Origin: Polytrichum commune
Taxonomy: Eukaryota > Streptophyta > Polytrichopsida > Polytrichales > Polytrichaceae
Assembly: GCA_950295325.1 (NCBI GenBank)
Contig: OX485804.1
Coordinates: forward strand, 55,478,429 to 55,542,428
Reading direction: 5' to 3'
DNA length: 64,000 nt
This document shows positions 1 to 64,000 of this stretch, in pieces. A program made the position numbers and the translations under genes. Under the pieces are notes generated by a model that had not been told where the DNA came from, ran no database searches, and saw only the letters and a list, made by a program, of their open reading frames with translations. Within the stretch, counting starts at the first letter, position 1. Each line of letters starts with the position of its first letter.

Positions 1-1483
1 AGATGGAGGAAAAGCTTATTGAATTGCAGGGCATTTTGGGGAGTACTGGTGGCCTTTCAGAAGTTGGTGTGAAACGAAAGAGGGCTGGAGGGAAAAGTAG
101 CGGTGATGGAGTTAAAGGGAACAGTGACAAGAAAATTAGTGAGGGTCCAAAATCATCAAAGAAGAGGAAGTGTCATGTTGAACCATCTGATACTGACGGT
201 ATGAAAACCAAAGGCTCTTCTAAAGAAGATCAAATTCAAGACAGTGAAAACCAAGGCTCTGGAAGTGGCGAGGCTCCTCGAGGCAAGGTTTTGGAGGGGT
301 TTTGTGAATATCCAGGTGGAGAAGGGCCCCTTCACATGGATGAGGAGTGTCAGGAAGTTCTGGGCGCAACTGGAGGTCCAGGTTTCAAGAGCATTTCTGA
401 TGTAAAGCCTTCAAATACCAATTCATCTAAAATGGGATCGGGCTGGGACACTGATCCAGAAAGTACAGATGATGATAGTGGTGAAGACTGGTGGGCCAAG
501 AAAGTCCTCCTATCACCAACTTTACCAGACATTGTTGCACGTCCTCATCCACCCTCGCCTGTGTTTCTGCAAACACTTGAATCTGATCATGCTGTTCAAC
601 ATGTTCCTACCAGCACAGAGGAAGCTTTTCCTGAATCATCTTGCTACACAGGAAGTCTTATGGAGCAGCCAATAAGAAACTCAGCTTCAGTGGACGCAAA
701 AGAGCATGCTTCTGACATCCTGAATGATGAAGAAAAAGTGATGTCAACTACTGGGGATACTATATCATTCAATGTTGAGCAAAGTTTGCAAAGAACACCT
801 GTCCACTGTAACAGTCCTTTGCTTTCTAAAGCAGGTCCCATGAGTCTCCAGGACATCACAAATTTCTTAGATGACCTACCTAGTGTTACCCATCCACCTT
901 CCATTTTAGATATGGAGCATGACTTCAATAGTTCAGAAAACATAGAACTAGGGCCACTTACACAGCCTCTTGAAACCACCAGTGAAAGTGCAGGCATCAA
1001 GGATTCTTTGGCGATGTCCTCAGTTGCATGTCAGCCTGGCTCAATTGTGGGCAATCTTGAGACCTTCATTTTAGGAGAGAAGCTATTGGCATCTTCAGAG
1101 GTGGAGATCAAAGACATTTGTGAGACAAAGATATCAAATATTGAATCAACTACGAAACTAATAAATCAAGAAGAAACTCAATCCCTCACCAATGATATAC
1201 AGCAACAGTTGGAGTTTTTGAGCCCTTTACAAGTGTCAAGGAAGATGTCATCTACCTCAAGTCCTGATGCTTTAGATTTGGATAAAGAAACTGAAAAGGG
1301 CAGAGAGACAAAAAATTCTGAACACTGGGAGTCCTCTTCAGTGAGGATAGGCACAGCTTTTAAAACAACCAAGACTCGGCTGTATGATGCTTTGAACAAG
1401 AAGAGTACCTGTAAGTTGCAGAGTGGTGGGCAATTGGGGACAGAACTTGCTGCAGTTGCTGCAGATTGCTGTTTGTCAGGAGA
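1..1483 (+). CDS. Large exon of a plant host gene, 5' part cut by window edge
   Basis: This exon is open from the window edge to a GTGAGT splice donor at 1484. The translated part is about 493 residues: low complexity, Ser/Glu/Lys-rich, with basic stretches near residues 23-56 that look like nuclear localisation signals, an acidic segment near 150-160, then a motif around DWWAKKVLLSPTLPDIV. No enzyme domain is visible. It ends in phase 2, which fits the small exon at 2372. Together with the last exons it resembles the plant EMB1611/MEE22 family of large nuclear embryo-development proteins. That is a recollection of general shape, not an alignment, so the name is tentative. The ATG at position 3 may be internal, because the upstream sequence is outside the window. 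Confidence 0.6.
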
Positions 1484-1551
1484 GTGAGTATTTCTGGTCT
1501 ACTTTTTCTCACCCAAGCTTATCATACTTTTGGAATTCAATATTGGTTGGT

Positions 1552-1588
1552 TTGTGGTTGTGGTTGTGGTTGTGGTTGTGGTTGTGCT
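1552..1588 (+). repeat. (GTGGTT)n hexanucleotide repeat
   Basis: About five copies of a TGTGGT unit lie just inside the first intron of the host gene. Confidence 0.8.
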
Positions 1589-2371
1589 TGGTGCTCTCTT
1601 GTGGTGGCAAGGGGTTCTGCACTAAGAGACGATCACATTCATGTTTCTCTTGCTGAAGAGGTGTGAATGAATGTCAGCCTGAAGTCAAACAGCTCTTGCT
1701 TGATATCCCTATTGTTCATTTTGGATGTATCTGGACTTGGTGTGGTTGTACTTGGGTCAACAAAGAGATCTCTCTTATCTTAACATAGTCATCTTGGATT
1801 TATTGTGGATTCCTTAATGTGAAGTACTTGGGGTGTTTCTGTCATGCTATTGGGACTCTGTGAATAGAGATTCAGTGGAGATTTTTTTGTCAGCTTCATA
1901 TGTCTTCAATACTTTTTTCCTTCATTTTTAGTAGTCTGTTATTGTCAGCCCTTGTCATAGAGCCTTTATCTTCGAGGGTACCTCTAATATGAGGGGATTT
2001 CTTGCTTAGTATAGTAGTTTCCATTCTTATCACAAATCCTACTTTCTAATGAAGTGTTGGGATTACATTAATTATTCTGAATTGAGCAGTTCACATGAAT
2101 AGGTAGTCAACCTATATGGTTTGAGTTTCCTGGTTTAGTAGAAGCATATATATGATTTTTGTAAGATGATGGTTCACTGGCTAGAGCCATGTGGATTGGA
2201 GTCCGCTTCGGATGGTTCCTTTCTTGGTAATTGTTGTGATTTATTCAATTGTGTACTCAGTTTGTGTCTACATCTGTCGTATCACTTGGTTTTGTACTTG
2301 TTTTTAACTGTCCATATGCAAAGAGTTCCACACAGGAGAATGACTCCACTGTAAATTATGTCTTTGTGCAG

Positions 2372-3035
2372 ACCTGACCGAACTCAGCAGGCTGTTATAA
2401 TGAGGGTGAGTTCTTGAACTTGCATAGAGGAACTATTAGTGATTGCTCTTGTTCTCTGGTATCCATTCGGCTTTCTGAACTGGACCAGAGGCAAGACAAC
2501 AGACTGTCAGGGTTACCTGAGATAGGATATGTTCCTACCACGGATAATCTGCTGACCTTTGAACAAGTCTGTTGTGTCTAGAGTCCGAGACCCCCCTTCT
2601 ACAAAGGACTGAGAGTGATCCAAGTGGACCTGATTCTATTGTGAATAAGGGGTGTATTCTAACACTAATTACATAACCTTCTTCATCCACTCACAACATG
2701 ACTTTGATGAGGGTCCAGCAGCCATTCCTTCTACACCTGAGCACCTCATCAAGTCATACTTTTATCCAATGCTGTAGTTGCCTGATCTGGCTGAGAGTTA
2801 TAGAACAATTCACTAATGACTATACCGATCCAATTATTAAGAAAGTTGGTAGATTTGTGGTGGCTTTCCTGATTAGAGGTGCTGGATGAATTGTGCAGGG
2901 AGCTTCTAGGCTTATTTGCTCTCGCATTGATGGAGGTTCCTGTGTTGCAGCATGATGACTCTCCCAGTAGGGCCTCTTCTTTGCATGTTTCTCTCAGTGA
3001 CTCCATTACAGAAGTGGTGGCTGTAGTAGAACAAG
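2372..3035 (+). pseudogene. Middle exons of the same host gene, disrupted
   Basis: A 34-nt exon at 2372-2405 has a good acceptor and a GTGAGT donor and keeps the frame from the first exon. Downstream coding text continues from about 2492 to a donor at 3035, but it jumps between frames. One segment runs to a TAG near 2578, another in a different frame to about 2670, a third passes two in-frame stops around 2780-2820, and the last reads LDELCRELLGLFALALMEV and onward. The final segment ends in phase 1, exactly what the exon starting at 3251 needs. I see at least two frameshifts and two stops. This could be a decaying gene, missed small introns, or assembly indels. Confidence 0.45.
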
Positions 3036-3250
3036 GTGAGGTCCAGTGTTCAGTTCTCATTGTCTGGTAGTAGACGCTTGGTGTGCCATGTTGGCAGACT
3101 AGTACTTAAGGTGCAGTTGTTTATACCATATTTCTCTGGAATTTTCTTTTGGGTTTCTCTTCAGCAACATGTGAAATGACTATTATTGGAATATCTTCTG
3201 TCCTGGGGGCAGTTGCATGCCACTTACCTGTTAATTTGATAACTTTGCAG

Positions 3251-4152
3251 TGGTGAGGTGCGAGACACTCTTGGCGTTGTTACTTCCTGGTCATGATGGT
3301 ATTGATGTTGTACTTAAGCACCTACAGAGGTTTTTGGTTGAAGACCAGCTTTGGTCAGGAGGGGTTGATGCAGAAATAGCACTCTCTTTGTCAAGCCATA
3401 AAGAGCATAGAGCTCACAAGCAGCATCTCCATTGTGCTTGTGAAGAGGAGACAATACAGAGAGCAGTTACTGGAGGGAAGATCCTTGCAGGGTTATGCCA
3501 AGCATACAGCAGGTTGGACACCCTTGAGGCCTTTATGTACACAAGTCTCCGTTGGTGTCTCTGTGATACCTGCTGGCTGGTTGCTGTTTTCTCTTCTTTC
3601 GCATTTATCTGCGGGAAATCCTTATGGACAGCCTGCTGTGGTATATTCTCAAGCAAGGCTGTGCGTGCAGTTGTAGCAGAATTGCTTGTCAGTATGAATG
3701 GAAGTGAGGAGAAAAGCAGAACAAATTCAGAACATGTTATCAAAAACTCTTCGCAGCTCGAATCAAGGAAATTGCACTATGGATCATTCATGAATGAGTT
3801 GCATGTTCTCCAGGACTCTCTGAAGCAACAGCCCACTCAGGGATTGAACACTGTACTCAACCAGACTCTGGTGGCTATGCTACAACTTTTTTCCTCTCCA
3901 CAATTTCTTGAGCCTAAAGGTAGTCTCCTGACCAATACTGTCACAGAGAGGATGGGCAAAGTCTCACGGCTGAGAAGAATTTGCACACAAGGAGCTTTGA
4001 AGGATATTTATCCCACTGAGGCACTTGAGGGGTCCTTGAGGGGTTCATCTATTAATTGTTGTGCAATGGAAGAATATACTGCAGGTGACAGTGTCTTGCA
4101 GGATCAATTTTGGGATATCTGTCAAGCCCTTGAGCTTATTTCTGTTCAACTG
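3251..4152 (+). CDS. Long exon of the host gene
   Basis: The acceptor is TTTGCAG at 3250 and the donor GTAAGAACC follows 4152. The phase agrees with the exon ending at 3035 and with the next exon. About 300 residues encode a mostly helical protein, with hydrophobic heptads such as the stretch beginning VRCETLLALLLPGHDG and a serine-rich linker near 3720-3790. The end reads DQFWDICQALELISVQL, typical of a repeated-helix scaffold rather than an enzyme. Part of the middle (about 3500-3660) reads plausibly in more than one frame, so a small compensated indel is possible. No catalytic motif is seen. Confidence 0.55.
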
Positions 4153-4450
4153 GTAAGAACCTACGGGTGTGAACCTGTCATAATCATATTGGGGGCAGTT
4201 TTTCATTTATCCCTATTACCTGGATGTTTTGTGGGATGCACAATCTGCTGGTGTATATGATAGTGACTTGTCTTGTTTTCAATGTAAATCTATCAGCTTC
4301 TTCTGGAATGCACAATGTCATGCTGTTTCTTTTACATAAAGACATTGACAACATGTGCCTCCTTGTATAAGAACAGTGAAATACTTGCACATGATTCATT
4401 TAGAGATGCCTGATTGTGACTAATTTCTTGCATGAATTGGTGTTGCACAG

Positions 4451-4566
4451 GGCTGGAAATGGACATATAATGACCTTATTGTTGGCCATCTGTGGGGCCT
4501 GGTGATTCCTGGTGCTCCTCAAGGCACAATTATTGCCGTAATTCATCTACTAGGACTGCTTGGCAG
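4451..4566 (+). CDS. Penultimate exon of the host gene
   Basis: The exon is bounded by a TGCACAG acceptor and a GTATTT donor. It encodes 38 codons plus two bases, starting GWKWTYNDLIVGHLWGLV and ending in a leucine-rich LLGLLGR. Reading frame and phase match the exon before and the exon at 6357. The tryptophan-rich start followed by a Leu/Gly segment is the best conserved-looking part of the gene and the best query for identifying the family. Confidence 0.6.
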
Positions 4567-4973
4567 GTATTTCCTACTATTCTTGTCATTGTACACCTAT
4601 ATGTAGTGATTTATTGGATTTGCACCCCATTGCACTCCATGCAGTGGTTAAGGATTTGCCTCTTACCTCACAAACAGTTGGTAGTAAAGTTGTTTCCCCC
4701 CTAGAAGTATGTTCTCAGATTCCTCAAAAGGCCATATTAATTTACTCAGTGGGTTGTATCTGTCAAACCACTGACACCACATCTTAATAAAAATTCACGT
4801 AGCAGTCAATTAGTTATGATATAAATGTGTTGTACTTGCATCTTGATGTACAGTACTGCATTTGATTTTGTGGCTAGAGTAAGGGACAAGAGACACCACC
4901 TCCCTCCGTGCCTCATTTCTTAGGGTTGGGACATCCCTCATAATGGGTTGGGCCTACTTGTGGGGAAGGTTTT

Positions 4974-4991
4974 GGGGGGGGGGGGGGGGGG
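4974..4991 (+). repeat. Poly-G tract
   Basis: A run of about 18 G in the long last intron, followed by a purine-rich stretch. It is one of more than ten such G or C runs in the window. Confidence 0.9.
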
Positions 4992-5436
4992 AGGGAAGAG
5001 AGCGAGGAAGGAGCTTGGGGACACTCTACCTCAAATTTAAATAGCACATATTGTACGAACCACAAATATTTGATTTTTTTGGTCACACAATAGAGTTATT
5101 TGTAAAGTGAAGCAGATGAAACCATGGGTTTAGTTCCAAACCCTGAGTTTATGAGAATTAACACAAAGTCACCTAAGCTTTCTTAATGCTTAAATTACCA
5201 TGCACAAAGAGTGGTGTTGGGTTATTAAAAACCGGCTTTCCGATTTGTCCTACTAGGATGGATGTGCCAAGCTAGCTTTACATAGGCTGATCCGGGGCTT
5301 AGGATAGTGGGTCCCATGCAAATACATTATTTTAGATCCTAAAATTCTCTCAAAGTTTGAGAGGTGGAAAGAGGAGGTATGAATAGTTTCATCCAACTTT
5401 CAAAATAGACTCCAATGCATGACGAGCTAATCAGTG

Positions 5437-5655
5437 TATGGGGAGATTATTGGGCATAATTGGTCATAATCCTAAGGTTTCCAAGTCCAACTGGTTACAT
5501 GTTGACATCTTTCGGTTTTACTTCAATTATTTGAAGTATATTCCACAGATTCTTCTAAAATGATTAGTTATTTTTTTGAAGTCTTGAACTTCAACCGGTT
5601 ATTTCTTAAATTCAACTGGTTCATCTGTAACTAGTGACCGGTTCTTCTCTTTCAT
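5437..5655 (+). repeat. Dispersed repeat R1 (AACCGGTT-rich), copy 1
   Basis: This block begins at GGGAGATTATTGGGCATAAT and contains several CCAACTGGTT/AACCGGTT motifs. It recurs at 10308-10520 and 32219-32450 (same strand) and at 32690-32905 (reverse strand). No coding capacity is visible. It is probably part of a long terminal repeat or a long non-autonomous element; ends and target duplications were not found. Confidence 0.6.
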
Positions 5656-6356
5656 TGGAGCTAATGAGCTCTTCATAGAAAGTTCTCAAAGAAGGATCAA
5701 ACCCATGATTTGGTCCCTCTTTGAGAGACTTCACGAATAACTCTAATATGAACTACACTGATATGGTCTATTATGGTCTAATTTATTTGCATTATACACT
5801 ATTTTCAATGTTTATTACCATAGTCACAAAAATCAGGATTTTTTAAACTGTGGTTGCTATACTGTTGAATAAACAAAGTTATAAGTTTTGTGATCTGGTT
5901 TTGCCTCAAGGTAATTTCCATGGGCAAAGAGTCAACCTACTTGTGAAGGCATTTTAATTGCACATATCAGTGTAGATAAATTTGTTATTTGAATACACCA
6001 TTTTACTAGTATCTGGAATGCAGAATGGTGCCAACACTAAACAGCTGCACCACATATAGGGAGTGCACTCAACTATTTGAACTTAAGGGTCCGGATCTCT
6101 TTGGGATTATATTGTGCTCCCATTATTATTTATGACCAATTGCGATATATATATATATATAACATCATATATTGTGCAAAGAATTAATTCAAAAAGGGGT
6201 CCCCAAGGTCCTTCCCTACCGAAGGCTACACAAGCAGGCACTGCCCAATTAAAGAGGTTCCTTATTTTGTTTGAAGTCAACATCTAAGCAATTTAGTCAA
6301 GTTGAGAGCCTCTAACATGTTGAAACTTGTCATGTGTCACTTGTATTTGTGTCTAG

Positions 6357-6498
6357 GCTGGGCGTGATGGAGGATGGAACTGAGCTACCTGGAGTGGATA
6401 GTATCAGGGACCGTCTTCGTGGGATTGTTCAACAAGCCTCTTTTTCAGAGGCTGCGCAGGCAGCTGCAGCTCAAGCATTGGTATTCCTTCCACACTGA
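6357..6498 (+). CDS. Last coding exon of the host gene
   Basis: After a GTGTCTAG acceptor the frame continues (AG+G completes an Arg) for about 46 residues, including DSIRDRLRGIVQQASFSEA and an alanine-rich helix, then stops with TGA at 6496-6498. Joined to the previous exon it gives a continuous helical C-terminus. The intron before it is about 1.8 kb and holds a poly-G run (4974-4991) and a copy of the AACCGGTT-containing repeat. Confidence 0.55.
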
Positions 6499-9400
6499 GA
6501 TTGCAAAAATCTAAGTATATGTATCCTGGGGCCCATAACGAGTATACAACTACAACAGGAGACTGTCACAAGATGATCATAGTCAGCGGCCAGTCTCGGA
6601 CATTATTAATTTCTCAAGAACTGACTAGTTCAGAGCCATGTATCTAACATAATGCAACAAGGGAAACCCTTGTCCGCAATGCGCCTTTGTAGAGGGCATT
6701 TGCTTTGTGTTGCAGTGCCTACACTCATTTTTTTAGGTGAATGGAATTATTGTATGATTTTAGGACTGAAATGGAAGTCATTTTTACCTGGATTCCCTTC
6801 CTTGTAGGAGTCCCCGAGGCTACATGCTGGTTCATTCAATGCATCAGTGGGTTTTATCGGTGAATGATTGAAATACTTTATTTCATGACCTATGAGTCTA
6901 GTTTACGAATTTGCTCAAATTTTTGAACAAAAGAAGTAAGTCATGTGTACTGGCCTGTGAATGGTTTCTCTGGACATTCATCCCGGCAGTGTCTGCATTC
7001 ATCTGAGTGTATGTGTTGATTGCTCCCCACTCATGAAACTTGGTCCTCCCGAGAATGCAGGAGGCCAAAGGTAGAGAGCCATGCCGACATTCGTGGGCCA
7101 TACTGAAGGCTGACACAAGTCAGCACTGACTCATCACCATCAGAAAAGCAGTGATAATAACAATCCAAGCAAGCTCCTGGAGAGCGGCTTTAAGAGGGTG
7201 GGCTGAACAACAGGCTATTAATTCTCCAAAGTTTTCTAAGGTACACCTGATTGGATTGGTGAGCAAGCTTGCTTTCATGAGAAAGTGTGCTCAACTACAT
7301 TTTGGATCTATTTCCGTTTTTTGGGCTGTTTCCAAGTTCGGAAACTCAACTGTGTGATCTTATCACTTGCCATGTTCTTTAAGGAATTGGACAATTAAAT
7401 GCATCCAATTGGATTGGCAAGCAAGCTTGCTTTTCATGAGAACTGTGCTCAACTGCATTTTGGATCTATATCCGGGTTTTGGGCTGTTTCCGATCTATTA
7501 GGAACTCAACTTTTTGACCTTATCACTTACCACGTTCTGAAGGAATTAAACAGTTATTTACGTCCACCTAGAATTTGAATATCTCAACATTCTATTCTGC
7601 TCATGGGGAAATCGAAACATTTCTGCAATGGAGAGCTCAGTAGATATTTATTTTCTGGTATTGTGATGCCAGTCAACGGACTGGTAATTACTAGTGATCA
7701 AATTATGCTCCTGATTGTTTCCAGAAAGTAACAAACTCCCTGTTATTACTTCTATGTCCATTTTTTCTTCTTTTCATAGTCAACAACACAATGCAGTATA
7801 TTTGCTTGATATTCCCTTTTCATGGGCTTGGAATGGTTGTTTGGCAAGGTTGAGGTGACACTTCTGAAATAGAGATTTTAAAATTTTACTTTATATTCTA
7901 ACAATGTAAACAATGTACAGTGCAATAAAAAAAACGACTGCTCACAAATTGTAAGTCCCAAAACACTAAACCTTCAATAATATACCACTTTGCAATCATT
8001 AAGCTGGATCATATGTGTGAGATCTAGGGACTGAGGACATCCTTGAAGGATTCAAAAATAATATCTGATGAATCTCTTGGTACTTGCCCATTATCAAACA
8101 GCCGGTAAGCAAGGTTTACATGGTGAGATCAAATGGTTGACCAGTCATATTCTTGGGAAAAGCAGTAATACCTCATAGTGTTAGAAGACAATGCATGGAT
8201 CACTTTATGACTGAGTCTTTGGCAATGCACCAGCATTGTGTTCAGCTAATCTACGCTGCATGTAAATGTGCTGGAAGGTCTTCTCTGAGCCTGAGCGCTG
8301 AAGTTAATGTATCACTTATGAAATGGTTAGTGACTGTAATGGTTTTGCATGAGATATACAAGTCCAGCTAGGGATGTAAGAATTGGAATTGAAATTGTCT
8401 CATAGATTGATTAAAATATGGACATAACTGGTTGGAGGTTTGTTCCAAGTGTATATGTGAGGTCATGTTGTTGTTTGTTACAGGTTATGACATTGCATCC
8501 TTTGCAACGTCTTTATCAGCAAGGCATTGCAAATATTATTCCAATGTTTAGACTAACTCTTTTTCAAAATAAAATACAATCATGAGATATCCCTGGGGCC
8601 AAAGCAGTTCAAACTGTGCATGGGATTATGCATAATTGTAGCTGATAAAATTATTTGTTGTGTGTAATATTACCTCAATTTAGATGTGACTTGTATTCAC
8701 TTCCAGCATTGACATTAGCATGGTGTTGCAGATTTTCTCTTGACTGTATATTGGGTACCTGCAATTCAATATATAAGCTGCTCCTTGTCCAATGGCTCAG
8801 CCCTTGGAGTCAAGGAATTTGGGAGACAGTATCATAAAGGTTGTAAATGTAGTGATGGTATAAAATAGAGTATCTGGAATAGCATTGTCACCTATCTATT
8901 CTAAGCTACTACATCGACAATATTTATTTTGTGATTGTTGCAGAGTTACTACGAGGATAGGGTGAAGCTATTTTGTAGTAGAATAGTTTCACTGTGCTGC
9001 ACAATCTTCTGTTAAAGAGGTGCCCAGATGGCTATTACTCGTAACAGCACACACTACTGGACTTATTGAGAAACAAAGCTTTACTAGGGGCTCTGTATCA
9101 TCTTTTTATGTAAACATGTTTTGTAATTAGTTTAGGTTTTGCTTATCACCAGTTTTGTGTGTAGGCAAAAAGATGGACTCTGCATCTGTCTGCTAAGATG
9201 GAAGGTTGCTTTTTATCTTTCTAGCTGGGCCCTGATCCTTTGAGGACCTCTGAGCATTTCACTCATGTCCAATAAAGACCTCACAACTATAAGTGCCCAC
9301 TTATGACTTTGCGATGCTAGATGGCCCACATATGTGTCATGCCATTTGCGTTGATATGGAAACATAGATATTCTATTGACTCCGAATGTTGGCCATGCCT

Positions 9401-10015
9401 ACCTTGTCTCTTTCCGACCTCCTTTTCTGCATGTTTCACCACACGCTGTTGAAGTTACTACTGGTGGAGTACTCCCATCATGGTCTCCTCCATGCACAAC
9501 TAACTGTTAACTTCTGCAATTTCTGTAGATCATCAGAGTCATAGCAAGTAATAGAGTTGTTGTTGGCACTTCGATCGATATGTGTGTTGATTTTTGCATT
9601 ATAATACACAAGTAGGACAAAAGTGGAGGTTCCCCCATGAGTCGCAACTTTGTCAAGCTGAGTGTGTTCATGGGCGGTTCTCATCTTTTTGGGAGAACCT
9701 TCTTTGTAGGTTCTCTCCTCTTCAGAAAGTGATTCGAGAACATGAGTCCAGGATCAGGTACTGTACTTGGAAATATGCAGAGGGAATTAACTACCAGGTC
9801 ATGGTATATAGCAGAATTCCGTTTTGACGAGTATATTCTATGACCATTCTGTTGCAGAGTTATATGTCAGGACGCAGAAGTTAGCATGCTTGAGAGAATG
9901 TATGTGTCAACATATATATATATAATATATACATATGCACTGCAAAAGAAGCCTTAGCCCTGCCACTAAATAAGAAACTGTAGGCTACGTAGTCCCACAC
10001 CTATTGGAGGCATTG
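6499..10015. other. Intergenic stretch without recognisable genes
   Basis: I see only short random open frames. A diverged tandem duplication of about 160 bp is present at 7241-7400 and 7401-7560 (both include GGATTGG.GAGCAAGCTTGC-type text and a TTGGGCTGTTTCC core). A short AT-rich run lies near 9916-9936. Part of the region may be 3' UTR or downstream sequence of the host gene. Confidence 0.5.
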
Positions 10016-10236
10016 CACCGTTTATAATATTTAGTGTCACTTACTATTTAGGGTTACGTTGTGCTCTAGCTTTCTACTATGGATCTCAGTTTTTACCAAC
10101 AAAGGTCAAATTGGTCAGTTTGGACATTATATAGCATTAACATCTTTACTTGGTTAAAAAAAAAAACATTAACACTAAAATGTTATAGCAATGCATAACT
10201 CCGAATAGTAAGTGACACTAAATATCATAAACGGTG
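10016..10236. mobile_element. MITE with ~33-bp terminal inverted repeats
   Basis: The left end starts CACCGTTTATAATATTTAGT and the right end is its reverse complement with one or two differences over about 33 bp. The interior is non-coding. No convincing target duplication is visible. A half copy of one end lies at 12090-12150. The inner part of the repeat (GGAGTTATGCATTGCTATAA) also occurs in the inverted-repeat element at 59297-59484, so these belong to one family. Confidence 0.65.
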
Positions 10237-10307
10237 TAGTACTCAAGGCTAGAATTAGGGTGGGAACTTGGAATTATAGAAAAGGTAGGTTTGGACTGGT
10301 GCAGTAT

Positions 10308-12150
10308 CTAGGGAGATTTTTGGGCATAATTGGTTGATATCCTAATGTTTCCAAGTCCAACTGGTTACATGGTGATATCTTTTAGATTCTCTATTAGACC
10401 GGGGTATATATATTATAAATTCCTCTAAAATGATTGGTAATTTTCCTAAACTCTTGAACTTTAACCAGTTATTCTCAAACTCAATTGGTTCACCAACAAC
10501 TAGGAGTTGGTTCTCCTTGTTCATTGGACCAATGTTAGTATGGTATATAGGTGAATGCATAGTATCAATAATCACCATCAATATTGGTATCAAAAAACCT
10601 ACTTATGGGCTTGAGATTATAATACCAATCAAATATTGATATCTGGTGGATATGTCAAGGCGCGAGAGTCTTTGTATACTCGCATTATTGTTTAGGTTAG
10701 TACTATTTTGAACCAAATTGATGCTATGGTGATTTTACCTAGTTATGAAGGTTCTTGCATGGTATATAGACCCAAATGGTATCAACAATAAAAAGTATTG
10801 TCCAATTCTCATACCTTATTGGTATCAAAAAGATGATACCGGAACAACATTGGTTAGGGCTGGTGAGTTGTTTGTCAAAATTTGTTGTTGAAGATTGTGC
10901 AATGATGCATGTAATAATTTGGACATTACATAAGCTTTTCACTTCTATAAGTGTATCATTGGTGACTTTGCATTTCTCTTTGAAGATTTTAATCACTGAC
11001 CAAATTCAATATATATATAAGGTGTGTAAACCTTATGTGGTTACTCTTCTTGATTGGACACTTATATAGCAAAGCACATTGTTGGAGACCGACACAAAAA
11101 CGATACTTGTTTTGATAGATTGGATTGTATGTGCTCAAACTATGGACATCATTGTAGTTTCAACAGTTAACACAATTGAGAGGGCCTAACGATCACCCCT
11201 TAAAAAGAGAAGGTAATCTTCACTTTTACTTCTTATAACTTTGTATCTCAATTCCATTTTTGAAACTTGAAATGACAATCAAGTTCATGATTCATTGCAA
11301 TTGCAAATCAAATGAAACAATTTCCCAATTGATCCAAAAGTCAAATATGTGTGCAGAGTTGGAAATGCCCACAAGAGGGTCAATCTTTGTGGGTGGGACA
11401 AGGATTGGAACTTCTCCCCGAAAAACTTATGATACCGAAGGTAGACATCTCTTATTTGGATACTTTTCTTATTAGACAACCATAATGAGTGGTATGTGGT
11501 TTGGTGTGGCTTCAAGAACGGAGACTAGAAAGATGTGTTGTGCTTAAAAAATGACAACATTCTAGACTCAATAGTCAACATAATTGGGGGGGGGGGGGGT
11601 ATCTCTACGACCATCTAATGAGTGCAAAAATCTTCACTTTGATAATGAATAAGATATGAAATTTATGAAAGTGGCCACGGCCTTAATGTGGATTTGTTAA
11701 CCATCAAATACTTATCGCATGTTTCATATTTTAAGAGAAGTGGGCTAGTCGGAAACAATGTCCATCTAAAAACCACCTACGGTTCTTCATCAATTCTCAT
11801 CATTAGGTGACCGATCAAGGAAATTCTTCATGTGGGAGCCACACATGTTCAAAATTGTCAGTTTTGAAATGAAGTTCGCTAAGCCAAGGTAAAAGAATTT
11901 TGACCTTGACATGTGCCTAACTTTGAGGAGCTTGGTTGCAAGGTTGGTCCCTCTATGATTCGATATAAATGTCCGTTTTCAGACCCAATTCAAGATGGCG
12001 GTTTTGCAAGATGCGAATGTTATACAGTGCCCAAACAACCAAATCTGACCTCTGATTATAAAAACATTAGATCTACAAAAAGAAAGTTATAGCAAAACGT
12101 AAGTGCAAAGAAGAGTAAGTGACACTAAATACCATAAACAGTGTAAGGTA
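10308..12150 (+). repeat. Dispersed repeats R1 and R2, diverged
   Basis: An R1 copy (10308-10520) is followed by text rich in GGTATCAA/GATACCA motifs, then by R2 units. R2 is roughly 300-350 bp and includes a core like GAATAAGATATTCATATGA after ATCTTCACTTTGAT. R2-like units recur at 30400-31320, in reverse at 32600-33200, and at 58290-58500. A poly-G run (11587-11600) interrupts one unit exactly where the related copy at 31124 has ordinary sequence. No protein is recognised. Confidence 0.5.
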
Positions 12151-12586
12151 GCATTGGCTTGCAGGAGTGAAGTATTAGAGAGAGTGATGCCCAAGTGGCA
12201 GGTGTGTATGCTGTTGATGCTTTAATCAACCTATCGTCCTTTGTCAATGTGCCTATCTTCCTTAGTGTCTGTGCCCACACCAGGAGCCAATGGTCACGGC
12301 CAATTGGTAAATTCTATTGATTGACCATAATCACATACTCGGGAAAAACACCAGTATCCATGATACACAGTAGAGCCCATAAATCAAGCCTTGTGTTGTA
12401 GGCTTCACGCGGCATCTTGAAATGATTACAAAAGAAAATACTTTAACGACCGCCGTACGTGTAGTCAAAGGGTAGAGAATGAATGAGGCTATAGCTATGA
12501 GTCACAATAAAAGGAAATCATAATAACTCCACTGAAGATTGTAACTCCTGGGTCACGACTAAATGTATGTGGGTCTTAATTAGGGC

Positions 12587-15500
12587 TTGGCTGCACCTGT
12601 GATGGAGGTTAAAAAAATCTCCGTCAATGAAGAGAAATCTCCGTTATCAAAGGTTACCATCTACAATGAGGAGCTACAAGGGGAAGTTAATAAGCTGAGG
12701 GACAAGATGAGAGGCATTGAGAAACGGAATGCAATAGGTGTAGTCATTAGATCTAGAGTTCAATGGAAGTAGGTAGACGGGAGATAAGCGCTCAAGTGAG
12801 TTCTTTCAAGCAACACATAAGGAAAATACAAACGTGGTCATTTCAAAACTCGGAGGTAGGAACGGGGTAGTCTCGACCAAAAAGAAAGACCTATAGGACA
12901 TTTGTCTTGACTTCTATGGCTCACTCTATAGAGGGTAATAATTGTTCATAAGAGGCTATGGTAGAAGTTCTTGATGGCTTACCCGTTTCATATACAGATG
13001 CAATGTATAAGGAGTTAGCCAAACCGTTTACCATCCTCGAATTCTTCAAAGTGAGCCAAGATGCTCTTTGGCCATGCACATGCATCTTTGAACCTCAACG
13101 GCAACCCAAGCATGGAATTTAGAGTGGGAAGAGGGTCAGGCAAGAATGCCCATCATCATCCTATCTCTTCTTAATAATAGGGGAAGTCCTAAATCATATT
13201 TTTAGGAAAGGAATGAAAGAAGGGGGAATTATGGGAGTCAAACTCCTAGGAGGCAAACAACAATGTATTTTGCAATACGCCGATGATTCTTCCTTTCTCA
13301 TGGGGGGGATAAACCATTTGCTGATGAGTTAGTCCGTCTCCTAGAAATTTTCAGCCCGGTATCGGGCATATAGATTAATTGGCATAATTCTTGTGCATAC
13401 TAGTTTGACTGGAATACCCCCAAACCCACCAGGCTTGGCCTCTACAATTGAACTTGGGCAGAGGAGAGTGAGCTCTCCAAACTACTCGGAACACCTTATG
13501 GTCTCAATCTCAAAACAAGGGATGTAGACCATTTCCTTATCAACAAAATTTCCAAAAAATTAGATTACTAGAACACAATGAAACTTATTCTTGCTAGTAG
13601 GGCAATCATTGTTAACCAAGTGTTACTTTCCACACTTTGGATTATGATCTTTGTTTGGGGAGGCTTCAGTAAACCACTTAGGAAAACTTGCAACATCCTT
13701 AGAAATCACCTATGGTCAAGAAAGAGCAAAGAATCCACACTAGGGTAGCCTGGAATGTTTGTTGTGGAATGAAGGTCATCAATGGTCTTGGCCTTGTGAA
13801 CCTAGAACTTGCTAAAATATCCCTCTTATGCAAATGGATCATTTATGCAATGGAATCTAGAGGAATCCAATCTTCAAAATCTACTTAGATCCAAACTTGC
13901 ATAATTTAACCCACAATTGGGGGGCAGTTGGGGAGCCAACCTGGATTGGTTTACCGTCCCCAAACACTAAAGTTTCTCATGCTCCAAGGTGTGGGGGCAC
14001 ATCACCAAAGCATGGTGCCACATGGCGTGCTCACTAGTCCAAATGCCACAGCGAGATTTTTATAGTGTTCTTCATTCTAACATCAGGTGGTCTAGCAACA
14101 TCAAGCTCATTGGGCACGGATTCTCATATGCTTGTGCCAAAGCACTCTATAGAAACAGTCTTTGCGTGGTAGATGATGTCTGAAACATGGAACCTAGTCA
14201 ATTCATTTCATGGCAAGAGGTCCAAGTTAAATTTGGACTGCTTGACACGGAGGTGGGAGATTGGGACCTTCACAAGGACAATCACACATGAATGACACAA
14301 TATTCTTGAAGGTATAGAGAGAAGGTCAAACATGGAACTTGGATAGGTTTTCATAAATTAGTAATCAAACCTGGTGAATTTTTTTAAAATGAAGAAGCAT
14401 TTGACCCTCATTGTATTCGGAAAACCCGGATGACCCTTCCAATCCCAATTCCATGTTTTAGGGTTGGTCCACAATCAAGATGTCTTCAAGAGTGGAAGAA
14501 GCCAAAAGGTGAGTTTGAAGGGGCTTATCACTAGGGGCGGGCACTGGCAACAATGTAAAAATCCACGTGTAAGAAAATGTAGGGTGGATTTTATTTAAGA
14601 CACAAAAATGTTTTTAAAAATATACAATAGCATCATCTAAATGTGAATTTGAGAATTATATATAATGTACAGTGTGGTTTAAGTTGTGGTATTTTGTTTA
14701 TTTATTTAAATGTAAAGTAGAAAAAATTAAATTTAGTTTAGATTATTTATTTATTTATTTATAGGTTCAAAATATATCATCTTCCATTAGTGGCATTGGA
14801 TGAAGAATAGACAAAATATATGTGAACATGTAGATGGATTTGTTGAAACCGTTGCTTTTGAATGAAAGAGATCCGTCATCTGGCGATGGAAGGGTTGGCT
14901 GGTTTATTTAGGGTTTCCTAGAAGGGTTCAAGAACCATATGTAGTATGCTAAAGTTTATAATATGATGGTTGTATGGGTATGTGTATAATGTGTAAGTAT
15001 TGTATGCATAGTCCACTGTATGCGCAATGTATGAGTAGATTGTTCACACGAAATTTCTCCTACTTATAAATAAGATAAGATGATCATAATTATGCAACTC
15101 TAAAATTTATATATAATGATAGGGTGTTAGAAAATACCATCTAGTAGAAATTTAGTTACTTATAGGGTGGAAAATATTCAACAAAGGAAGGTAAATACCC
15201 CTCATTAAATAGGGGGTTCTCACATGTGTATACATAAATCAAGTGTAGGTGCAACCCCCGTGGCTTATCATGAACTTAAGATTGCTAAAACCACTCGAGG
15301 CCAAAAGAAACATGAGGTCTACTTCTTCTACAATAAAAGAACATCCTTTAAATGGGACCCGGATAGATGGGTTGGGAAAGATGCCACACTTTTCTTGGAT
15401 TACACTAGCAAAAAGTTAGGAACTTCTAGACCCTCCACTCTTCACGACGGTCACCCTCAATAAATGGTAAGGGTTTCTCTTGGATATGTACCGACTCAGG

Positions 15501-15966
15501 TGGGCACATATCTAAGATAAAGGAAGAGTTGGTAAGAAGTGGCCTTAATCTAGTCCATATGGCACTAGGCACTAGCTGTCAATGAATGAATGCCAAGATT
15601 TTGGTCAACATCTTTGTTCAATTCACCTATTGTCTTCCCTTCAACAAGGAAACTCTTAATCATAAATTTTGGGATTGCATCCAAGCTCAAAAATTTGGTG
15701 ATTGGCTTTATAAATATTTTTTGAACTTAGCGGTGCCTCGCATCACCCATTCTATGAATTTAATTGGCAAAATGGTATGTTTGGACACGGCATCTAGAAG
15801 ATATACAAAACATGGTTTGGGATTTGGCATCTCTTCCAACGCATTGTCATGTGGATTATTTGAATTGAACGTAACGACAAGGTTTTCAACCAAGAGTAGT
15901 GGCATGAACTCAAGGTTAAGAACCTCATTTGGGAAGAATGCATTATCTATGATAAAATGGCATGGG
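12587..15966 (+). pseudogene. Degraded LINE (non-LTR retrotransposon) reverse transcriptase, 5' segment
   Basis: Fragments in all three frames line up with the plant LINE ORF2 order. A linker region ends in IRSRVQWK (12587-12772). A segment at about 12790-12920 follows, with ISKLGGRNGVVSTKKKDL and an LDFYGSLY-like end. The reverse transcriptase active site YADDSSFLM is at about 13270-13305. A thumb-like region (VNQVLLSTLW, VWGGFSK) lies at 13600-13690. The C-terminal zf-RVT region (FKWDPDRW at about 15340) ends near 15966. Dozens of stops and frameshifts make it non-functional. The endonuclease is not seen. The segment 14540-15200 has no LINE similarity that I can see and may be an insertion or too diverged. 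Solo LTR A interrupts it at 15967. Confidence 0.75.
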
Positions 15967-17937
15967 TGTGAGCCCAATATTGTGCCCACATGTGTTCTTA
16001 ACTTCTAAATTTACAAAAGCTTAGACTTTGGGATTGCATTGAATTCTTGAAAAGATAAAAAGAGTGATGTTTATTAGCGTAGAGTGTAGTTACGTTAAGC
16101 TTAAATTTTGAGTTAATTAGAGTATTAGGACCTTAGCCTAATTGATCTAGGAATTAGTGAGGGGTAGGTAGTCCCAAGGCAAGGAGTTCAAATTCAGGGT
16201 TTTAGCGTTTGAATTGGGACCCTTGTTGTCCATTGAGGGGGGGGGGGGGTTAGGGCTTTACGGATAATCCAGGGAATGTGGCCGAAGGAGTAACCCCCTG
16301 ATGCCGCAGAGATTCACTGAGAGTTCGGTGGAGGCGGCTGGAGACTCTGGGTGCGGCGGCTAGGGAGAATGGATTTGCATAGTCAAAGTGGCAAAGACAA
16401 TCTAGGGGCAGAGGAAGGTAGGGGCCATTGGAGGAAGCTCCGAAGAGGTCAGGATTGTGCGAGGGAATTGTGCCCTTCCCAGTCAAGGAGGGCTAGAAGG
16501 AAGAATGTCGTGGATGGTCTCGGGGCAGGAAAGTTGAGTTCTTGCAAGGACTAGGTGTTTTCGAGGTGGAAGCAGGCACTGCTGGCGAGCACAAAGAGCT
16601 TCTGGAACCAGGAGATGGATGGCCGGAAGAGGGCACAGGATTTACCCCGCTGAGAAGCGGGTCTAGAAAATAATGCGGCAGCATCAGAAGGCAATGCAAC
16701 ATGTCTTCACTGGTGAGTGTCATCAAAATGCCTTCTGAATGCTAGAATTGAGCTTGGGAATTGCGGGATGTGAGAGTCGAGAGTGGAAACATCTGGAAGG
16801 GCGACTCAGAAGTCAGCGGTGTCGGGAGCAGGGTAAAAGGCTACCGCCCATCCACGTGTTTGGGATCAGGGACAGTTCGGCAAGGGGCTCGGAGAGCAAG
16901 CTGAGCGCTGATGAGAATTCTGAGGATGGATACAACCGTCGAAGGTAGGTGACTCTGGAGCTCAGTAGTATTCTGAAGTGGTCGGTCAAGTGGCAGGAGT
17001 TGGCGGCGTGGTAGTTGGATTGAATGTTGATTTCAGAGCTTACAGAGGAGCTAAGGTTGCAGCCAATTCTGGAGTTGAGAGGCAGCGGGGGAGCAACACA
17101 GGGGCAGGGATTTGTGGTGTCTAGACTATTATTGGAGGCGGCTCTCTCAATCACTGAGAGATTTGGTGTGCGTGGTTGTTGTTTGGCTCCCCTTTCTCGC
17201 ATTGTTCCCTGCCGCAAATGGAGCTGGCCTAAGGTTACCGAGAGTAGTTAGAGAGGAAGGAAGGCAGAGGGAGATGGTTATGCCGATCAATAGAGGTTAC
17301 GGTGTTGGTTGCTGGGAATCAACTTGGCAGACTGCTAAATGAGGAGCAGGAGGTCGACTAGGAAAGAGGTCTCTCGGGCACTGGACTTTCGATCTAGGCA
17401 CTGGAGTTGAACCACTGGAGGGAGAGTTCATTCGAAGAGGCAGGGAAGGTAACTCTACAGAGGGCCTCCTGGAATGGCATGGGAGTTACAAAGGGTTGGG
17501 TAGCTTCAGGGTTATTACAAGGGCAAGGTTGAACAGTAAGGTTTGAATTTAGTTGTGTGGTTTTTGAGTGAAGAGTTGAATAGACATAAATAGCACGGGC
17601 ATGCCAATAGTGTAAAATGGCATTGCCCTAGTGCCATTAGGAAATGGCTTAGGGTAGTTAAATAGCTCATTGTGGTAGGGTTTGGGATTTTAGTGTGGTG
17701 TCACTGGTGTGTGAAGACTTAAGAAGTGAGAGTGATGGGTAACATCCATGAAAGAGAAGAGCATTTCTAAATGCTTGAACCTTACTTCCTTTTGAGTAAA
17801 AGTTGTGTGTTTGATGTTTTTATGGTGGAAGCATTGGGGCCTTAGTTCCAAGAGTTAATTGAGGTTAAGTAAGTACATGTGAGCTCTAGACTTCCACCCG
17901 GACTACGACGCATAAGGGTGGGGTTTTAGGGCTGACA
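15967..17937 (+). mobile_element. Solo-LTR-like element A (1971 bp)
   Basis: It starts TGTGAGCCCAATATTG and ends with a GGGCTGACA variant of the family end GGGCTCACA. It is flanked by a perfect 5-bp duplication ATGGG (15962-15966 and 17938-17942). The family marker before the 3' end is ACTACGACGCATAAGGGTGG. The middle (16230-17250) is GC-rich and begins with a poly-G run; the several 60-130-residue open frames there look incidental. A stem-loop (GCATTT/AAATGC) sits at 17760-17775. TG...CA ends, 5-bp duplication and no internal coding region fit a solo LTR. A non-autonomous DNA element with 8-bp inverted ends is the alternative. Confidence 0.8.
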
Positions 17938-18196
17938 ATGGGAAAAGACTCTCATATGCATTGAGAGATGCTCTCTGCCACATGCCTTTGTCATTGGGGA
18001 ATTTGATTCGTCATGGGGGCATCCTTTGCCATCGCCACAGACTCACGATTTCATGGAACTGGAAGATCATGGGCAAGCAACTGCCTTGGTCATGTGGGTT
18101 AGGTTGGATGTTTATTCTTACCATTAGTGGTTTGGAGCTTGCATGAAATTGGGCATGACGATGTTTTGTTGTGGGCTTGTTACTTTGGTTACATGA
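17938..18196 (+). pseudogene. LINE, 3' continuation after solo LTR A
   Basis: After the A insertion, one copy of the ATGGG duplication leads straight back into the interrupted reading frame and continues about 80 residues with stops. This is the C-terminal tail of the LINE ORF2. Solo LTR B cuts it again at 18197. The piece at 19405-19672 may be its 3' end, but I cannot recognise coding text there. Confidence 0.6.
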
Positions 18197-19404
18197 TATG
18201 AGCCCAAAATGGTTGCTCATATTTGTTTTATGTTTAGAATTTACTTAGAATTGCATTTGAAGTCATTATTGGAACCTCAAAAAGGATTAAAAAGAGTGAG
18301 GCTTGGTGTGGATTTATGTTTTAGGCCTTAGGCTTATTTAGTGTGGTTAATTAAAGGATTAGTGTAATTAGGGGTTGAAATTTAGAACATAATGGTTGTG
18401 GGTTAAAGTAAGGGAAGGGGCCTCGGGGTTTAAGTGTTTGAATTGGGACCTATCGTGTTGGTTTAGGGGGTGAGGGTTTAGTGGATAGGATGAGGTTCTA
18501 TTATGTAGGAGAGGGGTAAGGGGTTAAGCTCTCTCGGGTTTTGTGTGTGGTTTTTTTTTTTTTAGTTGAGCAGGGAGAAGCTCAAGGAGCTCGGAGGTTG
18601 CGGCATTGAAAGGCTGCTGGTTTAACTAGGATTCAAGAGGCTGAGCTCGAAGGTTGCGGCATTGAAAGGCTGTTGGTTTAACTAGGATTCAAGAGGCTGA
18701 GCTCGGAGGTTGCGGCATTGAAAGGCTGTTGGTTTAACTAGGATTCAAGAGGCTGAGCTCGGAGGTTGCGACATTGAAAGGTTGCTGGTTTAACTAGGAT
18801 TCAAGAGGCTGAGCTCGGAGGTTGCGGCATTGAAAGGTTGCTGGTTTAACTAGGATTCAAGAGGCTGAGCTCGGAGGTTGCGGCATTGAAAGGCTGCTGG
18901 TTAACTAGGATTCAAGAGGCTAAGCTCGGAGGTTGCGGTATTGAAAGGCTGCTGGTTTGACTAGGATTCAAGGTTGGCTAATGGGTTGAGGCCAGTGACG
19001 GGTGATGACAGGTGTGACCCCGAACCCACACATCGTAGTTTCTTTAAGTAATAATGGGGACTGGAGTTATAAAAAGGAGGGGGTTTAGTAGTGCTCACAC
19101 TACATTATATTATGGCTAGCTACCTAAGCTTAAAATGATGGATTAGTTTAGATCATTAGCTATCCGTGTAATTGGGTGTGCACTTGTGTAGGATTTTGAT
19201 AGGGTGTGTTAAGAGAACAATAATAGAGAAAAGCGTTTGTCAACGCTTGTACTCATGATATGGAATAAATTGGTGTGACAAAATGGATGTGTGATGTAAT
19301 GGGGATGAATGATGTTGGAAAGATTAAACTAGGACGAGTATGAATGTGAGCCCCACGCCCTTACCCGGACTACGACGCATAAGGGTGGGCAGTTTGGCCT
19401 CACA
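18197..19404 (+). mobile_element. Solo-LTR-like element B (1208 bp)
   Basis: It starts TATGAGCCCAAAATGG and ends GGCCTCACA after the ACTACGACGCATAAGGGTGG marker. The flanks are CATGA (18192-18196) and CATGG (19405-19409), a 4 of 5 match. It contains a TATAAAA box (about 19059), seven copies of a 56-bp minisatellite, and a stem-loop AAGCGTTTGTCAACGCTT at 19231-19248. It is inserted in the tail of the LINE. Confidence 0.75.
18593..18972 (+). repeat. 56-bp minisatellite, seven copies
   Basis: The unit begins GGAGGTTGCGGCATTGAAAG and ends AGGCTGAGCTC. Seven head-to-tail copies differ by a few substitutions and one single-base deletion in copy 6. It lies inside solo LTR B and accounts for much of its mid-section. 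The other LTR copies in the window lack it. Confidence 0.9.
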
Positions 19405-20208
19405 CATGGCGGCTTGGGGGTTGTCCTTGGTGGGTAGCTTGGTGGGTTGTCCTTGGGTGGGGAGAACACACCACCGGAACCTCCATGGTGGGAAATTTGC
19501 TTGTCAACTTCTTTCCACCTCATAGCTGTCATTGGATTTCATGTGGCATGACAACCTTCCAATCGATGAGGCACATTACCCTGGCATTGATTGGAATACA
19601 AGACCCAAAGATTAAATCTAATGTGAGACCACAATATCATCTCATATTGTGACACTTTCAACCAAACCAACCTGTGAGGCCAAATCCACCACCCTTAAGC
19701 GTCCTAGTCCGGGTGATGACTTTGAGAATCACATTATCTATTACAACATTGAACCATATGCAAGGAATTTTTCATGTTCGAATGAACATGTATTGTCTTA
19801 CTCATTGTACTTTATTAATGTTGGCCTCTTGGCTGATGCTAGAGTTGGCCTTCTCAAGAGTCCAACCCGCGGATTTAGCCACACATGCCCTTAAGGACAT
19901 TCCCCTCGCTCGTTTAATCTTCACTCCCTTTTCCTTGTCATTGCAAGGATCTCCCACATTCTCCATTAATAATGCAAGTGCGTTATTTGACCAAGAGATT
20001 CAAGTGTTGAAAAACACTTTTCTTCACGGATCAACACACTCATACAAACCCACACATGCCACAACTAGTCTAATAGGTCTAACTACTTAGCCACCACTAA
20101 ATGGCCTAATGTAATCTAGTTTTTTATATGCTAACACCCATTAATTGGGCCTAGCCTTGATAACCCCTAGGCAGCCTAATGGTTTGCACTAATCACCTCA
20201 GCAGTTTG

Positions 20209-20613
20209 TGCCATTAGCCTTCGGCTGGGCCCTTCCAGCAGATGTGCCATTAGCCTTCGGCTCCCCTTCCAGCAGCTGTGCCATTAGCCTTCGGCTGGGC
20301 CTCCAACAGTCTGTGCCATTAGCCTTCGGCTGGCCCTCCAGCAGCTGCTGATCTCACTACTAAGCTTAGGCAGTATGTGCCATTAGCCTTCGGCTCCCCT
20401 TCCAGCAGCTGTGCCACTAGCCTTCGGCTAGGCCTCCAACAGTCTGTGCCATTAGCCTTCGGCTGGGCCCTTCCAGCAGCTACTGATCTCACTACTAAGC
20501 TTAGGCAGTATGTACCATTAGCCTTCGGCTCCCCTTCCAGCAATCTGTGCCATTAGCCTTCGGCTGGGCCCTTCCAGCAGCTACTGATCTCACTACTAAG
20601 CTTCGGCAGTATG
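20209..20613. repeat. Tandem array of ~35-bp units with AGCCTTCGGCT hairpin core
   Basis: Nine copies of GTGCCATTAGCCTTCGGCT alternate with CAGCAG/CAACAG spacers. Every third or so carries an extra ~30-bp segment (CTGATCTCACTACTAAGCTT). The core can fold as a short stem with a TTC loop. The minus-strand open frame across it is only a translation of the repeat. Confidence 0.85.
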
Positions 20614-20678
20614 TCACTAAATAACCATTAACACACCCTTATCTACTAACCACACATCTTCTAATTTCTACTTCTTCC

Positions 20679-20712
20679 TTTTTTTTTTTTTTTTTTTTTT
20701 CTTTTTTTTTTC
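20679..20712 (+). repeat. Poly-T / pyrimidine tract
   Basis: More than 30 nt of nearly pure T, broken by C, inside element C. On the element's own strand this is a poly-A. Confidence 0.85.
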
Positions 20713-23700
20713 TTTCTTCTCTCCTTAACTAAGGAACTAACCTACCTGTGAACCCTTTGAGTGGTCCACCACTCTGCGGGATCACTTTTAGTTAGAATGT
20801 TAGCATTAAAAGTTAGAATTGATAGGGAATTTAGGAAAAATTAGTTCATTTAGCATTTAGCCTAGAAGAAGGAAGGTCAAAATGAAACTAAGTAGTGCTA
20901 GAAGATAGCAAAGTAGAAAAAATGTGCTAGCTAGTAAAAACAACTAGCTAAGCAAATATTAGTAGATGCTAGCTATTAAGCAAATGTTAGTAAATGCTAG
21001 CTAAGCAAGTGTTAGTTTATTAGTAGTGTGAGGCACACAAGACTATTAGAGGTGGTTTAGGTAAGAAGATAAAATCGGCGTGAAGAATTTTGAAGACAAA
21101 AAAGAAAGAGAGCAAGGGGGATACTTGCCCACTTGCCCCCTTGCCAACTCGATGGCGGAAAAATTAGAAAGATTTCTAAAGGTTTTTTGTCGGAGCCACC
21201 TCGGCGAGAGGGTGGCAACCTCAACCGGGAAAACCCCCGAGCCAAAATTTCGGGAAAGGGTTTGAAAAATGGATCCGGTGGAGGAGGGGTCCAACCCTTT
21301 TGTGAGAGGGTTTAAAAACCCCTCCTTCCACCTTGTAGCTCTCGCTCTTTCTCTAGTTTTTGGGCGAAGCCCTGCTTCAATGTAGTTAGGAAAAAATCCT
21401 TTAGCATGTATTCTCAATGGTCTAGAAGAAAGGCTTGAGAACCTCCTCTACTCTCTCTCTCCTAGTTAGGTTGTGTGTTTATTAACACACCAACAAAATT
21501 ATTCCTTCTTTTGTAGAGGTAGGTTGGATGGTAGAGTTTTGAGTAGAGGCATTATAGACCTCATCTGCCAATGCCCTGAAGGCTTAGTTCAAAAGCTAGA
21601 ACAAGATACTTATTATTTTTCTCTTAGAGAGATTTCATATAGCTATCCATAGCCGTTTCCCATTTGTGATTTGGTTGAGATGACAATTAGTTATGGATTT
21701 TCAAAGATGGAGTAGAAAAACTGGGTGGTCTTGTGGGTAGCGGCTGCTGGATCAGACCTGCGAGCCCAATAGGAATTTTAATTCCAAGAAATTATATTTT
21801 TCCCAAGTAGAACTTTTGTGTAGCTTTCCAAAATGGCTTAGAACATTTGATTTGAGCATGATTTGAATTAGATATGAATTGTGCAAGATGGGACACATAG
21901 TTTGAGAACTTTTGGTTGACTGCTGCATTACAGAGGACCTGCTGGGTTCACTTCGGCTTACCTTTCTAATCACATATTTTTATCAAATACATCTTTTTAA
22001 TATCTCTCCAGGGTCATATAGAACGTTTGATTTGACTAAGATTTGAATTAGATATGAATTGTTGAAGGCGAGATACATAGTTTAAGCCTTCTTGATTGAC
22101 TGCTGTGTTACAAGGAGTCCGCTGAATTTCTATTAGCTTAACCTGCTGATGTCATAATTTTTCTAGTTAGAGCTTGTTCATAGCTTTCCAATGGTATAAG
22201 GAAAGCCTAGATCCAAGTAGTAAGGAATGTGCTATGAATTTTTGAAGTTAGAAGGTAGATAGGTGAGTTGGAAGGGTCGGTTGAATCGACCTCACACTTC
22301 CAACCCTCATAACTTTTGCATTTCTTATCCGATTAGAGTGATTTTTAGATCATTGGAAAGATAATTTGGTGCACTAAGTATAAATATTATGCTTAGGATT
22401 AAATTACAGGGCAGAATAACACTTTATATTTTAATTGTTAACTAAGGTACGCTTACTACCAAACTAGTTACAAAGAAGGAGGCAAGGTCGACGCTCGGAA
22501 AGTGGAGCAAGGAAGGAGGTAGCGGCTCGGCCTACATCAAGCCCAAATCAACCGAGGAAAATCGAGGTAAATTAACTAACCTTAAGCCTTCCATTTAGGA
22601 TTGGAGGGAGCACGGCTAAGGTACGCATCTCTAAACCCACTCACCTATCTCGTAAGGTCAAGTGGCTTGACCACTTGACCGCCAAGGGAGTACCCAATTC
22701 CATTGTTTTCGGGGCCCTTGGTATGTTTTGTGGTAGTAGCTTCATTTATTAGCAAGTTTCGTGTGTGGTAAGTCGGATTAATCACCGACACGACCACTCT
22801 GAATGTTGTTGGTGGAAAGGTGGGGTTAATGACCCGCGAATCCACTATTATGTTGTTGGCCCCATAGATTGGGAGTAATGGCCCAATTTATGAAGATTGC
22901 GCAACAGGTTGAACCTACAGGTCGCCCGTCACCCTGGTCCCATTGAGTTGCATTTCGTGGTCTATCCAGTGTAAACACATTTAACAATCAAAACATACAA
23001 AATAAATCGTAAACCCTTGTTGGCAAGAGACCCGAGGTAAGGGGTGATGCCTAATATGTTAATGTAGTAAGTTAGGACGTGCAAACAAAAGTAAGTAATT
23101 AAGAAGGAATTTGTATGAAGGGTGGGACTTAGGCCAAGTTCCCCCGCTTAGAAAACTAAATAGAACTAAATAAAGAAATAGGAAGAATTGAATGGTCCAT
23201 AAAATTGTCGTTATTCCGTTCGTTGAGTTAGGGTGGTATGAGTCACACCCGGTTGGGTGTATCAGAACCATCCCAATTCACAAATTAGGATTGCCTTGGT
23301 TTCAAGGCTGGTGCGTCTGCGCGTAGAATAGGTTGTAGGTTAAGGTTAGAACTAGATATGAAATTGGTTAGTGGAGTTTAAAGCCACACTAGTAAAAAAC
23401 TAAGGCCTAACCTCCGGAGGTACTACGACGCATATTTAATCTCCCTTAAAAATCTAACTACTCACGTTATACACCTATCATCCGGGTTCGGCTTGGGCGC
23501 CTGCAAATGCAGGCCACCTTCACCGAAGGGCTTGTGTGATACTTTTAGGCTCCCTCGAAAGGGGGTGGCCCAAAAGTACCACACTACCATACTAACTTCA
23601 CTAACAACCATCTAATCTTCCTAGGTAATCCCAAGTTCTAAAAGTGCACTCACTTGGGAGGCATTTAGAGAGAGAGCTTAACTAATTGTCTTCACTACAC

Positions 23701-24195
23701 TAATCACCCACACACGTAGCTCAAGCTCTTAAGAGCTTGCTCCCTTGAGAGCACTTGATGGAGAGAGTCGCAAATGAGAGAAAGAACACCTTAAGTAGCA
23801 AAGAGGGAGAGAGGGAGAGAGAGGTGAGGATAGGGGGGGAGGATTAGCACCTCCAATCACAATCCCTTAACCTTCACCTTCAAAGTAGGGACTAATCCCC
23901 TTCCACCAAGCTTCCTTCTTCCTAAACTAACAAAGTGGGTCCAAAAGTGGGCATTTAACCCGTGGACCTCACCTTGCCTCACCTTACCCCCTACTCACAT
24001 AATCAAGGCATCCTCTTATTGAAATCAAACCTTGAAATAACTACACAACACATTCTAATGCCTAAACTTAAATCCACACCACACTTCACTCTTTTTATGT
24101 TTTGTGAATAATCATAACACATCAAAGTCAAACTAAAATTGGTTTCGAAGAGTTAATCACCACATGTGGGCACCATTTTGGGCTCACACAACCTT

Positions 24196-24484
24196 CACTA
24201 GAAGAAAACTATGTCCAAAAAAACCGTAGCCGAAATCGGCTGCAATTCTTTCGACTAGCCTAATTTGCAATCGCTAAACGACTACAATTTTTTTTCAATT
24301 GAAATTGAATTTTTTGGGGGCATGTAATATACCGTTGGAAAGGTGTTTAGAAGACCTTTCCAACAATATATTACATGCCCCCAAATTCCTAAAATCTAGT
24401 TCCTAAACTAGAAAACAAATTTGCACTTGTTTAGCGATTGCAAATCATGCTGGTGTTAAAAAACGCAATTTATTTCTACTAGTG
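24196..24484. mobile_element. CACTA-type foldback MITE (289 bp)
   Basis: The left end is CACTAGAAGAAAACTATG and the right end is the reverse complement of CACTAGTAGAAATAAATT. Further inside, ATTTGCAATCGCTAAAC occurs in both arms, and the centre is a strong hairpin (about 24313-24384, arms near GGGGGCATGTAATAT). The whole element is close to one long inverted repeat. The flanks share TT, a weak 2-3-bp duplication. CACTA ends are the hallmark of the CACTA/En-Spm superfamily. It sits 2 bp outside the duplication of element C. Confidence 0.7.
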
Positions 24485-25069
24485 TTTGTTGTGACCATGC
24501 ATCCCCACGTGGATCAAGGACAAGATTGTATGTGCCATATGTTGTTGTCTTTGGGAACCCAAAGGCGCATAGACCATTGGCTCTTGCGGTCATATGGTCC
24601 ATCTCAATTGTTTGCTACCTCACATGTTGCATCAACGTTGTTGTCCTTCATGAAAAGACCCTCTACATCGCAGGTTGTATGAGCAATTCGGCATGCAATG
24701 GGATATGCCTCTGAATTTCAAGTACAAGAGCACCCACAACGTACCGCCCATAGAATATTGCAATCCTCTTGATTATAGTTGGTTGGTACAGAAGTGTGTC
24801 AAGGACCTCCAATGCTATCCAACAAATCTCACGCCCAAAATCATTACAAAGGCGGCGCATGAGTTTTACCCCAAGTTTGATGCACAAACCTAAGGTTTCT
24901 TAGAAATTTTGTACTAAGGCATGGAAAGCCATGCTGGCACTATTGGGGAGTTCATCCTAGGTCCTCGCCCTCAAGGTTACATTTTTAATTCCAATGGTAA
25001 GCAACCATGGGGATATCCCGCTTGAACTTATTATGGGCAAGGTGAAAACTTGGGATATTGAACCCATGT
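24485..25069. other. Unassigned degraded sequence
   Basis: Short open stretches exist on both strands, for example a plus frame at 24675-24893 with DYSWLVQKCVKDLQCYPTNL and a later piece with GEFILGPRPQGYIFN. They look like remnants of a protein, but I cannot place them. They may be the end of the neighbouring hAT element or an unrelated insertion. Confidence 0.3.
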
Positions 25070-25990
25070 TGGACGTTCAAAAATTTGGTCCACTTTGGCA
25101 ATGTATCATTTACTCTCGGTGGCCACATAGTTAGCATCCTTTGTGCTATCTATTGTGTCGATGGAACTAAGGAACGTTTCACCCACCAGACAAATTTGCA
25201 TGATGTTCAACATAGGCCAATGGACAACATCCCCCCATCCATCCAAATAAATAGTGCAATTATATCTGTGAAGTGATGATTTTGTCTTCAACTCCATTGT
25301 TTTTGTGTATTAAAACTATGCATCGTAAGGTAAAGTTTTGCGCATTCAAGCACGATGGGTTGGCAGTTGGTTTAGAATTTTTGCCTCATTGGTTACCTTC
25401 ATAGCATCGATGAATGCGTGATGCCAGAAAATCCTAATGAAGATATTAGCTTCGTAAAAGACTTGAGACCATTTTGTATCCGACTCACATTTCTTGGAAG
25501 TTTTGCGTGGGTTGTTCTTTAAGACCCATTTGACGTAGGGAATGTAGGTGGAATTTGGGAGTCTTAGCGGACATTGCCTCTCCTGCCAGTGATAGTGTGG
25601 GGGATGTAGGAGCAACTTGACTTCCGTTTGCATCGGTCATTGCGCTCCATGAAGCTTGTTGTTGGGAGGCAACCACATCATCTCCCCCTCCTCGACATAT
25701 TCATCCAAAACATCATCCGGAATTGTTGGCCACACACCATTGCACTTGGCAAATAAAGCTTTGACAATCAGCCCTAGATGTTGACACAATGCAACCTCCC
25801 ACATGCAACCATCGTTCTTTTTTGTATTCTGAATGGGCATGTATATGGTCATTTCTATACACTAATTTTAGCTTGCAAAATTTACAGTCTACCTTCTTGG
25901 ACGTTGGAGTCTACTCCTTGGGCACATACCAAGGCTTTCATTGTCTCACGTACACATACCAATGTAGCCCACTACCTCTCTCCACTTGCA
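25070..25990 (-). pseudogene. hAT-superfamily transposase remnant (BED finger + DUF659-like)
   Basis: Read from right to left, a BED-like finger appears first (KKVDCKFCKLKLVYRNDHIY, about 25900-25841). It is followed by a CMWEV-type segment typical of the finger's end, an acidic linker (DDVLDEYVEEGEMMW), and FIRIFWHHAFIDAMKVTNEA at about 25450-25395. Last comes a DUF659-like core with CTIYLDGWGDVVHWP and FLSSIDTIDSTKDANYVA at 25260-25110. This order is the usual one in plant hAT-like proteins. Frameshifts and stops separate every block. The C-terminal dimerisation region is not recognised. No terminal repeats were found. Confidence 0.6.
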
Positions 25991-26131
25991 ACAATTACCA
26001 AAAGGCAATCAAGGACAAACAAAGACAGTGCGAAAATTGAGTGTCAATGGAAAGAAGGGTTCTATAGTTCCGGCGCATGGATCCGCATTGAATATAAAAG
26101 ATTCTTATGTTTTAAGAAGCATGCTCAACCC

Positions 26132-27802
26132 TGTGAGCCCAATATGGTGCCCACATTTCAAGATAACCTTAACAACATCCAAACATTAGCTGTAGCGTTT
26201 TGATTGAGTTGGTTTAGAAGCTAGGAAGTTAAAGTGCAAAAGTTAAGTAGGTTAAGTTAATTAGTGAGATGTGGGAAATTAAATGGAAAATACCAAAAAA
26301 AACGAGTGATTAATTATTTAGGTTTTTGGAACACTTAAACTCAAGTGATGGGCTGGGCTTATGATTGGCTAGGTTTAAAGTATTGTTTGTATTAGGCTTG
26401 GGTTCAGTTTGGTTGGGGGGGGGGGAATCTCTTCTCGACTTGGATTAGGCTACTGGAATGTCGGATCCAGGGAAAGGGGGTCCAGGGAACTCTGGGAGCG
26501 GCGCTGCTCTCTCTCTCTCTCTCTCTTTCGGCTGGTAGGAAGTCGACGGTATGCCGCCGGGGCAAGGTGAAAACAGAGGATTTGGGCTGCAAAGGAGGCA
26601 ACTCGAGGGAGTCTGGTCTCGGTGATTGAGGACAAGAGCTCGCTCTTAGTAGGTGAAGGAAACATGTGTACACACTGATGGGATCAGGGATCAAAGGTGG
26701 TCGGACTGAACAATGCAAGCGCCGCTCGGCAGTTGGGAAAGGAAGCGAGAGCTATTGATTGGGAATCTGGCTGATTCTCACCATGCTTGTTGAACCAAAT
26801 TTCTGATGAGGGCGGAAGCTTCGAACTACCACGGAGGAATGTGTCGGCGAGCAAAGGACCCTGGACCCAATTCGAGGTGAGAGAAATTCTCTGCCTTGGA
26901 GGGTCGAATTGACGAAGTGTTGGTTCCTGGTTGGCTGAACTCTCAATGAAATTCAGCACTGGGTGCCTGGGTGAGAATTCAAACAGTGTCGGGACAGTGC
27001 ACATGGGTTGATGCGGCTAGGCAGAAAGGCAACATTGTTGCTGCTCCGGAGGACGAGGCTGAGGGGAAGTTTTTAAGGAGATTTGAGGGAGGGACACATG
27101 GCCACTGAGCCAACAACCATCAAGGCTGCCGCTAGGTGAGTCTGGAGAGATCCCCCTCAAAGAGCGCAACTTGAAATTGTGAAGGGCAGGCATGAAACTT
27201 GGGTGGAGCTAAGCAAGGAATTTCGCTGCTGGGGGGAGAGGTCGACTCAGTTGGGCAAGAAAAAATTGGTTGTAGTGACTGGTGACGGGACCAGAAGGCT
27301 GGGGGTTGCAACCAAACTGCCAATTCCAGGGGACCCTTGAGCTGTACTGGAGACAGAGGTTGGCACTCGGCTCTAAATTAGTGTGGCTTAGAGAACAGAG
27401 GGGTTATTAGTTAGGGCTAACATAGTAATTTGGTATAGGTTGGGTGGAGATTACAGTAGCCGATGTGTGGTAGATGAGATAGGAGACCAACCGTTGAATT
27501 CAATCAACCCGGAGCAAGTTTAAGTATTTATTAATACTTGGACATTTGTATTGCTCTCGGGTGGATTTTTGTGGGTTTGGCAAAAGATTAGCTTAGTTGG
27601 AGATTAGGGATCCGTGTGGGTTTAGGCATCCATGACAATGCCAATGTGTGATGTCATTTTTATTATGAAGAGTTGTTCACTTGATGGCATTCCTCAAGGC
27701 ATTGAATGGGTTGATTGGAAGGAAGGGAGTGGTTCAATGCATGTGAGTACCTAGCCCACACCCAGACACGAACACATAAAGGGTGGTGGTTTAGGTCTTA
27801 CA
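26132..27802 (+). mobile_element. Solo-LTR-like element D (1671 bp)
   Basis: It starts TGTGAGCCCAATATGG and ends GGTCTTACA after a degraded marker (CACGAACACATAAAGGGTGG). It is flanked by a perfect duplication AACCC (26127-26131 and 27803-27807). As in A, the middle is GC-rich and starts with a poly-G run (26416-26426). A (CT)n run is at 26507-26527. The open frames at 26404-27323 look incidental. Confidence 0.78.
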
Positions 27803-28205
27803 AACCCCATGCCAAGCTTATCATGGTGGCATACCATTGCAACTTTTGTTCAAAGAATTTCAACTGCTTGTTGTAGTCGATCTTGACAAATCCTATTCCA
27901 TGTTGACTACCATGTCAATTGCTCGTCGCAATTGATTGCCTTGAGTTGATAGGTAACCAACATTCAACTGCCCTAAGTCAACTACTAGCTCGGGGGGCTC
28001 ACCTAGTGTGGGATGTTGCATATATATACGTGCAATATCCAACATATATATATATATATATATATATTTGGGGGGGGGATTTGTTATTTTTTGCATAAAT
28101 TTTGAGGACCATATAATTACATAATATTGGAGTTCAAGCCTTTTGATGGGATGGTATCTTGATTATAAATTTTAAAGTTTTCATATCCATAACTATATAT
28201 TTATC
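27803..28205. other. Non-coding stretch with AT microsatellite
   Basis: An (AT)n tract lies at 28043-28067, followed by a short G run. I see no gene. The first 150 bp continue whatever element D was inserted in. Confidence 0.5.
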
Positions 28206-28545
28206 CTCGGGGGGAGGGCAGTGTGTTAAAAAGTTAAGGATATAGGTGCGAACAACCACTATTTTATAGGGGGGTATTACTTTCAATTCTCTTCTTTTTT
28301 TCACATGCTATCATTATGTAAATTTCTACTTTGGGTTAATAGAAAAATGGCTTGCATTACTTATAATTTCAAATTACCTATTATTCCATACCCTATAGTA
28401 CTTTAAAGATGTCCAATGCCATTTTTGATACCCTATATTACTCTTAAGCCCAATTATAAATTTTTGCTCCCATGTTTTAAAAATACCCTATCATTTGTTC
28501 GCACGTATATTGCTACTCCAACCAATGACTACCCCCCCCCCCGAG
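28206..28545. mobile_element. hAT-type MITE with poly-G ends, copy 1 (340 bp)
   Basis: The ends are CTCGGGGGG... and ...CCCCCCCGAG, flanked by a perfect 8-bp duplication TATTTATC (28198-28205 and 28546-28553). The interior is AT-rich and non-coding. An inverted copy at 60268-60621 is nearly identical apart from G/C run lengths. The 8-bp duplication points to the hAT superfamily, although the ends are not the usual CAGGG type. Confidence 0.85.
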
Positions 28546-29104
28546 TATTTATCTTAAGAATTTTTTTTTTGGAAGTAGGACTAGAACTAATAGAGGCATT
28601 TTCAAGATTCCAATACACCAAAACATATGAATGGTGGAAGGTCAAAACATAGCAATGAGAATTGCCTTTGGTATACATTTATTGATGAGATGTAGTGTAA
28701 AAATTACATCACAAATGATTTAATTATGAACCAATAAAGTCTAGGATACACATAGACAACTTAACCTTGAATAGAATCTAACCTTCTTATGTTCCACCAC
28801 CCTAATTTCATCCTCATGTATTAAAGAATCCCCACTCATCCTTCTCAATATCGGTTTTAGAATCTTGAAGTAGATTGAGAAGGTTATGGTCCCCTATGAT
28901 ATTCTCAAAGCCCCTTAGACAAACTGAGATGTGAGGTTCTCAATCTATTTGATCGAAGAGTTAATCATAACCAACCTTGAATAAAATCAAGAAATTTTTG
29001 AGGGATCCCACAAGCAATTTTGTGACATTAAACCACAAAGGACCTATTAGTGTTAGCGACGAATTTCAAACCAAGACCCCTCTACATGCAACTCATCTCC
29101 CAAA
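28546..29104. other. No recognisable gene
   Basis: AT-rich sequence with short frames only. A minus-strand reading at about 28780-28910 (NIIGDHNLLNLLQDSKTDIE) could be a fragment of an old protein but is not assignable. Confidence 0.4.
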
Positions 29105-29350
29105 ATGACTACCCTAGCCTATGCGTATTGGAATTCAATAGGTCTAGAGATGAGATTGCACAAGCAAGTTACACATACACAAAGGCATGTGAACAATGCT
29201 TGGAGTGAGATGGTCTCCTCCACCCCTTGCATTGCCCTTTATTACTCATGTTCATCTTGGTTGATACAAATAATATGGGATAACTCTTCTCCCACTACAG
29301 ACCAGCCTTGTAGGCTTATTACAACCTTATTACTTCTAGTATTATGATTC
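29105..29350 (-). repeat. Fragment of a copia LTR
   Basis: The text containing CAATGCTTGGAGTGAGATGG and CAAATAATATGGGATAA recurs at 49800-49960 and, in reverse, at 53795-53930, next to the two copia remnants. The orientation is that of a minus-strand LTR. No internal copia sequence is attached here, so it is a solo or truncated LTR. Confidence 0.6.
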
Positions 29351-29497
29351 TATGACTATGAGCAATCTAATGCTCCACCTTCAACAATGCGTCTTCCTGC
29401 CAGTCTAACAGCTTTGACCCACTACTTTGAACTTTTTTCGCAACTAGGTTTTGGTCATTGCTGACCCCCACAAATTGAAGACTCATGCACATAAAAC

Positions 29498-30167
29498 CAG
29501 GCCTCCTTAAATGTGGGATTCTAAAAACAGACCCCACTTTTACCACATTTAAGCCTCGCCAGACCCCACTTTTAAGAGAGTAAGACCAAAACATTGTTCA
29601 AAGCATTTTTGAGAGAGCATTGTCCAAAGGTGCAAAACGATGCACTTGGGGTTGATTGCAGTTACAGGTACACTTGCAGACCTTGTTGCGGACCTCCGCG
29701 TCACTATAGTGATCATGCCGAAGAAAAAGTCGAGCCCCTGGCAGCCGGCCTACAAACAGAAACTCGGGCTGCACGTGACGAACCGCGATGTCAAGACATC
29801 CGCAGTTATCGAGGCGGTCTGCTCGTTTTGAATCAGATTTTTCTGTTCTCAAATGGGAAAAGGACCCGTACCGCGACAATTTGCTCGACCTGTCGCTGGA
29901 GGGTGTCTTCCAGAGCAAACAGTTTGACGTACTAGCCATCATTTAAATCATGTTTTGTATTTGACTTCGCTATCATGAATAAAACAAACACAATTTGAGG
30001 CGCCAATTTGACTCTAAATTCTAAAATGGCCCACATGGACCCCATTTTAAGCTGCTAAAAGTTGCTAAAAGTGCTAAAAGTGGGGTTTACCACTCTGGAC
30101 CCCCAATCGACCCCACTTTTAGCTTAAGAGGGCTAAAAGTGGGGTTTACCACTCTTAAGGAGGCCTG
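29498..30167 (+). mobile_element. Deleted hAT element (670 bp)
   Basis: The terminal inverted repeat is CAGGCCTCCTTAA, perfect at both ends, with an 8-bp target duplication CATAAAAC (29490-29497 and 30168-30175). Subterminal copies of ACCCCACTTTTA and its complement are present near both ends. The 8-bp duplication and CAGG-type ends define a hAT element. The inner region holds a GC-richer segment with the start of a transposase-like protein, so this is a deletion derivative that depends on a full element elsewhere. Confidence 0.88.
29715..29946 (+). pseudogene. N-terminal hAT transposase-like fragment
   Basis: The frame opens MPKKKSSPWQPAYKQKLGLH and runs 38 codons to a TGA at 29829. After a one-base shift it continues as RFESDFSVLKWEKDPYRDNL to a TAA at 29944. 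The basic start followed by a PWxPAYxxKLGL-like segment resembles the N-terminus of a hAT-like family, judged from memory only. It is GC-richer than its surroundings and has lost all catalytic domains. Alternatively it is a captured host exon. Confidence 0.4.
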
Positions 30168-31525
30168 CATAAAACCTATTCATTCCTCGTGTGTGAAGCT
30201 TGTGGACATATTGTTCACATCGCACGTCAATCCTACATGCTGCAATTTGTTCAAAACCTAAATTTGCATATGAAATTTGAAGGTTTTGAACAAATTAGCA
30301 ACTCTTGATAGTCGCAATTATTGGCATGGGCGCACCCACTTTGGCATGCATGTCATCGCTTGAAGAGAAAGATGATCGCCACTTTGATTCTTGTAGCTTT
30401 TACAACTCAACTTCAATTTTGAAACTTGAAATGATAATCTTTGTGATTTGCAGCCACTAAGTAAATGAGACGATTCCCAATATGATCCAATGGCAAAATT
30501 ACATGTGAAAACCTGAAAGAGCCCACACTAGGGCTAGATGCTACCTTGATTGATTATTTTCCATCATGTGATTTGAAGGTTTGATCCTTCCAACTCAAAG
30601 ATTAAGGTAAGTGAGCCTCATTCATTTAATGGTTTTAAAGAGGCACATGTAAATGAGTGGTTTATAATTAGGTGTGGTCTAAGAATGAACACCAAAAATA
30701 TATATGTACTTAGAAGAGATTGAACTATGTGCTCAAAAATTGGTAGAAGCAATTGAGTCTCCATAGTGAACATAGTAATGGGGAGGAGTTGTAGGATTAT
30801 TCAATGCGAAAGTGGATCTTCACTTTATAATGAATAAGATCTATTCATAGAAGATCCAAAATTGACGAGGAAAGGAGAAAAAGGCTATAGTGATGATTCG
30901 GATTTGCTAGTCATCTTGTACTAATTTCGTGTCTTATATCCTAAGGTAGACGTGCCTAATTCTGTTACTTATTTGAAACAAACAACCAATATATGAAAGG
31001 TATGTGATTTGGTGTGGCTCCAAGAATGGATTCCGATTTACCAAAATGACACATGTTTAAAAGCGACTGGACTACGTGCTCAAAATATGTTAACTATTCT
31101 AAACTCAACAATCAACATAATTGGGACGACCTACATGACCATTTGATGAGCACGACTATCTTCACGTAGATGATGAATAAGATATTCATATGAGCTCCAA
31201 AAATCATGACGAAAATGGCTATGGCCTGGCTTTGGGATTTGCTAACCATCTCATACTAATCGCGTGATTCATATCTTAGGAAAAGCGGTCTCGCAGGAAA
31301 AAGTAACCATTTAAGACCTATCTACCTTAGGAGAACTTAGAACCAGGGTGCAAAGCCAAAAGTGTCCATGTAAGCTCACCAATGAACGGGGAGAAACCGG
31401 CTGCTAGTTACATATGAACTGGTTGAGTTTGGGAAATACAATCGGTTGAAGTTCAAGACTTCACGAAAATCACCAAACATTTTACACCTCAAATTAAACT
31501 TGCAAACATTGAGATCTCGACCAAT

Positions 31526-31528
<3 letters not shown>

Positions 31529-31569
<41 letters not shown>
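31529..31569 (+). repeat. (GA)n microsatellite
   Basis: About 20 uninterrupted GA dinucleotides; open frames over it are incidental. Confidence 0.95.
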
Positions 31570-31571
<2 letters not shown>

Positions 31572-31763
31572 AATCACGTGACCTGTCAAAATTTCATTTT
31601 TCATCGCACACATGAAAAAGGAGCAAGGTATCAACTCGATCTATTTCCTATTTCTTTACATTTCATCCTACAACTAAAATTGTTGAAATTTCGACATATC
31701 ACGTGACCGCGGGACACGTATTTGTGATTGTTTTGACCAGTGTGTGATCGATTTAAAATTCCC

Positions 31764-31802
31764 CTATCTATCTACCTATCTATCTACCTATCTATCTATC
31801 TA
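31764..31802 (+). repeat. (CTAT)n tetranucleotide repeat
   Basis: CTAT/CTAC units in a short tandem array. Confidence 0.9.
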
Positions 31803-33470
31803 ACTCTCTCTAATAGCCTTCCCTGAATCCCTGCAGCCAGATGACGAGTGAGTCATGGGCTCGGGTGGAATCAATATCTTTGAACTTGGTGGGCATGCAG
31901 AAGTCACGTGTATGATCTCGGCCACGGGAACACTTACTGACCCTTCTATAATATTCTGTCCTCATAATGGCCATATATATTGTGAATGATGATGCAGTAC
32001 ACAGAGTAATGATTACTAAGAATGTGGCAATTATATCATGCAAGGGAATGTCCCCTGTTTGTTCGTTCGTTCATTCTTGCCCAGCATGCATTGGATTGGC
32101 AACACTCTCGAGAAACCATTATTAAGTTACAACTTAAGTAGCTGACCTGCTCCACTATATACGTATATATGTATGGTGACTTATACTGGTCGCTGTTCAG
32201 TGTAGATCGGGTCAGTGATGGGGGAGATTGTTTGGGCATAAGTTAATCGGTTGAGATCCTAGTGTTTGCAACTCCAACCGGTTACATGTTCACATCCTCC
32301 GGTTTTTCTTTATTGATTTTAGGTATATTCCACAGATCCTTCTAAAGTGATTGGTAATTCTCCTGGAGTCTTGAACTTCAACCAGTTATTTCTCAAACTC
32401 AATCGGTTCATCTGTAATTAACTGCCGGTTCTCCCCGATCACTGGATAGGATACCATTTTTTAATTTTTTTGTTAATACCATTCGGGTATGTACCTATAA
32501 TGAAGATTTCACTTTTTTCTGCTAACCAGTATGACATGAGTATTTGATGGTATTTGGGTCAGTAAGGTAGATGAGTTTTTAAATGGTTACTTTCTTGACT
32601 AGCTTGCATATGACAAAATATGAAACACGTGATTAGTATGAGATGTTTAGCAAATCCAAATTGAGGTAGTGGCAATGAACAAGAAGAACTGGCTACTAGT
32701 TACAGATGAACCGGTTGAGTTTGAGGAAAAACCGGTTGAAGTTCAAGACTTTGGGAAAATATTGGTTACATGTTGGCATCTTTCGGGTTTTTAGAGGAAT
32801 TAATAGAATATATCTCAAATTAATGAAGAAAAACCCGCAAGATGTCAACATGTGACTGTTTGGACTTGGAAACACTAGGATCTTGATCGATTATGCCCGA
32901 AAATCTCCCTAGACATTGGGCGGTAGCCACTTCCCTCATAATTTTTGGAATTCATATGAAATTCGTATTCATCAACAACATGAAGATTCTCGTGCTCATT
33001 AAATGGTCATATGGCTCCTGGCGGTAATGTTGACTATCGAGCTTAACATGTTTTGAGCATTTAGTCTAATCTCTTCTAAACACATGTCTTTTTTATATGT
33101 GTTCTTACAACCACACCTAATCACATGCGAGTCAAATGTAGGTCTCCTGTAAAGATAAGTAATTGAATTGGGCACGTCTACCTTTATACCATGCAAGAAC
33201 TATCATACCTAGGTAAAATCACCCTAGTATCAATATGGTTTAGAATGATACTAATCTAAATAATATGTTGGGTATGCAAAGCTTCTCACTTTGATATACC
33301 CATCAATTATCAATATTTCACTGATATTACGATTTTGATGTCCACATAGAGGTTCTTTGATACCGCTATTGATGTTGATTATTGATACCATGCGTTCACC
33401 TATATACCAAACCAACACATTACATCGGTTAATACTGTTGCGCATGGGTAGATTTAAAGTGCAATTTACC

Positions 33471-34249
33471 TAGGGCAGCTCTCTAATGAAGCCCCTGCTA
33501 TCGTAAAGAGACATAGGTACACTTTTGTTGTTTTGCTCTTTAGTGTGGGCACTTAAATAAAGTGCCATCAAATTAGGGTGGACTACTTCAACCTTGTAGG
33601 GGTGGTGACGGAAGAAGAGCATGATGGATTCACACCGGGAGAGGGTAGACAACAACATTGGAAAGATATAGTCTCCAAATGGGAAAGAAGGAGCAAGTTG
33701 AGAAATACGTTAGTGACATTTGTGGACACGTAGATGGAGCCCACCGTGTGACAAATCTAGCAAGGGAAGGAGAGAGGAGCCCTGCTAATTAAGCGGTGTT
33801 CAAGATCGAAGTCTTTCAATGTCCTTCAAACGCGATTTGGCCCATCAAAACACAATCCCAAATTGCAATTGAAGACATCACTTGAAGTCCTTAATATAAT
33901 TTGCATGTCACAAGAATCAACAAGCGTAGGGCATTGTCACTACAAGAAGTAGAGTTAGATGGTTGATTTCTAATTGTTAACATGTACCATATGATTCATG
34001 CACAAGTTTAATATGAGTTTTGTATTTCATTTCTATATTCTTGGATTGACGTCTTGGATTTGAACCAACCTTTCAACTGAAGGGCTGAAATTTGAGAGCC
34101 CTTCAAAATGAAACTCATATGAGGGCTTCAATCTTGAACATTGCTACTAAGTCCCAACACTCTAGCAAACCTTTAGAAACATTATCATTTGTTGCCTGCG
34201 TGGTGAAGGGAGTTGAATTACTTTTTTTTGGAACATAGGATGCACTTGA
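33471..34249. other. No recognisable gene
   Basis: Only short random frames and no clear repeat ends are visible. Confidence 0.4.
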
Positions 34250-34696
34250 TCACTTGGCTAGTTTTCCGTCAAGTAGAGAGACAATTTCATGCCTGGGAAT
34301 CGAATCGCCAACCACTATGATCTGGTAGTTTAAGGCCATCTCAAATGAAGGGTGTTGAATTACATGTGCTGGGGAGGAACCATTGTCTATCGATACAATG
34401 GCATTTCTCCAAACAAAGTTCAAACCTTGACAAGGTATCGAAATGAATTGGCTCAGCACATACAAAAGATGCAGAGGTAGGTGAGTGGCAACACCCATTC
34501 TTTTCTTTGAGAGTAATCTCAAAACTTGGATTGAAAATGGAGATAAGATCTCTACAACCTCAAGGTGGCCAAAGAATGGTGAGAGAAACATTAGAGGATC
34601 ACCCCTATTGAGGAACACCTCAACTTCCCAACCTTCCCTAAAAGCTATAAGAAAATTTTGCCCAACGGCATGAAGGATTATCATAGTAACATACAA
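34250..34696 (-). pseudogene. Possible LINE ORF1 (DUF4283-like) fragment
   Basis: A 148-residue minus-strand frame contains FREGWEVEVFLNRGDPLMFL, then THLPLHLLYVLSQF, and ends with a hydrophobic VVGDSIPRHEIVSLL segment. The order recalls the DUF4283 region of plant LINE ORF1. The match is by eye and weak. No zinc knuckle or ORF2 is attached. Confidence 0.35.
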
Positions 34697-34834
34697 GATA
34701 ATCCAACTCTACCAAGGCTCAATACATGAGAGTGAAAAGCACTAGACACAATATTCTCCAAAACTTCATCTATCATATTTACACTAGTCCCTCTCAATGG
34801 CAAGTGCCAAAGCTAAGCTAGGAGCCTACAACCA

Positions 34835-35269
34835 ATGAAAAAACCGTCACTAGCCTCGGCCAAAGTCAAGGGCAAGGGGAGGCCGCATAAGCCCACCCTT
34901 TTCACTAAACATGGGAAACTAAAGTTATGCTCTCCGCAGTTCCATAGAGATGTGCATAGTGGGAAAGAAAGTGGTCTACACAAACTATATGTGGAAGATA
35001 ATAATGTGCACGGGGTAGGTCGGGGGAGGAGGATAACTCTTATTGGGCATCGTGATTGGAAACATGATGTTGTGGTTTAGATTGTGTGGGTGTCTTGGCA
35101 AAGAACAAGATGCAACCTTATGCATGAACACGTCTCAATGTGGCAAGCAATAGTCAATTCCCTTGGAGGGAGGGGGGGGGGGGTTCACCAGGCTATTGAA
35201 GTAGGAACTACTTGCAACACAAATAAGGATCCAATTATTTCAAGGTTAATAAATTTTGAAGATGTGTAG
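34835..35269 (+). other. Unidentified open stretch
   Basis: Two successive frames (34835-35080, basic; 35084-35269) are open but have no motif I recognise. A G run at 35170-35181 interrupts the second. They are more likely chance or remnant than a gene. Confidence 0.2.
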
Positions 35270-35799
35270 ACATAAATATTCACATAGTATAATATTGTAT
35301 GGGACATATAAATAAACTAGGGGCTATTAAATTTGAAGTGGGAATTTTCATGTGAAATATAGATTTTAAGGTTTCGGAATTAGTGGGATTAATAATGAGG
35401 ATCACCCATGTGTCTTTGCATAATTAACACGAATGTTAAATGACAATTGCCATTGAAAAATGACAGATTAGAATCGGATGATGGGACCCAATTCCAATCA
35501 TGTTAAGGTTTGCCTAGGATTTGCGGTGAGGATTGTCCACTGCTAGTTTTGTTTCTCACACTAGTGTTCTCTGCTTTGCACATGTTGGAGGGTTTTGCTA
35601 TGGGAATTGAGGTTTCAATATTGTCATCAAAGTTCGTTGCTTGTGCGTATTGAATGAATGTTTTATGGAAATTGGGGTACATGATATCCTCCTTGGGTTA
35701 GTTGTTTGTGAAGAAGAAATTGGGTTTGTTGCTAGAAGCAGTTGGAGGCATGCATAGCTGTCAATTAGGAATTTGACTTTTGGGACGCCGAATATAGGT

Positions 35800-36180
35800 T
35801 CAATTGAAGTGGCTCAAATTTAATCTAGGTCATGTACTATTGAAGTCTAAACACCTTCAAAGCTTTCAAAGAAACCCTAAAATACTCAACTCAAATTCTT
35901 GAAGTCTACACACCTCCAAACCTCTCAAATAAACCTCTCAACATTCAAGAAATTCAAATCACATGCTCTTGCATCAAACGTACATTCAAGAAAAAAACAA
36001 AAACATAGAAATACTTACAACAACAAAATGCGCCCTCGGACACCTCCAACGCTCCGAAGCGCCAACTCCTCAAGACCCACTCCGCAAATTCAAATGCAAT
36101 CAAATCTCTAGGCACTTGCATAGTGGGCCCATAACCTATTGGAATTAATAGGAGATAATATTGCACAAGCATAGACACCT
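35800..36180 (-). repeat. Copia LTR/leader fragment, reverse orientation
   Basis: It is the reverse complement of 53935-54250, sharing CCTATTGGAATTAATAGGAG-type text and the block with CTTGAGTGTTGAAAAG. It belongs to the copia family found at 49770-57270, and the gypsy LTR begins right after it. Confidence 0.6.
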
Positions 36181-36188
36181 CTACAAAG

Positions 36189-36720
36189 TGTCACGTGGCA
36201 TGGTGTCAAACACCAAGCCACGTCTTGGCTTGTTAGTTTATAGGCTAATTAATCTTGTTATTTAGTTTATAAACTAAGCATCATGTTAGTATAACCTTCA
36301 GGGTAGTAACCCAAGTTGAAATGGTTGTTTAGGAGTTGTTTTTGCCTTGTGGGACCTTGCCACCCTTTGGAAGGTTCTCACCCCCTTGCCATAGGACCCA
36401 CTTAGGGTTAGGCCTAAGATATCAAGGCACGGCAGCTCCTTTGGCTTGGCATTCTTGCCAAGTCAAGTTTTGTAGTTGTATGAAAGAGAGCTTATGGTGT
36501 AGGGTTTGCTTCAAGCATGACGGATTGTCATTGAGTAAGGCTTATGCGTTTTCTTCATCTCCTTCTACACTCTTGGATCTTTCACGTGTGGAGTGAGAGA
36601 TAGCTCGTCTTGTATCAAATGAGTCTTGAGAGATGTTATGTATCTTAAGAATATGTAATGCCTCCTTCATTACTTGGTTTCTAGATATGTATCTCATTCA
36701 CTTGACAAGAACGTTATCAT
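36189..36720 (+). repeat. Probable gypsy 5' LTR
   Basis: It begins TGTCACGTGGCATGGTGT, with an inverted repeat (ACGTGGC...GCCACGT), and leads without another gene into the gypsy coding region. The right border is uncertain, and no 3' LTR was found. Confidence 0.4.
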
Positions 36721-39700
36721 TTCATAATGGAAGGTGTACCATTGGCATCTAATTATGATGCCAAATTAGAGCAATATTGTCGTTTTGAAATGGCAAATTG
36801 CGGAAGAACTTCATCCTCAATGAGTTTTTGCTACATTGGCTCAAGAATTTGGGACAAAAAAGGCCGGTAAGACCTTTTCTCAGGTTTTCTTTGAAGGTAC
36901 TCCAACCTTTGAGAACCAAAAGATTACAAAGGTGTATTAGCACACTACAAGGGTTTGTTGCGACAACTCCGAGTGATGATGCTGGGGGCAAGGATGTTGC
37001 CTCTTCGTCAAGTTGACGATCGAAGACCGTGCCGGCACTAGAGGTGGATCCTTTGAAGAAGAGGGACACCACAAAGTTTGATGATTGACCATTGGAGTTG
37101 GGTCCTCATCTTATAGGTGCCGAAGCACGAAGGGTACGGACATTATTTGTTCGTATTGAAGTTGTTTTGCCTTTAGCCTCCACAATCTTGAGGGCTATAA
37201 AGGAAACCTATTTGGATACAGCTAGAGGACGATCATCCCATCTTTAGGCATTCATACAAGTTAAGTCTATCACAAAGGATTGGTGTCCAAGCTCGTTGTG
37301 ACGAATTATTGGACGCAAGTTTAGTGAAATTATCTAATGGGGAGTACGCTTGTGCAGCGGTCATGCCTTCAAAGAAGGATATTTTTGGTAAATGGATGGA
37401 GAAGAGAATGTGTGGGAACTATCGTCCAGTCAACAAGAAGACAAAGTTGGACCATTATTTAATGCCAACTCCAGAGGAATTGTTTGACACAGAAGGTACG
37501 CTCGAATTTTTAGCACATTAGACTTGAGATCCGGCTATCACCAGTTGCCTCTTTGGCTCCAAGATCGAGTCAAAACAACATTTTGGGAGATTGATCGCGA
37601 CGGAAATGATCAACTCTATCATTGGAAGTTTCTTCTTTTTGGTCTCAAGAATGCACCGGCTGAGTTCCAGGGGGTAATGGACCAAGTGCTAGTAGGGTTG
37701 CCCTTTGCTCGGTGCTATATTGATGATGTTATCATCTTTAGCAATACACCACAAGAGCATGTGAGGCACTTGCAAGCAGTTTTTGAACGGTTATGTAAGT
37801 GGGGCTTACGTTTACACCATGGAAAATGCAAATTCTTCCATGACCGCCTACCTTATCTAGGACATATGATTGTACCGGGAGGACTTGGGGTACAACAAGC
37901 AAAGGTGGATGCTTTGCAAAAGATCCCGGCACCTAACAACGTTCCACAACTTTGTGTTTTCCTCAGATTGGCAAACTATTACCATCGATTTGTCAAGGAC
38001 TTCAACTTGATTGCCAAACCTCTTACTATGTTTACAGGCAAGGACCAAGATTGGACTTGGGTCTGCGAGCAATGTCATTCCTTTGAGACATTGAAGCAAA
38101 TGTTGGGATCTGCTCCAGTGCTTCGACATCCCAACGTTACAAAAGTTTTCCAACTCCATACAGATTGGAGTGCATTGGGTTTGGGAGCGGTCTTGACATA
38201 AAATGATGATGTAGGACGAGAGTATGTTATCGCATATGCTTCACGCAATAATAACAAAGCGAAGTCCAATTATTCATCCTATGAGGAAGAGGCATTGGCT
38301 ACTATTTGGGCCATCTCTCATTTTAGACCATATTTATATGGTCAAAAATTCCCTTTGGTGACCGATCATCAACCATTAAAATGGCTTATGGAGTCGGATA
38401 AGCTCACTGGTAAGCTTGCTAGATGGGCATTGTTACTCCAAGAATATGATTTTGAGATTGTTCATAAAGTGGGAACCTCTAACTTGGATGCAAACGGACT
38501 CTCTCGCAATCCAAGTCCATCAGAAGAGGATTTAACTGGGGCTAGATGGCACGAAGATTGTGATCGAAAGGCGGTTCCAAGTTGGCATGCTTTGGTATAT
38601 TTGGCCTTGATGGTTAATTCAACTTCTGAGGAACCAGATCAAGGTGCACATGAAGAATCTAACAAGTCCCAAGTGATTGGTGATATCTGGGAAGACCTTC
38701 CAATCTTGCACAAATTACAGCATGGGACATATCCTACATCCGTCTCGGCTGTGGAGCGAGATAGGATTTCTCACCCAATAACACGATTCCATTGGGATAA
38801 TGGATTGTTATTTCGATTGTGCCCTGATGGAGCTAGGCGTATAGTTCCAAGGCCTAACCAACATGTTTCCTTAGTACGACAAGTACATGAGGAGTTGGGT
38901 CACTTTGGGGTGCGTAAAACACATTCGATATTAAGCAACTGATATTGGTGGATTGGCATGTACCAGCATGTTGCTACCTATGTTGGTAGGTGTGAGGTAT
39001 GTGGTTGGATTTGGTCAAGTTTCAACACCTTGTCACGCCAATTACAACCTTTACCCATTATGGGTTTAGGATATTGATGGAGTTTGGATTTTGTGGGACC
39101 ACTCACCCCTACACCATGTGGGGCAAAATATGTTTTGGTGATGGTAGAACATATCAACAAGTGGATTGAACTTATTGTTTTATCCTAAAACTCATTTGAG
39201 TTGGCAGCCGCTGCATTTTTCGATCATGTTTTAGCACGATTTGGTGCACCTGCTAAGGTGTTAACTAATCAAGGAAGGAAGTTTCTTGGTTCCTTTGAGG
39301 AATTGTGTACCAAGGCCATCGTACTACACCACGAGATCATCTAGAGTCAGATGGTTTGGACGAATGTATTGTTCAAACGATCAAACGGGGTTTGTGCAAG
39401 TATGGCCTACTTCGTGGCAACCATCATGATTGGGACCTTATGCTTCCATGGATAGCCATGGGTTACCAATTTAGTTGGCTTCATATAGCCCTTACCCATT
39501 GTTGTATGGAAGGGAACCTATGTTGCCAAGTTCTATTAAAAAAAACTAAATCCACCTATAGATTTGGATGACCTAGAAATTAGGGCTCGATGTCTATATG
39601 AGTGAGCTGAGTTCTTCAAACAAATCATGCATATGGCCATGGAAAATTTGTCTATTGCCCAACATCGTGATACATTGTGATATGCTTGTATTTGTAGCAG

Positions 39701-40010
39701 TGCTTATCGACCTCAATTGCGATGTTTCTCGAAGGGAGATTATGTCTACCTACAACGTGAGGCGTCCACAACTTTGGATGTCAAAGCAGGGCGTACAATC
39801 CTTCGTGTGAAGGATATTATTCCAAGTGGCATTTTGCTACTTGAGGGGAAGGATGGACAAGAATGTCGAGAACATTCTAAGAATTGCGCTCCTTGTCACT
39901 TTCCCATTGAGGGGACCTTGCATCCCGAATGGGCGGTGGCGCCTGAAGGTCTTCCATGTTTTATTTGTGGTGAGAAGAAAGGTGCAGCAACCATGTTCTT
40001 GTGTGACACA
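36721..40010 (+). pseudogene. Ty3/gypsy polyprotein remnant, N-terminal part
   Basis: Domains in order are: degraded gag/protease region (36721-37300); reverse transcriptase (37309-38200) with LRSGYHQLPLW, FGLKNAPAEFQ and the active site YIDDVIIFS; RNase H (38220-38510) with a TDHQPLKWLM motif; an H2C2 zinc binding region (about 38870-39010); an integrase core (39080-39500); and the first half of a PHD-like finger (PCFICGEKK..., 39950-40010). Stops or frameshifts occur near 37520, 38200, 38940, 39075 and beyond. In the integrase the second catalytic Asp appears as Asn (VLTNQGRKF). The element is dead. The 9.2-kb element starts at 40011 after the duplicated GTGTGACACA. Confidence 0.85.
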
Positions 40011-40072
40011 GGGGAGTGCTATCTTATGAGCGGTGAGCGATGAGCGGTAACTTATGAGCAGTGAGGAAGATG
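40011..40072 (+). repeat. Left terminal and subterminal repeats of the MULE
   Basis: The terminal repeat is followed by head-to-tail heptamers TGAGCGG, TGAGCGA, TGAGCGG, then TAACT and TGAGCAG. Such subterminal arrays are usually transposase binding sites; that role is inferred. Confidence 0.75.
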
Positions 40073-40193
40073 AAAATTTTGGTAATAGGGCCACCAATAT
40101 CCTATAACCGTGGAATTGTGGCCTTAAAAATGATGATTTTAGGGTTTAGTAATAAGAGGGTTGAGAAGGATAAACAACATGAAGTCCAAAAAT

Positions 40194-43100
40194 TTATTCA
40201 TCAGTAGTAGCACTAGACATGAAACTATCTTTTGCCTCATCATCTATATATATTCGAGCACCTTTGCATTGCGAATAGATTTTGGAACTATAGCAAGATT
40301 CTTCATTTGGATCCGAATCTTCGAGATTCAACATTGCAATTGCAACATTCTCGGCATATGATGGGAGATGCGGGCTACGGCTTGGACTTCGTAGGAATTG
40401 TCTATGTGCCCAAAACGGGAGACATGTCCTCTTTCCAATCGTATTCCTGAAATCAAATCGATGAAACATGTAAATAATGTGAAGAAATAAAAATGAACCA
40501 ATGAATTGAATGAAACGAATGAATTGAATAAAAATTTATTGTATTAAAACTTACTCACACTCAAATTCAAGCATCTCCTCATCCGAGAGGTCATCATCTT
40601 CTTTTATGAGATCTTGTATATTCTCCTTAGATGACCCCTCTTTCAAAACGTTTTCCAAAAGCGGTTTCAATATGTGCTCAAACATGTCATTATCACCCTC
40701 AAATGCAAGAAGATGTCTGCCACATGCGTGTGTTGCTAGGATAGAAGCTCCAGTGGAACATGTCAAATCAACAACGCGTCCATTCGATCGTGTAAACAAT
40801 TCAATAAGATCTTGAAAAAAAAACGCGGCGATTTTTTATATGGCCCCCTCCAAGGTCTTCCCGATTTTTGAAGAAGCATGTTTTTTTCATCCACAAAATT
40901 GAAAAGCAAGTTTTTGCTTTTCAATCTAGTGCAAAAAAAAGTGGAGTTTGGTTGTCTCGTGGATTTTGTGGTAGTAAAATCCCTTACCAAGACATGAGCC
41001 ATAAATGCCGGAGTCTACAAAAACATGTAAATTGTGTTAAAACTATATACAATACAAATAACACCAAAATAATTAAATAGAAACAATTGTGATGTGTTAT
41101 ACTTACGGTGTAGGTTGGAGACTCCGGATCCTTGAACACCATGTACGAATTGAGGCAAATAAAAGTCCTAAGAACTTTCATGTTGCCGTTGTGTAAGGTT
41201 GAATTCAAAACCTTCTTGGTTTGCATATCGATAGCAGAAAATACTATGAGGATGCCATCATCAGACAAGATGGACTTGCACAAGGACATTGTTGCAACCA
41301 TCCAGTTCTTGTCATATTTATTCCAAAGAGGAATTTCAGCAGGTCTATTGGAGAGGTTGAAGTTAAGACCGTCGGGAAATTGGAGAAAAACCAGGTCAAC
41401 GACAAAGGGAGTCGGACTTCCCATGACATGAAATTCGCGATTGTCATTGAACTGAAATACCACAACATATCACCATATAAGACACAAAATAAAACCCAAA
41501 TGAAAGTAAGAACATTAGAGAAAATACCAAAACAATAATACTTACGTTTTCAATAAATTCCCGCCATTGGATCCACTCAGGAGGGCCTACATCCACCCCT
41601 TCAGACTTGTTCTTGACAGCAGTAGATCGAGCAAACGAGAGCGTGAAAAAGTTTTTCAGTATGAATAATTCTTTTCTCAAAATATCCGTTGGCGCACAAT
41701 GAATAGCGTCATAGGTGCTGGAGTAATGAAATTCCAATACATCGCACCCAGACTTTGAACTTTCGCCTCCAAGTGGATTCTTATCCAAATCATTGGAAAG
41801 AACAAGCAATTCTTCATGTTGTGAAATTTCCGATTAACCTTGTATTTTGGTTTCAGGAACATGTTTCCTCTTACGACGTTTTGTCTCTTTTGGTTCGGGT
41901 TCTCTAAGTTTAAGCTGCACAATTTGTGCTTGCAAAATTGCAGTATCACGAGGATCCACATTTTTAGCATAATTTATCTGACGGATTGTCTTCTCACTTG
42001 ACGGACATGCATCCTTAGGACAATCAAGATACCAACTACAATCCTCATAGTGTGGGAGCGACCAATCCGAACAAATGTCAGTAGTGAACATGCATGAATC
42101 TCCTGCACCAGTGTCACGCCAATTTGGGAAAAAACGAGGTTCCCCTATAACGCATTTATGTGGAATCAAAACATATCGAAAATACCTACACACAAAAATA
42201 TTGTAAGTCAAATATTCCATGACAATTTGACAAATGGAATAAAAAAATCAAAAAAATAATAAGATTAAGTTGTACCTGTATAATACACGTTTCATAGCAA
42301 GATCAATATTAGGTTGCTCATCCCAACCGTTGTGTTTTTTTACTTTTCCGCTTTGGAATTCACGATTAATATTGAATTGAAAGCCGCAAACTTCCAGGTT
42401 TGGATATACTTCGAGAGAGTAGGCACATCTGCAGGCAATTGAAGAGGAGATGAAAGAATACTTTGAAGCTCTTCGATAGCTTTTTTTTCCAACTGTGCCC
42501 AATATGTAGACTTTGATAACCAATCATCAAGTGCAGAATCAGAGAGGGGCGATTTCGGGAAATGCAATGCATCTTTGTCAAATCTATTGCCATTCCACAG
42601 CTTGAGCCATCCAACTTTGACTTCTGCATCCACATTACTGACAGCAACACGATGGAGTTTCTCTTGTAGCATTTCAAGCACCGAAAATGAACCCCAATGG
42701 TGTTTAACTTCTTCAAGGAAAGCAGAGGTAAGGTTGATGTCGGCAATCGCTAGTGGTTTCGTAAAACTAGAAGATAACATTGCACGTTTTTTGTTGACAG
42801 CTGCGGACATTGCTTTTGAAACTCCGTCTGATGTCCGTTCAAGAGGATGAGTTTCATTGTACTTGTTGAGAGCAATATCGCTAGCCTCAGCAAGTTCTTG
42901 CTGAAAAATCAAACAAAAGTCAATATTTATAAGTACATATAGATGTAATGTAAAATGAAGATGAATAAACATAAGGCACATATTAGCAATGGTAGAAGAA
43001 CTTACATGTACATGTAATCCAAAAAAATTGGTCGTGTAAAAAAATACCAAGTTTCGACAGACTTCTCCTCACATCATTTATAATTCTTTCGATCCAGTTG

Positions 43101-44029
43101 CTTTCTGAAGCAAGTCAAAGGCATGGTGCCAATACTTTGCATCCGATATAAAGTATGCACCAAATTGGTGGATACGTGAGAATTTTCGGTTGACCTGAAA
43201 AAAACATTAAATTGATTAGATTCATGATGATATAATTTGGGAAACAAAATATAAACTAAAAATAAGTGTAAAAAAATAGGTAAGAACATTACTTGTTGAT
43301 GTCATGCATAGCAGTCAACAAATTTGGAATGTCGTCAGGCTCGGGCGCCAAAATGATAGAATCCACAAAGACATGACGTTCATAATCTTCGGTATATACG
43401 CGGTCAATATAATTTTTCCAAGCAAGAAATCTGTGATTTCCATCCCATATAAAAAACATCTTGTTCTTGTATGACGTCAATGACAAATCTGTATCCAATT
43501 GAAATTTAAACAGGGCATTGGCTTGAGCCCAATTTGAGCTCCAAGATTCGCGAACCTTATCATCCACGAATTGAAAGTTTCCCTTATAATCGGAGGCCGA
43601 TATATAAAACACACGGTCACCATCACGATAACCATTGAAAAAACCAGCCTCCAATTTAGTAATGTCACCCTTCAAAGCAGGACGCACAATCGGCATAGGA
43701 ACCATGCGACATAAGGGTACACGCAAGCGAGCATTAGGTCCAACACGGATTGAAGAAATTGTGGAAGTGGAATTGATCTTTTGTTTGTTCGTAAGCTCCC
43801 ACACTTTCTCTTGATAAGTTTTATTGTCACCATCATTATCTTATACCGAGTCAAAATCATCGAGAGATTCATTTATTTTATTCTTATTCTTATTATGAAG
43901 ATTTGACGATATATTCTGATGATGATGAACTTGTTCAGATGGACGATCTTGAATTGAATGCATTGTGGAATCATCAGCAGTAGAAATAGGAGTTGTTATC
44001 TCCAAATCCATTGATTGGTCGTAAAACAA
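40194..44029 (-). pseudogene. ParB-like / DNA methyltransferase-like gene carried by the MULE
   Basis: Seven exons with good splice sites are proposed: 44029-43293, 43195-43006, 42900-42276, 42185-41546, 41451-41107, 41014-40555, 40446-40194 (TAA). Exon 1 encodes a ParB/sulfiredoxin-type domain (FFIWDGNHRFLAW, with flanking conserved blocks). Exon 3 is helical. Exon 4 has a Cys-rich part (DCSWYLDCPKDAC) and a basic tail. Exon 5 has VDLVFLQFPDGLNF, where N4/N6 methyltransferases have DPPY, then SILSDDGILIVFSA. Exon 6 has a motif-I-like GRVVDLTCSTGASIL. Catalytic motif before motif I is the beta-class order. Lesions are a TAA in exon 1 (about 43840), frameshifts in exons 2, 3 and 6 (the last in a T9 run) and a TAA in exon 4 (41834). 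The active copy may methylate or bind DNA for the element; this is inferred. Confidence 0.7.
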
Positions 44030-44231
44030 ATGAAATAAGTTTCATAAATATTTCAAAACCAATAGCAACACATTAGCAATAACATTACAAAAACAACAGC
44101 AATAGCAACAACAATAAAAACAGAATACCACGAACAAAGGGAAGAATGACAAAAATTATTCTGGACACCGCCATTTGCACCTTTAAATACTGTATGATTA
44201 GGGTGGCCGCTCAATCCAAAACTACAAGGGC

Positions 44232-44259
44232 AGACCCTGTGCGTTAACGCACAGGGTCT
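44232..44259. promoter_or_regulatory. 28-bp perfect palindrome
   Basis: The half is AGACCCTGTGCGTT and the second half is its exact reverse complement, with GTTAAC at the centre. It lies about 45 bp upstream of the minus-gene TATA-like box. Confidence 0.85.
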
Positions 44260-44298
44260 GTGTGTCCAACTATAGGTCTACCAAAGTTGGGCGCGAGG

Positions 44299-44482
44299 TT
44301 TGGGTAGAACGACCCAAACTGTCCACACGGTTTCGATCGAGCGACCCAAACCGCCTACAGCCAGTTTGGGTCGAATGACCCAAACTTTCTCCGCGTGGTT
44401 TGGGTCGAGCGTTCCAAACCATGCTTACAATGTGAGTCGAACGACCCAAACTAGGCAGACAGTTTGGGTCGAACGACCGAAA
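44299..44482. repeat. Palindrome array 1, six 20-bp units
   Basis: Units related to TTTGGGTCGAACGACCCAAA start at 44299, 44331, 44365, 44399, 44431 and 44463 (spacing 32 or 34 bp). Each is a near-perfect inverted repeat with 1-4 differences; the 12-14-bp spacers are not conserved. It lies in the promoter between the two MULE genes. Confidence 0.9.
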
Positions 44483-44716
44483 CTGTCCGCAATTTACGCT
44501 TGATTATGCGCAATTACCCAGTCATCACGAAAGTGCAAACAAACCTTGTACTGCACATGTAGCTGAGAGAGCTTGAAGCGACGAGCTCAGGTCCGACAGA
44601 TGAGAGAAAAAAGACTGAATGCTTTGGGGGTGTGGCAATTTATAGTACTCGTCCCTACAGCTATATTTAGCGTGGCTCTTCGTGGCCCCATATAGCCACT
44701 ATAAAGTTGCCAGCGT

Positions 44717-44733
44717 AGACCCTGTGCGTTAAC
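44717..44733 (+). promoter_or_regulatory. Half-site AGACCCTGTGCGTTAAC
   Basis: This is an exact 17-bp copy of the left part of the 28-bp palindrome. It sits 11 bp after the plus-gene TATA-like box, near the expected transcription start. Confidence 0.8.
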
Positions 44734-46464
44734 ATTTGTGCATCTGTTGATCTTTCAAACACATCACCATTTCCATTTAGAAGTGTTCATTCTACTCCTT
44801 CTCAACTTCCTATACATGTAGCCAAATCCCCTTGCGGTCTTATGTACAAGAAGGTGGTTCCCCAAATCTCACCTTCTCAACGTCCTCCACTACACCCTTC
44901 CCCTTCATCTACAGGGTTGACTATGGTTGATGCCTTGAAGCTGACAAAGTCAAAAAAAAGATCAAAGTCCGATCTTGAATCCATTGATTTTGACAGTATA
45001 GATGTTCGTGAAGTCAAATACTTACCATCTTCTTTTAATGATGATGTTTTGTTTCTCTTGCCTCCTGTGGCATTCAAAGCTCCAAGTACGTATGGTCGCT
45101 CAATGGACGGCATGGACAAGATGTGCGACGGTCACCCTTGGTGCACCACCAAAACCACGAATATCCAAAATGACTTTGGATTGTCCTTCCAGCGCTCTAC
45201 TTGTGCTGGTCATCTCCAATGTCATAATGACTACTGTGATTACATGAATCGCAATGGGGGCCTCCGGAACAACACTGAGTGGGCCGGTTCAACTCCTATC
45301 CCATTTGCTGTGGGTATTGGAACCCTACTAAGTCCACTGTCGAGTGTAAGGTATGTCGTTCCACACCTGTGTGCATTGCTTTGTGTAATGCTCGAATCAT
45401 ATACATCCACTCCACATCCGTTGGAATGTCCAGGGCTTGCATTCATCTTGGTGTACATGATCACCCTGTGGCCAATGGCACATGCCGTGAATCATTAGAC
45501 ATGGCATACCAATGTGTTGCAAATGAAGTATTGAAAACACCAACAGCAAAAAATTCAGCCATAGTTATGGCGGCGAGCAAACAATTCTTGGCCGATTACC
45601 TTCTCAAATCTCCCGCAAATGTCGAAGGCCATCATTTGGTTGGTTCATCCCTAGATGTCGTCATGGACAAATTCAGCACTCTTACGTCTCCAAATTGTCG
45701 TAACTTTGTATCTGGATCAAAGCATTTTTGCGTAGTGGAATGGGAACTATGGATAGTATTATGGCGCTCAAAGACCACTCTGCTTTCAAATTCGTCTATG
45801 GTAGTCGGTTCCCAGGGCAGTCAAAGGACAAAGTGTTTGTTTTTAAGATGTCTGTAGACCTTCCAGGTAGTGGTGTGGAGCTTGTGAAGAGGATGCAAGT
45901 CGGTGGGGATATGGAGAATTCATGGATTATATTTGACCATGTCAAACGTTTGAAGGACTGGACGACCATGGCTTGTCATGTGTACGATAGTCGATACTGT
46001 AAAGTGTTGACTATTGCGTGTTGTAACATGCAATTTGAAGATGATGCAGCACAAATTCTCTTTTGGGAAAATTTGAATGTTGTTATGGTAGAAAATGGTG
46101 TATCAAACGTAAACTTCAAAGGGTTTATGGCTGATAGTGCTCAAGCTAATTGGAATGCGGTGAGGGCGATTTACGGGGATGGTGATCCAAGTCTACCCAT
46201 GATTGCACGTGAGCGTACATGTCTTTTCCATTGGACCGCAAGCTTGGATAAGGTGACCCAAAAGTATATCAAACCATCTTTGCAATTTCAACACAAACAA
46301 ATATGCAAGGATTACAAAGACGCGAAAACAATGGACGACGCTGAGACCAAGTACCATGTGATTCGTTCTTGGTGGTTGTCATCTGGAGCTGCCTCCGAAG
46401 AAGGCATCCTTGGCCTTTCATAGTGGTTGGGATTTTGGCACTTTCGTTACAGACAATGGGATGG

Positions 46465-47022
46465 CCATATGCTACTTGTAAGTACATATCAAACTTCATT
46501 ACTCAATGTAATATATCTTATGTTTTTCTTATCTTTGTCTTTGTGTGTTGTTCATAGGATATGATAATAGAAGAGCGTGCGGGAATGCCAACATGCAACC
46601 TTGCAGAGACTGTACACAACAAACAACAAACAATTTGGGTCGTTCGACCCAAATCTTGTAGGCAGTTTGGGTCGTTCGACCCAAACGTGGCAGCCATTTT
46701 GGGTTGAACGACCCAAACCTTATAGGCAGTTTGGGTCGTTCGACTCAAACGTGGCAGCTATTTTGGGTCGAACGACCCAAACCTAGATATATAATCTATC
46801 TTATGTTTGTTTTATCCTTGTATTTGTATGTTGTTCATATGCTAATTGTAAGTACATATCAAACTTCATTATTCACTGTCATTCACTATCTTGCCACTGA
46901 TATATAATATATCTTATGTTTTTCTTATTCTTGTATTTGTGTGTTGTTCATAGGATATGACAATAGAAGAGCGTGCAGAAATGCCAACATGCAACCTTGC
47001 AGAGACTGTACACAACAAATGG
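46465..47022 (+). repeat. Duplicated intron-exon junction in the transposase gene
   Basis: The segment from GTAAGTACATATCAAACTTC through TTCATAG and the exon start (GCCAACATGCAACCTTGCAG) occurs at 46479-46621 and again at 46851-47020. The first exon copy runs into palindrome array 2 instead of coding sequence; the second continues the frame. Splicing from 46479 to 46954 would skip the array. Confidence 0.75.
46634..46781. repeat. Palindrome array 2, five 20-bp units at exact 32-bp spacing
   Basis: Units TTTGGGTCGTTCGACCCAAA or its AA-centred form start at 46634, 46666, 46698, 46730 and 46762. The 12-bp spacers alternate between two types (CGTGGCAGCCAT-like and CTTATAGGCAG-like), giving a 64-bp higher-order period. 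The array is less diverged than array 1. It sits in a duplicated intron/exon segment of the transposase gene. Confidence 0.92.
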
Positions 47023-48249
47023 CTCCAACAGTCCGGCAACAAGATGATTTGTTTATATGAAGCTACAGTGGACGACATGATCCGTGCCTTCATGCAAATT
47101 GCAAATTACCGGACATGGTTGAAAGGGGGGTCTGATGGTAAAGGTCCTGATTTGGCATCCTTGAAACTCAAAGCGGCTGCCAGGTGTGGAGATCCAAAAA
47201 TGTTGGCCGATGCCATGAAGTCTTATCCAGGGGCAGAAGACGTCAAGACTAGAGATTGTGCATTGGAAGGTTCAGAGCTCTTTGGTTCCACCAAACGCAA
47301 ACTCAACCTACCACCAGGTGCTGATTGTGACTCTCATCGACCCGACAAAGTGAACTATTCCATTCCTCGTCCCAACACCCGAGCAACTCGTCAACGCATA
47401 GAAGAATCGTTGAGTTCTGCAATTCGTGGTGTGGCTCATACTACATCCGTGTTAAAGACAAATTGTCTTGCTTCCAAGTGGCACATTGCAAGATTACCAC
47501 CCAACTCAGCCAAACGATGTTGGGCACTGCAGGCCATCACAGGGATTATGTGCAATGCCAAAGTCGGGACTGGGAAACATGGCACACCTGCTCCAACATA
47601 CAAAGGGCTCAGGAAGGAATTTCGCTCTCCCAACAATGTGAAGTATGAATTTTGGTTTTGCCCTGATGACATCAAACGTTGTGTGAATGGCAGTAAGAAG
47701 AAATATGTGTTGGACTGGCCTATAGTACCCAACACGTGGCCGGTAAAGATAGGTACCAATCTATCGCGAGAGGAGGTTTTGGCACTTGAAGATGCTGGAT
47801 TTCAACTACAGCAGAGGGAGGCATTGTCCCCTCGTCGTAGGCTTTCAAAAATCGCAACTCTCCCCATCCCTCGCTCGCATTTTTCTATGCCACCAAACCC
47901 GGACGCCCACCCTACATTCAGGTTTGGGAAGACAGTGCGTTGTAATCCAACAGCACCGCTAGCGGATCACAAAAACAAATGGGAGAGCGCCGGACTCATG
48001 GAGGGTTACTATGTGGTTGGGGTCACTGCCATTCCATATCCGGGCTTTGGAGTGATAATCAACATTGTCTCCAAGCATGATATCACATATCATGTTACAA
48101 TTGGCAACATCCCGCATTGCACATGTCCGGATTTCACAAAAATGTCCTCTCATGCATTGGGAAACAAAGGAAAATGGGTGTATTGTAAACATCTTTATTA
48201 TGTGTTTAGATTTTTGTGCAAAGTGGATTACGAGAGTGACAAGTTCATT

Positions 48250-48985
48250 CATACACCTACATATACCTATAACGAGGTCATGCAACTACTTGAACTTGCT
48301 GGTATTATAGAGTGTGAGTAGTATTGCAAATGGTCTATTAAGTACCATATATTTGAATGTCAAAATATGACATGTTTTGGTTTGGATTTTTATAATAAAA
48401 ATCAGCAATGGGCTGGAAGTATTCCAAATGATTCAGTAACTTCATTTCTATTTAGACTACGACCCAACTGTGAGCGGTTTGATTGATTGACATGGATAAA
48501 TAATAACAAGTTTCTAAAAATAAAAAATAATTGAGAAGATTCTACGCACATCCGCGTAGTAACGTCTTCTTGGTATCCGCCTATAGATTATTCCTGCTTT
48601 ATCACTAGCTCAATTTGGGATAGCACCAGTCAATGTAACCAACCGGATTCGAACCCGGGTTGATACAGACCTAATACTAGTCTCTTACACAACTCGCATC
48701 CACAGGCGGATGTCTCAAAACCTAGTAGTTACCTACATATTGACTATTTCTAATATCTAATTTCCTTTCATTTGTAGATTCTGGGCCTTAATTCAACCCG
48801 TGAGCAGTTTGAGTGGCTCACAATTATGGCACCTACATGTACGTATAATGAGGTTATGCACCTACTTGAATTTGCTGGTGTTGTGGAATGTGAGTAGTTG
48901 TGCAAGTATTGGTTGTAACTACATGTATAAGGATGTCAATAAATGACATGTATTGGTTTGGATTATTATAATAAAAATCAGCAAT
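48250..48985 (+). repeat. Partial duplication of the transposase 3' end
   Basis: The last ~20 codons and 3' flank (48253-48410) recur at 48826-48985, including the same stop region and TAATAAAAATCAGCAATG. A SINE-like insert lies between the copies. Confidence 0.7.
48535..48728 (-). mobile_element. Possible tRNA-derived SINE
   Basis: Read on the minus strand it contains GGGTTCGAATCCGGTT, a perfect pol III B-box, about 50 bp after an A-box-like GGATGCGAGTTG. It ends in a T-rich tail (AATTATTTTTTATTTTTAG). No clear target duplication was found, and it does not fold as a tRNA. It lies inside the 3' flank of the MULE transposase. Confidence 0.4.
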
Positions 48986-49151
48986 GAATTGAAAGTGTTT
49001 TAAATGATCCATGGAAATAGGATCCTTTCACTTGTGCTTCATTTAAAATATTGGCAATTTACAATTGAAAATATGCAATTAATTTATCAAAATTTTGGTT
49101 GTGTATCCTAAACCCGTGTGTCTTTACTAAATTTGGAATCATTGCTCATAT

Positions 49152-49227
49152 GTTACTGCTCATTGCTCATGTGATACTACTCACCGCTCACCGCTCACTG
49201 CTCATCGCTCATAACATAGCTTCCCTC
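49152..49227 (-). repeat. Right terminal and subterminal repeats of the MULE
   Basis: Read in reverse, the terminal repeat is followed by TGAGCGA, TGAGCAG, TGAGCGG, TGAGCGG, TGAGTAG, a spacer, then TGAGCAA, TGAGCAG and TGAGCAA. There are more heptamers than at the left end, but the unit and order are the same. Confidence 0.75.
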
Positions 49228-49237
49228 GTGTGACACA

Positions 49238-49735
49238 TGCCAACAAGGCTAGCATATGGCATGCTTAAATCCGCCCTTGACTTCACTACCTTCAGGTGAT
49301 TGGATTTGCCCTCAATGTCAAAACTCCTTGGAACATGCTTCATCTTCGGACAAGGGCTGATTATTTCTAGTATGGATATTCATTATTGTTATGACGACAA
49401 CATTGTCATTTTGGTGACTAGGCGCCAAATACACGGCAAGACACAATTTGATGGGTGGATTGCGAAAAGATTCGACAACAAAATCCATCCAAGGCGACTA
49501 AGGATGGGGCATTACATTAGTATCCAGCCTACAAATCTTGTTGCGATGCTTTTATCAAAGTTATTCTAATGCTCGTCGGCCGACCCTTGACGTCAACAAA
49601 GGATGTGAAGAAATTTTGAGCTTCATCTTTGTTGTGGCAATTGAACCAACTACATTAATTTGTGTAGGCCTAGTTGATAGACATGGGTGTATTTCTCAAC
49701 TAAGGGGGGGGGGGGGGGAATTGAGAATGTATTAA
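49238..49735 (+). pseudogene. Ty3/gypsy polyprotein remnant, C-terminal end
   Basis: Immediately after the right target duplication the interrupted frame resumes and completes a Cys4-His-Cys3 finger (HMACLNPPLTSLPSGDWICP), with one stop replacing a residue before the His. The remaining ~140 codons are degraded, and a G run lies at 49706-49718. This piece proves that the 40011-49227 element landed inside the finger-coding part of the gypsy element. Confidence 0.8.
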
Positions 49736-49769
49736 TAACACATTTGCTCTTGTATTATTACATGTATTT

Positions 49770-50036
49770 TTAGGTATGTTTTTTGCACGATGTGTATTTA
49801 CACGACAAAAGGCATATGAACAATGCTTGGAGTGAGATGGTCTCATGCTCCCCTTGCTTTGTCTTTTATTGTTTTTCTTCTGTTAATTGGTTTACACAAA
49901 TAATATGTGATAATTCTTATCCCTCTTTTCACTAGCATGATAGCCTTATTCTAATCTTATTCTTTTTTATGCTTCTTCCTTTATATTTCTATTGACTACA
50001 AATAATTCTATAGTCCCACTTTGTGAGTAATCAAAG
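49770..50036 (-). repeat. 3' LTR region of the minus-strand copia element
   Basis: The sequence matches 53795-53930 in reverse. It lies at the correct end of the minus-strand copia remnant, which resumes at 51273 after element E. The border with the gypsy remnant is near 49770. Confidence 0.5.
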
Positions 50037-51272
50037 TGTGAATCTAAAATGATGCCCACATGTGTTGTTAACACTTGTAAAACATTACAAGTGATGTTTT
50101 TATGATTTATAACTATTCACAAAAATATAAAAAAAATGAAGCTTGAAGAAAGCTAAGTTTAAGCATTAGGCTTGTGTGGAGTAGATTGAATAAGTTTAGT
50201 AGTGTGAGGACATGACCTTGGTGAAAAATGTGGTAGGTAGAAAGCCAATGATAGTTAAATATTTGAATTAGGATCTTTGTTGATCGTTTGAGGGAGGAAG
50301 GCTTAGGAAATAAGATGAGAGCCTACAAAGTAGGAGGGGATTACGAAGGCTTATCTTGAGGGTGCTCACCTACTCCCTCTCAACTCACTATTTAAGACCT
50401 CGTTCTTCCCTCACTCCTCCTTTCTTTCCTTCGTGTTCATTGGCACCCCACGTGTTATAAGTGTGGGTGCGTGGGAAGCAAGATAGGAGCAGGTGTGTCT
50501 GCATGGGTGTAAGGTTAGGAGCCAAGGCTAGTTGGCCTTGAAGAGGGCTTGACCTCTTGTTAGTAATAGTTGGGCATGAATGATATAAAGTTCGGCTTTG
50601 TTTGAATACTTGGATTTACATTGATTAACCTTATACTTATGCGGATGTGCAAAGTCTCTTATTGGAGCATTTAGTTTTGTTGGACTTCATATGAATTTTT
50701 GAAAGCCAAAAAACCGAGACTATGTCCAAACTTCCAAAAACTAGTAAAAAAGTGTAGATTCAAAGGGAACAGCGTAGAATTGCGACCATATACTTTGTGA
50801 CAGTAGAAATATTATTGCATATTCATGTAGAGGACTTCATTACCTATCCATGGATACCAAGAACTCATTTTTTGGACTTCATATGAATTTTTGAGAGCCA
50901 AAAAACCGAGACTATGTCCAAACTTCCAAAAACTAGTGAAAAAGTGTAGATTCAAAGGGAACAGCGTAGAATTGCGACCATATACTTTGTGACAGTAGAA
51001 ATATTATTGCATATTCATGTAGAGGACTTCATTACCTATCCATGGATACCAAGAACTCATTTTTTGGACTTCATATGAATTTTTGAGAGCCAAAAAACCG
51101 AGACTATGTCCAAATTTCCAAAAAAATAGTGACACACTCTTATAGTTTTTGACTAATGATGTTTTTGACTTATGATGTTTATTGAATTACCGAGGGAGGA
51201 TTTTCTACATATCATTATAACTTTTCCACTCGCGCTAGGACGAAATCGAAGGGTGGGAAATTTTTGGTGACA
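50037..51272 (+). mobile_element. Solo-LTR-like element E (1236 bp)
   Basis: It starts TGTGAATCTAAAATGATG and ends GGGTGGGAAATTTTTGGTGACA, with a perfect duplication CAAAG (50032-50036 and 51273-51277). A TATTTAAG box is near 50390. It is inserted in the last codons of the minus-strand copia element, and excising it with one duplication rejoins that frame. Its 3' part holds a 192-bp tandem duplication. Confidence 0.78.
50680..51130 (+). repeat. 192-bp tandem duplication in element E
   Basis: TTGGACTTCATATGAATTTT starts at 50680, 50872 and 51064. The first two units are nearly identical, with only a couple of differences, and the third is partial. This is much younger than the surrounding sequence. 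Confidence 0.9.
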
Positions 51273-51866
51273 CAAAGGCTTCTAAATCCATTGCCTTTGT
51301 TAATATTTGATGCCTATTCTTTGCAAGTGGTTTGGTTAGCATGTCCGCAATTATATCCTCTGTTGGACAATACTTCAAACATATCTCTTGGTTTTCTAGT
51401 TTCTCTTTAATGAAGCGATGTTGTACATCGATATGTTTGGTGCAAGAATGGTTTGTAGGATTTTTTGCAAGTGCTATGCATCTTTGATTGTCACACATGA
51501 TGGATGTCGGTCCTTCTTGCACATATCCCACATCCGCCAAAAGTTGCCGAAAACAAAACGCGTCCTAAGTACAATGGTTAGTAGCCATGTACTCCGCCTC
51601 TGTTGTAGATGATGCAATGGTTGGTTTTTTTTTACATTTCCACGAAATGACTCCAATGCCGACAGAATAACACGTATCCCATGATGGATCGCCGGTCGTT
51701 TGCATCTCCCGTCCAATCTGCATCGCAAAAACCTCTCAAGACAATATCCTTGCCTCGGAGGCATAATTTGAAGTCCAAAGTGCCCTCCAAATGCCTCATG
51801 ATGCGTTTTATAGCCATCCAATGCAGTGGACCGGCCTTCGACATGAATTGGCTCACCATACTCATT
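51273..51866 (-). pseudogene. Ty1/copia RNase H region (minus), first fragment
   Basis: Read from right to left: SQFMSKAGPLHWMAIKRIMR, LRGFCDADWTGDANDRRSIM (RNase H motif), then KHIDVQHRFIKEKLENQEIC and a TKPLAKNRHQILTK end. This is the standard C-terminal order of copia polyproteins. A frameshift separates the blocks near 51630. The upstream part lies beyond solo LTR F at 53570. Confidence 0.85.
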
Positions 51867-53569
51867 TGTGAGCCCAATTATGTGCCCACATGTAGACTTA
51901 ACCACAAAAAGATCAAAATACTAGTATTTGCTTTTATTTTTTGAGTTAGTTAAAAGAACAAAAAATATTGAAGTGTCACAATTAAGGTTAAGTGGTGTTA
52001 AGGGGTCAAGCTAGGTGCTATTAGGGGCAAGTTGAGACAAAAAATAGGAATTAATGGGAGCCAAGCTTTTCCGAGGGGCCAAGTGGTTTTTTGGAAGGCT
52101 TCTGGAAGGGGAAGCCACCAGGGTGGATGGCAGCTGGAAACAAGGAGGCTCGGTAGGGGTCCAAAGGGGGATTTCGGAGGCTCTCGTTAGGAAATAGAGT
52201 GTTGAGGAGCTAGGAAGGAGAACGGAGAGGGTGTGAAGCCCTGCTCCGCTGGTGAAAAAAAATCATCAGATGCACGAGGCTGGGTTTTTAGATTGGTTCC
52301 TCCGGTGATGTGAAGCGGAGGTGAGTGAGCTGCAGTTGAGACGGTGATGGCTGGAGGTGCAGGCCCAAAAAAGGAGCGGCTCGGGCTTACTCTTTTTGAG
52401 CTGCTGCCATGAAAGGTAGCCCAACATTCAAATTCAAACAGGGGATGGAAGTCACTGAGCACAAGGGGATCAACAGCCATACCCAGGAGAGAGCGTAATG
52501 CCAAAGGGGCGTGGGTTTTCGGGAATAGCTTTAGTGCTTGAGCACTAGCCACACCCTTCAAATGCAGCAATTCTGCAGCCGAATGTGGGTAGTCCGGGGT
52601 TTGGATTAATGATGCCATCCTGGCTGGATTGACGCCGAGTAGTGTAGCTAGGAGGATGGGCAATAGTGGTAGAAGGAGAGGTGAGGCCCTGTCGGTGTTG
52701 AGACCAGGAGCTCAGAAAAAATGCATAGCAATACCAAATCAGCTGCGGCTCACCTAATGCAGGAAGAATTCAAGGGTCTGCTGGAGTCGGTGAGGCCAAA
52801 GGAGTCTCGACGACGATGGAGAGGTAGGAATGCACTGGCGAGGACGGAAGGATCAGCTGAAGGAAACCATTTAATTGACTGGCATTCCAGGCGGCACTCA
52901 CATAGTTGCAGGTGTTGGCTTCGATCACAGCTTCAACAATCACCCTCGCCGAAAACAGCTAGAATTGCTTGTCCCGACCCCGAGGATCGTCAAGGGAGCT
53001 TGGGCAATTAGGCGAATTTGCTGGAATGGCTGCAGCCAGCTGAATCGGGACAAAGAGCTTTATTGCGAGAAGGGGGAAGGACCCAGGGGCGAGCTGGGCA
53101 GAGGAGGACTAACTGAGTATGCTGGGCAGGTGCCCTAGTCCAAGTATAAATTTTGGGCAGGGTAATTGATACAGATCCAGGTTTATTAGCCAGATATTAC
53201 AAAGTTTAGGACGGATTATGAGGATTAGTGTTGGGGATTAGCTAATAGGGCAGTAGTGAGGTGGCCTGATGTGGGCATTGGTAAGACTAATGACTCCGAC
53301 TTAGGTGGCTCACATTGGTGAATTTTGAGGCTTTAAGTGTGGTGCGTACGGCTTGAGAGGTGATGATGTTTGGGAATACTCATAAGGGAAGAAGCATTTC
53401 TAAATGCTTGTGCTATTGAGTCTTTTTGAATAAAATTGCATATGTGACATTCATATTGTTGAAGCATTGGTTGTTGAATTCCAATGGCGGATTGAGGTAC
53501 TCAAGTTCATGTAAGCGATAGGCCTTCACCCGAACTATGACGCACAAGGGTGGAGGTTTAGGGCTCACA
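51867..53569 (+). mobile_element. Solo-LTR-like element F (1703 bp)
   Basis: It starts TGTGAGCCCAATTATG and ends GGAGGTTTAGGGCTCACA, with a perfect duplication TCATT (51862-51866 and 53570-53574). A TATAAAT box lies near 53142. A stem-loop GCATTT/AAATGC sits at 53394-53407, about 160 bp from the end as in A. Excision with one duplication exactly restores the copia reading frame. The middle is GC-rich; its open frames (52187-53138) look incidental. Confidence 0.88.
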
Positions 53570-53574
53570 TCATT

Positions 53575-53795
53575 GCAAATGCAATATTGGCCCTCGTGGC
53601 CACCATTACATATATGAGAGATCCTACCCCAGCCTTGCATGGAACATCATCAATTCTCCTTTGCATATTCCCATATAATATGGTTACCCACATCATATTG
53701 CCACTGAGCAACCTCACCCACGTAAACATCATCAATTATATTACCTCTAAAATGATGGGTAGAAAGAATAAGGTCAAAATAAGGCTACCATGCTA
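53575..53795 (-). pseudogene. Ty1/copia reverse transcriptase tail (minus), second fragment
   Basis: Read in reverse it gives a GVGSLIYVMVATRANIAFAM-like stretch, which joins directly to the fragment at 51866 once element F is removed. About 40 residues are recognisable; the remainder toward 53795 is degraded. The 5' part of this element is missing. Confidence 0.75.
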
Positions 53796-54927
53796 GTCCG
53801 AAGAGGGATACGAGTTATCCCATATTATTTGTGTCAACCAATGAAGAGAAGAAAAATAATAAAAGACAAAGCAAGGAGAACATGGGACCATCTCACTCCA
53901 AGCATTGTTCATATGCATTTGTATAGGTATCTATAGTTTTGCAATCTTATATCTTATTGATTCCAATAGGTTATAGGCCCACCATGCAAGTGAAGTGCCT
54001 ATAGATTTGACTGCATTTGAATTTGCGGAGTGGATACAAAGAAGTTGGCGCTTAGGAGCGTGGGGGGTGTTTGAGGGCACATTTTGTTGTTGTAAGTATT
54101 TCTTTGTTTTTGTTTTTTTCTTGAATGTATGTTTGATGCAAGAGTATGTGATTTGAATTTCTTGAGTGTTGAAAAGTTTATTTGAGAAGTTTGGAAATGT
54201 GTAAACTTCAAGCATTTGACTTGAGTATTTTAGACTTTCTTTGAGAACTTTGAAGGTGTTTAGACTTCAATAGTACATAACTTGAGAGACTTGAGTGTTG
54301 CGAGACTTCTTTGAGAGGTTTGGAGGTATTTAGACTTTAAAGCATTTGACTTGAATGTTTTAAGCGTTCAAGAGTTTCTTTGAAAACTTTGAAGGTGTTT
54401 AGACTCCAATAGCACATGACTTGCGAGGATTGAATTTTGAGAAGATTTTTTGAGAATGTAAAACACATTTGAGGTAAAAGAGATCTTATTTGAATGATTT
54501 TAATATCTTTCAAACTATATTGAGGTATAGAAAATTTTATTTGAATGATTTGAGAGTGTAAGGCATTTAAGGTGAAGAATATCTTATTTATGTAATTTGA
54601 GTGTCTTTCAAACTCTCTTGAGGTGCAGAAAATCTTATTTGAATGATTTTAATATCTTTCAAACTATATTGAGGTATAGAAAATTTTATTTGAATGATTT
54701 GATAGTGTAAGGCATTTAAGGTGAAGAAAATCTTATTTATGTAATTTGAGTGTCTTTCAAACTCTCTTGAGGTGTAGAAAATCTTGTTTGAATGATTTAA
54801 GAATGTAAGGCACTTGAAGTGAAGAAACCTTATTTGAGTGATTTGAATGTCATAAGGACTTTTACGAGGTGTAGAAGATCCAATTTGAGATATTTGAGAG
54901 TTTAAGGCATTTAGGGTAAGAAATATA
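53795..54927 (+). repeat. 5' LTR and leader of the plus-strand copia element
   Basis: It opens near TGCTAGTCCGAAGAGGGATA and contains blocks shared with 49800-49960 (reverse), 29105-29350 (reverse) and 35800-36180 (reverse). The leader from 54140 on is a ladder of diverged TTTGAATGATTTGA / CTTGAGGTGTAGAA units, including a 149-bp tandem duplication. Confidence 0.6.
54492..54789 (+). repeat. 149-bp tandem duplication in the copia leader
   Basis: GAATGATTTTAATATCTTTC starts at 54492 and 54641, and the two units are almost identical. Confidence 0.88.
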
Positions 54928-57270
54928 TTGTTTAAGTGTTTTGAACGTATATCCGAACATACGATGATATCATTTGAAAACGAGGCCGCTAGAATCATTG
55001 ACAAGTTCAAGGAAATGAACTTCAATCTTTGGAAGTTCAAAATCGAAATGTTATTGGCATCCATAGATCTTTGGTATATTGTGGACGGATCTAAGGAATC
55101 TCTATCTTTCAATGCGGATCCCAAAATGTTGAAGGAGTACCAAAGACGGGTCAAGAAGGCCATGTCCATCATTGGCCTCAACTTGGAAGACAACCAACTT
55201 TCGCACATCAAGAGTTGCAAAGGACCCATGGATGAATGGAAGACCCTTTGTAAAATTCACAAGATGCGAAGTTTGTCTAACATTCTTTTCATTTGCCGCA
55301 AGTTTTTTACATGTAAGATGTAAAAGGATGACGACTTGGTGGACCACGTCAACAAGGTCAAGGCGCTCGCAGATCAACTCGCTTGTTTGGAGGTACCTGT
55401 GAGAGACAAAGACATTGTCATGACCTTGCTTGATAGTTTGTCGGCGTTATTCGAATACTTGATCACCACTGTGAAGACGATGCTAATGAAAGAACTTACG
55501 ATAGACTACGTGAGGACGCATTTAATACATGATATGTCAAAGCGCAAGGAGAAGGAGCCCGAAGGTGAGGATACCGCCATGGTGTTGCGACAAGGCAAAA
55601 ATGGCAGCTCATTTCCGCGCCAAGGCACAAAATCGTGTTATTATTGTGCCAAACCGGGCCACATTGTGTGTTTTTGCTATAAAGCTATGAACAAGAAGCG
55701 AGAACAAACGAAGAATACAAATGACGATGATGTTTACACATTTTTAATGCGTAATGAAACACATTCAAAGAGCATGTGCAAGTGGATCATGGATTCGAGT
55801 GCTTCTAAGCACATGATTTCGCATAAGGCTGCATTTGACATGTATAAGGTAATCACTCCATGCAATGTGCATTTTGATGATAATAGCATTGTCCAAGCTA
55901 TCAGAATGGGATTCATTGTTGTGGAAGCAATCTTGGAAGATAGAATTTATCCAAATTTGTATAAAAGATATGCTCCACATACCCAAATTGCATGTCAATT
56001 TGCTCTTGGTGAGCAAATTTGTGTGGAACGGTTTGAAGGTCTAATTCAACATAAACGAATGCGTTGTCAAATCTTACAACGGTGATGTCATTGCGCTTAT
56101 AACACATTAACATAACTTATCATCATTAAATGCATACTCGTATTAGGAGCGGCCACAAATTGGGAGATCCACCAAATGAATGTAAAAATGGCATTTTTGA
56201 ATAAAATATTAGAGGCGGAAATTTATGTGGATCAACCGGAGGGTTTTATATAAGAAGGGAAAGATGACTTTGTGTGCAAACTTAAGAAGCCTTTGTACGG
56301 GCTCAACAATCACCGAGAGTGTGGTACCACCATATCGACTCATTTTTCATTAACGAGGGTTTTTGTAGTAGCCAAGCGGATCATTTGTTGTACATCAAAC
56401 AAACGGGTGAGTATTTGTTGATGGCAACCTTCTACGTAGATAATTTAATCATATTAGCAAGCAATGTAATCCAATTGAAGTGGCTCAAATTGGAACTCGA
56501 GAAGGAATTTAAGATGAGGGATCTCGAAGGGTTGCATTATTGCCTAGGGATGGAATTTGAGAGGAATAAAGAAACCTGTACCATTATCATGAACCAAAGG
56601 AGCTACATTGAAGAGGTCTTTAGGTGTTTTAACATGGAAGAATGCAAACCAATCGGAACTCCATTCAATGTGAATTTAAAATTGTTAAAATTTTCAAATG
56701 AAAAATTTGGGAATGTGCAAAGGAAAATGGATGATGTTCCATACAAGGTTGGGGTAGGATCTCTCATGTATGCAATGATGGCCACGAGGGTCGATATTAC
56801 ATTTGCAGTGAGTATAGTGAGCCAATTCATGTCGAAGACCGGGGTAGGATCTATCATGTATGCAATGGTGGCCATGAAGGTTGATATTGCATTTGCAGTG
56901 AGTACAGTGAGCCAATTCATGTTGAAGGCCGGTCCACTGCATTGGATGGTTGTGAAACGCATCATGAGGTATTTGAAGGGCACTTTGGACTTCAAATTAT
57001 GCCTTTGAAGCAAGGATGTTGTCTTGAGAGGTTTTTGCGATGCAGATTGGGCGGGAGATGCAAATGACTGGCGACCCATCACGGGATACATGTTTTTTGT
57101 TGGCATTGGAGTCATTTCGTGGAAATGCAAAAAAACAACCAATCATTGCATTGTCTACAATGGAGGCGGAGTACATGGCTACTAGCCATTGTACTAAGGA
57201 AGCGGTTTGGCTTAGGCAACTTATGTCACCTATGTCTACGACCCCTCCCCCAATTAATTGCACTTAGGTG
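54928..57270 (+). pseudogene. Ty1/copia polyprotein remnant, integrase deleted
   Basis: Gag begins near 54961 (ISFENEAARIIDKFKEMNFN) and shifts frame at about 55323-55336. It ends with a CCHC knuckle (CYYCAKPGHIVCFC, near 55640-55680). The protease site follows as WIMDSSASKHM near 55785, with Ser where Gly is usual. After about 55930 the sequence jumps to reverse transcriptase (NVKMAFLNKI, KPLYGL near 56290, YVDNLIILAS near 56440; usual copia motif YVDD). Most of the integrase is therefore missing. RNase H (LRGFCDADWAGDANDW, about 57025-57070) and the C-terminus are frameshifted. A 90-bp in-frame duplication lies in the reverse transcriptase tail. No 3' LTR is seen. Confidence 0.85.
56752..56931 (+). 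repeat. 90-bp in-frame tandem duplication in the copia RT
   Basis: The segment GGGGTAGGATCTCTCATGTA ... GAAGACC is repeated as GGGGTAGGATCTATCATGTA ... GAAGGCC. It adds 30 residues without breaking the frame. The minus-strand copia copy has only one unit. Confidence 0.88.
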
Positions 57271-57800
57271 ATTGTGGCATTTGCATTGTGGGCGTTGGCT
57301 TCACCCTCCCTTCACCCCTTCAAGTGCTTGCCCCTACGGCCCCTCCCCCGCTATGTTTGTGGTCTTAGAGCCACCCCACACAATGCCTAGGCCGCCCATG
57401 GGAGTTGGGGACAGTCTCTAGTCCCCAAACATTGCCCCCACCGCCAATTCTCACGACCCCATCTCTAGATTTCTTGTTCATCATTGGGCCAAACCGAAAT
57501 TGCAATGTGGAATCAATTTCAACTGGGAAAGGTTGCATGTCTATCCACGCCATGGGGCGAACAACCCCTCTTCACCACAAACAACAAGCTATGCGGGGAT
57601 TCAAAACTCTGGTGCCAACTCCCCAACATTCGAGCCTTGAAATTGCCATTATCGTCTCAGTGTCGAACAACTTTAGTCAGAGAAAAAACTCATTACATCC
57701 TCACTGATTTCCATACCCCCATCACGCTCAACAACTATTATCTCGAAACATCAAATGGAATCCTACCTTTCATCGCACCATGTTTTTAGTGGATTGCAAC
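57271..57800. other. C-rich stretch with an unassigned plus-strand frame
   Basis: 57271-57450 is C-rich on the plus strand. The frame at 57484-57789 (MGQTEIAMWNQFQLGKVACL, 101 residues) has no motif I recognise; a LINE ORF1 or host fragment is possible. Confidence 0.25.
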
Positions 57801-59296
57801 ACCCACACCCCACACCTGATTCCACACACCGGATATAAGGTAGTCCGCCACAAAGAAGACTTTGTTGTTGTGATGACTTGTAGGTGGTTGGTTGGTAGAG
57901 GGCATAAACTCTTCCCAGTGGAAGTGACACTGCTCTTTAAGTAAGTTAGTGAATGATCACAGCCGCACAGGAGGCAACTTCTTCTCCCTCAGCTGTAAGT
58001 TAGTACGCAAGCCACGGCTCTGTCACTCCCGCTTTCTGGTATCTTGTTACTTCCCTTGGGTCACATAACCAGTTGGCTAATCTGGTACTTAAGTTACGGG
58101 TCACTCATGCTTCTCAGTTCCAGCTCCATAGCCCTAGCCCTCGGTCCTTGATGCAGGCCCGTTTTACTTGATTGTACTTTAACCTCTGCAATTCTTTGCT
58201 TGTTAGTTGTTTTGCAGTGACCGTGACCTCTCATGTTGGTTACACGTGTAAGGTAAGTGAGCCAAACTCGGTTCCTTCTCTTAATCGGACGCATGTAGTT
58301 TGAGTGGTGTGTGATTAGGTGTGGAGCTGGTAATGGACACTTGAGAGACATGTGTTCAAAAGAGATTGGATGATGTTGATGCGATGGTTTACATAGTTAA
58401 GACTCAAGAGGACATCTATGATCACTTGACTCAAAAAGAGAATCTTCACTTTGATCATGAATAAGATGTTCACGTGAACTCTGTTAAACACTTGCTTGAT
58501 ACCATGTAAAGCTAAGAATACCTAACCACCACCATGTGAATAAACATTGTAGAGAATTAGCACATATGGGTGTATCTCTCATTTGATCTAGTGAGAATGT
58601 TGGGTACTATGTATAACTTGGTAGTTTGTTCACAGATGTGTATGAAGAAACTAGGATGAACCCTAGAAAGTCTTGGAGCTTATCTCAAATTGTTATGAAT
58701 TTTGAAAATCCAACATTGACATTGAATTGTAAGAAGGACACATAAATACCTCCCCCCCCCCCCTCCATTAATGTTGACCATTGAACCTAGAATAGTTAAC
58801 AATTTTTAAGCATGAAGTCCAATCTTTTTTGAAAAATATGATTTCATGATGTCCATTTTTAGATTTGCAACTAATTAACAACCCACCACTCAAATAGAGG
58901 TGTGTAGATAACATAAGAAACCAAATTAGGCCCGGTTACCTTAATCACAATTATGGTTGTGTAGTATAGGCTGGGGTGAACCAACCCGTACACTGGTTCC
59001 TTGAAGGCAAGGGTTTAGGCATCCAACAAGGAACGAGTGTATGGGTTGGTTCACCCAAATATGTAGTATAGTGTGCAAGTGATAACGTTTTACAATGTAT
59101 TATGAATAGATACATGGTATAACTTAGCCCTCAAGTTTGAGATTGATGATTCTAACCATTGGGCCCTTGCTTCCTTCCTGAAAGCCATCTCACTGGAAAT
59201 GCAAAGACATTGCTAAAAGAATATATCATCTGGGATTTATGTGATTTTAACCATGAGAATGATCTTATGATATCCACCAAGTACACTTAATTGTCT
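57801..59296. other. No gene seen; one R2 repeat copy
   Basis: 58290-58500 is a diverged R2 unit (GAGAATCTTCACTTTGATCA then GAATAAGATGTTCACG). A C run is at 58752-58763. A GGTGAACCAACCC(G)TACACT motif and its inverse lie at 58976-59061, a short imperfect inverted repeat with a ~40-bp loop. Confidence 0.45.
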
Positions 59297-59484
59297 TATT
59301 AGTGTGTGTTACCAGTTGGAGTTATGCATTGCTATAACATTTTCCTGAGTGTATGATTTTTTACTCAAGCTACATAAATAGTTAGTAAGCACATTAAAAA
59401 ATGATATAACTTACTTGGTAAAAAAAACAATGTTAGTAAAAAGTGTTAGCAACACGTAACTCCAAATGGTAACCCACACTAATA
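59297..59484. mobile_element. MITE related to 10016-10236
   Basis: Inverted ends TATTAGTGTGTGTTACCA and its near reverse complement match for about 38 bp, with weaker pairing continuing a further ~15 bp outward (AATTGTC). The subterminal GGAGTTATGCATTGCTATAA is shared with the MITE at 10016. No target duplication was identified. Confidence 0.6.
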
Positions 59485-60267
59485 GGACAATTTAATGTAG
59501 TGATTAGATCATCATCCCTCTATGGTTGTGAGAATCCATGTGTTCGGTCCCTCATAATCTTCATCAATCCGCCTCTTTGAGGTACTTTGAAAGAGTTGTC
59601 AAATAGAGTTTTGGAAGGCCTTGGACATTATCTATACAATGCCCATGTAGGCTCCACGTCATTTGGAATCCAATGAATCATTTTTCATAGTTTTCGGATT
59701 GTGCTATAAAGTGGAATAGGATGAGATAATCTAAATATAACAACACTTAGCACTAGGTTGTAGCACTATAGGGCCGGGAATGTTGGGAGCATAATGTTCT
59801 ATTTATGATGGACCGCCCTTACAAAATGTACAGTTTTGCACATTGTTCACTATGCAAGGATGAACCGACAATTGGGCCATCATCCAAGATACCCTTTGAA
59901 ATTATATATATGACAGAACAAACTATTCTACTAGCAAGGCATGTTTACATGTTGGTGCCCCACGTGCAGCTCAGCACTGGCTATCCAGGTTAGTGCTAGG
60001 CTACAACATGTTAGCCTCATATTCTTGCCAATCATTTACGATTGTCCTACTTATTACGACCACCTCTCCCTCTTTAGAAAGGGTCCAGAGAGGGTAGCAT
60101 ATTAGGACTACTCCTCTTTTCTTTAGAAAAGGTGTAAAGGGTAGGCTTAGTAGTGTTATGAAGTGCTCATTGAAGTTCAAATTGTAGGATTCAAGAGGAC
60201 CTTGAATAATATTATACAATTGCTTGTGTTCATTTTGTTGACCTTGGGAATTATGTTAGATTAAAAC
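59485..60267. other. No recognisable gene
   Basis: AT-rich; only short frames. Confidence 0.4.
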
Positions 60268-60621
60268 CTCGGGGGGGGGGGGGGGTAGTCATTGGTTGGA
60301 GTAGCAATATACGTGTGAACAAATGATAGGGTATTTTAAAAACATGGGAGCAAAAATTTATAATTGGGCTTAAGAGTAATATAGGGTATCAAAAATGGCA
60401 CTGGACATCTTTAAAGTACTATAGGGTATGGAATAATAGGTAATTTGGAATTATAAGTAATGCAAGCCATTTTTCTATTAACCCAAAGTAGAAATTTACA
60501 TAATGATAGCATGTGAAAAAAAAAAAAAAATTGAAAGTAATACCCCCCTATAAAATAGTGGTTGTTCGCACCTATATCCTTAACTTTTTAACACACTGCC
60601 CCCCCCCCCCCCCCCCCCGAG
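60268..60621. mobile_element. hAT-type MITE with poly-G ends, copy 2 (354 bp), inverted
   Basis: The ends are CTCGGGGG.../...CCCCCGAG with a target duplication ATTAAAAC (60260-60267 and 60622-60629). The interior is the reverse complement of 28206-28545 with few differences. The terminal G/C runs are longer here (about 16 and 21) than in copy 1 (about 6 and 12), and an inner poly-A is also longer. Confidence 0.88.
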
Positions 60622-60629
60622 ATTAAAAC

Positions 60630-61470
60630 CATGGGATGTGAATCCTACTAAGGAGCTCATTTTTTAATCTGGATCTCTTTGCACATGGTTTCACTGTTAA
60701 TCATCAATACATAATAAATAAATAAAAGAGGGTTTTGAGTATTGTTATGTTAGATGACACTAAATTATTAACATTTCACACTATTTTGACCAGTTACTAG
60801 AATGGTAAGAATGCACTATAATGGGTATACTATAGTGGCCTTGCTACACTCTAAACTCTGTGGTATCACACATGTGGCAACCAAAGTGCACGTGATATTA
60901 CAGATTTTTGTAGTTTTAACATGGATGCGTGACACTATAGAATTAGTGTAGCATGTGACACTATGGAATAACACAAAGTGCAACATTTTAATGGTATGGT
61001 GTGGTCCACTCCACTTGGCCTTCCCGGGCGATGTGGCATATGCATGCACCGACATTCAACAAGTGGCATAAGCAGGAGAAGAAAAAGAAGAAGAAGGTGA
61101 CACTCCACATATCGACACATGGCGCAATGCGAGGGTGTGGGTTGACTTCTTTGGTGGTTTGCATTAAGGACAAAATTCGTGATATAAGGGAGAGAAACAT
61201 GACAATAAGGAGTGAGATTTGAAGTACGAACATCCGTTCCCTAGGGTTTCGGGATATTAGAGAGTGAGTGACATTATGGGGGTTGATTACGGAGTTTAGG
61301 GTGTGTGTACGGATGAACGAAGAGAGTTCCAATACACAAATGCTTGTGATCCGGTTAACTTAGTTGACCCAAGATATTCACATTCAACCCGGATTTTATT
61401 TTGTAGAAAGTACGGTATGATCATAAAGAGGACTCTGAACTTAGTTGGAAGTGTAACAGAGAATATCTAA
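60630..61470. other. No recognisable gene
   Basis: Several GTGACACTAT-like motifs in both orientations (60750-60970) suggest another diverged MITE, but ends could not be fixed. A short AAG-rich run lies near 61081-61097. Confidence 0.4.
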
Positions 61471-61479
61471 AAAGCTGGA

Positions 61480-61770
61480 GAATGGAATGGAATGGGGCCA
61501 AAGGAAGGAATGAGGGAAGCTGGAGGCACCTTATCCACCGTCCCCTCTATCCGCTCCTCCTGTCCAAGCACTGCCGCTGCCAGGACCCAAATCTCGCCCG
61601 CCAATGGCCGCAGGCCACCGCCGCATCCATCCAGCCTTTGACGCAGTCCCGTCCAGTCGCGGCAGCCCCCACGCCCGCTTTTCATCCTACCCCGCCCCGC
61701 TTTCATCCAAATTCAAGCCTGGCTCGCTGGGGGAGACAGGGAATTTATCGTACATAGGCGCACCTCTCAT
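61480..61770. other. GC-rich island, no assigned gene
   Basis: Much GC-richer than its surroundings and open on both strands, but the products are Arg/Gly- or Pro/Ser-rich low-complexity text. It could be a 5' region of a gene, a captured fragment, or another GC-rich LTR middle like those in A, D and F. Confidence 0.3.
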
Positions 61771-62640
61771 TCATTCATCCAACATAGAAGACCTGGAGTA
61801 GCTAGTATGCAGTCCGAGGGTTACTTTTTAAAAGTAGGTTGATGAGGTCATTTGAGATGTATCGGCAACAAATTTACAAGGGGATCAATTTTTTTTTTAC
61901 TGTTGTATGGATGAGAGGTACGTTCATGGAGGATAATTCCCTTTTTCCGTTAGTTGGCGTGGTGGTTGGTTTGGAATCCATGGCGTCTGTGTAAACTCAT
62001 CTATTGTGGATGAAGGGGCTCCAGTTAAAAAGGAGGTCCTCTACAAGATTGACAGTTGATTCATTCCAACTCGACAACACTAGACTAATCCGAGGTCTCC
62101 AACTCTACTTGTGGAGTCAAATTGTCTAACCACACTAAATATTGCATTCGGTGTCACCAATTCTAAATGCAAACCACCCATGTAGTGTCACTGAGACTAA
62201 ATGTTAACCTAACATTATTCATCACACCTTCAAATTTTTATGTTTTTATTGGACACTATAGATTTACAATGTTGCAAGTGATGTCACTTACTTAAGTGAT
62301 TTTTCATTCAAGTTTCAATAATCCATGACAGTAATTCGTTACATAAATGTCATTATGTAGAATATACTGAAAGTGGATGACCCAAACGAAATCAAGATCA
62401 CAACATGTACAAAATCATTCTTACAAATTTCTATAAACAAGATTAGCACATGAACATGAATGAAATACAACATTTAGTGTAGTCATTTACATAATTCACT
62501 GCGTTTTCACCTCCGCTCGCACGGGGTGAGATTACATAGACACCACGAACCCCTAGCCAGTGGTGGTTGGGCGGGCAACACTACTCTAGTCCCGGGTGGG
62601 ATGCAAGTTGATGCAACAAGAGTTGCCAATTGTGGGAGGC
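61771..62640. other. No recognisable gene
   Basis: AT-rich sequence with TAGTGTCAC-like motifs (62130-62300), perhaps a diverged MITE. Confidence 0.35.
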
Positions 62641-62805
62641 AGCAGCAGTAAAGGTTGAAGAGGGGAAGGAGAGGGGCTGCTAAAAATAGTCACCTAGGCA
62701 TGAACACACGCAACGCATCGCATGTAACCTGTCGGAGTGAAAGCAGGAGAGGAGAGCAAGGCGAGGGGAAGGGGGGAGGGGGAATTGGGGGGGGAGCTGG
62801 CGGCC

Positions 62806-62916
62806 ATGATCGTGAGCGCGGTGACGAGGCTCTCCAGGCTTGACCCAGCCGTCATAGCCGCCACCCGCGGTGTGAACGCTTCCCGCGCCACCTCCCTGGA
62901 GACAAGTGGGCCATGA
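62806..62916 (+). CDS. Small open frame in a GC-rich island (hypothetical)
   Basis: An ATG in a purine-rich, GC-rich context (62640-63000) opens 36 codons: MIVSAVTRLSRLDPAVIAAT and an Arg/Ala/Ser-rich rest, then TGA. The composition (Arg, Ser, Ala, no acids early) would suit an organelle transit peptide or the first exon of a longer gene. No splice donor is obvious. It may be chance or a captured exon. Confidence 0.2.
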   Translation: MIVSAVTRLSRLDPAVIAATRGVNASRATSLETSGP

Positions 62917-62999
62917 ATGCGGCATTGGCAACTCGCCCTCCACCCTCCCTGACTCCGAGCTGACTCCCTGGTTCCCAGGCTCCTGCCCCCCTAGGCCTG

Positions 63000-64000
63000 C
63001 TCACTTCACCAAGCCTAGGGAAATGGGCCATGGGTCGTTAAATGGTTAGTTCCCACCCCCAGTTCTCCTTCGATGTGAATTGCACTATCAGGCTCGTTTA
63101 CACCATGGACCATGGAAGTTGGTATTTTTCCATGGTCCGAATTTTTTTAAAATAAAATCAACTTACACAGTTTTTGGGTCTCTCACTAGATGTAAATCGA
63201 ATGTGGACCAGGAGGAATGACCATGCATCAAAAAGTGCATGTGTTGATTTTTCCTAAAAAATAATAGTTTTGAAAAAAAATTAAGTTTGCCCGGAGTGAT
63301 ACCTGGGACTTGTGGCGCCATAGGTGAGAGGGTCCAAGTGATCCTAATGTGGATAAGGGCCCTAGGCGTTGAGAACACCTCCCACCCACGGAGACTAAGA
63401 GTCACAAGGTTAAGGCCATGAGCATTGGGTAGCTTGTGGCGTCCGGATTCTAGAATGCTCAAGAACTCCCCAAACGGAGGTGTGAGCTAAGAGATATGAC
63501 AATTTGAGTGGGGCAACACCCAACACTCGAGGGGGCATTGTGAAGGGATGGAGTGACCTGAGAGTGGCACCCAAGAGTGTGAAGGTTAGGACAACCATAA
63601 CTCCCAAAACACTTGTCCGAATGGGGCAAGTGAGGAATCTATCGGCATCTACGCAAAGAGTAGATCTCAATGAACTGGAATTGCTTGATATAATCAAATA
63701 TCAAAAGACGAAGTTATGAAGGTTTGAAGCTGTTGGGGGACTCCATTCCCATCGGCTAAAGGAAAACGTCTACCTCGCCCCAACTCTTAGGAGAGTGACA
63801 AAAGGTTACTTGATGATGGGGTAGGGGCCCTACGCAAAATCCTAGAGGCTTAAAGGGGAGGCGGCTCTACCAACCGACCTGCCTGTTGCACATCAGCGTG
63901 GCCTCCACGGGCGTTGGCCCAACGTGGGGGCAAAGTTGCCAAGTTGCTTTGGGTTGTTGTAGTGTTGCTCCGGCAACGTAATGATCAACTCAAGATTGGA
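63000..64000. other. No assigned gene
   Basis: Minus-strand frames at 63163-63462 and 63410-63697 overlap and have no known motif. The text AGCTTGTGGCGTCCGGATTC and similar could belong to an LTR, but no ends are visible inside the window. Confidence 0.35.

Follow-up and report, generated by a model that had tools for sequence, protein, structure and literature searches.

A high-copy transposon family in Polytrichum commune with a ParB-like and methyltransferase-like gene opposite the transposase

The element and its sister copies

The window analysed here is a stretch of 64 kb (64,000 nucleotides) from the genome of Polytrichum commune, in which positions 40011-49227 are occupied by a transposon with 2 divergent genes, one for a transposase on the plus strand and one for a partner protein on the minus strand. 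The transposon is bounded by a perfect 10-bp target duplication, GTGTGACACA, which is identical at 40001..40010 and 49228..49237. The left inverted end (40011..40066, plus strand) contains TGAGCGGTGAGC-type subterminal repeats, which were also found in the right inverted end (49159..49227, minus strand), with the inner limits of both ends set by eye. The best local alignment of the 2 ends had a score of 43, compared with at most 30 in 200 shuffles; this alignment pairs the subterminal repeats out of register, and the outermost bases match by eye. In silico excision of the element and joining of the flanks restored a PHD-finger reading frame, except for one TAG in the right flank. The inverted ends, the perfect duplication and the 2 divergent, intron-bearing genes had all been recognized in the initial annotation, and each was seen again here.

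Both ends were identified in 7 of the 8 sister copies that were joined from 2 parts, each at a different target and flanked by a 10-bp duplication, whereas the right end of the eighth copy, L022, was not recognisable. The duplications of the 7 sister copies were perfect in 6 cases and contained one mismatch in the other, giving 7 perfect duplications and 1 with a single mismatch when the window copy is included. The element thus represents a high-copy DNA transposon family with 2 head-to-head genes, here called family 1, for which a first look at the genome gave 473 candidates, not all of them scored.

The window copy itself is a dead, decayed deletion derivative and not a full-length element. 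At the junction 44732..44733 it lacks a segment that was found in 19 of the 20 sister copies, with a length of 2.1-3.6 kb as estimated from the coordinates (the far side in sister L009 was beyond the 10 kb examined), and which holds the N-terminus of the transposase, the intergenic region and the likely exon 1 of the partner gene. Both genes are broken by stops and frameshifts and by one lost splice acceptor. The partner gene is broken in all 21 family 1 copies, that is, the window copy and its 20 sisters. It was also noted that the decay shows an excess of C-to-T and G-to-A changes, without a strong context preference (3.7% at CG, 4.1% at CHG and 3.3% at CHH).

The remaining part of the transposase gene consists of exon A (44734..46477, plus strand), which is truncated at the 5' end, contains a WRKY-GCM1-like finger recognized by eye and carries two 1-base deletions and one TAG, and exon B (46954..48321, plus strand), which encodes a putative SWIM-like zinc finger (CTCPDF...CKHLYY). 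The Pfam SWIM model PF04434 gave E-values of 0.039 and 0.1 for the transposase, below the curated cut-off. Membership in the Mutator superfamily is plausible, given the zinc fingers, the duplications of 10 bp in the window copy and 7 sisters, within the range of about 9-11 bp expected for this superfamily, and the terminal inverted repeats, which are short and imperfect with subterminal repeats. The assignment is provisional because no MULE domain profile was matched in single-sequence Pfam scans of the family 1 majority protein and the family 2 exon (E up to 10) or of the window exons (E up to 1); the earlier label "Mutator-like" is therefore upheld by the duplication length and the zinc fingers, but not by a Pfam MULE domain. 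A viral origin was also considered and rejected, as pattern scans with the transposase exon and P0029 gave no relative in viral contigs.

Domains of the predicted partner protein

The majority sequence derived from the 21 partner gene copies has an open reading frame of 1,173 codons in 8 predicted exons. Seven of these exons are open with GT/AG borders, and a basic, NLS-like exon 1, predicted in the segment missing from the window copy, joins them in frame. The exon previously taken as the first is accordingly better read as exon 2. The basic open reading frame was also considered as a small, separate third gene, but is probably exon 1, as splicing from its donor to the acceptor of exon 2 would preserve the reading frame. 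All exons in the window copy are on the minus strand. Exon 2 (43293..44020) encodes the ParB/sulfiredoxin-like domain with a DGNHR motif, but is interrupted by an in-frame TAA and has lost its splice acceptor through a change from AG to AC, exon 3 (43006..43194) has a premature stop, and exon 4 (42276..42900) is without a Pfam match. These are followed by exon 5 (41546..42185), which encodes a linker with a basic KRRKRK stretch, exon 6 (41107..41451), with the first half of the methyltransferase fold and LQFPDG at the position of motif IV, exon 7 (40555..41014), with the S-adenosylmethionine-binding half and VVDLTCSTGAS as motif I, and exon 8 (40194..40446), which contains the stop codon.

Profile comparisons confirmed the assignment of the C-terminal part of the predicted protein to the beta-class N4/N6 methyltransferase fold, as the initial annotation had proposed. 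This part matched PHROG_67 with an E-value of 3.7e-8 as well as DpnA-like (E 1.2e-7) and CcrM (E 8.2e-5) profiles from the PDB, both of the latter over the AdoMet-binding part only. In hhalign comparisons, it was aligned with 5 phage methylases over 65 columns (Probab 96), and the alignment with 3 phage fusions of ParB and methyltransferase spanned 186 columns, with a Probab of 84 and an E-value of 7.5e-6. The latter is a repeat of a run with 5 phage C-terminal parts (Probab 0.13), in which the cut was changed and 2 sequences were dropped because by eye they were without a beta-class methylase. Pfam PF01555 was matched in 4 of 4 members with a best E-value of 1.7e-4, below the curated cut-off, and with an E-value of 0.031 for the whole 1,173-aa protein.

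Motif I and the AdoMet-binding half are located on the C-terminal side of the partner protein, and since motif I is kept, the fold probably still binds S-adenosylmethionine. The canonical motif IV, (D/N/S)PP(Y/F), was absent in all 5 subfamilies read, which instead had ADIPEN, ADLPEG, VDVPDN, ADLPEG and LQFPDG at this position. The aromatic residue was replaced by E or D in every one of them, and the D was kept in 4 of the 5, the window family being the one without it; the 2 phage methylases read had DVPY and DLPY. Methylation of the usual N4/N6 kind is doubtful with such a changed motif IV, so that the role of this fold may be less that of an enzyme than that of a reader or clamp. We regard the C-terminal part as a member of the fold by sequence and at most as a putative enzyme.

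The ParB/sulfiredoxin label is weaker than the methyltransferase assignment and is based on the GNHR motif and the architecture. The G-x-x-R signature after a strand is present as [DE]GNHR, with G, N and H invariant and R in at least 90% of 62 sequences, and we take this motif to be a ParB signature. The hhalign score of the motif match was 25.7, whereas 20 runs with shuffled columns gave 18.2 or less, but the Probab was 7.8%. The exon was without a Pfam match in both the window copy and the majority sequence, its profile gave no ParB hit in the PDB, and no phage relatives were found by tblastn at E 1e-5. Pfam hits among the 62 members were scattered and weak (DUF1015 in 3, best E 0.068; CB_ParB_C in 2, 0.16), and the single AlphaFold model was poor (pLDDT 46). 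A match of the profile to eL24 (E 0.005; 0.055 in a repeat) was taken as chance. In the fusion of ParB and methyltransferase domains suggested earlier, the methyltransferase half is thus borne out by profile matches, and the ParB half remains at the level of a motif score, without a significant Pfam or PDB hit. The wider ParB exon gave 1,271 first-look candidates in the genome, not all of them scored.

Gene pairing and palindrome arrays

A second transposase family, family 2, was 40% identical to family 1 over the N-terminal part of the transposase, and the ParB core was likewise 40% identical between the families. Among the matches listed, a ParB exon was located within 15 kb of at least 38 of 101 family 2 transposase matches, divergently in all 38 cases (1,000 rotations gave a mean of 1.16 and a maximum of 7), and the remaining 63 were without a listed ParB exon within this distance. 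The 2 genes are thus found together elsewhere, which was the test set in the initial annotation, and the diverged families have the gene pair and its orientation in common, with broadly matching exon content. Furthermore, the dN/dS values of the ParB-like exon (0.13, 0.15 and 0.17 for 3 unsaturated pairs, 144 codons) indicate that it is under purifying selection. The recurrent divergent pair and the selection on the exon argue that the pairing is old, in agreement with the earlier suggestion of a co-evolved partner gene, and led to the rejection of a fresh gene capture.

The intron before the ParB-like exon contains an array of 6 palindromes like TTTGGGTCGNNCGACCCAAA, located 32-34 bp apart (44299..44482), and a second array of 5 palindromes with 32-bp spacing lies in the transposase intron (46634..46781). 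All 11 matches in the 64-kb window (at most 3 mismatches; 0.01 expected) fall within the element, and 3-15 palindromes phased at about 32 bp lie upstream of the ParB-like exon, in the corresponding intron, in each of the 21 family 1 copies. A further palindrome, CCCTGTGCGTTAACGCACAGGG, is present once in the window copy (44235..44256), compared with 3-17 times in each of the 20 sister copies (at most 4 mismatches). The palindromes are part of tandem repeats and may be no more than minisatellites.

At one family 2 locus, the only one read, with unmapped ends and exons assigned by eye, the intron before the ParB exon contains 34 copies of a palindrome with the core GAGGCCTCGGATCCGAGGCCTC. The palindromes of the 2 families thus differ in sequence and occupy the corresponding intron. 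The central 16 bases served as the search pattern, which in part accounts for their conservation, but the 3 columns on each side of the searched 16-mer were 100% conserved, compared with 49-94% for the next columns. Six other loci contained at most 1 palindrome each in stretches that exclude the upstream introns.

Possible roles and comparison with known systems

The partner gene and the palindrome array may serve the transposon in the recognition and handling of copies of itself. After entering the nucleus, the partner protein would bind the palindromes in the arrays of its family and mark or coat the element there, thereby shielding the divergent promoter from silencing by the host, directing the transposase to the DNA of the element, or both. 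We give this reading of the sequences about an even chance.

It is rather unlikely that the palindromes are ordinary minisatellites that have grown in a long intron and that the role of the partner protein is unrelated to them. Their number ranges from 3 to 19 across the 21 family 1 copies (as read, some to 10 kb only), as is typical of tandem repeats, but 2 different palindromes in the corresponding intron of 2 families and 6 informative, fully conserved columns in family 2, next to columns that are not, speak against this explanation.

Like MURB, a presumed transposition cofactor of maize MuDR, the partner protein could bind the internal palindromes or the ends and aid integration or excision without acting epigenetically. 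The consistently divergent orientation in the 38 listed neighbouring pairs and the similar divergence of both genes between the families fit such a cofactor; however, the palindromes are internal and away from the ends, and a methyltransferase fold would be an odd choice, and we consider this explanation unlikely.

Distinctly speculative is an extension of self-recognition to a ParB-parS-like system private to each family, in which the protein would read the palindromes in an intron of its own gene and spread along the element or mark it against silencing, the methyltransferase would have turned from writer to reader, and palindrome and reader would differ together as a code for self and non-self in a eukaryotic transposon.

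Bacterial beta-class methyltransferases often methylate palindromes, and an active enzyme could write N6-methyladenine or N4-methylcytosine on the palindromes of the element itself, as would suit the beta-class fold, the preserved motif I and the D of motif IV in 4 of the 5 subfamilies. Self-modification has also been suggested for algal ParB-methyltransferase proteins (PMC12477816). With E or D in place of the aromatic residue throughout the subfamilies read, and with the D of motif IV also lacking in the window family, such activity is quite improbable.

Finally, Pack-MULEs with captured host fragments, no transposase and no lasting selection are known in plants, but a chance-captured passenger is highly improbable here and largely refuted by the recurrent divergent pair, given that the transposase is present and paired, exon content broadly matches between diverged families and the partner gene appears to be under purifying selection.

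If self-recognition by the partner protein is correct, prokaryote-type ParB-methyltransferase proteins would have a permanent place in a second type of DNA transposon. The arrays provide a direct, testable hypothesis for self-recognition and resistance to silencing, for which family 2, with its near-identical copies and open transposase frame, is a usable test system.

The Mutator-like element MuDR carries mudrA and mudrB, and the partner gene is presumably unrelated to the latter. The window element resembles Mutator-like elements in its 10-bp duplication, its zinc-finger transposase with a putative SWIM-like finger and the presence of a second gene, but differs in its short, imperfect ends and in the lack of a Pfam MULE match. 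Phage fusions of ParB and N6/N4 methyltransferases have been described (PMC12704722), and those of AcaML1, NatCom_34192 and WOVitA1 have the same order of ParB followed by a beta-class methyltransferase with similar methyltransferase profiles; unlike the partner protein, they are 404-428 aa long, have a canonical DPPY motif IV and are encoded by free-standing genes.

ParB-methyltransferase accessory genes in transposons have already been reported for algae, and the novelty claimed in the initial annotation was too strong. Sola1-1_Ec32 of Ectocarpus carries a ParB-like and methyltransferase gene opposite its transposase, and green and red algal transposons are mentioned as carrying similar proteins, with reference to Iyer et al. 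2011 and Petroll et al. 2025 (PMC12477816). According to the sections of that article consulted, Sola1-1_Ec32 belongs to the Sola1 superfamily of a brown alga, without the 10-bp duplications of the Mutator type, and palindrome arrays, motif IV and selection, as observed here, are not mentioned for it in those sections. The 2 elements share a gene of about 1,100 aa for a ParB-like and N4/N6 methyltransferase protein (1,104 aa there and 1,173 predicted here) on the strand opposite the transposase, and by architecture and position alone the partner gene corresponds to the accessory genes of the algal transposons.

Structure and copies of the window family

The element at window positions 40011-49227 is flanked by a perfect 10-bp duplication, and joining the flanks without it restored the frame CFICGEKKGAATMFLCDT followed by CQQG...CPQC, save for one TAG in the right flank. 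By eye, the insertion target (39681-40010 plus 49238-49390) was labelled as the last part of a pol ORF of retrotransposon type, with a PHD-finger-like sequence at its end. Copia-like retrotransposon ORFs were also noted by eye at 55324-57008.

The genome searched comprised 407.8 Mb in 64 contigs, with the window at C2:55478429-55542428. A search with the left 1,001 bp of the element returned 473 first-look candidates, and the long matches were 97% to 100% identical in all 40 that were scored, window included. Twenty sister copies drawn from these matches were read, which together with the window copy are here called family 1. In 19 of the 20, an extra segment was present at element position 4722/4723 that was absent from the window copy. 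It spanned about 2.1 to 3.6 kb, mostly near 2.3 kb (in L009 its far side lay beyond the 10 kb read), and carried the transposase N-terminus and, on the opposite strand, a basic ORF. The window copy is a deletion derivative. Both ends were identified in 7 of 8 joined sister copies, which were 10,189 to 11,577 bp long and had 10-bp duplications of seven different targets, 6 perfect and 1 with one mismatch; the right end of the eighth, L022, was not recognisable.

Over the left 4.1 kb, the 21 copies diverged from the majority sequence by 1.5% to 2.3% each, excluding the outliers L010 (5.6%) and L013 (25%, with large deletions). C-to-T or G-to-A substitutions made up 50% to 73% of the changes per copy, with the same two copies excluded, and across the 21 copies they dominated alike in CG, CHG, and CHH contexts. 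Such decay might be expected of DNA methylated in all contexts.

The majority transposase is 1,167 residues long. A WRKY-GCM1-like finger was recognized in it by eye, and the SWIM model matched weakly. The MULE domain model gave no Pfam match to the window exons, the family-1 majority protein or the exon of a second family described below, and superfamily membership is therefore provisional, although the duplication length and the zinc fingers behave like those of a MULE. Two transposase pieces are duplicated both in the window and in the majority sequence, namely an intron plus exon start with palindromes (46560-46990) and the C-terminal end (48760-48900). A tRNA-like, SINE-looking sequence with the B-box GGTTCGAAYCC lies inside the element at about 48540-48740. 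It is present in the majority sequence and was thus inserted before amplification; ARAGORN and Rfam gave no match in the window, this stretch included.

The partner gene

On the minus strand, head to head with the transposase, the majority sequence built from the window copy and its 20 sisters has a partner gene open over seven exons, 3,240 bases including the stop, with GT/AG borders. The ParB-like exon is preceded by an acceptor, and the terminal donor of the basic ORF joins it in frame. The predicted gene has eight exons and 1,173 codons, with the basic ORF as exon 1. Taken singly, every one of the 21 copies has at least one premature stop within the seven exons.

We classify the domain as ParB-like by motif and architecture. 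Among 62 ParB-like sequences, GNH was invariant and the next residue was R in at least 90%. When the profile was compared with seven phage ParB domains, its best match sat exactly on GNHR and topped 20 shuffles, at a Probab of 7.8% over 14 columns. With an E limit of 1, an alignment search returned 448 protein relatives; among the 120 listed, some came from contigs as long as 727 kb.

The majority methyltransferase domain matched PHROG_67 (E 3.7e-8) and, short of the curated cut-off, PF01555 (E 1.7e-4, or 0.031 when the whole protein was scanned). Against the PDB, a four-subfamily profile matched DpnA-like enzymes (1.2e-7) and CcrM (8.2e-5) in the AdoMet-binding part only. Profile-profile comparison gave a Probab of 96 over 65 columns for five phage methylases and of 84 over 186 columns, starting at motif IV, for three phage ParB-methyltransferase fusions; the latter was a repeat, an earlier set with two unsuitable phage sequences having given no match. 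The domains of other families were 27% to 52% identical to that of locus L042. At motif IV, four subfamilies have D-[ILV]-P-[ED] and the window family has QFPD, and the canonical aromatic residue is thus missing in all five subfamilies read. The fold may still bind AdoMet but lack ordinary catalytic activity; a rival reading makes the partner protein a true 6mA/4mC writer.

A second family and the age of the pairing

A distant ParB-exon relative (P0029) used as query gave 1,271 first-look candidates in this genome, and 120 of the 150 scored were stop-free over the matched stretch by hand count. At one locus, here called family 2 and known from its internal genes, the transposase N-terminal part and a basic exon-1-like ORF stand head to head, and beyond this ORF come the ParB exon and then methyltransferase exons. 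Families 1 and 2 are 40% identical in both the transposase N-terminal part and the ParB core. At the far end of the locus (L038+L037+L039, G000:C1:62607500-62633499), the transposase start and the basic exon recur as an incomplete second copy, accompanied by one further family-2 palindrome. Within the stretches read at six further loci, methyltransferase exons were found in L040, which belongs to family 2, L041, L042, and L045, and not in L043 and L044.

The family-2 transposase search gave 101 rows in the genome. At seven further places, the 426 residues compared were 100% identical (rounded) and the open frames ran to 766 residues; one of these copies, L057, was read and differed by one residue. 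These near-identical N-termini and open frames suggest that family 2 moved very recently. Among the 150 listed ParB places, one lay within 15 kb in 38 of the 101 rows, and all 38 pairs were divergent; when the ParB places were rotated 1,000 times, 1.16 rows had such a neighbour on average and never more than 7. The 38 rows correspond to 36 distinct ParB exons, three rows having one ParB place in common, and there may be additional pairs, since the list covered only 150 of the 1,271 candidates. For the ParB core, dN/dS values of 0.13, 0.15, and 0.17 were obtained from three related pairs (dS 0.20 to 0.68) and a value of 0.14, from very few changes, between L040 and family 2; the remaining pairs were saturated, with 0.13 to 0.32 where a value exists. 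By these comparisons, the pairing of transposase and partner gene is old.

Palindrome arrays, possible roles and known systems

Allowing up to 3 mismatches, TTTGGGTCGNNCGACCCAAA had 11 matches in the 64-kb window, all within the element (0.01 expected). Palindromes of this type occurred in all 21 family-1 copies, 3 to 19 per copy in the stretch read and mostly 32 bp apart, as did CCCTGTGCGTTAACGCACAGGG-type palindromes (1 to 17 per copy). With a minimum arm length of 8 and perfect palindromes counted twice, the family-2 locus had 76 palindrome matches versus 3 in a shuffle; none of the 76 was of either type, and one other palindrome accounted for 66. Its 34 copies lie upstream of the ParB exon, on the near side of the upstream coding pieces, at spacings of mostly 126 to 129 or 179 bp. 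Thirty-two were perfect over the 16 bp that served as search word. The three columns flanking this word on either side were 100% conserved, which extends the palindrome to 22 bp, whereas conservation in the next columns was 49% to 94%. In the two families examined, the palindromes thus lie in the corresponding place with a different word. Six other loci had at most one each in stretches that exclude the upstream introns; in L044, of another subfamily, a single 32-bp perfect palindrome lies in the partner-gene region (2324-2355).

The partner protein would bind the palindromes of its own family and would protect, mark or regulate the element. Rival readings are that it is a transposition cofactor or that the palindromes are functionless minisatellites.

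In phages, ParB-N6/N4 methyltransferase fusions are described as frequent (PMC12704722), in a main text where a word search found no "transpos", "plant", "moss" or "mutator". A literature search of titles and abstract starts returned no Mutator-type case with such a partner gene. In the parts of PMC12477816 consulted, the element Sola1-1_Ec32 has a ParB-like plus methyltransferase gene of 1,104 aa opposite its transposase, and green and red algal cases of such proteins are mentioned. Partner genes of this kind are thus already on record for algal transposons.
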